In this document: piece after piece, positions 1-42,723 of the stretch
Numbering within the stretch: position 1 is the stretch's first letter
Layout: each line of letters begins with the position of its first letter
NCBI RefSeq assembly: GCF_004571065.1
Contig: NZ_SPQN01000027.1
Location: forward strand, 1 to 42,723
Source: Geodermatophilus sp. DF01-2
GTDB lineage: Bacteria; Actinomycetota; Actinomycetes; Mycobacteriales; Geodermatophilaceae
Direction of reading: 5' to 3'
Length of the DNA stretch: 42,723 nt
Position numbers and translations under genes: made by a program
The notes under the pieces: generated by a model
What the model saw: only the letters and a program-made list of their open reading frames with translations
Database searches by the model: none
What the model was told of the DNA's origin: nothing

Positions 1-36
1 CTCGGCTACACCGTCACCCTCACCGCAGCAGCCTGA
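1..36 (+). CDS. C-terminal end of a truncated gene
   Basis: Frame 1 from the first base reads LGYTVTLTAAA and then a TGA stop, and a small hairpin follows 16 nt later. Eleven residues are too few to name a family. The alternating hydrophobic and threonine residues would suit a final beta strand of a secreted or ligand-binding domain, but this is a guess. The gene begins outside the window. Confidence 0.4.
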   Translation, partial: LGYTVTLTAAA

Positions 37-51
37 CCCCACACTCGAGCC

Positions 52-76
52 GACCTCGCCGATTGCCGCCGAGGTC
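52..76 (+). terminator. Possible terminator hairpin after the first gene
   Basis: GACCTCG (52-58) pairs with CGAGGTC (70-76) around an 11-nt loop, 16 nt after the stop at 36. There is no T-tract, which is usual in high-GC actinobacteria. The stem is short, so chance is possible. Confidence 0.35.
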
Positions 77-240
77 CGCTGCAGCGCGCTCGCCGAGCCC
101 CAGTGCGGGTGGCTATTTTCCGGTCAGGGCGCCGGTCGGACGGCGCCGCAGCGGCAGGCATGGAGCGTGGCACTGCTGAACGGGTCGGCCGCACCGTGCC
201 GGAACCAGTGGGCGTGCGGTCGGGCAACGAGCAGCGGGCG

Positions 241-513
241 TCACCAGTCGGTCCTCCGCTCCGGGAACTCGGGTGTACGGGGCGAGGGCAGCTTCGCGGG
301 CCGACGCAACACCGACTGTGGCCGGACGGTGCACATCCCCGGCGGCGGGCGCTCGTCGACCCTCGAGGGAGGCTCCCCCGGCCGGCGCCCGGGCCTCCGG
401 CCGTACGCGGCTTCGTCCCCCTGGTCAGCGAGCCGGATCGACCGGCCGATCGGGATCGCCGCGATGACGGCGAGCACCAGCCACCCGGCTCCGAGCAGCC
501 ACACCCAGCTCAT
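241..513 (-). CDS. Small single-pass membrane protein
   Basis: This 90-residue protein starts MSWVWLLGAGWLVLAVIAAI, a clear N-terminal membrane segment (about residues 3-20). A basic and proline-rich tail (GRRPGRRPGEPP) probably faces the cytoplasm. The ATG at 513 was chosen because GGGAGG lies 5 nt upstream; the open frame continues to 687, but that part has biased, non-protein-like composition. No family is recognised. The topology resembles small actinobacterial proteins of unknown function. It is monocistronic, with about 220 nt to each side. Confidence 0.6.
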   Translation of the reverse strand: MSWVWLLGAGWLVLAVIAAIPIGRSIRLADQGDEAAYGRRPGRRPGEPPSRVDERPPPGMCTVRPQSVLRRPAKLPSPRTPEFPERRTDW

Positions 514-735
514 AGACCCTCCCAGGAGCTGGCCCGCGCCTCGTCGCGCGGTTCGGAGATCGGCCCAGGACGACGCGCGCCATTCCATCCTGGCGTCAAC
601 GACACCTCGACGGAAGGTCGCCCCGTGATCCCCGAAGTTGGGGAATGCGCCGGCTGGCCTGCTGACCGGGGCCCCGGGGGCGTGCACGGCGCCGTCCTCG
701 CGAGTCCTGCACGGCCGGCTGCCGGCGGCACCGGC

Positions 736-1788
736 TCATCCGGCGGTCCAGTCCAGCAGCTCGTCGGCGGTCCGGCTGTTGACCACGTGCTCGGTCCGGA
801 CACCGCACTCGACAGCCCGCTCGCAGCCGTTGCCCTGCCAGTCGAGCTGGCCGGGCGCGTGCGCGTCGGTGTCGATGGCGAACTCGCAGCCCAGCTCGAC
901 GGCGAGGTTGAGCAGTCGCAGCGGCGGGTCGAGCCGTTCGGGGCGGGAGTTGATCTCCACCGCGGTGCCGTGCTCGACGCAGGCGGAGAAGACCGCCTCG
1001 GCGTCGAAGGTGCTCTCCGGCCGCGGCCGCTGCCGCCGTCCCTCCCGCTGCTCGCGGGGGACCAGCAGCCGCCCGGTGCAGTGGCCGAGGACGTCGGTGT
1101 ACGGGTTGGCGACCGCTGCGAGCATCCGCTCGGTCATCGCGGCGGACTCGGCCCGCAGGTCGGAGTGCACGCTGGCGACGACGACGTCGAGCCGGCCGAG
1201 CAGCTCGTCGGTCTGGTCGAGGCTGCCGTCGACGTTGATGTCGCACTCGATGCCGGTGAGGATGCGGAAGGGGCTGAGCTCCTCGTTGAGCGCGGCGACG
1301 ACGTCCAGCTGGCGCTCCAGCCGCTCGGGGGAGAGCCCGTTGGCGACGGTGAGCCGGGGCGAGTGGTCGGTCAGCGCCATGTAGTCGTGGCCCAGCCCGA
1401 TGGCGGCCTCGGCCATCTCGCGGATCGGGCTGCCGCCGTCCGACCAGTCGGAGTGGACGTGCAGGTCGCCGCGCAGGCGGCTGCGGAGCTCGGCGACGTC
1501 GTCGGCCAGCGGCAGCAGGTCGCCGTAGGTCTCCTCGAGGCGGGCCAGGTACTCGGGCACCTCGCCGGCGTGCGCCTGCGCGATCGCCGCGCCGGTCTTG
1601 GGCCCGATGCCGCGCAGGTCGGTGAGGGTCCGCGTGCGGATCCGCCGGTCCAGCTCGTCGGGGCCCAGGGTGTCGACGACGGCGGCCGCGGTGCGGAACG
1701 CCGAGACCCGGTGCGTGGGCTCGCGGGCGCGCTCCAAGAGGAAGGCGATCCTCCGGAGCGCGGCCGCGGGCGGGAGCGGGTCGCTCAG
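736..1788 (-). CDS. PHP-domain phosphoesterase with helix-hairpin-helix region
   Basis: The protein (about 350 aa) has an N-terminal helical/HhH region with LRGIGPKTGAAIAQAHAGE, followed by a PHP metal-dependent phosphoesterase domain with its expected motifs: LHVHSDWSDGG, MALTDHSP, GIECDIN, ASVHS, LGHCTGR, EINSRP and DTDAHAPG. This order is that of the C-terminal half of family X DNA polymerases and of stand-alone actinobacterial PHP proteins; the polymerase palm is absent. Phosphoesterase activity is expected and the substrate is unknown. The start is unclear: conserved sequence (LPPAAALRRIAFLLERA) begins at the end of the upstream DoxX gene, where only a CTG at 1788 overlaps its TGA. A TTG at 1737 would remove conserved residues, and the nearest upstream GTG is at 2160. 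Confidence 0.85.
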   Translation of the reverse strand: MSDPLPPAAALRRIAFLLERAREPTHRVSAFRTAAAVVDTLGPDELDRRIRTRTLTDLRGIGPKTGAAIAQAHAGEVPEYLARLEETYGDLLPLADDVAELRSRLRGDLHVHSDWSDGGSPIREMAEAAIGLGHDYMALTDHSPRLTVANGLSPERLERQLDVVAALNEELSPFRILTGIECDINVDGSLDQTDELLGRLDVVVASVHSDLRAESAAMTERMLAAVANPYTDVLGHCTGRLLVPREQREGRRQRPRPESTFDAEAVFSACVEHGTAVEINSRPERLDPPLRLLNLAVELGCEFAIDTDAHAPGQLDWQGNGCERAVECGVRTEHVVNSRTADELLDWTAG

Positions 1789-2333
1789 CGGGAGGCCTTC
1801 TTGTACTTCTTCTCGGCCTTCTTCTGCGCCTTGGCAGCTCGCTTCTGGGCCTTCTCGATGTTCTTCTCGGTTGCGTCGGCGGCCCGCTGCGCAGCGCGGC
1901 GGGCCCGGTAGCCGACCGACGGCCTGCCCTCGGTGTCGACGGCGGCGATCAGCAGCCCGCCGAGCAGGCCGAGGTTCTTGAGGAAGTGCGACATCTGCCC
2001 GAAGCGCTCCTTGGGGTCGTCGTGCTCCCAGAAGCGGTGCCCGGCCAGCGTCGTCGGCACGATGCTGGCCGACAGGGCCAGCGCCGACAGCCGGGGCAGC
2101 TTGCCGAGCGCGAGCAGCAAGCCGGCGGCCACCTTCACCCCGGCGTCGACCTTGACCCACTGCTCGACGTCCCGGGGCACCTGGACCGGCAGCTGCTTGT
2201 CCGCCTGCTCCGCGATCTGGTCGACGACGGGCGTGGCGCCCGGCACCCTGGTCTGCGGGTTCCGCAGGGTGTCGATGCCGCCGTAGACGAACGACGACGC
2301 GAGCAGTGGCCGGGCGATCCGGCGGACCAACAT
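1785..2333 (-). CDS. DoxX family membrane protein
   Basis: The 182-residue protein begins MLVRRIARPLLASSFVYGGI and has the DoxX layout: about four hydrophobic segments, with LRNPQTRVPGA after the first and LSASIVPTTLAGHRFWE followed by the F-x-K-N-L-x-L-x-G-G-L-L-I motif near residue 120. Family members include subunits of membrane oxidoreductases, but most, including this type, have no proven role. The last 45 residues are a charged Lys/Ala helix (repeated KAQKKAEKKYKK-like units) facing the cytoplasm and possibly membrane- or nucleic-acid-associated. The ATG at 2333 has AGAGG 7 nt upstream. The PHP gene follows with an overlap, so the two are probably one operon. Confidence 0.85.
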   Translation of the reverse strand: MLVRRIARPLLASSFVYGGIDTLRNPQTRVPGATPVVDQIAEQADKQLPVQVPRDVEQWVKVDAGVKVAAGLLLALGKLPRLSALALSASIVPTTLAGHRFWEHDDPKERFGQMSHFLKNLGLLGGLLIAAVDTEGRPSVGYRARRAAQRAADATEKNIEKAQKRAAKAQKKAEKKYKKASR

Positions 2334-2546
2334 GGGGAACCTCTTTCCGTCAGGGAGCTGTCGTCGGCTCAGTGCCCCGCTCCACGCCGGGACACCCTTG
2401 ATCGGACCGTAGTGAGGTCGCCGGCACTCCGCTGGGTCAACGGACGCGGCCGCTCCGGGCGGGCGGCGCCGGGTACGGCTCCCCGGTCGCTGGCGCGGGC
2501 CGTTCGGCGCCCCACTGCTGGACGGCCGGTCGCAGGACCGGGGAGA

Positions 2547-3155
2547 TCAGCGGATTGCTGCACGCCGGAGGGCGCGGGCGGGTGCCGTCCCGGAAAGGGG
2601 CAGCGGAGGGCCGGGGAATGCCATCCGGCCGGCGACCACGTCGAGCAGCGTCGGCAGCACGTCGAGCGAGGACCGCTGGAGCAGCCACCCCAGCCGGGTG
2701 GTGCGCCCTCGCCGGTCGGTGCACCGGAAGGTCAGCCTCGGCACGGCCCCCGGCCGCGCCCGGCGGAGCAGGACCGGGCCGCGGCTGGTCAGCGCCACGG
2801 CCAGGGCCACGGCGAGGAGCACGGGGAGCACGAGCAGGACGGCGAGGGCGGCCACGACCCGGTCCGCGGCAGCGCGCCGCGCCGGCCGCCGGCCGCCGGG
2901 CAGCCCCGTGACTGCCCGGCGGCGGGTCCGTCGCCGCGCGGCTACCGCGCCGACGGCGACCGCGGCGGAGAGCGTCGCGACCACCGGGACGGCGGGGAAA
3001 CCTGCTGCCCAGGCGACGGCCGTGGCGCCCACCGCGGTCCCGCCCGCGGCGAGGGGGAGGACGGGGCCGGGCGGTCTCCTCCGGGCGCCGGCGTGGCCGG
3101 CTCGTCCGCCGGTTCGGGAGGCGGCGGTGCGGTGCTGGTACGGGGGCTGCTTCAT
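2547..3155 (-). CDS. Degenerate bacterial sugar transferase-like protein
   Basis: This 202-residue protein has two hydrophobic N-terminal segments (about residues 28-72), then a third (VVAALAVLLVLPVLLAVALA) followed by SRGPVLLRRARPG. It ends with TTRLGWLLQRSSLDVLPTLL, DVVAGRMAFPGPPLPL. These match in order the phosphoglycosyl transferase fold (D/SPGPVFFRQxRVG, TRVGxxLRxxSLDELPQLxNV, GDMSLVGPRP). Key parts look altered: the KFRTM-like stretch is only FRCTDRR, the DE pair is DV, and the final VGPRP is PGPP. It may be an inactive remnant or a diverged enzyme. The ATG at 3155 has AGGGA 7 nt upstream. It stands alone on the minus strand. Confidence 0.6.
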   Translation of the reverse strand: MKQPPYQHRTAASRTGGRAGHAGARRRPPGPVLPLAAGGTAVGATAVAWAAGFPAVPVVATLSAAVAVGAVAARRRTRRRAVTGLPGGRRPARRAAADRVVAALAVLLVLPVLLAVALAVALTSRGPVLLRRARPGAVPRLTFRCTDRRGRTTRLGWLLQRSSLDVLPTLLDVVAGRMAFPGPPLPLSGTAPARALRRAAIR

Positions 3156-3278
3156 CTGATGGTCCCTGGGGCGAGGCGCGTCAACAGCGCGCTGTGGAGG
3201 CTGGGGCGGAACCCGGGGGGATTCCGGAGGAGGCGCGTCCCGGCCACCGGAGGGGTGTCGCCGGGACGGCGCGCCGGC

Positions 3279-4703
3279 TCAGTCGGGCCGGGCCCCGGGC
3301 CGGTCGGCGGCGGTGACGACGCGGGCGGCCAGGTCGGCCGTGGTCTGCATCCAGGCGTGGGTGAGCGCAGTGGCCCGGAAGGCGCCGACCATCGCGACGA
3401 GCTGCAGCCCGCTGCCGTCGTGGGCGTGCGCGGTCCCCGCCGGGTTGCCGCCCGCGCTCGTCCCGGGCGAGGCGGGCGCCGGCGGGGCGGCCGGCACCGA
3501 CCGGTCGACCGGGGGGACCGGGGGGACCGGGGCCAGCGGGGCCGGCTCCTGGGGATCCGCGGTGGGCGGGGACGGGGCAGCCGGGGACGTCGGCCCGCGG
3601 GCCGGGCGGTCCGACCGTGCCCCGGACGCGTCGCCACCACCGACGGCGGTGCCGGACGCGGGCGTGGGGTGCGACGAGATCTCGCCGCACGGCGGGAGCG
3701 GCGCCCCGCCGGACGCCTCGTGCTCCGCGGACGACTCCTGCGGCTTGGAGGCCTCCGCCGGCCGGGGCTCCGTGCCCTCGGGCTCCGTGGGCTGGGGCGC
3801 CGTGCCCTCGGGCTCGGTGGGCTGGGGCTCGGTGGGCTGGGGCGCCGTGCCCTCGGGCTCGGTGGGCTGGGGCTCGGTGGGCTGGGGCGCCGTGCCCTCT
3901 GGCTCGGTGGGCTGGGGCGCCGTGCCCTCGGGCTCGGTGGGCTGGGGCGCCGTGCCCTCGGGCTCGGTGGGCTGGGGCTCGGTGGGCTGGGGCGCCGTGC
4001 CCTCGGGCTCCGTGGACTGGGGCTCGGTCGGCTGGGGCTCGGTCGTGCTCCCGGACGCGGGGGCCTCCGGGGCCGGGGCGGGTGCAGGGTCGGCGGGGGC
4101 GGGCCTGACCGGGCCGGAAGGCGCAGGGGCGGGTGCGGGCGTGGGCTCCGCGCCGGTGACGGCGGTGCCCGGTGCAGCGGGGTCGGGTGCAGCGGGGTCG
4201 GGTGCGGCGGGGTCCGTGGCCGGCGTCTCCGGGGAGGCCGGGTCCCGGGCGTCAGCCTGGGTGCTGGGCGGCGTCCCGCTGGCGGGCGGAGTTCCGCTTC
4301 CCGCCGCCGGAGGCGGGTCGTCGGCGGCCGGGGTGTCGCCGTCAGGCTCGGATCCGGACGCGGGCTCCGGGTCGGCGGAGTCGGGCACCTGCTCTCCGTC
4401 GGCGTCCGGGACCGGGGTGCCCGTGCTGCCGTTCGCATGGTCCGGTGCGGCAGGCGCCTCGTCGGCCCGGTCCGAGCCCATCGCGCCCAGGTCGGAGCCC
4501 GGCGCGCCGGCGGCAGGCGGGGTGTCGGGGAGAGGTGTGGCGCCGCCCGCGGCCCGGGCCGGATCGGCGAGGAGCGCCAGCAGCGCCCATGCGCCGGCGA
4601 GGAGCAGCACCGCCACGACCGACCGGCGGCACCAGGACCAGGGGATGGGGCCGGTGGCCGCGGGCAGTGCGGGGCCACGTGCCCTCGCCCGCAGCCCACC
4701 CAC
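3279..4703 (-). CDS. Secreted Pro/Thr/Glu repeat protein
   Basis: The 474-residue protein has a basic N-terminus, a hydrophobic segment (VVAVLLLAGAWALLALLA, about residues 29-46) and an ARA-A site, so it is probably exported or N-anchored. Almost everything after that is low-complexity Pro/Ala/Glu/Thr. Residues about 218-312 are near-perfect repeats of TEPEGTAPQP with interspersed TEPQP units. Only the last 45 residues (SGLQLVAMVGAFRATALTHA and following) look folded, as an amphipathic helix. A cell-wall spacer or surface-exposed stalk is the likely role; no enzyme domain is visible. The start is GTG at 4703, with weak ribosome-binding sequence. Confidence 0.65.
   Translation of the reverse strand: MGGLRARARGPALPAATGPIPWSWCRRSVVAVLLLAGAWALLALLADPARAAGGATPLPDTPPAAGAPGSDLGAMGSDRADEAPAAPDHANGSTGTPVPDADGEQVPDSADPEPASGSEPDGDTPAADDPPPAAGSGTPPASGTPPSTQADARDPASPETPATDPAAPDPAAPDPAAPGTAVTGAEPTPAPAPAPSGPVRPAPADPAPAPAPEAPASGSTTEPQPTEPQSTEPEGTAPQPTEPQPTEPEGTAPQPTEPEGTAPQPTEPEGTAPQPTEPQPTEPEGTAPQPTEPQPTEPEGTAPQPTEPEGTEPRPAEASKPQESSAEHEASGGAPLPPCGEISSHPTPASGTAVGGGDASGARSDRPARGPTSPAAPSPPTADPQEPAPLAPVPPVPPVDRSVPAAPPAPASPGTSAGGNPAGTAHAHDGSGLQLVAMVGAFRATALTHAWMQTTADLAARVVTAADRPGARPD
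3772..4048. repeat. Tandem 30-bp/15-bp repeats inside the Pro/Glu repeat gene
   Basis: Units coding TEPEGTAPQP (30 bp) and TEPQP (15 bp) are arranged in tandem: six exact 10-residue units, one variant (TEPEGTEPRP) and several 5-residue units. Copies are nearly identical at the nucleotide level, including third positions, so expansion is recent, probably by slippage or unequal recombination. All lengths are multiples of three, so the reading frame is kept. Confidence 0.9.
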
Positions 4704-4901
4704 CTGCGACCCGCCCCCTTCCTACCGGCACGTCCGGCACCGGCCCGCGGAGGGGGCCGGCCGGCTCACCAGAGGGACCATCCGGGCGAGCCGGGGGTCG
4801 GGCAACCCCTCCGGGTCCGACGGCCCTGATGCACGGCACGCGCTGACCGTCCGTGACCGCCCGTGTCTCTTGGGTCCCGACCTCGTGGGCGCGCTGGCGG
4901 C

Positions 4902-6338
4902 TCACTCCGTGCGGCAGCAGTAGACCGTCAGCGTCGCGCGCTTGCAGAACAGGAACTCGGTGGCCGCCTCCCCGGTCTCGCCGTCGTAGGCCACCTCCTG
5001 CGGGCCCGAACGGGACACCACCCGCACCCGCTCGGCCTGGCTGTCGGTGTAGCCGGAGACACGGTGACTGATGCCGAGCAGCGAGCCGAGGACGGCGCGG
5101 ATGCGGCTGAACGGTACGTCGGCGCGCAGGTACTGGACGTCGAGCAGCCCGTCCTCGAGTCGCGGCCGCCAGGCGGGGGCCAGCCCGCGCGGGGTGTACC
5201 GGCAGTTGCCGACGAAGAGGATCCACACCGACACCGGTCGCCCGTCGAGCAGCAGCGACACCGGCATCCCCCGGCGGAGGGTCTGCGCCGTGGCCACCGT
5301 CATCGCCGCCCACCGGCCCAGCCGGCCGGCCAGCGCGTCGCGGCGGCGCACCATCTCCGGGTAGTTGCCGATGCTGGCGGTGTTGAGGAACGGCGTCCCG
5401 TTGACCTCGGCGACGTCCACCTCGACCGCCTGCCCGGAGACGACGGCCGCGGCGGCGTGCTCGAGGGTGTGCACGCCGACGTCGCGGGCGAAGTGGTCGA
5501 GCGTGCCGGCGGGCAGCACCGCCAGCGGCAGGCCGTGCCCGATCGCCACCGCCGCGGCCGCCGCGACGCTGCCGTCCCCACCGGCGACGCCGATCGCCCG
5601 GGCCCGCCCCGACCGGACGGCCTCCTCCAGCAGGCCCGCCACCGTCGCATCCGCGGTGAGCTTCCACGTCTCGGCGCGGGGCAGCAGCCGGCGGACCTCC
5701 TCGGCCGGGTGGTAGTCCGCAGGGCCCGAGCGCGGGTTGACGGCGACGACCAGGCCCTCGCCGTCGGGTAGCGCCGGTGCGCGACGCGCCGTCCGCACCC
5801 GGGCCGGCGCCGTGGGCCGCACCCGCCGCCAGTGCCGGCTGCCCGCGGCGACCGCCGCGCCGACGGCCAGGCCGGCGACGACGTCCCCGGGGTAGTGCAC
5901 GCCCACGTGCACCCGCGAGTAGCCGACCGCGAGCGCCAGCGGTGCGAGCGCAGCACCCGCCGCCGGGCACTCCAGCGCGACGCCGGTGACGAAGGCCCCG
6001 GCCGAGGAGGAGTGCCCGCTGGGAAAGGAATGCGTGGTCAACGGCCGGTGCAGGAGCCGGTGCACCGGGTGGGCGTCGAGATCGGGACGCCGGCGGCCGA
6101 AGACCGGCTTGAGGACGGCGTTGACCACCGCGCTCGACGCCGCCATCGAGCCCAGCCCCCGGACGGCGCCCCGCCGCAGCGCGCCGCGCCGCAGGGCCAG
6201 CAGCGCCCCGGCGACCATCCAGACTCGCCCGTGGTCGGCGACGGTGGTGAGCCGGCGCAGCCAGGGGTCGGCGGGGGTGGTCGGCAGCCCGCCGACGAAG
6301 GAGTGCAGGCGGGCGTCCCAGTGCCGGGCGCCCCGCAT
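4902..6338 (-). CDS. PAP2 phosphatase-diacylglycerol kinase fusion
   Basis: The 478-residue protein joins two lipid-phosphate enzymes. Residues about 1-165 are a PAP2 (type 2 phosphatidic acid phosphatase) domain with KPVFGRRRPD (77-86), FPSGHSSS (105-112) and SRVHVGVHYPGD (141-152), carrying the three signature motifs and the catalytic histidines, with membrane segments. Residues from about 190 are a DAGK catalytic domain: VVAVNPRSG, GVAGGDGSVAAAA, LPAGTLDHFARD and LDVQYLRAD. The usual GTGNDFA is GTLDHFA. Such fusions occur in actinobacteria and are thought to act on undecaprenyl or diacylglycerol phosphates at the membrane, but the substrate here is not known. The ATG at 6338 follows TACCGT by 8 nt, with no ribosome-binding site, so the transcript may be leaderless. 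Confidence 0.9.
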   Translation of the reverse strand: MRGARHWDARLHSFVGGLPTTPADPWLRRLTTVADHGRVWMVAGALLALRRGALRRGAVRGLGSMAASSAVVNAVLKPVFGRRRPDLDAHPVHRLLHRPLTTHSFPSGHSSSAGAFVTGVALECPAAGAALAPLALAVGYSRVHVGVHYPGDVVAGLAVGAAVAAGSRHWRRVRPTAPARVRTARRAPALPDGEGLVVAVNPRSGPADYHPAEEVRRLLPRAETWKLTADATVAGLLEEAVRSGRARAIGVAGGDGSVAAAAAVAIGHGLPLAVLPAGTLDHFARDVGVHTLEHAAAAVVSGQAVEVDVAEVNGTPFLNTASIGNYPEMVRRRDALAGRLGRWAAMTVATAQTLRRGMPVSLLLDGRPVSVWILFVGNCRYTPRGLAPAWRPRLEDGLLDVQYLRADVPFSRIRAVLGSLLGISHRVSGYTDSQAERVRVVSRSGPQEVAYDGETGEAATEFLFCKRATLTVYCCRTE

Positions 6339-6346
6339 GAGGCCGG

Positions 6347-6352
6347 ACGGTA
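6347..6352 (-). promoter_or_regulatory. -10 box of the PAP2-DAGK gene (leaderless)
   Basis: TACCGT on the minus strand fits the actinobacterial TAnnnT -10 and ends 8 nt before the ATG, so transcription would start at or next to the start codon. No clear -35 is seen. Confidence 0.4.
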
Positions 6353-6402
6353 GTGCGTGTCGGAGTCGCTCGGTGACGGTTTCCGCGCTCGAGCGACTCC
6401 GC

Positions 6403-6936
6403 TCAGACCTTGCGGCGGGCTCGGTAGGCGGCGACGGTCGAGCGGCTGGCGCAGGTGTTGGAGCAGTAGCGGCGACTGGCGTTGCGCGAGGTGTCGACGT
6501 AGACGTCGTCGCAGCCCTCGGCCGAGCAGACGCCGAGCCGCTGCCACCCGTGCTGGACGACGACCTGGGCCAGGCCCATCGCGACCGTCGTCGTCAGCTG
6601 TTCGAGCGCGGGCGCTGCGCGGCGGGCGTAGTGCAGGTGCAGCTCGCCGTCGTGGTCGGTGGCGTAGGGCTGGGGGCGGGCCAGCGCCAGCAGGGCGTTG
6701 AGCCGTTCGATCACCTCGGCCTGTGTGGTGGCGACGGCGACCGCCCGCACCAGGCCGGCGGTCGTGGCGGCCTGGTCGGCCTCGGCGGGGGAGAGGTCGA
6801 CGTCGCTGCCCGGCTCGAACCACTCGTCGTGGGCGCGCAGGAAGGCCGCGGCCCAGTCCGGCCCGGCGTCCCGGTCGGCGTTGGCCAGGTCGATGGCCAG
6901 CTCGACCGCGGTGGACCCGTAGGTGTCGTAGTCCAT
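6403..6936 (-). CDS. CGNR zinc finger transcriptional regulator
   Basis: The 177-residue protein has an N-terminal ABATE-like (stress-response) domain, residues about 1-125, beginning MDYDTYGSTAVELAIDLANA. The C-terminus is a CGNR zinc finger with C-S-A-E-G-C, YVDTSRNASRRYCSNTCASR and a basic end. The four cysteines and the R-x-Y-C-S pattern are intact; here the CGNR position reads CASR. The family is thought to bind DNA in actinobacteria, but ligands are mostly unknown. The gene is divergent from the MFS exporter across a short gap, so it may regulate that gene and itself. TAGGGG lies 7 nt before the ATG. Confidence 0.88.
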   Translation of the reverse strand: MDYDTYGSTAVELAIDLANADRDAGPDWAAAFLRAHDEWFEPGSDVDLSPAEADQAATTAGLVRAVAVATTQAEVIERLNALLALARPQPYATDHDGELHLHYARRAAPALEQLTTTVAMGLAQVVVQHGWQRLGVCSAEGCDDVYVDTSRNASRRYCSNTCASRSTVAAYRARRKV

Positions 6937-6990
6937 GCCAATCCCCTACCGCTGATGTGCCGCGGACACGCCGTAGGCGCCGTAACCCAC

Positions 6991-7019
6991 TTGACCGCCT
7001 ACCGACCCGTCCGTAACGT
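6991..7019 (+). promoter_or_regulatory. Promoter of the MFS exporter gene
   Basis: TTGACC (6991-6996) and TAACGT (7014-7019) are separated by exactly 17 nt, giving a good -35/-10 pair in the gap between the divergent CGNR and MFS genes. The predicted start of transcription is near 7026. The GTAAC motif occurs on both sides (near 6982 and 7013), which could reflect a direct-repeat operator. Confidence 0.55.
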
Positions 7020-7087
7020 GTAGGGAGTCAACGGTGTTTGACCCCCTACTCTTCCCGTTTCGCGTGCTACCCCGAAGTGAGTCCGTC

Positions 7088-8296
7088 GTGCGTTCGTACC
7101 TGTCCGTCTGGCGCCTGCCGTCCGCCCCGGTGCTGCTCGTCGCCGGTTTCGCCGGCCGGCTTCCCTCGGCCATGGTCCCGCTCGCGCTGCTGCTCATGGT
7201 GCAGCAGCAGACCGGTTCCTACGCCGTCGCCGGCCTCGCGGCGGCGACCTACGGCCTGGCGATGGCCGGGATGGCGCCGGTCCTCGGCCGGCTGGCCGAC
7301 CGCCGCACCCCGCGGCCGGTCCTGCTGGCCCAGGCCGGCGCCTACCCGTTGCTGCTGACCCTGCTCGTGGCCGTCGTCCTCGGGGGCGCCCCGACGGCCG
7401 CGATCGTCGCCGCCTCGGCCGCCGCCGGCGCCGCGACGCCGCTGGTGTCCGGCACGGTGCGCGCGCTGTGGTCCCGGGTCGACCCGCGGGTGCGCGGCAC
7501 CGCCTTCGCGCTGGATGCCACCGCCACCGAGCTGGTCTTCGTGGCCGGCCCGACTTTCGTCGCCGCGCTGGCGGTGCTGGCCGCGCCGGCGTGGGCGGTC
7601 GCGGTGGCCGGGGCGCTCGCCGTGGCCGGCGCGCTCGGCATCGCGACGTCGACGGCGATGCGCAGCTGGACGCCGGTGCCGGCCGCGCAACGGACCAGCC
7701 CGTTCGCCACGGTGCTCACCCCCGGCATGCCGCGGGTGCTGCTCAGCGGCGCGGCGCTGATGCTCGGCTTCGGCGCGCTCGAGGTCGCCGTCCCCGCGTT
7801 CGCCGACGCCGCCGGCTCGCCCGGCATGTCCGGCGTCCTGCTGGCCCTGTGGTCGCTGGGCTCGGTCGCCGGCGGGCTGTGGTTCGGCGCCCGGGTGGTC
7901 AGCGCCTCGCTGCCGCGGCAGTACCGGTGGCTGCTGCTCGGCGTCGCGATCGGTCTGGCCCCGCTCGCCGCGGCGTCCGACCCGTGGGTGCTCGGCGCCC
8001 TGCTCTTCCTGGGCGGGACGGCGATCGCGCCGACGCTGACCGTGCAGAACTCGCTGGTCGGTGCGATCGCCCCGGCGCACGCCACCACGGAGGCCTTCAC
8101 CTGGCTGTCCACGATGGCCACCGGCGCGTCGGCGGTCGGTGCCGCGCTCGGCGGCGCGCTGATCGAGAGCTCCGCCGGGGTGAGCGGCAGCCTGCTGCTC
8201 GCCGTCGCCGGGGCCGCGCTCGCGGTGCTGGTGACCCTGGTGCCCGGCCGCCGCCCGGTCCGCCGTCCGGCCGCCTCGGAGCCGGTCGCGGCCTGA
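7088..8296 (+). CDS. MFS family exporter
   Basis: The protein (about 402 aa from GTG 7088) is a 12-segment major facilitator transporter. It has LGRLADRRTPRPVLL between segments 2 and 3 (the family's loop motif) and long hydrophobic helices throughout. Homologous actinobacterial proteins start near RSYLSVWRLPSAPVLLVAGF, which supports GTG 7088. An in-frame GTG at 7034 has AGGGAG in front, but that site lies almost at the predicted start of transcription (near 7026) and the extra residues look untypical. Substrate is unknown; drug or metabolite efflux is likely. Divergence from a CGNR regulator suggests ligand-controlled expression. Confidence 0.85.
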   Translation: MRSYLSVWRLPSAPVLLVAGFAGRLPSAMVPLALLLMVQQQTGSYAVAGLAAATYGLAMAGMAPVLGRLADRRTPRPVLLAQAGAYPLLLTLLVAVVLGGAPTAAIVAASAAAGAATPLVSGTVRALWSRVDPRVRGTAFALDATATELVFVAGPTFVAALAVLAAPAWAVAVAGALAVAGALGIATSTAMRSWTPVPAAQRTSPFATVLTPGMPRVLLSGAALMLGFGALEVAVPAFADAAGSPGMSGVLLALWSLGSVAGGLWFGARVVSASLPRQYRWLLLGVAIGLAPLAAASDPWVLGALLFLGGTAIAPTLTVQNSLVGAIAPAHATTEAFTWLSTMATGASAVGAALGGALIESSAGVSGSLLLAVAGAALAVLVTLVPGRRPVRRPAASEPVAA

Positions 8297-8342
8297 CCGT
8301 GCGGACGGGGGCCCGGGCTGCCGGGGCCTCGTGGGGCGCTGG

Positions 8343-8348
8343 TAGTCT
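8343..8348 (+). promoter_or_regulatory. -10 box of the tRNA-Ser(GCT)/tRNA-Arg unit
   Basis: TAGTCT about 37 nt before the tRNA fits TAnnnT and is the same hexamer found before tRNA-Ser(CGA) at 37428. No convincing -35 is seen. Confidence 0.35.
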
Positions 8349-8384
8349 CTGTCCTCGGTGGTTCCGGGGGGAACTCGGACCCCG

Positions 8385-8473
8385 GGAGGCTTCGCCTAGT
8401 CCGGTCTATGGCGCCGCACTGCTAATGCGGTTTGGGTTAATCCCCATCCCGGGTTCAAATCCCGGAGCCTCCG
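8385..8473 (+). tRNA. tRNA-Ser(GCT)
   Basis: The acceptor stem GGAGGCT (8385-8391) pairs with AGCCTCC (8466-8472), and the discriminator base is G. The anticodon GCT lies in ACTGCTAAT. A long variable arm and a T-arm with GGTTCAAATC confirm a class II tRNA reading AGC/AGU. The CCA end is not encoded. Confidence 0.97.
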
Positions 8474-8494
8474 CGCACGACAACTGAACAGCCC

Positions 8495-8567
8495 GCACCC
8501 GTAGCTCAACGGATAGAGCATCTGACTACGGATCAGAAGGTTAGGGGTTCGAATCCCTTCGGGTGCA
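8495..8567 (+). tRNA. tRNA-Arg(ACG)
   Basis: The acceptor stem GCACCCG (8495-8501) pairs with CGGGTGC (8560-8566) with discriminator A. The anticodon loop CTACGGA gives ACG, and the T-arm has GGTTCGAATCC. Its A34 is the known target of TadA, whose gene is at 36966. It is 21 nt after tRNA-Ser(GCT), so they are likely cotranscribed. Confidence 0.97.
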
Positions 8568-8583
8568 CGTCCGGTCGAGACAG

Positions 8584-8625
8584 CACCGCGGCCCCGTCCT
8601 CCTCGCGGAGGGCGGGGCCGCGGTG
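8584..8625 (+). terminator. Terminator of the tRNA unit
   Basis: CACCGCGGCCCCG (8584-8596) pairs perfectly with CGGGGCCGCGGTG (8613-8625), 13 bp, 16 nt after tRNA-Arg. The 16-nt loop can itself pair further (CCTCC with GGAGG). No T-tract follows. Confidence 0.8.
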
Positions 8626-8745
8626 TGTCCGGAGGGGTGCCCGTCTCGGTGTCGAGGGTCTCGGCAGCGGCGTGGCGGGCCCTGGAGACGGGACGCCACC
8701 GCCCGAGTTGCGGCCGCTGGCAGCCTGATGTAAAGCTTCGACGGC

Positions 8746-8751
8746 TACCGT
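8746..8751 (+). promoter_or_regulatory. -10 box before the GAF gene
   Basis: TACCGT ends 6 nt before a GTG at 8758 that opens a six-codon ORF (VSGRER, stop 8776-8778). That stop overlaps the GAF gene's GTG at 8775. A leaderless mini-ORF coupled to the main gene is possible. Confidence 0.35.
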
Positions 8752-8774
8752 GCGCCCGTGTCCGGACGCGAACG

Positions 8775-9584
8775 GTGACCGAGAGCCCCTCCCGAGAGTT
8801 GCTCCGGCGCGACGCGATCCTCGACGCGGCCCGCTCGGCCACCGAGCGCCTCCTCGACGGGGAGGGCGAGTGGCGCCAGCAGCTGCACGAGATCCTCGGC
8901 GCGTTCGGCCGGGCCGCCGAGGTGAGCCGGGTCTTCGTCGCCGACCACGTGGTGGACGAGCAGCGCCTGCTGTGCAGCCGCAGCATCGGGGAGTGGGACG
9001 TACCCGGGATCCCCGTCGCGGGCGACGATCCGCAGCTGCAGGCCATGCCGTACGAGCCCGACTTCCGGCGCTGGCAGGAGGTCCTCGGTGGCGGTGACGT
9101 GATCGCCGGCTCGGTGCGGGACTTCCCGCCGCAGGAGCGGGCGCTGTTCGAGCCGCAGGGGGTGATCTCCTGTGTCGTCGTCCCGGTGTTCGTCGACGGC
9201 GAGTGGTGGAGGCACGTCGGCTTCGACGGGTGCACGAGGGAGCGGACCTGGTCGGCCGCCGAGCAGGCCGCGCTGCGCACCGCCGCGGCCATCATCGGCC
9301 TCGCCGTCCGGCTCGAGCGCACCCGCGCCGCGCTGCGCGCCGAGGAGTGCGAGCGCGCGCAGGCGATGGCCCTGCTGGAACGCCGGGTCGCCGCGCTCGG
9401 CCAGGTCGCCGCGCACCTGACCGTCGACCAGCCGCTGGAGGCCACCGCCCGCGACGTCGTGCGCATCCTCGTCGCGACCGGCGCCGGCGTGGTCGCGGCG
9501 GCGCTGGCCGGTGTGCTGGCCACGATCGGCCCGGCGCGGCGGGCCGCGAAGGTCGACGTCCTGCGGGCGGTCGCCACCGCCTGA
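8775..9584 (+). CDS. GAF-domain protein with an FtsX permease-like tail (chimera)
   Basis: The 269-residue product starts TESPSRELLRRDAILDAARS and holds one GAF domain (about residues 10-185; VSRVFVADHV, GVISCVVVPVFVDGEWWRHV, WSAAEQAALRTAAAIIGLAV). A linker (LERRVAALGQVAAHLTVDQPLEAT) is typical of the start of a second GAF unit in actinobacterial sensor or phosphatase proteins. The last 40 residues instead read GAGVVAAALAGVLATIGPARRAAKVDVLRAVATA, which is the last helix and cytoplasmic end of FtsX/MacB-type ABC permeases. A deletion fusing two former neighbours is the simplest explanation. The frame is intact, but function as a sensor is doubtful. The GTG at 8775 has no ribosome-binding site. 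Confidence 0.7.
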   Translation: MTESPSRELLRRDAILDAARSATERLLDGEGEWRQQLHEILGAFGRAAEVSRVFVADHVVDEQRLLCSRSIGEWDVPGIPVAGDDPQLQAMPYEPDFRRWQEVLGGGDVIAGSVRDFPPQERALFEPQGVISCVVVPVFVDGEWWRHVGFDGCTRERTWSAAEQAALRTAAAIIGLAVRLERTRAALRAEECERAQAMALLERRVAALGQVAAHLTVDQPLEATARDVVRILVATGAGVVAAALAGVLATIGPARRAAKVDVLRAVATA

Positions 9585-9633
9585 CGGTCGCGTGCTCCGC
9601 GACGGACCGCCGGCGGGCGTTCCCGCCCGGCGA

Positions 9634-9683
9634 GACCTGCGAACACGTGGCGATCAGGGGCGATGGCCACGTGTTCGCAGGTC
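9634..9683. terminator. Perfect 18-bp inverted repeat between the GAF and PBP genes
   Basis: The arms at 9634-9651 and 9666-9683 are exact reverse complements (core GCGAACACGTGGC), with a 14-nt loop. The position 50 nt after the GAF stop suits a terminator, although no T-tract follows. The length and exactness exceed what termination needs. Confidence 0.6.
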
Positions 9684-9801
9684 CGGGTGCTCGATCACCT
9701 CACATTGAGATCTCGTGACGGGGTCGACCGACGCGTGAGGACGGGGGGACCGTGGGCAGGAGACACAGGTACACCGCCGTCCAGCCCTGGAGGTCTTCCG
9801 C

Positions 9802-12585
9802 GTGCGTCGCCGTCCCACCACCGGTCTGCCGCTGCCCGGAGTCGAGGCGGCCGGACCCTGGCGGAGGCGCCGCAGCGCGGCCCTGGCCCGGCTGGGGGTC
9901 GCGGTCGTCGTGGCCGGCGCGCTGACGGCGGCGCTGGCCCTGCCCTGGGTCGCCGGGGCCGGCGTGGCCACGCGGTCGACCGCCGGAGTGCTGCACCCGG
10001 TCGAGGCCGAGCTCCTCGACCGCACGGCCGTCGGCACCACGAAGGTGCTCGCCGCGGACGGCTCGCTGATCACCGAGCTGTACCGGCGCAACCGCACGGT
10101 CGTGCCCAGTGACGCGATCGCCCCGGTGATGAAGGACGCGCTGGTCGCCATCGAGGACTCCCGCTTCTACGAGCACGGCGGGGTGGACGGCGAGGGCCTG
10201 CTGCGGGCGCTGGTGCGCAACGTCGCCGCGGGCACGGTGGTCGAGGGCGGCTCCACGCTGACCCAGCAGCTGGTCAAGCAGATCCGGCTGCAGACGGCGC
10301 GGACGCCGGAGCAGCGACAGGCGGCCGTCGCCGAGAACCTCGGCCGCAAGCTCACCGAGGCGCAGCTGGCCCTGGGCCTGGAGGAGCGCTACACGAAGGA
10401 CGAGATCCTCACCCGCTACCTCAACCGGGTGTACTTCGGCGCCGGCGCGTACGGGGTGCACGCCGCCGCGCAGACCTACTTCTCCGTGCCGCCGTCCGAG
10501 CTCACCCTCGCCCAGGCCGCCACCCTGGCCGGGCTGGTGCAGAGCCCGAGTCGGTACGACCCGTTCGTCGACCCCGAGGCGGCCACCGCCCGTCGGGACG
10601 TGGTCATCGGCCGGATGCTCGAGCTCGGCATGATCGACGAGGCTGCCGCCGCGGAGGCCCGCCGTGAGCCGGTCGTGCTGCAGCCCGGGGGTACGCCGCC
10701 GCGCGGCTGCACCGAGGCGCTGATCGGTGGGTTCTTCTGCGACTACGTCCTGCAGTACCTCACCGAGACCGTCGGCCTGACCCGGCGGCAGTTGGAGACC
10801 GGCGGGCTGACCATCCGGACGACCCTCGACCCGGCGATGCAGCGCGCCGGGGACGCCGCGGTCCTCGAGGCCCTGGCGATGGGCGACCCGCGGGCCGGCA
10901 TCTACACGGCGGTCGAGCCGGGCACCGGTCGGGTGCTGGCCATGTCGGTGAACCGGTTGTACGGGCTCGACGAGTCCGACCCGGCCCAGACCACGGTCAA
11001 CCTCAACCTCGCCGCCGGTCAGGGCGCCGGGTCGACGTACAAGGTGTTCACCGCGGCCGCGGCGCTGGAGGCCGGCTTCGGACTCGAGCACGAGATCACC
11101 ACCTCGGACCCCTACGTCTCCCGCGTCTACCGGGACGGCGACGGCTGGTACGAGGTCGGCAACGCCGGCAGCTACCCCCGCCGGCTGGACATGGAGGAAG
11201 CCCTCTACATGTCCTCCAACACCTACTTCCTCGCGCTGGAGGACCAGCTGGGCAGCGTCGAGGGCCCGGTGCGGATGGCCCAGCGGCTGGGCCTCACCTC
11301 CCTGGACCCGATCGCCGACACGATCGTCGCCCAGAACCGGGGCTCGTTCACCTTCGGCGCCGAGCCGACCAGCCCACTGGCCCTCGCCAACTCCTACGCG
11401 ACCCTGGCGGCCAGCGGCACCCGCTGTGCGCCCACCCCGGTCGACGCGGTGCTCGACCGGAACGGGGAGCCGCTGACCGGTCCGGACGGCGCTCCGCTGC
11501 TGCCGGCCGACCGGTGCACGCCGGAGGTGGTCGACCCCGACCTCGCGCACACGCTCACCCAGGCGCTGGTCGAGGTCGTCGAGCCCGGCAACCCCGGGCA
11601 GACCGGCCGCCGGGCCCACGTTCCGGGCTATGAGATCGCCGGCAAGACCGGGACGACGCAGGACGACTACTCCGTCGCGTTCGCCGGATACACGCCGCGG
11701 ATCGCGGCCAGCGTGATGGTCTACGACCCGGTGGCCAACCGGGACGTCGGGCTGAGCAGCGGGAGGGCGGCGGAGATCTGGCGCGATGCGGTCGCCCCGA
11801 TCCTCGTCGAGCGGGAGCCGGTGCCGTTCCCGCCCGCAGATCCCCGGTACGTCGCCGGGTCGTTCCAGACGCTGCCCGGGGGGTGTGTCGGCTCGTTCGC
11901 CGACCGCTGCCGCTCCCTGCTCGGCGCGGCGGGGCTGGGCGTCTCGCTCGTGCGGGTGGACAGCGGGCGCGCGCCGGGCGTCGTCCTGGCCATGGACCCA
12001 CGGCCGGGCACGGTGGTGGACACCGACAGCACGATCACCGTGCAGGTGAGCAACGGCTCCCGGTGGGCGCCCCCGCCGCCACCGGAGCCCGAGCCGGAGC
12101 CGTCGCCCGAGTCCGAGCCGGCTCCCGAACCCGAGCCGGCTCCCGAAGCTGCTCCCGAGCCCGCACCGGCTCCCGAGCCGGAGCCGGCTCCCGAACCCGC
12201 ACCGGCTCCCGCACCGGCTCCCGAGCCGGAGCCGTCGCCCGAGCCGGGACCGGCTCCGGAACCCGCGCCCACCCCGTCGTCGGCGCCCGCTCCGTCGCCG
12301 GCGCCTGAGCCGTCTCCGCAGCCGAGCCCGGCCCCGCAGCCGGAGCCCGCACCGGCACCGACTCCGGAACCCGCACCGGCTCCCACGCCGAGCCCGACGC
12401 CGGCTCCCGAGCCGGAGCCCTCTCCGCAGCCGAGCCCGGCATCCGGGTCGACCCCCACGCCGGGACCTGCGCCGTCCCCGCAGCCGACTCCGGCCTCCAC
12501 GCCGTCCCCAGCTCCGGCTCCGGCCCCCACGCCGTCCCCGCAGCCGACCGCCCCGCCGGCGGATCGCGGCCCCGTGGCCGTCTGA
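9802..12585 (+). CDS. Class A penicillin-binding protein with PASTA domain and long Pro/Glu tail
   Basis: The 927-residue protein makes and cross-links peptidoglycan outside the membrane. It has one N-terminal membrane segment (about 25-50), then a GT51 glycosyltransferase domain with [12 protein letters not shown] (catalytic Glu118) and [12 protein letters not shown]. The transpeptidase domain has S411-T-Y-K414, S471-S-N473 and K615-T-G. One PASTA-like unit (about 690-752) precedes a 175-residue low-complexity tail of Pro/Glu/Ala/Ser (754-927). All catalytic motifs are present. The tail is probably a wall-spanning extension. The GTG at 9802 has GGAGG 8 nt upstream. The gene is monocistronic and flanked by hairpins. 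It resembles the PonA family, but I cannot tell which paralogue it is. Confidence 0.93.
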
Positions 12586-12868
12586 CCCGCCCGACACCCC
12601 CACCTACCGACGCTGGCGCCGCATGCCACCGCATGCAGAGCACGCGCGTCCGTGGAGAAGAGGGCGTGCTGGGGGAAGGCTGCGACCGACGCCGGCGTCC
12701 GACGAGGCGTTGAGGGGCGGGGGGCCGGTCCTGACGGTCTGGCCGCGTTGGTCGGTCCTCCCAGCAGTGGGAGGCCACTCGTTGCCGGCTTCCCCCGCCC
12801 GAGACCAACTGTGACCCACGCCACTCCGCAGGGTCAAGCCCGGCTCGGCGTGTCGGTAGGGCGGGGGG
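12586..12868. other. Gap between convergent PBP and hydroxyacid dehydrogenase genes
   Basis: This 283-nt stretch shows no supportable gene. It contains a weak inverted repeat (AGCACGC at 12639 with GCGTGCT at 12664), GCATGCCACCGCATGC near 12621 and the hairpin at 12757. Both neighbouring genes end here. Confidence 0.5.
12757..12774. terminator. Hairpin between convergent genes
   Basis: CCTCCCA (12757-12763) pairs with TGGGAGG (12768-12774) around a GCAG tetraloop. It lies between the ends of two convergent genes and could work in both directions. Confidence 0.4.
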
Positions 12869-14185
12869 TCAGCCGACCCGGCGCAGCACCTCGGGGGTGA
12901 GCTGCCCGACCGTCGTGTGACCGCTGAGCCCGAGCGTCAGGTCGAACTCGCCCAGCACATCCGAGAGCACCTGCCGCACGCCATCCTCGCCGGCCAACCC
13001 CAGCCCCCAGGCGAACGGCCGGCCGAGCAGCACCGCCCGCGCGCCGAGCGCCACCGCGGTGAGGACGTCGGCGCCGCTGCGCACCCCGCTGTCGAGCAGC
13101 ACCGGCGCGCGGTCGCCCACCGCAGCCACCACGTCGGGCAGCGCGTCCAGCGCGGCGATCGAGCGGTCCACCTGCCGGCCGCCGTGCGTGCTCACCACCA
13201 CGCCGTCCACCCCCTCGTCGAGCGCACGACGAGCGTCGTCGGGGTGCAGCACCCCCTTGAGCACGATCGGCAGGCGGGTGCGGGCCCGCAGCCAGGCGAG
13301 GTCGGCCCAGGTGATCGAGGGCCGCGAGTAGATGGACAGGAACGTCTCGACGGCGGCCCGGGGCAGGGGCGAGCGCAGGTTGTCCAGGAGGGGACCGGGC
13401 CAGGCCCGCGCCATCCCGACCAGCGCTCGCACCGCCGCGACCGTGGGCCGCGGCTGACGGTCCCGGCCGGCGGCGGCGCCCGGCTCGGCCGGCGCGGGGG
13501 CCGCCGACGCCGCCGCCCGCTGCTCGACCAGCCGCCGGAACACCGGGTCGGAGGTGTACTGCGCGATGCCCTTGCCGAGCGCGAACGGCAGATGGCCCAG
13601 GTCGAGGTCGCGGGGTCGCCAGCCGAGCATCGTGGTGTCGAGGGTGACCACCAGTACGTCGCACCCGCTGGCCTCCGCGCGGCCGACCAGGCTCTCCACC
13701 AGCTCGTCCGACGTCGACCAGTACAGCTGGAACCACCGCGGCGACGAGCCCATCACTGCGGCGCACTCCTCCATCGGCACCGACGCCTGGTTGGAGAAGA
13801 CCATCGGCACGCCCAGCCCCGCCGCCGCCCGGGCCACCGCCAGGTCGGCCGCGGGGTGCACCAGCTCGAGCGCCCCCACCGGGCCGAGGAGGAGAGGGGC
13901 GGGCAGCCGCCGGCCGAACAGCTCCACCGACGTGTCCCGGACGCTCACGTCCCGCAGCACCCGGGGGACGACGGCCCACCGGTCGAACGCCGCGCGGTTG
14001 GCCCGCTGCGTCGCCTCGTCCCCGGCGCCGCCCGCGACGTAGGCATAGGCGCGGGCGCTCAGGCGCTCCCGCGCGCGGCGCTGCAGGGCCCGGGCGGCGG
14101 TGGGCACCCGCGGCCGGTGGCCGTACACCCCCGCGCGGTAGACCTCGTCCTGCCGGCGGCGACCGGTGCCTGTTGCTGAGTCCAC
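12869..14185 (-). CDS. FMN-dependent alpha-hydroxyacid dehydrogenase (lactate oxidising type)
   Basis: The 438-residue enzyme belongs to the LldD/glycolate oxidase family, which oxidises L-lactate or related 2-hydroxyacids through FMN. Visible motifs are [59 protein letters not shown] (catalytic His with substrate-binding Arg), [12 protein letters not shown] and [11 protein letters not shown]. An insertion of about 24 Ala/Pro-rich residues (around [15 protein letters not shown]) lies in the variable loop 4 region, which in family members sets electron acceptor and membrane contact. The ORF extends to 14371, but GTG 14185 is preferred because TACGGT ends 6 nt before it. The substrate is not certain. 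Confidence 0.88.
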
Positions 14186-14191
14186 CCGGAC

Positions 14192-14197
14192 ACCGTA
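14192..14197 (-). promoter_or_regulatory. -10 box of the hydroxyacid dehydrogenase gene (leaderless)
   Basis: TACGGT on the minus strand ends 6 nt before the GTG at 14185, so the start of transcription probably coincides with the start codon. No ribosome-binding site is visible and no clear -35 is seen. Confidence 0.4.
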
Positions 14198-14447
14198 GTG
14201 AGCGCTCCGCCACGTGCGCTCCTCGTCCGCGCTCGTCGACCACGTGCCGGACCGTGCTCCGTCTCTGCGTGACCGCGCGAGCCCGGTCACGTCCCGACGG
14301 CCGGTTCCCGGCAGCATTTCTGCCGACACGCCGCAGCGACACGCGAGACCCGTCGGCAGCCCCCGGTCCACGAGGCGTCACGCACGGCATCATGGTCGTC
14401 ACCGGCACACCGCAGGTGTCCCGGCGCAGATCCAGGGGGAAGTGCAC

Positions 14448-15509
14448 GTGCCGGTCGCCACCAGGCCTCGTCGACGGGCCCGACCGCGCGCCCCGGTCCG
14501 CTCCTCGCTCGTCGTCCGCCACACCGGTCCCGCGACTGCCGCCGGGAGGTCCGTCGCGACCCTCGGCGCACTGGTGGGCACGCTCCTCTGCGCGGGCATC
14601 GCCGTCGCCGGCCCCGCAGCCGCCGTCGACGACCCCGCCCGCCCCGACGCCCGCGTCACCCACGGCCCCAGCTGCCGCCCGGGCGGTGTCGTCGTCGAGG
14701 TCACCGGCGGCACGGCCGGCTACGCCGTCACCCTGGCGACCAGCCGCCTCCCCGGAGGAGAGGCCAGCGCCGAGGTGGGACCCGGCGCCGTCGTCGTGCT
14801 GAGCACCGGCCCCGTCGACTGGGGCGAGACCATCGACCCGTACCTGGAGTACGTGCCGCTCGACGGCTCGGGCGCCGGCTACGTCGACGAGCTCGTCGGC
14901 TACAGCTTCACCCGGCCGGCCCACGAGGACTGCGCGGCCATCGCCCCGCCCACCGGCGCCGGCGTGGTGCCGACCCCCGGCGGCACGCCACCGGCCGTGG
15001 CCGGGCCCGCGCCGGACGGCGAGGTCGTGCCGATGCCGGTCCCGGGCCTGCCCGACCCGGGCAGCGTCGGTCCGGTCGACGCCGCGGGAGAGCCGCCCGC
15101 CGTCACCGTCTCGGCGCGGGAGGTCGTCGCCGGCCAGGAGGTCACCCTGCGCGGGAAGGGCTTCGGCCCCGGTGAGCCGGTGACCGTCCGGGTGGCCGAC
15201 GCCGTCCTCACCTCGGTCGTCGCGAGTCCGGACGGCTCGGTCGAGACCGCCGTCCGCATCCCCACCGGCACCTCCGCCGGGCAGGCGGTCCTCGAGCTGG
15301 TGGGCGGCGAGTCGGCGTCGAGCGCCGCCGTCGCCCTGCAGGTCGCCGCAGCGGCGACGCCGCTGCCCCTGCCGGACGGCGGCGTCCTGTGGCCGCTGCT
15401 GGCCGCGGGCAGTGCGCTGCTCGCCGCGGGTGTGGGCCTCGCCGTCGTCTCCGGGGGGCGGCGGCCGGGAGCCCGCCCGGGGGGACCTGCGCCCTTCGGG
15501 AGCGCCTGA
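14448..15509 (+). CDS. Secreted, C-terminally anchored surface protein with Ig-like domain
   Basis: The 353-residue protein has a long basic signal peptide with an AVAGPAAA-type cleavage region, about 40 residues in. Next comes a small domain with two cysteines (C near SCRPGG and C near HEDCAA), a Pro/Gly linker, and an Ig/IPT-like beta domain (PAVTVSAREVVAGQEVTLRG to SSAAVALQV). It ends with a membrane helix (LWPLLAAGSALLAAGVGLAV) and a basic tail. That arrangement suits a cell-surface protein anchored by its C-terminus; no LPxTG is present. The GTG at 14448 is chosen because AGGGGGA lies 8 nt upstream. No function is known. Confidence 0.75.
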   Translation: MPVATRPRRRARPRAPVRSSLVVRHTGPATAAGRSVATLGALVGTLLCAGIAVAGPAAAVDDPARPDARVTHGPSCRPGGVVVEVTGGTAGYAVTLATSRLPGGEASAEVGPGAVVVLSTGPVDWGETIDPYLEYVPLDGSGAGYVDELVGYSFTRPAHEDCAAIAPPTGAGVVPTPGGTPPAVAGPAPDGEVVPMPVPGLPDPGSVGPVDAAGEPPAVTVSAREVVAGQEVTLRGKGFGPGEPVTVRVADAVLTSVVASPDGSVETAVRIPTGTSAGQAVLELVGGESASSAAVALQVAAAATPLPLPDGGVLWPLLAAGSALLAAGVGLAVVSGGRRPGARPGGPAPFGSA

Positions 15510-15534
15510 GCGCTGCGTCGGCGACGATGGACGG

Positions 15535-16050
15535 GTGCCCCGCCCCGAGGACGCCCTCGCTCCGGATCTCCCCGCCGAGCACGTGCCCGGCGACGTGGCC
15601 GACGTCCCGGGAGCGGCGCCCGGCCCCGCCGAGACCTGGCTGCGCATCGTGCAGGTGCACGACCGCATCACCCGCCGCGTGGACTCCGCGCTGCACCGTC
15701 GGCACGACCTCTCGCTCACCGGCTACGAGGCGCTGCGGCGGATCGCCGAGGCGCCCGGCGAGCGGGCCACGATGGGCGAGGTCGCCGAGGCGCTGGGCCT
15801 CTCCCGCGCCGGGGTGACCAGCACCGTCACCCGCCTGGTGGCCGAGGGCCTGGTGGTCCGCGAGCGTTCCTCCGGCGACCGCCGGCTGCTGCACGCGCGG
15901 CTGACCCCGGCCGGGCGGGCCAAGGTCGAGGAGGCCCGGCCCACCCACGACGGGTTGGTGGCCCACCTGCTCACTCTGTTGGGGGACGACGCCGCCGTCG
16001 TCACCGACGCGCTCGCGCGGGTCTCCGCGGCGGCCCGCTCCCGCCGCTGA
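15535..16050 (+). CDS. MarR family transcriptional regulator
   Basis: The 171-residue protein has a MarR winged helix: LTGYEALRRIAEAPGERATM, EVAEALGLSRAGVTSTVTRL (recognition helix), VAEGLVVRERSSGDRRLLHA (wing with the conserved D-R-R) and LTPAGRAK. A roughly 30-residue acidic/proline-rich N-terminus precedes the domain. Such proteins are dimeric repressors responding to small phenolic ligands or oxidants; the target here is unknown. It lies 25 nt after the surface protein gene, so they may be cotranscribed. The stop codon runs directly into a GAA microsatellite and a dispersed 3' element. Confidence 0.9.
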   Translation: MPRPEDALAPDLPAEHVPGDVADVPGAAPGPAETWLRIVQVHDRITRRVDSALHRRHDLSLTGYEALRRIAEAPGERATMGEVAEALGLSRAGVTSTVTRLVAEGLVVRERSSGDRRLLHARLTPAGRAKVEEARPTHDGLVAHLLTLLGDDAAVVTDALARVSAAARSRR

Positions 16051-16068
16051 AGAAGAAGAAGAAGAAGG
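16051..16068 (+). repeat. AAG trinucleotide run after the MarR stop
   Basis: AAG is repeated six times in tandem immediately after the TGA stop and leads into the dispersed 3' element. Length variation here would not change the MarR protein. Confidence 0.7.
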
Positions 16069-16170
16069 ACCCCGTCCTCCTCACCGCTCGTCGAAGGACC
16101 CGTCTTTCCTCACGCCTCGCAAGCTCGGCGCGAGCCTCGGAGCGGGGCCAGGGACCGTGCAGGGGGCCGG
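16065..16170 (+). repeat. Dispersed 3' element, copy A
   Basis: The copy runs from AAGGACCCC, 14 nt after the MarR stop, to GCAGGGGGCCGG. In order it has AAGGACCCCGTCC, a second GAAGGACCC (from 16093), TCACGCCTCGCAAGCTCGG, the short palindrome GCTCGGCGCGAGC and the GTGCAGGGGGCCGG end. It resembles copies at 23078, 33223 and 39873 and runs in the direction of the upstream gene. Confidence 0.75.
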
Positions 16171-16213
16171 GCGCACCGCGTCCGGGACCGCGTCCGGGGA
16201 CACTTCAAGCCCG

Positions 16214-16219
16214 TAGTGT
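16214..16219 (+). promoter_or_regulatory. Possible -10 box of the glycan operon
   Basis: TAGTGT lies 33 nt before the ATG at 16253 and fits TAnnnT. No clear -35 is present. Just upstream is a 12-bp direct repeat (CCGCGTCCGGGA type, about 16177 and 16189) that could bind a regulator. Confidence 0.3.
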
Positions 16220-16252
16220 TTCCCGTCCGGTCGGGCAGGGCAGGACGCGATC

Positions 16253-17752
16253 ATGCAGGTGGGGATCGGGCAGTGCTCCGTGGTCGTGCCGACCGTCGGC
16301 CGGCCGTCCCTCGACGTGCTGCTCGACGCCCTCGCCCAGGCCCCCGGGCCGCGTCCCGCCGAGCTGGTCCTGGTCGACGACCGCCCCACCGGCGACCCCC
16401 TGCGCCCTGACCGGCCGGGCCTGCCGCCCGTCCGCGTGGTGCGCACCGGCGGCGGTGGCCCGGCCCGCGCGCGCAACCTCGGCTGGCGCAGCGTGCGCAC
16501 CGAGTGGGTGGCCTTCCTCGACGACGACGTGGTGCCCGACCCCGACTGGTACCAGCGGCTGGCCGAGGACCTCTCCGGCCTGCCGGGCGACGTCGCCGGC
16601 AGCCAGGGCCGGGTTCGCGTGCCGCTGCCGGAGGACCGCCGGCCCACGGACTGGGAGCGCGGCACCGCCGGGCTGGCCACCAGTTCCTGGATCACCGCCG
16701 ACCTCGCCTACCGCCGCGCCGCGCTGGCCGCGGTCGGCGGCTTCGACGAGCGCTTTCCCCGCGCCTTCCGCGAGGACTCCGACCTGGCGCTCCGGGTCAT
16801 GGACACCGGCGCCCGGCTGGTCCGCGGGCAGCGCTGGATCACCCACCCGGTGCGGCCGGTCGACCGCTGGGTCAGCGTGCGGGTGCAGGCCGGCAACGCC
16901 GACGACGTCCTCATGCGGCGGCTGCACGGGCGCGACTGGCGCGAGCGTGCCGACGCTCCGCTGGGCCGCCGTCCGCAGCACCTGGCCGTGGCCGCGGCCG
17001 CCCTGGCCGCCGTCGGCCTCACCGTCGCGCGTCGTCCCCGGGCTGCGGCCCTGGCCGCTCTCGCCTGGGCCGCCGGCACCGCGGAGTTCGCCCGGGCCCG
17101 CATCGCGCCCGGCCCGCGCGACCGCGCCGAGGTCACGACCATGCTCGCCACCAGTGCGCTCATCCCCCCGCTGGCGACCTGGCACTTCCTCCGCGGCGCC
17201 GTGCGGCACCGGCGGGTGCGGCCCTGGCGCGGGCTGCCCGACCTGGTCCTGTTCGACCGCGACGGCACCCTGGTGCGCGACTATCCGTACAACGGCGACC
17301 CGGCGCTGGTGACGCCGGTGCCCGGGGCGCGCGAGGCGGTGGACGCGTTGCGCGCCCGTGGGGTCCGGGTCGGTGTGGTCAGCAACCAGTCCGGCGTCGC
17401 CCGCGGGCTGATCACCCGCGACCAGGTCGACGCCTGCATGGCCCGGCTCGGCGACCTGCTCGGCCCCTTCGACACCGTGCAGGTCTGCCCGCACGGCCCG
17501 GACGACGGCTGCACCTGCCGCAAGCCCGCCCCCGGGATGGTCAAGGCCGCCTGCGCCGAGCTCGATGTCGATCCGGCCCGCTGCGTGGTCATCGGGGACA
17601 TCGGCGCCGACGTCGAGGCCGCGGCCGCCGCCGGTGCCTCGAGCATCCTCGTCCCGACCCCGGTGACGCGGCGGGCCGAGGTGAGCGCGGCGTCCCACCG
17701 GGCGGCCACCCTGACCGAGGCGGTCGACGACCTCCTGGCGGGTCGGTGGTGA
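16253..17752 (+). CDS. Family 2 glycosyltransferase fused to GmhB-like HAD phosphatase
   Basis: The 499-residue protein is a two-domain fusion. Residues 1-210 are a GT2 (GT-A) domain: SVVVPTVGRPSLDVLLDAL, LVLVDDRP, GPARARNLG, VAFLDDDVVPDPDW (metal-binding DxD) and FREDSDLALR. A partly hydrophobic linker (240-320) follows. Residues about 330-499 are a HAD-IIIA phosphatase: LVLFDRDGTLVRDYPYNGDP (nucleophile Asp and DRDGT), VVSNQSGVARG and the zinc-site CPHGPDDGCTCRKPAPGM. It ends IGDIGADVEAAAAAG. That zinc signature is typical of D-glycero-D-manno-heptose-1,7-bisphosphate 7-phosphatase. ATG 16253 has AGGA about 7 nt upstream. First gene of the seven-gene operon. Confidence 0.9.
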   Translation: MQVGIGQCSVVVPTVGRPSLDVLLDALAQAPGPRPAELVLVDDRPTGDPLRPDRPGLPPVRVVRTGGGGPARARNLGWRSVRTEWVAFLDDDVVPDPDWYQRLAEDLSGLPGDVAGSQGRVRVPLPEDRRPTDWERGTAGLATSSWITADLAYRRAALAAVGGFDERFPRAFREDSDLALRVMDTGARLVRGQRWITHPVRPVDRWVSVRVQAGNADDVLMRRLHGRDWRERADAPLGRRPQHLAVAAAALAAVGLTVARRPRAAALAALAWAAGTAEFARARIAPGPRDRAEVTTMLATSALIPPLATWHFLRGAVRHRRVRPWRGLPDLVLFDRDGTLVRDYPYNGDPALVTPVPGAREAVDALRARGVRVGVVSNQSGVARGLITRDQVDACMARLGDLLGPFDTVQVCPHGPDDGCTCRKPAPGMVKAACAELDVDPARCVVIGDIGADVEAAAAAGASSILVPTPVTRRAEVSAASHRAATLTEAVDDLLAGRW

Positions 17753-18819
17753 GCGCCCGCACGGTCCTCGTGGCCCGGCTGGACTCGGTCGGCGACGTCC
17801 TCGTCCAGGGGCCGCTGGTGCGGGCCGTGGCCGCCGGCGCCGACCGGGTCGTCTTCCTCGCCGGTCCCGCCGGCGCGGAGGCCGCCGGCCTGCTGCCCGG
17901 CGTGGACGAGGTGTGGACCTGGTCCTGCCCGTGGATCCTCGGCGACCCGCCGCCGGTCGACCCCGCCGACCTCGCCGCGCTGACCGACCGGGTCCGCGCC
18001 CTCGCGCCCGACGAGGCGGTCGTCTCCACCTCCTTCCACCAGTCGCCCCTGCCCCTGGCGCTGGTGCTGCGCACCGCCGGCGTGCCACGGATCTCCGCGA
18101 TCAGCGTCGACTACCCCGGGTCGCTGCTCGACGTCCGCCACCGGGTGCGCGACGACCTGCCCGAGCCCGAGCGGGCCCTGTCCCTCGCCCGCGCCGCGGG
18201 CTTCGACCTGCCGGCCGGCGACGACGGCCGGCTCGCCGTGCGCCGACCCCTGCCCGCAGCAGCCGACGTGCTCTCCCGGTTGGGTGACACCCGTACTCGC
18301 GGTGAGCTGGCACGTGGGACGGGGGTGGATCCGTCGCCGGGATACGTCGTGCTCCATCCCGGCGCCAGCGTCCCGGCCCGCGCCTGGCCCGTGCGCCGCT
18401 GCGCCGAGGCGGTCGAGGCGCTGGCCGACGCCGGTCACCGGGTGCTGGTCACCGGCGGTCCGGGGGAACGGGAGCTCACCGCGGCCGTCGCCGGCACCCG
18501 GGGCGTCGACCTCGGCGGGGACACCTCGCTCGTCCAGATGGCGGCGCTGCTCGACGGCGCCGCCGCGGTCGTCGTGGGCAACACCGGCCCGGCGCACCTG
18601 GCCGCCGCCGTCGGGACGCCGGTCGTCTCGCTGTTCTCCCCGGTCGTCCCGGCGGCGCGGTGGGCGCCCTACGGGGTGCCGACCGTGCTGCTCGGCGACC
18701 AGGACGCCCCCTGCCGGCTGACCCGGGCCCGCGAGTGCCCGGTGCCCGGCCACCCCTGCCTCACGTCGGTGACCGCGGACGACGTCGTCGCGGCTGTCGG
18801 GAAGGTGCTCGCTGCGTGA
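17749..18819 (+). CDS. Glycosyltransferase family 9 (heptosyltransferase-like)
   Basis: The 356-residue protein has the GT9 two-Rossmann pattern: ARLDSVGDVLVQGPLVRAVA at the N-terminus, VVLHPGASVPARAWPVRRCA at the start of the second half, VLVTGGPGERELT and VVGNTGPAHLAAAVGTPVVS near the end. It ends with a cysteine-containing ECPVPGHPCLTSVT like ADP-heptose:LPS heptosyltransferases. GT9 enzymes use ADP-heptose as donor. The GTG at 17749 overlaps the previous stop by four bases. In an organism without lipopolysaccharide the acceptor is unknown, presumably a wall-linked or capsular glycan. Confidence 0.92.
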   Translation: MSARTVLVARLDSVGDVLVQGPLVRAVAAGADRVVFLAGPAGAEAAGLLPGVDEVWTWSCPWILGDPPPVDPADLAALTDRVRALAPDEAVVSTSFHQSPLPLALVLRTAGVPRISAISVDYPGSLLDVRHRVRDDLPEPERALSLARAAGFDLPAGDDGRLAVRRPLPAAADVLSRLGDTRTRGELARGTGVDPSPGYVVLHPGASVPARAWPVRRCAEAVEALADAGHRVLVTGGPGERELTAAVAGTRGVDLGGDTSLVQMAALLDGAAAVVVGNTGPAHLAAAVGTPVVSLFSPVVPAARWAPYGVPTVLLGDQDAPCRLTRARECPVPGHPCLTSVTADDVVAAVGKVLAA

Positions 18820-19796
18820 AGGTCCTGCTCTGGCACGTGCACGGCTCGTGGACGACGGCGTTCGTCCAGGGCCGGCACGAGTACCTGCTGCCGGTCACCC
18901 CCGATCGCGGCCCCGACGGGCTCGGCCGCGCGCGCACCTGGGACTGGCCGGCGTCGGCCCGCGAGGTGACCCCGGAAATCCTCCGTGAGGAGGACGTCGA
19001 CGCCGTCGTCCTGCAGCGCACCCGCGACCTGGAGCTGGTGCGCGAGTGGCTGGGCCGCGAGCCCGGCCGTGATCTGCCCGCCGTCTTCCTCGAGCACAAC
19101 GCGCCCGGCCTGGAGCCGGGTGACGGACCGGTTCCGCACACCCGCCATCCGCTGGCCGACCGGTCGGACATCCCGATCGCGCACGTCACCCACTTCAACC
19201 AGCTCTTCTACGACAACGGTCGCGCACCGACGACGGTCATCGAGCACGGCGTCGTCGACCCCGGCGAGCGCTACACCGGTGAGCTGGCCCGCGCGGCCGT
19301 CGTCACCAACGAGCCGGTCCGTCGCGGCCGCACGGTCGGCGCCGACCTGCTGCCCGGGCTGGCTGCCGTAGCACCCGTCGACGTCTTCGGCATGGGCCTG
19401 GCCGGCCTGTACGAGCGGTACGGCCTCGGCCCCGACCGCGTCGCGCTGCACGACGACCCGCCGCAGGCGGCGATGCACGCCGAGCTCGCCCGTCGCCGGG
19501 TGTACGTGCATCCGGTCCGCTGGACCTCTCTCGGGCTCTCCCTGCTCGAGGCGATGCACCTGGGCCTGCCGGTGGTGGCCTTGGCCACCACCGAGGCGGT
19601 CGAGGCGGTGCCGGCCGAGGCGGGTGTCCTCTCCACCCGTCCGGAGCGACTCTGGGCGGCCGTCCGCACGTACCTGCACGACGAGGACGCCGCCCGGCTG
19701 GCCGGCAAGGCGGCTCGCGCCGCTGCGCTGGAGCGGTACGGGCTCCACCGGTTCCTGGGGGATTGGGATGCACTACTCGAGGAGGTGACCCGGTGA
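18816..19796 (+). CDS. Glycosyltransferase, GT4-like (GT-B fold)
   Basis: The 326-residue protein begins MKVLLWHVHGSWTTAFVQGR and has GT-B features: VFLEHNAPG, HVTHFNQLFYDNG, VIEHGVVDPGERY and the C-terminal donor-site stretch VYVHPVRWTSLGLSLLEAMHLGLPVVALATTEA. The E-x7-E motif appears as S-L-G-L-S-L-L-E-A-M. It is shorter than typical GT4 proteins, with a compact N-terminal domain. The GTG at 18816 overlaps the GT9 stop. Donor and acceptor are not deducible. Confidence 0.85.
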   Translation: MKVLLWHVHGSWTTAFVQGRHEYLLPVTPDRGPDGLGRARTWDWPASAREVTPEILREEDVDAVVLQRTRDLELVREWLGREPGRDLPAVFLEHNAPGLEPGDGPVPHTRHPLADRSDIPIAHVTHFNQLFYDNGRAPTTVIEHGVVDPGERYTGELARAAVVTNEPVRRGRTVGADLLPGLAAVAPVDVFGMGLAGLYERYGLGPDRVALHDDPPQAAMHAELARRRVYVHPVRWTSLGLSLLEAMHLGLPVVALATTEAVEAVPAEAGVLSTRPERLWAAVRTYLHDEDAARLAGKAARAAALERYGLHRFLGDWDALLEEVTR

Positions 19797-21010
19797 TGAA
19801 GCTCGACCTGGTCTCCGAGCACGCCAGCCCGCTCGCCGCCATCGGCGGAGTGGACGCCGGCGGGCAGAACGTGCACGTCGCCGCGCTGGCCGCGGGCCTG
19901 GCCCGGCGCGGGCACGAGGTCACCGTGCACACCCGCCGGGAGGACCCGGACCAGCCCCACCGCATGACGACCGCCGACGGCTACGACGTCGCGCACGTGA
20001 CCGCGGGCCCGGCGCGGGTGCTGCCCAAGGACGACCTGCTGCGGCACATGCCCGAGTTCGCCTCGGTGCTGCGGCGGGAGTGGGCGCAGCGCCCGCCGGA
20101 CCTGGTGCACGCGCACTTCTGGATGAGCGGGCTGGCCGCGGTCGCCGCCGCCGGCGCGGGGCGGGCGGGAATCCCGATCGTGCAGACCTTCCACGCCCTC
20201 GGGTCGGTCAAGCGCCGGCACCAGGGTGCCGCGGACACCTCGCCGCCGCAGCGGGTGGACCGGGAGCGGTCACTGTGTCGCACGGTCGCACACGTCATCG
20301 CCACCTGCTCCGACGAGGTCTTCGAGCTGCGCCGGCTGGGCCTGGACAGCGATCGGGTGTCGATCGTGCCGTGTGGCGTGGACACCGCCGTCTTCACCCC
20401 CCGCGGCCCTGTCGCGCCGCGCGGCGACCGGAAGCGGCTGCTGGTCCTCGGCCGGCTGGTCGAGCGCAAGGGGCAGGAGGACGCCGTCCGCGCGCTGGCC
20501 GCCGTCCCCGACGTGGAGCTGGTCGTCGTCGGTGGGCCGTCGGCCGCGCAGCTGGACGACGACCCGGAGGTGCGCCGGCTGCGGGAGGTCGCCGCCTCCC
20601 TGGGCGTCGCCGACCGGCTGGTGTTCACCGGCGCGGTGGCGCGGGCCGACGTCCCGGCGTGGGTCCGCTCGGCCGACGTGGTGCTCGCCGTCCCCTGGTA
20701 CGAACCGTTCGGCATCACCCCGCTGGAGGCCATGGCCTGCGGACGGCCGGTGGTGGCCACCGCCGTGGGCGGCCTGCAGGACTCCGTCGCCGACGGCGTC
20801 ACCGGCGACCTGGTCCCGCCCCGGGACCCGGCCCGGCTGGGCGAGGTGCTCGCCGCGCTGCTGGTCGACGACGCCCGCCGGGCCGCCTACGGGGCGGCCG
20901 GGGTGCGTCGCGCCCGCGACCGCTACCGGTGGGCCCGGGTGGTGGCCGACACCGACACCGTCTACCGGCAGGTCCTGGCCAGCCGCCGTCCCGTGGAGGT
21001 CGCCCGATGA
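19796..21010 (+). CDS. Glycosyltransferase family 4
   Basis: The 404-residue enzyme starts MKLDLVSEHASPLAAIGGVDAGGQNVHV, which matches the G-G-x-x-x-x-V start of sucrose-phosphate synthase-like GT4 enzymes. Further motifs are LVHAHFWMSG, FHALGSVKRRHQ, SIVPCGVDTAVFTPRGP, LLVLGRLVERKG and PWYEPFGITPLEAMACGRPV (donor E-x7-E). Nucleotide-diphosphate sugar transfer with retention is expected; the sugar is unknown. ATG 19796 overlaps the previous TGA; a GTG at 19793 is an alternative, with GAGGAGG 7 nt before it. Confidence 0.92.
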   Translation: MKLDLVSEHASPLAAIGGVDAGGQNVHVAALAAGLARRGHEVTVHTRREDPDQPHRMTTADGYDVAHVTAGPARVLPKDDLLRHMPEFASVLRREWAQRPPDLVHAHFWMSGLAAVAAAGAGRAGIPIVQTFHALGSVKRRHQGAADTSPPQRVDRERSLCRTVAHVIATCSDEVFELRRLGLDSDRVSIVPCGVDTAVFTPRGPVAPRGDRKRLLVLGRLVERKGQEDAVRALAAVPDVELVVVGGPSAAQLDDDPEVRRLREVAASLGVADRLVFTGAVARADVPAWVRSADVVLAVPWYEPFGITPLEAMACGRPVVATAVGGLQDSVADGVTGDLVPPRDPARLGEVLAALLVDDARRAAYGAAGVRRARDRYRWARVVADTDTVYRQVLASRRPVEVAR

Positions 21011-21690
21011 GCCCTGCCCCCCTGTCCGAGGCTCCCCACTCGGCCGGCGAGGTCGTCTCGCCGGACACCTGCACCCACCTCACCGGGGCCGACCACGTCG
21101 CGTCGCTGACCGCCGCCCTCGGCTCCCTGAACGGACAGCTCGACACGCTGGACGGCTGGGGCCGGCAGATCGCCGACGTGCTGTCCGGAGAATCGCGTGG
21201 CCGGCTGCTGGCCGCGGGCAACGGGGGCAGCGCGGCCCAGGCGCAGCACCTGACCGCCGAGCTGGTCGGCCGCTACCGGGCCGACCGGCCGCCGTTCTCG
21301 GCGATCTGTCTGACCGCCGAGACGTCGTCGTTGACGGCCATCGCCAACGACTACCCGGCCGACGAGCTCTTCGCCCGCCAGGTCGAGGCCCACGGGCGGG
21401 CCGGCGACGTGCTGGTGCTTCTGTCGACCTCCGGCCGCAGCCCCAACGCCGTCGCTGCCGCCCGGCGGGCCCGCGAGTGCGGTATCACCGTGCTCGCGAT
21501 GACCGGCCCGGCGCCCAACCCGCTGGCCGCCGCAGCCGACGACGCGGTGTGCATCGACTCCCCGTGGACGGCGACCGTGCAGGAGTGCCACCTGGTCGCG
21601 CTGCACCTGGTCTGCGCGTCCTTCGACGCCGCCGTGCTCGCCGAGCCCGCGCGCGTGCCCTCCGCGACCCGCCTGGAGGCCGCCCCGTGA
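21007..21690 (+). CDS. SIS-domain sedoheptulose-7-phosphate isomerase (GmhA-like)
   Basis: The 227-residue protein has a SIS domain with AAGNGGSAAQAQHLTAELVG, SSLTAIANDYPADELFARQV, LVLLSTSGRSPNAVAAA and TVQECHLVALHLVC. These are the GmhA motifs: GNGGSAA.AQH binds the phosphate, the Glu in AELVG is catalytic, and the late E-x-H is in place. GmhA converts sedoheptulose 7-phosphate to D-glycero-D-manno-heptose 7-phosphate, the first step of activated heptose formation. The first 30 residues are an extra N-terminal extension. The ATG overlaps the previous stop (ATGA). Together with the HldE and HAD genes the pathway appears complete. Confidence 0.92.
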   Translation: MSPAPLSEAPHSAGEVVSPDTCTHLTGADHVASLTAALGSLNGQLDTLDGWGRQIADVLSGESRGRLLAAGNGGSAAQAQHLTAELVGRYRADRPPFSAICLTAETSSLTAIANDYPADELFARQVEAHGRAGDVLVLLSTSGRSPNAVAAARRARECGITVLAMTGPAPNPLAAAADDAVCIDSPWTATVQECHLVALHLVCASFDAAVLAEPARVPSATRLEAAP

Positions 21691-23075
21691 GCGGGGTGGG
21701 TGGGCGAGCAATCGTCGTCGTCGGGGACGCCCTGCTCGACGTCGACCTGGTCGGCACGGCGTCCCGGCTCACCCCGGACGCGCCCGTGCCGGTCGTGGAG
21801 GACGTCGAGACCCGCGAGCGCCCCGGCGGCGCGGCACTGGCAGCGGTGATCGCGGCCCGGGCCACCCGCCGCGAGGTCGTCCTGGTCACGCCGATGGCCG
21901 ACGACGGGGACGCCGACCGGCTGAGGGCCCTCCTGGCCGGTCGCGTACGGCTGGTCGAGATCCCTTCCGGCGGCGGGACGGCCGTGAAGCGGCGGGTCCG
22001 GGTGGGCGACCACTCGGTGGTGCGGATCGACAGCGGCGCGCCGGTGGCGGTACTCGGTGCGCTGCCCGCCGAGGCCGCGGAGGCCATCCGCGACGCCGCG
22101 GCCGTGCTGGTGGCCGACTACGGCCGGGGGACGACGGCGGACGCCGCCGTGCGGGCGGTGCTGGCCGAAGCCGGCGGGCCGGTCGTCTGGGACCCGCACC
22201 CCCGCGGCGCCGACCCGGTGCCGAGCGTGCGCCTGGTCACGCCCAACGGCGTCGAGGCCGCCCGCGTGGCGGCGGCCACCGGGGTGGTGGCCGACGGCGA
22301 CGGCCTGGCCGCGGTCGGCGCCCGGGCCGAGGCGCTCATCCGGCACTGGGGCGTCGGCGCGGTCGCGGTGACCCTGGGTGCTCGGGGGGTGCTGCTCTCC
22401 TACGGCGAGGGCGCGCCGATGGTGGTGCCGGCGGTGCCGGTGACCGGCGGCGACCCGTGCGGGGCGGGCGACTCCTTCGCGGCGGCAGCGGTGCTGGCGT
22501 TGGCCGACGGTGCGGTGACCGGCGAGGCGGTGGCGGCCGCGGTGGCGAATGCTTCGGCCTTCGTGGCCCGCGGGGGTGCCTCGGCGTGGGACCTCGACAC
22601 GGCTGCCGGGCCGAACGTGGTGGCCGAGCCGGGGGTGGACGGCGTGCTCGCACGGGTCCGCGCCGCCGGCGGCACCGTCGTGGCCACCGGCGGCTGCTTC
22701 GACCTGCTGCACCCCGGCCACGTCGCGACGCTGCGGGCCGCCCGCGGGCTGGGCGACTGCCTGGTGGTGTGCATCAACTCCGACGACTCGGTGCGCCGGC
22801 TCAAGGGCCCGTCGCGTCCGCTGGTGACCGCGGCCGACCGGGCGCGGGTGCTGGAGGCGCTGGAGTTCGTCGACGCCGTCGTCGTGTTCGGCGAGGACAC
22901 CCCGGCCGAGGTGATCGAGCGGCTGCGTCCGGACGTGTGGGCCAAGGGGGGCGACTACGCCGGCGCCCACCTGCCCGAGGCGGCGGTGCTGCGGCGCTGG
23001 GGCGGCCAGGCCGTCGTGCTGCCCTACCTCGACGGGCACTCCACGACGGCCCTGGTCCAGCGCTCCCGGGTGTGA
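21687..23075 (+). CDS. hldE: Bifunctional heptose kinase and nucleotidyltransferase (HldE-like)
   Basis: The 462-residue protein has the two HldE domains in order. Residues about 5-300 are a PfkB sugar kinase (VVGDALLDVDLVG, RLTPDAPVPVVE, RPGGAALAA, VVWDPHPRG, LVTPNGVEA and GGDPCGAGDSFAAAAVLAL, whose Asp is the base). Residues about 325-462 are a cytidylyltransferase-like domain (ATGGCFDLLHPGHVATLR with the HxGH motif, NSDDSVRRLKGPSRP, ERLRPDVWAKGGDY). The known roles are phosphorylation of heptose-7-phosphate at O1 and, after GmhB acts, transfer of a nucleotide to give ADP-heptose. The nucleotide used here is not proven. The GTG overlaps the SIS gene stop. A dispersed element starts 2 nt after its stop. 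Confidence 0.93.
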   Translation: MSGVGGRAIVVVGDALLDVDLVGTASRLTPDAPVPVVEDVETRERPGGAALAAVIAARATRREVVLVTPMADDGDADRLRALLAGRVRLVEIPSGGGTAVKRRVRVGDHSVVRIDSGAPVAVLGALPAEAAEAIRDAAAVLVADYGRGTTADAAVRAVLAEAGGPVVWDPHPRGADPVPSVRLVTPNGVEAARVAAATGVVADGDGLAAVGARAEALIRHWGVGAVAVTLGARGVLLSYGEGAPMVVPAVPVTGGDPCGAGDSFAAAAVLALADGAVTGEAVAAAVANASAFVARGGASAWDLDTAAGPNVVAEPGVDGVLARVRAAGGTVVATGGCFDLLHPGHVATLRAARGLGDCLVVCINSDDSVRRLKGPSRPLVTAADRARVLEALEFVDAVVVFGEDTPAEVIERLRPDVWAKGGDYAGAHLPEAAVLRRWGGQAVVLPYLDGHSTTALVQRSRV

Positions 23076-24118
23076 GTAAGGACCCCCTCGCCCCCCTTGA
23101 AGGACCCCCCTTCCCTCCGCCACTCGCAGGCTCGCGGCGGGCCTCTGCAGGGAGGCCGGTCGAGGCTCGGCGCGGGCCCCTGCAGCGGGGCCGGCCGACC
23201 GCCGTGGTGCTCCGGCCGCTGGGGCTCGGCGACCTGCTGACCGGGGTGTCGGCCATCCGGGCGGTCCGGGCGGCGGTGCCGGACCATCGGCTGGTGCTCG
23301 CCACGACCGCGGCGCTCGAGCCGCTGGCCGCGCTGGTCGACGCGGTCGACGAGGTGCTGCCCGCCCGCGAGCTCGAGCCGCTGGACTGGGCCGGCCCCCC
23401 GCCGGAGCTCGCCGTCGACCTGCACGGCAAGGGCCCGGCCTCGCACGTCGTCGTGGCCGACCTGCACCCCGAGCGGCTGCTCACCTTCGCCAGCCCCGGC
23501 TACCCCGGCCCGACCTGGTACCCCGACGAGCACGAGGTGCGGCGCTGGTGCCGACTGGTCGCGGAGGGGCTGGGCGTCGACGCCGACCCGGACGCCCTCG
23601 ACCTCGCCGTCCCGAACGTGCCCGCACCGGCGCCCGCCGGCGTGGCCCTGGTGCACCCCGGGGCGGCGTTCCCGGGCCGGCGCTGGCCCGCCGACCGGTT
23701 CGCCGCGGTCGCCCGGCACCTGGCCGCCCGCGGACTGGAGGTCCGCGTCACCGGCGGCCCGGCCGAGGTGGCGCTGGCCCGTGCGGTGGCCGAGGGTGCC
23801 GGGCTGGGGGAGGAGGCGGTCCTGGCCGGCCGGACGACGATCCTCGAACTGGCCGCCGTGGTCGCCGGCGCCGGGGTCGTCGTCAGCGGCGACACCGGCA
23901 TGGCCCACCTGGCGACCGCCTACCGCCGTCCCTCGGTGGTGCTGTTCGGGCCGGTGTCGCCGGCGCTGTGGGGTCCGCCGCCGCGGCCGCAGCACGTCGT
24001 CCTCTGGCACGGGGACGGCACCGGCGACCCGTGGAGCGCCGAGCTCGACCCGGCGCTGGACGAGGTCACCGTCGACGAGGTCACCGCAGCCCTGGACGGG
24101 TTGCTGGCCCGCACCTGA
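23072..24118 (+). CDS. Glycosyltransferase family 9 with an N-terminus read from a dispersed element
   Basis: The 348-residue protein is a GT9 enzyme: VVLRPLGLGDLLTGVSAIRA, VDLHGKGPASHVV, VALVHPGAAFPGRRWPADRF, VRVTGGPAEVALA and VVVSGDTGMAHLATAYRRPS. The core starts only at about residue 43. The first 40 residues (SKDPLAPLEGPPFPPPLAGS and following) are the translation of dispersed element copy B. Possible starts are GTG 23072, overlapping the HldE stop like every other junction in this operon, or GTG 23204, which would leave almost nothing before the Rossmann start. Both cannot be right; 23072 is used because it preserves coupling. It is the last gene of the operon. Confidence 0.85.
   Translation: MSKDPLAPLEGPPFPPPLAGSRRASAGRPVEARRGPLQRGRPTAVVLRPLGLGDLLTGVSAIRAVRAAVPDHRLVLATTAALEPLAALVDAVDEVLPARELEPLDWAGPPPELAVDLHGKGPASHVVVADLHPERLLTFASPGYPGPTWYPDEHEVRRWCRLVAEGLGVDADPDALDLAVPNVPAPAPAGVALVHPGAAFPGRRWPADRFAAVARHLAARGLEVRVTGGPAEVALARAVAEGAGLGEEAVLAGRTTILELAAVVAGAGVVVSGDTGMAHLATAYRRPSVVLFGPVSPALWGPPPRPQHVVLWHGDGTGDPWSAELDPALDEVTVDEVTAALDGLLART
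23078..23195 (+). repeat. Dispersed 3' element, copy B, with duplicated 3' module
   Basis: The copy starts 2 nt after the HldE stop. It has AAGGACCCCC, a second GAAGGACCCCCC (from 23099), CCGCCACTCGCAGGCTCGC, GGCGGGCCTCTGCAGGGAGG and then a second, diverged 3' module (GAGGCTCGGCGCGGGCCCC, TGCAGCGGGGCC). It forms the 5' coding end of the following GT9 gene, which stays open through it. Confidence 0.75.
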
Positions 24119-24133
24119 CCTTCTTCCTGTCGG

Positions 24134-24171
24134 CGCTCTCCCCTGTTCACCATGCGAGGCAGGGGAGAGCG
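24134..24171 (+). terminator. Terminator of the glycan operon
   Basis: CGCTCTCCCCTG (24134-24145) pairs with CAGGGGAGAGCG (24160-24171), 12 bp, 14-nt loop, 15 nt after the GT9 stop. Confidence 0.7.
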
Positions 24172-24298
24172 TCCGCGGGTGTCGAGGTGCTGGCGGGACT
24201 CGGCGGCGGTCGGGGACGGCGCCCGGCCACTCGGCCACTCGGCGGCCCGGGGCTCCACCCCCACGAAGGCGCACACCCGGGGTGTGGGTCATGGCGTC

Positions 24299-24334
24299 CT
24301 CAGGCGCTGAGTGCAGCTGCACTCAGCGCCTGAG
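24299..24334. terminator. Perfect 36-bp palindrome between convergent genes
   Basis: The sequence is identical to its own reverse complement over 36 bp (18-bp arms with no spacer, centre AGCT, core TGAGTGCAGCTGCACTCA). It lies between the end of the glycan operon and the end of the broken VWA gene, 58 nt from the latter's stop. It could terminate both, or be a dimer-binding or structural site. Confidence 0.55.
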
Positions 24335-24392
24335 CGTGCTGGGGGAGAGGGCTGCCGTGCCCGGCCGGGCGCCGCAGCGGCGCCCTCGATCC

Positions 24393-25452
24393 TCAGCGCT
24401 GCCGGAGGGCGTCGAACAGAACCGTCTGCAGGTCGGTCGGGTCGACCGCGGAGTAGGCGGCGCCGCCGGTCGCCTCGGCGATCTGATCGAGCGCACCCAG
24501 GTCGGCGTCCGGGCCGAGGGCGACGCCGATGACCTTGACCGGCCGGTCGGGGTCGGCCTCCGCGCGCAGCGTGTCCAGCAGCTCGTCCAGGGCGATGCCG
24601 TCGTCCTCGTTCGTGCCGTCGGTGACAACCAGCACGCTGTTCACCGCGGTCGGGTCGAAGTCCGAGCGGGCCGCCCGCACCGCTGCCAGCGTCGTGTCGT
24701 GGAGGCCGGTGCCCCCGGGGCTCAGCCGGTCGGGAATCGTCTCCAGCTGCTCGCCGAGCACGGCGCGCTGCGTACTGCCGTCGACCTCGGCCTCGAGGGG
24801 GCGGGTGGGCACCGCCTCGGTCCAGTCGCGGTCGCCGTCCAGCTCGGCGGCGAAGTACCACAGCCCCAGGGCGAAGTCGCCCGGTACCAGCGTGAGCGTG
24901 CTCTTGGCGGCGTCCCGGGCCAGCGTGGCCCGCGTGCCGTCGCCCGCCGGGGCCTCCATGGAGGTGGAGACGTCGACGACGGTGAGGATGCGGGACGGCG
25001 CGGCCAGCTCCGCCAGCTGGGCGAGCAGCGCCTGCATCTCCGCCGGGTCCAGCTCCAGCGGCTGCGGCGGCCTCCAGGTCGGCCTCTGCGGTGCGGGTCG
25101 TCCACAGCGAGGAGTCGGGCACCCACAGGTGCGGCAGGTCCGCGGCGTCCAGCGCGCCGAGGTCGCCGACCGTCTGCACCGGCTGCTGGGCGGTCACCTC
25201 GGCGTCCGCGCAGTCCTCGGGCCGCAGCCCCTCCGCGTCGGCGAGCACCCGCTCGGCGACGGGGGCGAGCTCGGGAGTCACGGTCACCCGCACCACCTCG
25301 GTGCGCTCGCATTCGCCTCTCCCGGCGTCGACGACCCACCACGTGAGCCCGCCGGCCAGCAGCACCACCGCGGCCACCGCGAGCGCGACGAGGACCTGGG
25401 GCGTGACCTGCACCGGCCACCGCGCGGCAGAGCTGGCGGCGTGGCGGCCCAT
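24393..25452 (-). pseudogene. Substrate-binding and VWA domain protein, internally deleted and frameshifted
   Basis: From ATG 25452 one frame gives an N-terminal membrane segment (LVALAVAAVVLLAGGLTWWV) and the start of an extracellular substrate-binding region (VTVTPELAPVAERVLADAEG, DLPHLWVPDSSLWTTRTAEA). Near 25045-25070 this frame becomes meaningless, while another frame gives PQPLELDPAEMQALLAQLAE, then a VWA domain with MIDAS (TVVDVSTSME), GGTGLHDTTLAAVRAA and VVTDGTNEDDG, ending at 24393. In known actinobacterial proteins of this type (about 550-600 aa) several hundred residues of substrate-binding domain lie between these parts, so a large in-gene deletion with frame change is inferred. 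An assembly artefact is possible. The two halves would not be made as one protein. Confidence 0.75.
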
Positions 25453-25544
25453 CGTGTGCAGCTCTCCCGTCGACGTGGTCAGGGTCTCCGGCGACCCCGC
25501 GACCGCCCACTACACAGTAGATGCGATCGCTGACCCCCCGTGGA

Positions 25545-26522
25545 TCACCCGGCCCGGACGGCGACGGTCTCCTGCTGCTCGGCGAACCAGGCCACCGTGC
25601 GCCGCAGGCCCTCCTCCGAAGACACCGTCGGCCGCCAGCCGAGCAGCTGCTCGGCGCGGGTGGTGTCGGGACGGCGGACCTTCGGGTCGTCCACCGGGAG
25701 GTCGATGTAGGAGATCTCCGACGAGGACCCGGTCAGCTCGACGATCCACTCGGCCAGCCGCAGCATCGACAGCTCGTCGGGGTTGCCGATGTTGACCGGG
25801 CCCGGCTCCCCGGAGAAGGCCATCGCGAGGATGCCGCGCACGGTGTCGTCGACGTAGCAGATCGACCGGGTCTGCGAGCCGTCGCCGGCGACGGTCAACG
25901 GGCGCCCGGAGAGCGCCTGGGCGACGAACGCCGGGATGGCGCGGCCGTCGTCCGGGCGCATCCGCGGGCCGTAGGTGTTGAAGATCCGGACGATGCCGGT
26001 GTCGGTGCCCTTCGACGTCCGGTAGGCGGTGGTCATGGCCTCGCTGAAGCGCTTGGCCTCGTCGTAGACGCCGCGCGGGCCGACCGGGTTGACGTTGCCC
26101 CAGTACTCCTCGCCCTGGGGGTGCACCAGGGGGTCGCCGTACACCTCGGAGGTGGAGGCGAGCACGTACCGGGCGCCCTTCTCGTGGGCGAGCCCCAGGG
26201 TGTGCAGGGTGCCGAGGCTGCCGACCTTGAGCGTCTCGATCGGCATCTTCAGGTAGTCCAGGGGGCTGGCCGGCGAGGCGAAGTGCAGCACGAGGTCCAC
26301 CGGGCCGGACACGTGCACGTAGTCGGTGACGTCGCAGCGGACCAGCCGGAAACCGGGGTGCTCCACCAGGTGGACGACGTTCTGCGGGGAGCCGGTGAGG
26401 AAGTTGTCGAGGCAGACCACCTCGACGTCCCGCTCGAGCAGGTGTTCGCAGAGATGGGAGCCGAGGAAGCCGGCTCCTCCGGTCACCACCGCCCGTCGGA
26501 TCGTCCGTGCCGCGCGCACCAT
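25545..26522 (-). CDS. NAD-dependent UDP-glucuronate decarboxylase-like epimerase/dehydratase
   Basis: The 325-residue protein is an extended short-chain dehydrogenase: [20 protein letters not shown] (NAD site), [66 protein letters not shown] (catalytic Y-x3-K), [20 protein letters not shown] and [14 protein letters not shown]. These are the hallmarks of UDP-xylose synthase, which decarboxylates UDP-glucuronate; related dTDP-glucose dehydratases are less likely. It is near the glycan operon, on the other strand, and may supply a pentose donor. ATG 26522 is used because GGGAG lies 7 nt upstream; ATG 26534 is an alternative. Confidence 0.9.
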
Positions 26523-26643
26523 GCCTGCTCCCATCCAGCCGGGACGCGCGCCCGTGCGCGCCGGGGCGGCTCCTACCCCATGATCGTCACCGCACACTTC
26601 GGCCTCTAAGTGTTCCGGCGGTCCCGTGGGGCCCGGACGGCGA

Positions 26644-26681
26644 CGGGCCGCCGGCCTCCGCGAGGGGAGACCGGCGGCCCG
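26644..26681 (-). terminator. Terminator of the amino-acid-type ABC operon
   Basis: CGGGCCGCCGG (26644-26654) pairs with CCGGCGGCCCG (26671-26681), 11 bp, 16-nt loop, starting 16 nt beyond the binding-protein stop at 26698. Confidence 0.65.
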
Positions 26682-26697
26682 CCGGGGTGCTGCTGGG

Positions 26698-28041
26698 TTA
26701 CTCGACCGGCTCGACGTCCGGGATGCCGTCCTCCGGGGGAGTGGTCGGCTCGTTGTCGGACTCCTCGATGTCGACGTCCTCACCGTTGTCGGTGATGAGC
26801 ACCGGCGTCAGCTCCTCCGAGGTGTTCCCGGTGATCCGGCTGACCTGCATGCCGCTGATGCCGGCGTGCCGGTCGGCGGAGTAACGGAACGGCGCGTACC
26901 ACGACCCCTGGAAGTCACCGCCGGCCTGCTCCACGGCCGCGACCAGGCCGTCCCGGGTCGGGTTCTGCCCGGCGGCCTGGAGCGCCTGCACCGTGGTGTA
27001 GGCCTGGTTCATCCCGTAGATCCGGAAGTTGGTGAGCTCGCCCTCGGCGGTGGAGCACTCGTCCCACACCCGCTGCCACAGCTGCACCCACGGGTTGTCG
27101 GTCTGGTCGACGGTGGGGATGTACTCGGTGGTGATCGCCCCGTCGAGCAGGCTGGCGTCGCTGACCGCGCCCTCGGAGAAGTTGGCCAGCAGCGAGCCGA
27201 CCAGCGTCGGGTCCGAGCCGACGTTGGAGTAGAACCACTGCGGCTGGTAGCCCAGCCGCAGGGCGGCCAGCTGCCCGAGCGCGGTGTAGCTCGGCACGCT
27301 GAAGCTGACGACGAGGTCGGCCCCGGCGGCCTGCAGCGCGGCGATCTGCGGGCCGACGTCGGTGTTGCCCGGCACGTAGGTCTCGACGGCGACGATCTGG
27401 TCCTCGATGTACCCCTCGAGGCCGGCCCTGCCGTCCTCGCCGAAGTCGTCGTCCTGGAGGAACAGGCCGACCCGGGCGTCGGGGAAGTTCTCGGCGATGT
27501 AGTTGCCGATGAACTTGCCCTCGATCTCGTAGTCCGGCTGCCAGCCGAAGGTGTACGGGTACTCCTCCGGGTTGTCCCAGAGCAGCGATCCGGAGGCGAC
27601 GAACAGGTCGGGGACGCCCTCGCCGTTGAGGAAGTCCAGCACCGCCCGGTGCGTGGGGGTGCCCAGACCCCCCATCATCGCGAAGATCTCGTCCTGCAGG
27701 ACGAGCTCGTTGACCACCTGGACGGTCTGGGTCGGGTTGTAGGCGTCGTCGCGGTAGATGAACTCGATCTGCCGGTCGTAGACGCCGCCGGCGTCGTTCA
27801 CGAACTCGAAGTAGCACTGGGCGCCGGTCGGGATCTCGCTGTAGCCGGGCGCCGCGACGCCGGTCAGCGGATAGTGCGAGCCGATCCGGATGGTGTCCGC
27901 GGTGACGCCGATGTCGGAGGCCTCGTTCTCACCGCCACCGCCACCGCCGCCGCCGTCGCCACCGCCACCGCAGGCGGCGAGGGCGGAGGTGACGGTGGCC
28001 GCGGCGAGGAGCCGGGTCAGGCGCCGGGAGGATCTGGTCAA
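26698..28041 (-). CDS. ABC importer substrate-binding lipoprotein (branched-chain amino acid type)
   Basis: The 447-residue protein has a signal peptide ending in a lipobox ([10 protein letters not shown]) followed by a glycine-rich spacer. It then has a type I periplasmic binding fold: [79 protein letters not shown] and [13 protein letters not shown]. The family includes receptors for Leu/Ile/Val and also for urea, amides and aromatic compounds, so the ligand is open. The start is TTG at 28041, with AAGGAG 7 nt upstream; no ATG or GTG fits the signal peptide. It is last in the operon, after two ATPases and two permeases. Confidence 0.92.
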
Positions 28042-28103
28042 CGGTTCTCCTTCTTGCGTTCCCGGACGGCAACCGCCGGGGGTCTGTGTGGGGGAGGGGG
28101 GTC

Positions 28104-29264
28104 TCAGCCCTGGGCGGTGCGGGCGGCACGCTTGCCGCGGGCCTGCAACCACCGCAGCCGGATCGTCCCGACGAACCCGGCCGGGGCGGCGATCATCACG
28201 ATGATCAGCACCACGCCGTAGATGAACGGGGCCAGCTGGGCGGCCTCGGTGTTGTTCAGCCCGAGGTCGGCACCGAGGTTGGTGACGAACGGCGGGAGGA
28301 AGACCAGCAGCGCCGAGCCGAGCAACGCGCCGAGCAGGCTGCCCAGTCCGCCGATGACGATCGCGGTCAGCAGGGCGATGGAGAGCACGATCGTGAAACC
28401 GCTCGGAGCGGCCAGCCGGATCACCACGCCCAGCACGGCGCCGGCCAGGCCGGCGCAGGCCGCGCTGACGACGAAGGCCAGCACCCGCCAGGCGCCCAGG
28501 TCGATGCCGGCCAGCTCCGCGGCGACCTCCTCGTCCCGCACGGCCCGCCAGGTGCGGCCGACCCGGCTGCGGGCCAGGTTGGCCAGCAGGAAGAAGGTGA
28601 GCAGGAGGCAGATGACGCCCACGTAGGCCAGCCACTTCGTCGTGGTGGCGTTGTTGCCCGACACGAAGCCGATGAAGCCCTGGAACCACTCGGGCGCCCG
28701 CGGCGACTGGACCCGCAGCCCCTGCTCACCGCCGAGCACGTCGTCGTAGTACAGCGCCAGGCCCGGCAGGCCGACGGCCAGGGCGAGCGTCGCGCCGGCC
28801 AGGTAGGGGCCGTGCAGCCGGGCCGCCGCCACGCCGACGACGGCGCCGAGCAGGAGGGTGATCCCAACGGCGGCCAGGAAGACCACGGCCAGCGGCAGGG
28901 GCTCTTCGGCGCCGAGGAGCAGCGCGGTGGTGTAGGCGCCGACCGCCATGAGGGCGCCGTGGCCCAGCGAGATCTGCCCGTTCAGCCCGGTCAGCACGGT
29001 CAGTCCGCCGGCGGCGATGGCGTAGTACGCCAGGACGGCGAACTGCGAGTTGCGGAACGGGCTGGTCAGTTCGAGCAGGGCCACGGCGCCGACCGCACAG
29101 ACGGCCAGGATCACCAGGTGGCGCAGCAGCGTGTTGCCGGGCAGCAGCGAGCGCCTCGCGCTCGCGGGGCCCGAGGGTGCGTTGGCGGCAGTGGTGGCCT
29201 CGACGGGAGACTCGGAGGTCATCTCCCCCGCGGAGGCGGCGGTCTTCTCCTGTGGCTGACTCAT
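28104..29264 (-). CDS. ABC importer permease (LivM-like)
   Basis: The 386-residue permease has about ten membrane segments and the LivM signatures: LAYYAIAAGGLTVLTGLNGQ, ISLGHGALMAVGAY, and the cytoplasmic coupling region GRTWRAVRDEEVAAELAGID. It also has AIVIGGLGSLLGALLGSALL near the C-terminus. The first 40 residues are a soluble Ser/Ala-rich extension. The ATG at 29264 lies 4 nt after the LivH stop and has GAGGG upstream. It pairs with the LivH-like gene. Confidence 0.92.
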   Translation of the reverse strand: MSQPQEKTAASAGEMTSESPVEATTAANAPSGPASARRSLLPGNTLLRHLVILAVCAVGAVALLELTSPFRNSQFAVLAYYAIAAGGLTVLTGLNGQISLGHGALMAVGAYTTALLLGAEEPLPLAVVFLAAVGITLLLGAVVGVAAARLHGPYLAGATLALAVGLPGLALYYDDVLGGEQGLRVQSPRAPEWFQGFIGFVSGNNATTTKWLAYVGVICLLLTFFLLANLARSRVGRTWRAVRDEEVAAELAGIDLGAWRVLAFVVSAACAGLAGAVLGVVIRLAAPSGFTIVLSIALLTAIVIGGLGSLLGALLGSALLVFLPPFVTNLGADLGLNNTEAAQLAPFIYGVVLIIVMIAAPAGFVGTIRLRWLQARGKRAARTAQG

Positions 29265-29268
29265 CGGA

Positions 29269-30147
29269 TCAGGCCCTCCGTGCGGTGCTGCTCGAGAACA
29301 GCCCGCCGGGCCGGACGAGGAGCACGACCACCAGGATCGCCAGTGCGGACATGTTCACCAGCGCTGGGCTCAGGTAGCCGGCGACGTAGCTCAGCACGAG
29401 GCCCAGCAGCAACCCGCCCACGACCGCGCCGATCGGCGAGTCGAGCCCGCCGAGCACCGCGGCGACGAAGCCGGAGACGATGATGACGTCCATGTAGGCG
29501 GGATAGACCAGCCCGCCGCCGGCGATGAGCAGGCCGGACAGCGAGCCCACGACGGCGGCCAGCCCCCAGCCCAGGGTGAGCATCCGCCCGACGCGGACGC
29601 CCAGCAGCCGGGCCACCTCCTGCCCGAATGCCGACGCGCGCATCGCCAGGCCGACCCGGGTGAACCGGAACAGGGCGATCAGCGCCAGCATCGTCACCAG
29701 CACCGCGCCGATCACGTACAGACTGTTGGGGGTCAGCAGGATCGTCGTGTCACCGAAGGTGAACCCGCGGAGCCCGAAGGGGGTCGTGAAGGACTGGAAG
29801 GAGGAGCCGAAGACGATCGCGATGAGCGCCTGGATGGCGACGAACAGGCCGAGGGTGACGATGACCGCGTTGAGCTCCGGCCCGCCCTCCACCGGCCGGA
29901 TGACCACCCGCTCGATCACCGCCCCGATCAGGAAGCCGCTGAGCAGCGCGACCACGAGGGCCACCCAGTAGGACTGCCCGGCCTGGATGATCGCCAGCGC
30001 GATGAACGTCGTGGCCGCGGCCATCGAGCCCTGCGCGAAGTTGACGATGCGGGTGGACCGCCAGATGAGCACCAGGGCGAGGGCGAAGGCCGCGAAGATC
30101 ATGCCCTGGACCAACCCGTTGAGGGTGACGTTGACGAACTGCAGCAC
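29269..30147 (-). CDS. ABC importer permease (LivH-like)
   Basis: The 292-residue permease starts GTG (LQFVNVTLNGLVQGMIFAAF) and has the LivH features GMIFAAFALALVLIWRSTRI, VNFAQGSMAAATTF, RPVEGGPELNAVIVTLGLFV and AVLGGLDSPIGAVVGGLLLG. About eight membrane segments are seen. It forms the channel with the LivM-like permease. The ATPase genes precede it by 36 nt. Confidence 0.92.
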   Translation of the reverse strand: MLQFVNVTLNGLVQGMIFAAFALALVLIWRSTRIVNFAQGSMAAATTFIALAIIQAGQSYWVALVVALLSGFLIGAVIERVVIRPVEGGPELNAVIVTLGLFVAIQALIAIVFGSSFQSFTTPFGLRGFTFGDTTILLTPNSLYVIGAVLVTMLALIALFRFTRVGLAMRASAFGQEVARLLGVRVGRMLTLGWGLAAVVGSLSGLLIAGGGLVYPAYMDVIIVSGFVAAVLGGLDSPIGAVVGGLLLGLVLSYVAGYLSPALVNMSALAILVVVLLVRPGGLFSSSTARRA

Positions 30148-30183
30148 GAGCGAGCTGCCTTCCTGTGCAGATGGTCGGGGGCG

Positions 30184-30954
30184 CTAGAAGCCGAGGTAGG
30201 CGTGCCGGAGGTCCTCGTCGGCGATGAGCCGGGAGGCCTCGTCGGTCACGACGACGCGGCCGAGGTTGAGCACGACGCCCACGTCGGCGACCGAGAGGGC
30301 ACTGCGCGCGTTCTGCTCGACCAGCAGGACCGAGAGGTCCTCCTCGTCGACCAGCTGGCGCAGCAGGCCGAAGATCTGCGCGACGATCCGCGGGGCCAGC
30401 CCCAGGGACGGCTCGTCGAGCAGCAGGATGCGCGGCCGGGCCAGCAGCGCGCGGCCGATGACCAGCATCTGCCGTTCCCCTCCGGAGAGGGTGTGCGCCG
30501 GGTTGCCCCGCCGCTCGGCGATCCGGGGGAACAGGTCGTAGACCCGGTCGAACTCCGCCCGGCCGACCTTGCCGCGGAACAGCGACCCGACGCGGAGATT
30601 CTCGTCGACGGTGAGCTCGGCGATGACGCCGCGGCCCTCGGGCACGTGCGCCATGCCCTTCTGCACCATCGCCTCGACCGGGGCCCGGGTGATGTCCTCG
30701 TCGCCCAACCGGACCCGGCCGCCGGTGCTGCGCACCAGCCCGCTGATCGTGCGCAGCAGCGTCGTCTTGCCGGCCCCGTTGGCGCCGAGGACGGCGGTGA
30801 TGCGCCCGGTCTCCGCGCGCAGCGAGACGCCGTCGAGGGCCTTCACCGGGCCGTAGGAGGCGGACAGGTCGGTGACCTCCAGCACGGGGACGGCGGTCGC
30901 CGAACCCGTGGCCGTCCCGCCGGCGGCGCTGGATGCGCTGGTCGCCCCGGCCAC
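30184..30954 (-). CDS. ABC importer ATPase (LivF-like)
   Basis: The 256-residue ATPase has Walker A GANGAGKTT, signature LSGGERQM, Walker B ILLLDEPS and the H-loop region replaced by the LivF-type LVEQNARSAL. It has the typical VPEGRGVIAELTVDENL. A Ser/Ala/Thr-rich N-terminal extension of about 20 residues is present. The GTG at 30954 begins 1 nt after the LivG stop, with GGGAGG 7 nt upstream. Confidence 0.93.
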   Translation of the reverse strand: MAGATSASSAAGGTATGSATAVPVLEVTDLSASYGPVKALDGVSLRAETGRITAVLGANGAGKTTLLRTISGLVRSTGGRVRLGDEDITRAPVEAMVQKGMAHVPEGRGVIAELTVDENLRVGSLFRGKVGRAEFDRVYDLFPRIAERRGNPAHTLSGGERQMLVIGRALLARPRILLLDEPSLGLAPRIVAQIFGLLRQLVDEEDLSVLLVEQNARSALSVADVGVVLNLGRVVVTDEASRLIADEDLRHAYLGF

Positions 30955-30955
30955 G

Positions 30956-31831
30956 TCAGCCCTCCCGTCCGTCGGCTGCGGCGAGGGCCGCGGCATCCGT
31001 GGCGACGTCCACCTCGTCACCCAGGTAGGCCTCGGTGACGGCCGGGTTGGCCTGCACCTCCGCCGGGGTGCCGGCGGCGATCTGCTCACCGGAGTCCAGG
31101 ACGGTGATCCGGTCGCAGACCCGCATGACCAGGTCCATGTGGTGCTCGACGAGCAGCACGCTCATCCGGCCGGAGAGGGTGCGGATGAGGTCGCCGAGCT
31201 CGTGCATCTCGTCCTCGCCTAGGCCGCTGGCCGGCTCGTCGAGCAGCAGCAGCTCGGGGTCGGCCACCAGCGCCCGGGCGAGCGCGACCCGCTTCTGCAC
31301 CGGGTACGGCAGCGAGTCGGGGTAACGGGTCGCGTAGCCGGTTGCGTCGAGCTCCTCCAGCGCCGTCATGGCCCGCGCGCGCAGCCGGGCGTCGTCCTTG
31401 TCCGACGTCGGGACGGCGAACAGCGCGGAGAAGAACCCGGCCTTCGCGTGCCGGTGGGCGCCGACCATGACGTTCTCCAGCACGGTGAGCCCACGGAAGA
31501 GACCGACACCCTGCAGGGTGCGGGAGATGCCGAGGCGGGTGAGCCGGCTGGGCCGCAGCCGGCGCAGTTCCGAGCCGTTCCACACGATGCGGCCCTCGTC
31601 CGGGCGGACCAGCCCGCAGGCCACGTTGAACAGCGTCGTCTTGCCCGCGCCGTTGGGGCCGATGAGGCCGTGCACCTGGCCGGGCTCGACGGTCAGCGAC
31701 ACGTCGGAGAGTGCGGAGACGCCGCCGAAGGCGACGCTGATGCCGGTCATCTCCAGCCGTGCGGTGGGCGGTCGGTTCTGGTGCGGTGTCCTGCTGCCGG
31801 CAGTCGTTGGCGGCTGCGCCAAGGGGCCCAC
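30956..31831 (-). CDS. ABC importer ATPase (LivG-like)
   Basis: The 291-residue ATPase has Walker A GPNGAGKTT, GISRTLQGVGLFRGLTVLEN and Walker B LLLLDEPASGL with the H-loop LLVEHHMDLV. The signature is the diverged LPYPVQKRVALARAL, as commonly seen in LivG where LSGGQ is replaced. The start is GTG 31831, with AGAGGAG close upstream; the frame is open to 31951. It is first in a five-gene operon (two ATPases, two permeases, binding protein), divergent from a PucR regulator. Confidence 0.92.
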   Translation of the reverse strand: MGPLAQPPTTAGSRTPHQNRPPTARLEMTGISVAFGGVSALSDVSLTVEPGQVHGLIGPNGAGKTTLFNVACGLVRPDEGRIVWNGSELRRLRPSRLTRLGISRTLQGVGLFRGLTVLENVMVGAHRHAKAGFFSALFAVPTSDKDDARLRARAMTALEELDATGYATRYPDSLPYPVQKRVALARALVADPELLLLDEPASGLGEDEMHELGDLIRTLSGRMSVLLVEHHMDLVMRVCDRITVLDSGEQIAAGTPAEVQANPAVTEAYLGDEVDVATDAAALAAADGREG

Positions 31832-31933
31832 GTCTCCTCTGGGGTCCGGGGAGGCCGCCCAGCGGTGGGCGACGATTGGGTCACGGCTACGTCCTGAAGA
31901 GCTTGCCGTCCAGTGAGGACGGCCACAATGGGC

Positions 31934-31978
31934 TGTCCGCACACCGATCACCGGACCATGTTGTGCTCTGTGCGGAGA
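31934..31978. promoter_or_regulatory. Candidate operator between the PucR gene and the ABC operon
   Basis: TGTCCGCACA (31934-31943) and TGTGCGGAGA (31969-31978) are inverted with one mismatch in ten, centres 35 bp apart. A second pair, CACAA (31924-31928) and TTGTG (31961-31965), lies nested with it. This is in the divergent gap just before the PucR start, where such regulators usually bind. Confidence 0.35.
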
Positions 31979-31998
31979 GCCATGGTCGAGGAGGTCGA

Positions 31999-33219
31999 GT
32001 GCAGCGGTTCCGCCCGGAGGTGGCCGCCCGCCTGGGCGAGCTGGCCCCCCACCTGTTCGACCGGCTCGACGCGATGACCGACCGGATGGTGGAGGTGCTG
32101 CTCCGCACCGAGCCCGCCTACCGCGACCTGGCCGTGGCCGACGCGTCGGAGCTGCGCCGCTCCGTCCGGGCCGGCCTGGAGCGCGGCGTCCGCGGCCTGA
32201 TCGGGGCCACGTCCGGCGATCCGGTGACGATGCAGGCCAAGGCGCACGACGTCGGCCGTCGCCGCGCCGCGCAGGGCGTCCCGCTCGAGGCGGTGCTGCG
32301 TGCCTACCGGCTCGGCGGCCAGGTCACCTGGGAGACGCTGCTGGCCGTCTCGCAGGACCGCGGCACCGGGCACGACACGCTGCTGCTGGAGGTGGCCGGT
32401 TCGGTCTGGCGCACCAACGACGTGGAGTGCGGGGCGGTGGCCGAGGGCTACCGGGAGGAGCAGCGCCGGCTGGCCGCGGCCGGTGACGCGGCCCGGCAAC
32501 GGGTGCTCGACGGGCTGCTCGACGGCCGCGGTGGCGACCCGGCGTTCGTCCGGAGCGCGTCGGAGCTGCTCGGGGTGTCACTGGAGGGCCGGCTGCTCGC
32601 GGTGGTCGCTCCGTCGGACAGCTCCGGGGAGCCGACCCTCGCCGACCCCGGCCCGGGGCTGGCCCGCCGCGGGGTGCGCTCGGTGTGGGGAACCCGGTCG
32701 GGCGCGCAGGTCGGCGTGCTGATGTTGGGTGTCCGCCGGACGACCGACGTGCTGACCTGGCTCAGCGCGATGGCGACCGGTCCGGTCGGGGTGTCCGACG
32801 TCGTGGAGGGCGCGGCGGCCGCGGCCGGGGCGTACCGGCTGGCCGAGACGGCGGCGCGCACGCTGCCCTCGGGCGACCGCCGGGTCGTGACCATCGACGA
32901 CCGGTTGCCCGAGGCGCTGCTGAGCAACTCCCCGGAGATCAGCTCCCGGCTGGTCGACCGCTCACTCGGCCGGCTGCTGGAGCTGCCCGAGGACGAGCAG
33001 GTCGTGCTGCTGGACACCCTGGCGGCGTTCCTGGCCGCCGATGGGTCACCGACCCGGGCCGCCGACGAGCTGTACTGCCACCGCAACACGGTCATGCACC
33101 GGCTGCGGCGGATCGAGTCGGTCACCGGGCACAAGGTCACCGACCCGCGTGCCCGGCTGCTGTGGCAGCTGGCGCTGCTCGGGGCGGGGACGCAGCGCCC
33201 GGCCCGCCACCCCGCCTGA
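31999..33219 (+). CDS. PucR family transcriptional regulator
   Basis: The 406-residue protein has an N-terminal helical sensing domain (RFRPEVAARLGELAPHLFDR; QAKAHDVGRRRAAQGVPLEA), a central diverged GGDEF/PucR-like domain (VSLEGRLLAVVAPSDSSGE onward) and the C-terminal PucR helix-turn-helix, FLAADGSPTRAADELYCHRN followed by TVMHRLRRIESVTGH. PucR family members respond to substrates of nitrogen, purine or amino-acid catabolism. Divergence from the ABC operon points to control of that importer. GTG 31999 has GAGGAGG 4 nt upstream. Its stop is followed after 3 nt by dispersed element copy C. Confidence 0.9.
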   Translation: MQRFRPEVAARLGELAPHLFDRLDAMTDRMVEVLLRTEPAYRDLAVADASELRRSVRAGLERGVRGLIGATSGDPVTMQAKAHDVGRRRAAQGVPLEAVLRAYRLGGQVTWETLLAVSQDRGTGHDTLLLEVAGSVWRTNDVECGAVAEGYREEQRRLAAAGDAARQRVLDGLLDGRGGDPAFVRSASELLGVSLEGRLLAVVAPSDSSGEPTLADPGPGLARRGVRSVWGTRSGAQVGVLMLGVRRTTDVLTWLSAMATGPVGVSDVVEGAAAAAGAYRLAETAARTLPSGDRRVVTIDDRLPEALLSNSPEISSRLVDRSLGRLLELPEDEQVVLLDTLAAFLAADGSPTRAADELYCHRNTVMHRLRRIESVTGHKVTDPRARLLWQLALLGAGTQRPARHPA

Positions 33220-33222
33220 AAC

Positions 33223-33317
33223 AGGACCCCCTGCCCCCCGCCACTCGCAAGCTCGCGGCGGGACCCTGCAGGGGGGCCGCCCCTCTCCGGGCACCTCGCA
33301 GACTCGGGGACGCCGAG
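33223..33317 (+). repeat. Dispersed 3' element, copy C
   Basis: The copy begins 3 nt after the PucR stop: AGGACCCCCTGCCCCCCGCC, ACTCGCAAGCTCGCGGCGGG, ACCCTGCAGGGGGGCCG (to 33279). A diverged second CTCGCAGACTCGG module follows to about 33317. It is closest to copy B and in the direction of the PucR gene. Confidence 0.75.
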
Positions 33318-33332
33318 GACGGTCCACTCATA

Positions 33333-33566
33333 TCACTGCAGGTAGCCCTCGACCTGCTGCTCCGGGCGGGGGGAGGCCTCGTCGGGGTCCTCGCCGTACT
33401 GGCGCTTGGCGTCCCGCTGGCGGAGCAGGTCCCAGAGCTGGTCGCGCTCCTCCTCGACCTGCCGGAGCCGGGCGCGCTGTTCGTCGGTGTGCTCGCCGCT
33501 CTCGCGCAGTCGGTGCTCCTCCTCGACGAGCGCCTCGATGCGGCTGCGGATCTCGCTGTCGTCCAT
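33333..33566 (-). CDS. DUF2630 family protein
   Basis: The 77-residue protein starts MDDSEIRSRIEALVEEEHRL and reads RLRQVEEERDQLWDLLRQRD, then AKRQYGEDPDEASPRPEQQV before EGYLQ. This is the DUF2630 family of short, charged, coiled-coil proteins common in actinobacteria. The function is unknown. It is 37 nt downstream of the prephenate dehydrogenase stop region, on the opposite side to the PucR gene, and convergent with it. No enzymatic motif is present. Confidence 0.85.
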   Translation of the reverse strand: MDDSEIRSRIEALVEEEHRLRESGEHTDEQRARLRQVEEERDQLWDLLRQRDAKRQYGEDPDEASPRPEQQVEGYLQ

Positions 33567-33603
33567 GCCCGCTCCCTGCCCGCCGCGCCGCAGGCGAAAC
33601 CGG

Positions 33604-34521
33604 TCAGCGCTCCGGCACGTGCCCCTCCACGAAGGCGGCCAGCCGACGGGTGACCGCCCCGCCGGCCCGGCCGAGCGACAGCAGCGCCGCCCGCTCCAGC
33701 GGCACCCGGACCGGGCGCCGTCCCGCGGGCGTGCCCGTGCGCACGGAGTGCCCGGCGGCGACCAGCTCCGGCCATGGGCGGGCCAGCTGCTCCAGCACCC
33801 GGGCCAGCGCGGCGGCCGTCGGGCCGGCGTTGCCCTGCACCATCGCGGTGACGAAGCCGGGATCGCTGCCGATCACCCGCGTGCCGTCGCGGAAGCTGCC
33901 GGCGGCCAGGGCGAGGGCGAGCGGACCGGCCTCCCCGGCGGCGGCGGCCAGGGCGGCGGCCAGCAGGTGCGGGACGTGGCTGACCGCGGCGACGGCGTCG
34001 TCGTGCTCGGCCGCGGTCGCCGGCACCACCTCGGCGCCGACCGCCAGCGCGACCTCGGCCACCCGCAGCCAGCGCGGCAGCTCGGTGCCCGGCTCCAGGC
34101 ACAGCGCCCAGCGGGCGCCGGTGAACAGGCCGGGGTCGGTCGCCTCGTGCCCGGAGCGCTCGGTGCCGCACATGGGATGCCCCCCGACGTAGCGGCCGCC
34201 CAGCGCCGGCCCCAGCTCGGTGAGCACCGGCCCCTTGACCGAGCCCAGGTCGGTGACGGTGGCGTCCGGGTCGACGCCGAGCCCCTCGAGCGCGCCGACC
34301 ATCGCCGGCAGTGGAACGGCGAGGACGACGACGCCGGTCATGTCGCGGGCGATCCGCACCCCGCGCGCGGCGGCGGCCTCCCGGGCGGCGGGGTCGACGT
34401 CCCAGCCGGTCACCGTTCGCCCGGCCGCGGCGAGCGCGGCGGCCAGCGAACCGCCGAGCTGGCCGAGCCCGATGACGCCGACCGGGGGAGCGGGCATCGT
34501 CGGCACCGGGAAGGAGATCAT
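33604..34521 (-). CDS. tyrA: Prephenate dehydrogenase (TyrA)
   Basis: The 305-residue protein converts prephenate to 4-hydroxyphenylpyruvate for tyrosine synthesis. It has the NAD-binding VGVIGLGQLGGSLAAALAAA, TDLGSVKGPVL, GGHPMCGTERSG (conserved substrate-site His) and AVSHVPHLLAAALA. A C-terminal helical dimerisation domain ends EGHVPER. No ACT domain is present, so allosteric tyrosine inhibition through ACT is not expected. The ATG at 34521 overlaps the TGA of the thioesterase gene (ATGA). Confidence 0.9.
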   Translation of the reverse strand: MISFPVPTMPAPPVGVIGLGQLGGSLAAALAAAGRTVTGWDVDPAAREAAAARGVRIARDMTGVVVLAVPLPAMVGALEGLGVDPDATVTDLGSVKGPVLTELGPALGGRYVGGHPMCGTERSGHEATDPGLFTGARWALCLEPGTELPRWLRVAEVALAVGAEVVPATAAEHDDAVAAVSHVPHLLAAALAAAAGEAGPLALALAAGSFRDGTRVIGSDPGFVTAMVQGNAGPTAAALARVLEQLARPWPELVAAGHSVRTGTPAGRRPVRVPLERAALLSLGRAGGAVTRRLAAFVEGHVPER

Positions 34522-34958
34522 GCCGGCTCCCACGCGCGCTCGGTGCGGAAGACCCGGGCCAGGGCGGTCGCGACGAGCCGGCCGTCCTGGGCGCGGGCGT
34601 CGATGCGGTACACGGCGGTGCGGCGGCTGCGGTGCACCTCGATGCCCTCGGCGGTGAGCACGTCGCCCGGTCGGCCGGCGGCCAGGAACTCGGTGTGCAC
34701 GTCCTGGGCCACGGCGACCGTGCCGTGACTGTTGCTGACCGCCGCGTGGACGACGTCGAGCAGCGCCATCGTCGCGCCGCCGTGCGCCATGCCCACGGCG
34801 TTGAGCAGCTGCGGGCCGACGGTCATCACGGCGCGGGCGTACCCGGGCCGGACCTGCTCCAGGACGATCCCCAGGAGGCCGGCAAGCGGGTCGGCGGCCA
34901 GCCGGGAGAAGAGCGCGGGGGCGACGTCGGATCCGTCGTCCGGAGCGGGATCGGCCAT
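34518..34958 (-). CDS. Hotdog-fold thioesterase (PaaI family)
   Basis: The 146-residue protein has one hotdog domain with LLNAVGMAHGGATMALLDVV (HGG motif; catalytic region), FLAAGRPGDVLTAEGIEVHR and RTAVYRIDARAQDGRLVATA. It probably hydrolyses an acyl-CoA thioester of an aromatic acid; coupling to tyrA fits but does not prove this. The ATG at 34958 is 6 nt after TAGCCT and no ribosome-binding site is seen, so the mRNA may be leaderless. It is divergent from the O-methyltransferase. Confidence 0.85.
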   Translation of the reverse strand: MADPAPDDGSDVAPALFSRLAADPLAGLLGIVLEQVRPGYARAVMTVGPQLLNAVGMAHGGATMALLDVVHAAVSNSHGTVAVAQDVHTEFLAAGRPGDVLTAEGIEVHRSRRTAVYRIDARAQDGRLVATALARVFRTERAWEPA

Positions 34959-34964
34959 GATCGG

Positions 34965-34970
34965 AGGCTA
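34965..34970 (-). promoter_or_regulatory. -10 box of the thioesterase-tyrA unit (leaderless)
   Basis: TAGCCT on the minus strand ends 6 nt before the ATG at 34958. The gap to the divergent O-methyltransferase is only 43 nt, so both promoters are compressed here. Confidence 0.4.
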
Positions 34971-35001
34971 TGTCCCCCGCGCTCCTGCGTCCCCACGTCC
35001 C

Positions 35002-35664
35002 ATGACGCCCCGATCCTTCCTCCTCACCCCGGAGCTGGGCGACTACGTCCGGGCCGCCTCCGAGCCGCCCGACGACGTGGCCGCCGACCTGCTGGCCGAG
35101 ACCGCGGCCCTCGCCGACCGGGGGGAGGCGTCGCCGACCTTCCAGATCGCTCCCGAGCAGGGAGCGTTCATGCAGCTGCTGACCCGCGCCCTCGGCGCCC
35201 GCCGGGCCGTCGAGATCGGCACCTTCACCGGCTACTCGGCGCTGTGCGTCGCCCGCGGGCTGCCCGCGGACGGCTGGTTGCTCTGCCTGGACGTCAGCGA
35301 GGAGTGGACGGCGGTCGCCCGGCGGTACTGGGCGCGCGCCGGGCTGGCCGACCGCATCGAGCTGCGGCTGGGCGACGCGCACGACTCGCTGCGCGCGCTG
35401 CCGGCCGAGCCGACCTTCGACCTCGCCTTCGTCGACGCCGACAAGGAGGGCTACGCCGACTACGTCGAGCAGCTGCACCCCCGGATGACGGGGAACGGCG
35501 TCGTCCTGCTCGACAACACCCTGGCCAGTGGTCACGTGTTTGCTCCGGAGACCGACGCGCAGCGGGCGATCGCCGAGCTCAACGTCGCGCTGGCCACCGA
35601 CCCGCGCTGGGAGACGGTGCTGCTGCCGCTCGCCGACGGCCTGACCATGCTCCGCAGGCGATGA
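35002..35664 (+). CDS. Class I O-methyltransferase (caffeoyl-CoA OMT-like)
   Basis: The 220-residue protein has the SAM-dependent family 3 pattern: FQIAPEQGAFMQLLTRALGA, VEIGTFTGYSALCVARGLP (SAM loop), LCLDVSEEWTAVARRYWARA, FDLAFVDADKEGYADYVEQL (metal-binding Asp) and VLLDNTLASGHV. Such enzymes methylate catechol-type hydroxyls with a divalent metal. The acceptor is unknown. The ATG at 35002 has no ribosome-binding site. The next two genes overlap it in series. Confidence 0.9.
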   Translation: MTPRSFLLTPELGDYVRAASEPPDDVAADLLAETAALADRGEASPTFQIAPEQGAFMQLLTRALGARRAVEIGTFTGYSALCVARGLPADGWLLCLDVSEEWTAVARRYWARAGLADRIELRLGDAHDSLRALPAEPTFDLAFVDADKEGYADYVEQLHPRMTGNGVVLLDNTLASGHVFAPETDAQRAIAELNVALATDPRWETVLLPLADGLTMLRRR

Positions 35665-36158
35665 GCGATCCGGCCGGGCAGGCCAGCTGGGCGGTACGGG
35701 TCAGCCGGCCGGGCGGGGGCTGGCAGGTGGAGCTGCTGGCCGCGGACGCCGGCGACGAGCTTCCGGTGCTGGAGCGGGCGCTGGGCGACCCGGCCGCCGA
35801 GAGCTGGCCCGGCCCCTTCGTCGTGGTCGTGGACTCCCGGCTGTACTTCGTCGTCCTGCGGCACGGGCCCGGCGGGCTGGTCCGGGCGCTGATCTCCGAC
35901 GCCACCATGCAGGAGTGGCTGCTCGCCGCCGAGGTGGTGGAGCGCTACGGCATCGCGGTCGACGCCGAGGGGGCCTTCGACGACGACGAGACCGGCTGGC
36001 CCGGCGGTGATCTGGACGTGTTCGCCGACGACGGGCTGCCCGCCGAGCAGCTCCGGCCGATCGTGACCGCCGACGACCTGTGGGCCGACGAGATGGTCGC
36101 CGCGATCGCCGCCCGGCTGGGCTTCGCCGACGAGCTGGCCTCGGCGGTGGGGCCGTGA
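35661..36158 (+). CDS. tRNA adenosine deaminase-associated protein
   Basis: The 165-residue acidic protein has SWAVRVSRPGGGWQVELLAA, FVVVVDSRLYFVVLRHGPGG and SDATMQEWLLAAEVVERYGI, with an acidic C-terminal part. It matches an actinobacterial family that occurs next to tadA; its function is unknown. Here it overlaps the OMT stop (ATGA) and is followed, with overlap, by a HAD gene, and tadA is about 800 nt on. The neighbourhood supports the family assignment. Confidence 0.85.
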   Translation: MSDPAGQASWAVRVSRPGGGWQVELLAADAGDELPVLERALGDPAAESWPGPFVVVVDSRLYFVVLRHGPGGLVRALISDATMQEWLLAAEVVERYGIAVDAEGAFDDDETGWPGGDLDVFADDGLPAEQLRPIVTADDLWADEMVAAIAARLGFADELASAVGP

Positions 36159-36814
36159 CCGCGGCGGCCACCGCCGTCGTCTTCGACCTCGGCGGGGTGA
36201 TCACCGAGAGCCCGATGCTCGCGTTCGCCGCCTACGAGGCGGAGGCCGGGCTGCCCGAGGGGCTGATCCGGCGGCTGAACAGCACCGACCCGGACACCAA
36301 TGCCTGGGCGCGGTTCGAGCGCAACGAGCTGGACGCCGCCGGGTTCGCCGACGCGTTCGAGGCCGAGGCGCTCGCCGCCGGTCACAGTCTGGACGCCCGA
36401 CGGGTGCTGGCCGCGCTGGCCGGCGACGTGCGGCCCGCGATGGTCGAGGCGGTGCGGCGGCTGCGGGCCGCGGGGCTGCCGCTGGCGCTGCTGTCGAACA
36501 ACGTCGCGCCGATGGAGCGCACCGGCCGGCTGGGGGAGCTGCTGGAGCTGTTCGACGCCGTGGTGGAGTCCTCGGTCGAGGGCGTGCGCAAGCCGGAGCC
36601 GGAGATCTACCGCCGGGCGCTGACCCGGCTGTCGGAGGCAGCCGGCCGCCCGGTGCAGGCCTCGGACTGCGCCTACCTCGACGACCTCGGCATCAACCTC
36701 AAGCCGGCCCGGGGGATGGGCATGCACACCATCAAGGTGGTCGACCCGGCCGCCGCGCTGGCCGAGCTGTCCGCACTCGTGGGCCTCGACCTGCTGGACG
36801 GTCCGGCGCCGTGA
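36155..36814 (+). CDS. HAD family hydrolase
   Basis: The 219-residue protein has HAD motifs AVVFDLGGVITESPM (nucleophile Asp, with LGG in place of xDG), LPLALLSNNVAPM (motif II Ser), EGVRKPEPEIYRRAL (motif III Lys) and CAYLDDLGINLKPARG (motif IV). A helical cap lies between. It resembles epoxide-hydrolase N-terminal-like or phosphatase HAD subfamilies; the substrate is unknown. The GTG overlaps the previous stop. It ends 15 nt before a very long hairpin. Confidence 0.88.
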   Translation: MTAAATAVVFDLGGVITESPMLAFAAYEAEAGLPEGLIRRLNSTDPDTNAWARFERNELDAAGFADAFEAEALAAGHSLDARRVLAALAGDVRPAMVEAVRRLRAAGLPLALLSNNVAPMERTGRLGELLELFDAVVESSVEGVRKPEPEIYRRALTRLSEAAGRPVQASDCAYLDDLGINLKPARGMGMHTIKVVDPAAALAELSALVGLDLLDGPAP

Positions 36815-36828
36815 GCCCGTCCCCGGCA

Positions 36829-36899
36829 CACCTCTCCCTGCGGATGCTCGTGCTCTGCCCACCCTGCTGGGCAGAGCACGAGCATCCGCGGGAGAGGTG
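36829..36899 (+). terminator. Very long hairpin after the HAD gene
   Basis: The arms at 36829-36861 and 36868-36899 pair over 32 bp with one bulged T, around a 6-nt loop (CCCTGC). The inner core is GCTCGTGCTCTGCCCA. It starts 15 nt after the stop at 36814, suiting termination, but is much longer than required. Confidence 0.7.
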
Positions 36900-36912
36900 C
36901 CCGCCCCTCTCT

Positions 36913-36946
36913 TCGTGCTCTGCCCACGGCGGTGGGCAAAGCACGA
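36913..36946 (+). repeat. Second hairpin sharing the same core
   Basis: TCGTGCTCTGCCCAC (36913-36927) pairs with GTGGGCAAAGCACGA (36932-36946) with one mismatch and a GGCG loop. Its left arm repeats the core of the preceding hairpin, so the two arose by duplication. It lies 20 nt before the tadA start. Confidence 0.65.
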
Positions 36947-36965
36947 GCGTGTCGGGGGACATCCG

Positions 36966-37430
36966 GTGACCGTGGACGTCGACGCCGCGATGGGCCGCGC
37001 GCTGGAGCTGGCCGCGGCCGCCGTCGGGTGGGGGGACACGCCGATCGGCGCCGTCGTCCTGGGTCCGGACGGCGCCGTGCTCGCGGAGGCGGCCAACGAG
37101 CGGGAGAAGCGGGGCGACCCGACCGCGCACGCCGAGGTGCTGGCGTTGCGCGCCGCGGCCCATGCGCACGGCGACGGCTGGCGGCTGACCGGGACGACGC
37201 TCGTCGTCACCCTCGAGCCCTGCACCATGTGCGCCGGCGCCAGCGTGCTGGCCCGGGTCGAGCGAGTCGTCTACGGCGCCGACGACCCGAAGGCCGGCGC
37301 GGCCGGGTCGCTGTGGGACGTGGTCCGCGACCGCCGGCTCAACCACCGGCCACAGGTCACCGGCGGTGTCCGGGCCGAGGAGTCCGCCACGCTGCTACGT
37401 GCATTCTTCCGTCGCCAGCGGGGCCTGTAG
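36966..37430 (+). CDS. tadA: tRNA(adenine34) deaminase TadA
   Basis: The 154-residue enzyme deaminates A34 of tRNA-Arg(ACG) to inosine. The zinc and catalytic motifs are present: TAHAEVLALR (His ligand and Glu) and LEPCTMCAGA (two Cys ligands). It starts VTVDVDAAMGRALELAAAAV and has the N-E-R-E region and D-P-K-A-G. GTG 36966 has GGGGGA about 8 nt upstream. The tRNA substrate is in this window (8495). Its TAG stop is inside the -10 box of the next tRNA-Ser. Confidence 0.92.
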   Translation: MTVDVDAAMGRALELAAAAVGWGDTPIGAVVLGPDGAVLAEAANEREKRGDPTAHAEVLALRAAAHAHGDGWRLTGTTLVVTLEPCTMCAGASVLARVERVVYGADDPKAGAAGSLWDVVRDRRLNHRPQVTGGVRAEESATLLRAFFRRQRGL

Positions 37431-37433
37431 TCT
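37428..37433 (+). promoter_or_regulatory. -10 box of tRNA-Ser(CGA)
   Basis: TAGTCT begins on the TAG stop of tadA and ends 7 nt before the tRNA. It matches the box before tRNA-Ser(GCT). Transcription would start at about the tRNA 5' end. Confidence 0.4.
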
Positions 37434-37440
37434 CATCGAC

Positions 37441-37525
37441 GGTGGCGTGTCCGAGCGGCCGAAGGAGCACGCCTCGAAAGCGTGTGAGGTGCAAGCCTCC
37501 GTGGGTTCAAATCCCACCGCCACCG
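37441..37525 (+). tRNA. tRNA-Ser(CGA)
   Basis: The acceptor GGTGGCG (37441-37447) pairs with CGCCACC (37518-37524) and the discriminator is G. The anticodon CGA is in CCTCGAAAG, and the T-arm has GGTTCAAATCC. A long variable arm confirms a serine tRNA reading UCG. It is 10 nt after tadA. Confidence 0.97.
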
Positions 37526-37539
37526 CCAGCAGGATCCGA

Positions 37540-37582
37540 CGGCGGCGTCCGCCCGGGCAGGTGGCCCGGCCGGGCGCCGCCG
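37540..37582. terminator. Hairpin between tRNA-Ser(CGA) and the convergent kinase gene
   Basis: CGGCGGCG (37540-37547) pairs with CGCCGCCG (37575-37582), with further internal pairing (CCCGGGC with GCCCGG). It lies 14 nt after the tRNA and about 20 nt beyond the kinase stop, so it can serve both. Confidence 0.5.
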
Positions 37583-37601
37583 ACGTCGTCCGGGCGGGTG
37601 G

Positions 37602-39248
<1,647 letters not shown>

Positions 39249-39279
39249 GGCGCGTCCCCGTGTGCGCCGTCGGCGCCGG

Positions 39280-39627
39280 TCAGACGCCCGTCGGGACGCC
39301 GTACCGGCGGGCGTACTCCTCCTGGGCGCCGGCCGGCAGGACGTCGTAGAGCTCGCCGAGCTCCTGGACGACGTCGGTGGAGAGGTCGTCGAAGAGACGC
39401 TGCCACGTCGGGGGCTCGTCGTAGCTGCGGGTCAGCAGTAGTTCCCAGGCGCGGGTCTGCCGATCACGCTTGCTCCGCTCGGCGACGAACTCCGACAGGT
39501 AGCGATCCTTGGCGGCGTCCTTCTCCTCCTTGGTGGCCGTGGCCGGCAGCTCGGAGGGGTCGGCGCCCTTCAGCACCGCGACGATGGCCTCCACGACGTC
39601 GGGCCGGAGCCGGTCGGTCTCGCTCAT
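39280..39627 (-). CDS. Hypothetical helical protein upstream of the kinase
   Basis: The 115-residue charged protein starts MSETDRLRPDVVEAIVAVLK and has KEEKDAAKDRYLSEFVAERS, PPTWQRLFDDLSTDVVQELG and ELYDVLPAGAQEEYARRYGV. It appears soluble, mostly alpha-helical and acidic. I do not recognise the family. ATG 39627 has AGGAG about 10 nt upstream; the frame is open to 39771, but that part is not protein-like. It ends 31 nt before the kinase start, so it is probably its operon partner, possibly a substrate or modulator, which is inference only. Confidence 0.75.
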   Translation of the reverse strand: MSETDRLRPDVVEAIVAVLKGADPSELPATATKEEKDAAKDRYLSEFVAERSKRDRQTRAWELLLTRSYDEPPTWQRLFDDLSTDVVQELGELYDVLPAGAQEEYARRYGVPTGV

Positions 39628-39762
39628 GGGGGCTGGTCTCCTGTCGTCCGCGCGCCGTGAGTTTCGACGTCCCGACGCAGCCTTCCCTACCCGGCGGACA
39701 CATAACCACCCCGTGCCGCCGCCGAGCCGGGTGCCGCGGCCGACCCTCGACACCGCGCCCGG

Positions 39763-39768
39763 TATCCT
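39763..39768 (+). promoter_or_regulatory. -10 box of tRNA-Ser(GGA)
   Basis: TATCCT lies 13 nt before the tRNA and fits TAnnnT. Confidence 0.35.
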
Positions 39769-39781
39769 CACGGGTGCAGTA

Positions 39782-39866
39782 GGAGGATTCGCCTAGTGGC
39801 CTATGGCGCTCGCTTGGAAAGCGGGTTGGGGGCAACCCCTCGGGAGTTCGAATCTCCCATCCTCCG
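39782..39866 (+). tRNA. tRNA-Ser(GGA)
   Basis: The acceptor GGAGGAT (39782-39788) pairs with ATCCTCC (39859-39865), with discriminator G. The anticodon GGA is in CTTGGAAAG. The long variable arm and GAGTTCGAATC T-arm are typical. It reads UCC/UCU. Confidence 0.97.
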
Positions 39867-39872
39867 CCGGGA

Positions 39873-39956
39873 CGGCCTCCCTGCAGGGTCCCGACGCCGG
39901 CCCCGTCCGGAGGCTCGCGCCGAGCGTGCGAGGCGTGAGAAGGACGGGGTCCTTCC
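39873..39956 (-). repeat. Dispersed 3' element, copy D
   Basis: Read on the minus strand, about 26 nt after the EamA stop: GGAAGGACCCCGTCCTTC, TCACGCCTCGCACGCTCGGC, GCGAGCCTCCGG and, at the end, GGACCCTGCAGGGAGGCCG. It is closest to copy A and, like the others, in the direction of the upstream gene. The stretch between the stop and 39956 (AAAGGCCTCCCTGCCCCCC) looks like a worn first module. Confidence 0.75.
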
Positions 39957-39981
39957 ACGGTGGGGGGCAGGGAGGCCTTTC

Positions 39982-40923
39982 TCAGGCGTGCGGCTCCGCG
40001 GCGGTTTCCTGCTCGGCCAGGGCCGGACGCCGCAGGTACAGCCCGGCCACGGCCGCGAGCACGAGCAGCCCGCCGGCCAGCGCCCCGAGCGGCAGCCGCT
40101 CCCCGAGGAAGACCGTCGCCAGCACCGTCGCGGTCACCGGCTCGAGCAGGGTCACGATCCCCGCGACCGCGCCCGGCACCGTCTTCAGCCCGCGGAAGAA
40201 CAGCGCGTAGGCCGCGGCGCTGGGCACCGCCCCCAGGTAGAGCAGCGTCGCCAGGGCGACCGGCTCGGTGGTGAGCCGCAGCCCGACGGCCAGGGCGACC
40301 GGCGTCAGCAGCAGTGCGCCGCCGGCGAACCCGGCGAGGGTCACCGGCACCCCGGCCGGGACGTCCCCTCCGGCGAGGGTGACCACCGCATAGCCCAGCG
40401 CCGAGCCGCAGGCCAGCAGGGCGCCCAGCAGCACCGCCGTCCCGGCCGACGCCCCGGCGGTCAGCCCTACCAGCATGACCAGCCCGGTGAGCGCGGCGGC
40501 GAGGGCGACCAGGGTCGCGCGGTCCGGCCGGCCGTGCCCGAGCGCCGCCGTCCCGAGCGCGATGAGCAGCGGCGCCAGGCCGAGCGCCACCAGGGTCGCG
40601 ACGCTCACCCCCGCAGTCGCCACGGCGGCGAAGTAGGCCAGCTGGTAGGCGGCCAGCCCGGCGGCCACCAGGGTCAGCCGGACGGCGACCGGCCGGGTCA
40701 GCGGGACGGCCGGCGAGGTCCGCCGGCGCCGGGTGAGCAGGTAGCCGGTGAGGAGGACGGCGGCGCCGATGGCCATGCGGTGCCAGGCGATGTCGAGCGG
40801 GCCGAGGTCGGTGCGGTCGGCGACGATGCGGCCGCTCACGCCGGAGGTGCCCCAGCAGAGGGCCGCCAGGACGACCAGCGGGAAGCCGCGCGACGCGGCG
40901 GCGGAAGTCGAGGCGGTGGGCAT
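39982..40923 (-). CDS. EamA/DMT family transporter
   Basis: The 313-residue protein has ten membrane segments in two EamA repeats, with GFPLVVLAALCWGTSGVSGR and WHRMAIGAAVLLTGYLL at the N-terminus. In the second half are LGAVPSAAAYALFFRGLKTV and TLLEPVTATVLATVFLGERL, the diagnostic EPV/GE stretch. Members export amino acids and other small metabolites; the substrate is unknown. The ATG at 40923 has AGGAG 4-5 nt upstream. A 14-codon leader ORF and alternative hairpins precede it and probably control translation. Confidence 0.92.
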   Translation of the reverse strand: MPTASTSAAASRGFPLVVLAALCWGTSGVSGRIVADRTDLGPLDIAWHRMAIGAAVLLTGYLLTRRRRTSPAVPLTRPVAVRLTLVAAGLAAYQLAYFAAVATAGVSVATLVALGLAPLLIALGTAALGHGRPDRATLVALAAALTGLVMLVGLTAGASAGTAVLLGALLACGSALGYAVVTLAGGDVPAGVPVTLAGFAGGALLLTPVALAVGLRLTTEPVALATLLYLGAVPSAAAYALFFRGLKTVPGAVAGIVTLLEPVTATVLATVFLGERLPLGALAGGLLVLAAVAGLYLRRPALAEQETAAEPHA

Positions 40924-40926
40924 GAC

Positions 40927-41049
40927 GCTCCTGGGCGGGTCCGGATCGGGAAGGTGGCGGTCCGGAGCACGGCGCAGCGTCCCGGCGGCTGGTGCCGGAA
41001 GGAGGTCAGCCCGCGGTGCTCCGGATCAGGAGCGGGGCGGGGGGAGCAC
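40927..41049 (-). promoter_or_regulatory. Four-segment leader, candidate translational attenuator of the EamA gene
   Basis: On the minus strand, segment 1 GTGCTCC (41049-41043) lies inside the leader ORF. Segment 2 TCCGGAGCAC (41025-41016) starts right after its stop, segment 3 GTGCTCCGGA (40970-40961) comes next, and segment 4 AGGAGC (40932-40927) is the EamA ribosome-binding site. Segments 1:2 pair over 7 bp, 2:3 over 10 bp, and 3:4 over 5 Watson-Crick pairs plus 2 G-U. Thus 3:4 would hide the ribosome-binding site and 2:3 would free it. Confidence 0.55.
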
Positions 41050-41070
41050 GCGGGCGCGCCGGGGCGTCAT
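41026..41070 (-). CDS. Leader peptide ORF (14 aa)
   Basis: ATG 41070 to TGA 41026 codes MTPRRARVLPPPRS. The ATG lies 7 nt after TACCCT (a TAnnnT -10) with no ribosome-binding site, so it may be translated as a leaderless message. It contains three consecutive prolines, which are known to slow ribosomes when EF-P is limiting, four arginines, and ends exactly where the downstream hairpin begins. Together with the alternative pairing this suggests a regulatory stall peptide, not a functional protein. Confidence 0.5.
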   Translation of the reverse strand: MTPRRARVLPPPRS

Positions 41071-41077
41071 GACACGG

Positions 41078-41083
41078 AGGGTA
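41078..41083 (-). promoter_or_regulatory. -10 box of the EamA leader
   Basis: TACCCT on the minus strand ends 7 nt before the leader ATG. No clear -35 is seen. Confidence 0.4.
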
Positions 41084-41117
41084 GCGAGGGGCGCGCCCAC
41101 CTTCCGCGAGCTTCCTC

Positions 41118-41123
41118 TACAGT
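41118..41123 (+). promoter_or_regulatory. -10 box of the SRP RNA gene
   Basis: TACAGT fits TAnnnT, with predicted start near 41130, at the 5' end of the RNA. Confidence 0.4.
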
Positions 41124-41127
41124 GAGT

Positions 41128-41222
41128 GCAGACCCCTCGTGTGGCGTCACCCCGTGAACCTCCCCAGGGCCGGAAGGCAGCAAGGATAAGCGGGCTCTGG
41201 CGGGTGCGCGAGGGGTCCTTCG
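41128..41222 (+). ncRNA. ffs: Signal recognition particle RNA, small type (4.5S-like)
   Basis: The apical domain IV is unmistakable: the stretch at 41153-41200 holds GTGAACCTCCCCAGGGCCGG, AAGGCAGCAAGG and ATAAGCGGG, with the symmetric and asymmetric loops that bind Ffh. GACCCCTCGT (41131-41140) pairs with GCGAGGGGTC (41208-41217), closing the long hairpin. The position just before dnaX is common in bacteria. The exact ends are estimated. Confidence 0.95.
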
Positions 41223-41350
41223 CTGTACGCGACACCGCGCCCAGGAGGCGTCCCGACCGTCGCTGAGCCCGGCCACCACCGCCGCGTGTGAGATCGCCGA
41301 TGTCGCCGCAAGGTGCGGCGGAGGGCGCCGTCGCTGTCCGACCCGGCACG

Positions 41351-41356
41351 TAACCT
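41351..41356 (+). promoter_or_regulatory. -10 box of dnaX (leaderless)
   Basis: TAACCT ends 6 nt before the GTG at 41363, and there is no ribosome-binding site. Transcription probably starts at the start codon. Confidence 0.4.
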
Positions 41357-41362
41357 CGTCGC

Positions 41363-42723
41363 GTGGCACTGGCGCTCTACCGGAAGTACCGCCCGGCGAC
41401 CTTCGCCGAGGTGGTCGGGCAGGAGCACGTCACCACCCCGCTGGTCAACGCGGTCGACGGCGGGCGGATCAACCACGCCTATCTCTTCAGCGGCCCACGC
41501 GGCTGCGGCAAGACGTCCTCCGCGCGGATCCTCGCCCGGTCGCTGAACTGCGAGCAGGGGCCGACGTCCACCCCCTGCGGCGTGTGCACCTCCTGCGTCT
41601 CGCTGGCGCCAGACGGGCCCGGCTCGATCGACGTCATCGAGATCGACGCGGCCAGCCACGGCGGTGTGGACGACGCCCGTGACCTGCGCGAACGCGCCTT
41701 CTTCGCCCCGGTGAACAGCCGGTACAAGGTCTACATCGTCGACGAGGCGCACATGGTCACCACGCAGGGCTTCAACGCCCTGCTCAAGGTGGTCGAGGAG
41801 CCGCCGGAGTTCCTCGTCTTCGTCTTCGCGACCACCGAGCCGGACAAGGTGCTGCCCACCATCCGCTCGCGCACGCACCACTACCCGTTCCGCCTGGTGC
41901 CGCCGGCGACGCTGCGCGGCCTGCTGGAGAAGACCTGCGCCGCCGAGGGCGTGCAGGTCGAGCCGACCGTCTTCCCGCTGGTGGTGCGCGCCGGCGGCGG
42001 CTCGGTCCGCGACTCGCTCTCGATCCTCGACCAGCTGCTCGCCGGCGCCGGGTCGGAGGGCGTCACCTACAAGAGCGCGGTGGGTCTGCTCGGCGTCACC
42101 GACGACGCGCTGCTCGACGAGACGATCGACGCTCTCGCCGCGCACGACCCGCCCGGCGTCTTCCGCGCCGTCGACCGGGTGGTGGAGGCCGGGCACGACC
42201 CGCGCCGGTTCGCCACCGACCTGCTCGACCGGCTGCGCGACCTCATCGTGCTCGACGCCGTCCCGGACGCCGGGGGCAACGGCCTGCTGGACTGCCCGCC
42301 CGACCGGCTGGACCTGATGAGCTCCCAGGCCCAGGCGCTGGGGTCGGCGACCCTGTCGCGGATGGCCGACACGGTGCACGCCGGCCTCACCGAGATGCGT
42401 GGGACGACGGCTCCGCGGCTGCTGCTCGAGCTGGTGTGCGCCCGGATGCTGCTGCCGGGCACCGACGGCTCGGCGGCGGCCACCCTGCAGCGGCTGGAGC
42501 GCATCGAGCGGCGGATGTCGATCGCCGGCGAGCACGCCGGCCGCCCGGTTGCCGAGCCGTCCGGCTCCGACGCGCCGGTCCGCGAGGCGCGGCCGGGGCC
42601 CGCAGCCGTCGCGCCCGAGCATCCCGCCCGCCCGGTGCGTGAGTTCGTGCGCAAGTCCCAGGCCGCGGCCCAGGCGCCGAGCGCCCCGGCGGCGCCGCAG
42701 CCGGCGCCCCGGCCTGCCCCGGA
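41363..42723 (+). CDS. dnaX: DNA polymerase III subunit gamma/tau (5' part)
   Basis: From GTG 41363 the frame is open to the window end (453 codons, no stop). It starts ALALYRKYRPATFAEVVGQE, followed by Walker A SGPRGCGKTSSARILA and the zinc module C-x8-C-x2-C-x2-C (CEQGPTSTPCGVCTSC). Then come Walker B YIVDEAHM, the sensor 1 region VFATTEPDKVLPTIRSRT and GGSVRDSLSILDQLL. These are the clamp-loader AAA+ domains I-III; the Pro/Ala-rich tail after about residue 390 begins domain IV. The gene continues outside the window. Confidence 0.96.
   Translation, partial: MALALYRKYRPATFAEVVGQEHVTTPLVNAVDGGRINHAYLFSGPRGCGKTSSARILARSLNCEQGPTSTPCGVCTSCVSLAPDGPGSIDVIEIDAASHGGVDDARDLRERAFFAPVNSRYKVYIVDEAHMVTTQGFNALLKVVEEPPEFLVFVFATTEPDKVLPTIRSRTHHYPFRLVPPATLRGLLEKTCAAEGVQVEPTVFPLVVRAGGGSVRDSLSILDQLLAGAGSEGVTYKSAVGLLGVTDDALLDETIDALAAHDPPGVFRAVDRVVEAGHDPRRFATDLLDRLRDLIVLDAVPDAGGNGLLDCPPDRLDLMSSQAQALGSATLSRMADTVHAGLTEMRGTTAPRLLLELVCARMLLPGTDGSAAATLQRLERIERRMSIAGEHAGRPVAEPSGSDAPVREARPGPAAVAPEHPARPVREFVRKSQAAAQAPSAPAAPQPAPRPAP

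Follow-up and report, generated by a model that had tools for sequence, protein, structure and literature searches.

Conserved Pro-Pro leader peptides before EamA transporter genes of actinobacteria, a candidate leaderless translational attenuator

A short open reading frame that ends in prolines and lies behind a TAnnnT box precedes an EamA family transporter gene in the window (that is, the whole stretch of 42,723 nucleotides of Geodermatophilus sp. DF01-2 DNA that was analysed), and, as the original prediction had expected of its PPP leader, sequence comparison indicates that leaders of this kind are conserved with eamA in many families. Our reading, to which we would attach a probability of roughly 0.6, is that these leaders may act as leaderless translational attenuators that depend on ribosome stalling at Pro-Pro and are dedicated to one transporter family. 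What carries this reading comes from the comparison of sequences, and consists of the reading frame with its box, the conservation of both, selection at the codon level, the link with EamA, and the position held by the complement of the segment that follows the leader stop; the verdict that this exceeds chance is drawn from the relatives, and not from the window by itself.

The leader locus

The reading frame, its box, the arm behind the stop, the complement of this arm and the ribosome-binding site were all confirmed in the window as originally described (Table 1), with 7 nt between the box and the ATG. The matching inverted repeats are I2 (14 nt, 93%), part of the evidence for segment 2, I4 (8 nt, 100%), part of the evidence for segment 1, and I8 (7 nt, 100%). 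The fold of the leader region is better than that of dinucleotide shuffles, with a z of -2.92 (2 of 200 shuffles equally good), and the region is single-copy in the source genome.

Table 1. Features of the leader locus and of related leaders; peptides are written up to the stop, and f numbers denote families
Feature	Coordinates	Strand	Basis or remark
TACCCT, TAnnnT-type -10 box, putative leader promoter	41083-41078	-	transcription start inferred
Leader ORF MTPRRARVLPPPRS, 14 codons, apparently leaderless	41026..41070	-	ATG 41070-41068, stop TGA 41028-41026; peptide and frame kept in relatives, codon-position signature
Second GTGCTCC copy, inside leader ORF (codons 8-10)	41049-41043	-	
Segment 1, CGCTCC (Arg-Ser codons)	41029..41034	-	can pair with segment 2 (GGAGC) or with the ribosome-binding site
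Segment 2, TCCGGAGCAC, directly adjoining the leader stop	41016..41025	-	inverted repeats, relatives
Segment 3, GTGCTCCGGA, complement of segment 2	40961..40970	-	GCTCC part able to pair with the ribosome-binding site
Segment 4, GGAGCG, eamA ribosome-binding site	40926..40931	-	
EamA (DMT) family transporter gene, 313 aa	39982..40923	-	ATG 40923-40921; Pfam PF00892, 96 bits
Small SRP RNA, divergent from leader	41128-41223	+	Rfam RF00169
Dispersed hairpin-like 60-nt GC-rich repeat, window	39899-39958	+	
Dispersed repeat, copy in L030	L030:2599-2666	-	
f16 leader peptide MRPFLGVLPPPRS			
f15 leader peptide VHRIFLVTPPPAS			
f34 leader peptide MHRLFLVTPPPAL			in L156 VHRLFLVTPPPAL
f33 leader peptide MHADALVLPPPAV			
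f31 leader peptide MTPFTVSPPPAR			
f32 leader peptide MSSTVLSPPAA			
f1 arms 2/3, CCGGAGCAC/GTGCTCCGG			
f16 arms 2/3, GCGGAGCGC/GCGCTCCGT			
f15 arms 2/3, GCGGGGTGT/GCACCCCGC			
f31 arms 2/3, GCGGGCGGC/GCTGCCCGC			

One element had to be reassigned. The GTGCTCC copy in codons 8-10, formerly proposed as segment 1, is mostly lost in the relatives, which pair instead through the PP(P)xx end of the leader, represented here by CGCTCC, and the copy was rejected in this role. A scan for intrinsic terminators found none in the leader, its sole match falling within dnaX. No Rfam family matches the leader region at its gathering score, and on this stretch, with E up to 10, there are four matches, all far under their gathering scores. 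A stretch resembling CCACTGTAGAGGA, between the SRP RNA and the leader, is kept in most family loci and is probably the promoter of the SRP RNA.

Conservation of the leader peptide

The transporter led to named relatives in Geodermatophilus, Blastococcus and Modestobacter, which places the window in the Geodermatophilaceae, some EamA match being found in 111 of 112 family genomes. Among the 84 family loci compared, the SRP RNA core lies beside eamA in 76 and is absent in 8, and these 8 were left unscored in the leader count. The leader is present in 53 of the 76 syntenic loci, which, belonging to one family, are not independent; 51 were recognised by the strict pattern, and to these are added L023 (ending PPPRSC-stop) and L048 (ending SSPPRS-stop). 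A TAnnnT box stands 6-8 nt upstream in 52 of the 53, the exception being L046. Conservation of the leader peptide in relatives had been named beforehand as support, and in these 53 loci it is kept; in the other 23, however, the intact leader is missing (absent in 22, decayed in L086), and most of them retain eamA, which comes near to the situation, a leader lost beside a transporter that stays, named beforehand as speaking against the proposal.

The loci without leader are of more than one kind. Seven Blastococcus-type loci (L026, L032, L036, L038, L040, L042 and L052), two of which correspond to L003 and L006, named Blastococcus loci, retain copies of segments 3 and 4 alone, sitting right behind the promoter box. 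The model would take them as permanently off, a point against it, and they may be fixed in the off state or otherwise controlled. In Modestobacter-type loci (e.g. L007, L076) it is the eamA start itself that lies just behind a TAnnnT box, an arrangement that we count in favour of the model. There are also eight longer leaders, of 25 or 29 codons and still in frame (L013, L018, L021, L022, L028, L030, L034, L087). The extra stretch was read in four of them (L013, L018, L028, L030), and since that of L030 matches many genomic copies, at least 46, at least 41 and at least 44 in the three genomes searched, a dispersed repeat has entered the leader with the frame unbroken.

The same repeat has at least 46 matches in the source genome, one of them within the window. 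In L074 and L087 the leader is kept though eamA is interrupted or shortened, and in L086 it is decaying with such an eamA; L074 and L087, as well as L023 and L048, stand outside the 49-sequence family sets.

Outside the family, 80 loci were studied, 40 from a search of the order (298 genomes) and 40 from a search of the class (246 genomes), these being mostly, not strictly, the best of the matches listed. A sequence-blind scan, which accepted any reading frame of 7-35 codons with its start 4-9 nt behind a TAnnnT box and within 300 nt of eamA, found such a mini-ORF in 56 of the 80, against an average of 1.95 in dinucleotide shuffles and 0 on the reverse strand. A mini-ORF ending PPx(0-3)-stop occurs in 53 of the 80 (0.11 in shuffles, 0 on the reverse strand), and one ending PPPx(0-2)-stop in 43. 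By eye, a leader without box was recognised in L138, L155 and L160; none was seen in f8, f28, f40, f48, f49, f51 and f52, each represented by one to three loci. In L158 the leader is in a shifted frame (MHRLFPITPPPLPSGARPSAPAAL), through a one-base change in the proline run or a sequencing error.

The distance from box to start in 106 leaders is 6 nt in 21, 7 nt in 61 and 8 nt in 24, where 4-9 nt had been allowed, and the start codon is ATG in 88 and GTG in 18; the leader transcript would then apparently be leaderless, opening with its ATG or GTG. The leaders measure 9-29 codons, with two to four proline codons near the end, which takes the form [V/I][L/T/S](P/S)PPxx-stop. In 82 unique peptides, proline stands four residues before the stop in all 82 and three before it in 79, and, as the set was selected for Pro-Pro near the end, the register alone is informative.

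Judging by its substitutions, the leader peptide is under codon-level selection. Over the last seven codons of 32 unique family sequences, the differences per pair at codon positions 1, 2 and 3 are 0.088, 0.115 and 0.332, variation at third positions being about three times that at first and second, and in the downstream region of the same sequences they are 0.585, 0.579 and 0.561. The codon differences among family leaders are synonymous in 941 cases and non-synonymous in 446, and in five f16 leader sequences 22 of 22 differences are synonymous; between families the peptides diverge, with 2154 synonymous versus 3203 non-synonymous differences, which is counted against the model.

RNA arms and alternative pairing

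The arms were tested in 103 leaders (54 outside, 49 in the family), with enough sequence in 89 for the position, 87 for the 3:4 pairing and 100 for the opening cost. In 76 of 89 loci the best complement of segment 2 starts 42-58 nt upstream of the eamA start codon, against 17.6 predicted by shuffles, with the reservation that the distances had first been seen to cluster and the range was picked on the same data. By family, it holds this position in 35 of 39 loci of f1, 16 of 17 of f16, 5 of 5 of f31, 5 of 6 of f15 and 4 of 4 of f34, and in 3 of 6 of f33, 3 of 5 of f2, 2 of 3 of f4, 2 of 3 of f32 and the single locus of f13. Segments 2 and 3 remain complementary, with arm sequences specific to each family, and the spacing from stop to arm is conserved in relatives, so that two further elements of the original prediction, the alternative 2:3 pairing and the spacing, were borne out. 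In terms of what makes a ribosome-mediated attenuator, comparison indicates a translated leader, and alternative pairing (1:2 and 2:3) is found by the above position count and by the counts of paired cells in the family given below, with modest energies.

The energies are in effect only modestly better than those of shuffles, a weak result that is counted against the model: the share of shuffles as good is 0.10 for 1:2, 0.23 for 2:3 and 0.37 for 3:SD by duplex energy, and 0.33, 0.15 and 0.34, respectively, by single best helix. Covariation inside the family is thin. Compensatory changes had been expected in segments 2, 3 and 4, and they are found in 2:3 (416 of 430 cells paired), in 12 cells that all belong to one pair, but not in 3:4 (288 of 292 cells paired, compensatory cells 0); 1:2 (238 of 245 cells paired) has one such cell, in L070, where the last residue passes from Ser to Pro. 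In L134 the best 1:2 helix lies on the Ala-Pro-Pro codons, with the Arg-Ser codons looped out and the peptide end still PPRS.

Pairing of segment 3 with the ribosome-binding site, which would hide it, stands clearly above shuffles only in some families. Over 87 loci, 0.285 of shuffles give 3:SD helices as good, and the ribosome-binding site is touched in 51. It is covered by 8-10 bp in the f16 core loci, by GCTCC/GGAGC in the window's family, and, by eye, through bases beside segment 3 in L162 and L163 (f33); outside the window's family, the f16 core and these two f33 loci, 3:4 pairing is no better than in shuffles.

In computation over 100 loci, opening the ribosome-binding site costs on average 7.76 kcal/mol in the free RNA and 5.49 when the RNA is masked to one base past the stop, as by a stalled ribosome, with 6.97 for a ribosome at the stop, 6.86 for segment 2 masked and 6.46 for segment 2 shuffled. 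The stall-like masking brings a reduction above 0.5 in 79 of the 100 loci and an increase in 7; 14 of the 100 would fare better with segment 2 shuffled, and f2, f13 and f31 show no gain relative to a masked segment 2. The expectation that a stall would free the ribosome-binding site is consistent with computation for those 79 loci, but the sequence of the window (L012) gives the opposite, 5.2 free, 6.1 stalled and 8.2 at the stop, and, the cost being higher stalled than free, the window's own fold opposes the model.

Link with EamA and clues to the cargo

Three models of the leader alone, R1, R2 and R3, were searched in 148, 150 and 148 genomes. R2 and R3 gave 18 and 13 strong matches (E up to 1.2e-6), 20 of these 31 being absent from the models' alignments, and all 31 lie upstream of EamA homologues; within the reach of these models, therefore, no other type of gene was found to follow the leader. 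A leader with EamA within 450 nt is present for 27 of the 31; in L212 and L215 EamA is downstream and a TAnnnT leader was not picked up by the scan, and in L236 and L242 the leader is present with EamA somewhat further away. Weak matches were many, most of them had no locus for inspection, and among the loci returned for them leader and EamA are both found only in L199, L222 and L252. Below E 0.001, R1 gave the window's own leader alone.

The protein family was discarded as a guide to the cargo, its matches being generic only: besides Pfam, NCBIfam gives TIGR00950 (91 bits) and YddG (31 bits), both under their cut-offs, and a PDB sequence search at E 0.01 has no match. The neighbouring genes were discarded likewise, a comparison of 12 loci by eye having shown nothing common between families. 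In some f33 genomes (L231, L233, L234) the leader-bearing EamA gene has another EamA gene just in front of it.

The EamA protein of the window has no match in plasmids at 1e-10. Relatives of an f33 EamA are encoded in nine PLSDB records, and the six of these that were examined (H1-H5 and H9) all have the leader behind a TAnnnT box. The leader MQLFLTPPPPAA of Streptomyces sp. NBC_01187 adjoins Tn3 transposase genes, and VPRRLICSPPPAR is found in an 11.85-Mb record of Nonomuraea gerenzanensis, which is probably the chromosome. On a plasmid of Streptomyces sp. NBC_01216 (L270, 14450-23835), leader and EamA come first in a gene run whose annotations are 2OG-Fe dioxygenase, diaminopimelate epimerase, aminotransferase and ornithine cyclodeaminase. 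This set resembles an unusual-amino-acid pathway, although a single example gives no more than a hint.

Discussion

Ribosomes stall at two prolines in a row and are relieved by EF-P (PMC6544042, PMC11611912), in mycobacteria an mRNA that opens with ATG or GTG needs nothing more for leaderless translation (PMC4633059), and in S. lividans TAnnnT is the reported -10 motif, with 17% of leaderless transcripts (PMC8079986). In the mechanism that we propose, transcription would start at or beside the leader ATG and give a leaderless mRNA, on which a ribosome would translate a short peptide ending (P/S)PPxx. On free passage, arm 1, formed by the last leader codons, would pair with arm 2, past the stop, arm 3 would be available to hide the ribosome-binding site (4), and little exporter would be made. 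If the ribosome stalled while its active site held the prolines, arm 1 would be covered and the ribosome edge would come only to about the stop codon, so that 2:3 would pair, the ribosome-binding site would be free and the exporter would be made. The ribosome usually reaches 15-16 nt past its site; with the second proline in the P site and the third in the A site its footprint would extend approximately to the end of the stop codon, with segment 2 just free, and a large part of segment 2 would be covered once the ribosome sat at the stop. We infer that stalling induces the exporter, whatever its signal; an antibiotic, EF-P shortage and the supply of proline or arginine were the candidates first suggested.

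Translational attenuators of the erm and cat type use a short leader peptide to switch alternative pairing over the ribosome-binding site. The leaders described here resemble them in the short peptide, in the alternative pairing, and, on the proposed mechanism, in a ribosome-binding site that would be hidden and then freed; they differ from them in hosts and in gene, as well as by the apparently leaderless start and the Pro-Pro end, and a dependence on an antibiotic would here be conjectural. Closer in peptide are the RAPP/RGPP arrest peptides (ApdA, ApcA, ApdP; CruR), likewise upstream ORFs with a Pro-Pro stall motif near the C-terminus, also actinobacterial, which stall with proline in both P and A sites (PMC10951233, PMC10987492, PMC12992588); however, they are much longer, stand mostly before protein-localisation or metal genes and carry RAPP-like motifs, whereas the present leaders have 9-29 codons, precede EamA, end in [V/I][L/T/S](P/S)PPxx-stop and apparently start leaderless. 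Neither RAPP nor RGPP occurs among the leader peptides listed, which end (P/S/A/T)PPxx-stop, and neither PMC12992588 nor PMC10987492 has the word "EamA" in its main text. The leaderless leaders of actinobacteria (leuL, trpL, ilvL; the mycobacterial polycysteine ORFs) are, as the present leaders appear to be, leaderless short ORFs before a regulated gene, but they count codons of the amino acid of their pathway and precede biosynthesis genes, and none of the eight S. lividans leaders listed in PMC8079986 stands before EamA. MgtL, of the mgt genes of Salmonella and E. coli, also has proline codons in the leader of a transporter, but with magnesium and Rho-dependent control of transcription, in enterobacteria (PMC11282234), and CutF, a polyproline upstream ORF thought to control the next gene, precedes a multicopper oxidase gene (PMC10987492). 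By analogy, then, the present leaders appear to work like erm/cat attenuators and Pro-Pro arrest peptides, with no RAPP motif encountered. A Pro-Pro leader before EamA was not found described in the portion of the open-licence full-text literature covered, in agreement with the original prediction, in which no described example was known for this family.

Other explanations must be weighed against a Pro-Pro attenuator. That the conservation is due to the divergent SRP RNA promoter, or to chance in GC-rich DNA, seems scarcely credible: the family leader does adjoin the SRP RNA gene and the DNA is GC-rich, but this is contradicted by the outside loci (53 of 80 against 0.11 in shuffles), by the absence of the SRP core from all of the 40 regions inspected among these 80, and by the codon-position signature of the leader. 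It is also improbable that the peptide acts in trans, or that the leader merely boosts translation by reinitiation, the RNA arms being incidental; reports exist of leader peptides that act in trans (peTrpL) or through reinitiation, yet the distance from leader stop to eamA start is mostly about 60-170 nt, which is far for reinitiation, and the complement of segment 2 holds its position.

Two alternatives concern the signal. If three proline (or arginine) codons sensed charged tRNA, and EamA moved proline or a relative, this would be amino-acid attenuation, in line with the proline run in every leader and with the leaderless amino-acid leaders known in S. lividans (PMC8079986). We regard it as unlikely, because some leaders have two prolines only (SPPAA-stop, APPRS-stop), the proline codons are mostly CCC and CCG (186 and 181 of 407), a transporter annotated as exporter-like would be produced during starvation, and codon counting does not need the fixed PPxx-stop register. 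A general stress of translation with no specific ligand, in which low EF-P would stall PPP and turn the exporter on, is possible but somewhat doubtful: it agrees with the stalling at Pro-Pro that EF-P relieves (PMC6544042, PMC11611912), but a link of EF-P to this transporter was not found, and the hydrophobic residues ahead of Pro-Pro ([V/I], then [L/T/S]) are also kept, which suggests a specific nascent chain.

Returning to the attenuator dedicated to EamA, we advance only tentatively that leaders ending [V/I][L/T/S](P/S)PPxx-stop could form an undescribed class of ligand-sensing arrest peptides, in which a small amino-acid-like antimetabolite or antibiotic, the presumed EamA cargo, would act on the active site of the ribosome and stall it at Pro-Pro, in such a way that the exporter would be made only when the cargo is inside the cell. 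Taken jointly with this, and just as tentatively, the module of leader and exporter may also travel on plasmids of Streptomyces, in one case next to genes for a Tn3 transposase and in another heading the apparent unusual-amino-acid pathway.

If the attenuator is real, a widespread family of actinobacterial transporters would be run by a ribosome sensor of about a dozen codons that gene annotation has missed, and a leaderless class ending in Pro-Pro would join the known stalling leaders. Such leaders could serve as natural reporters of proline-stalling stress, or of a toxic small molecule, and would offer a route to finding what these EamA proteins move.
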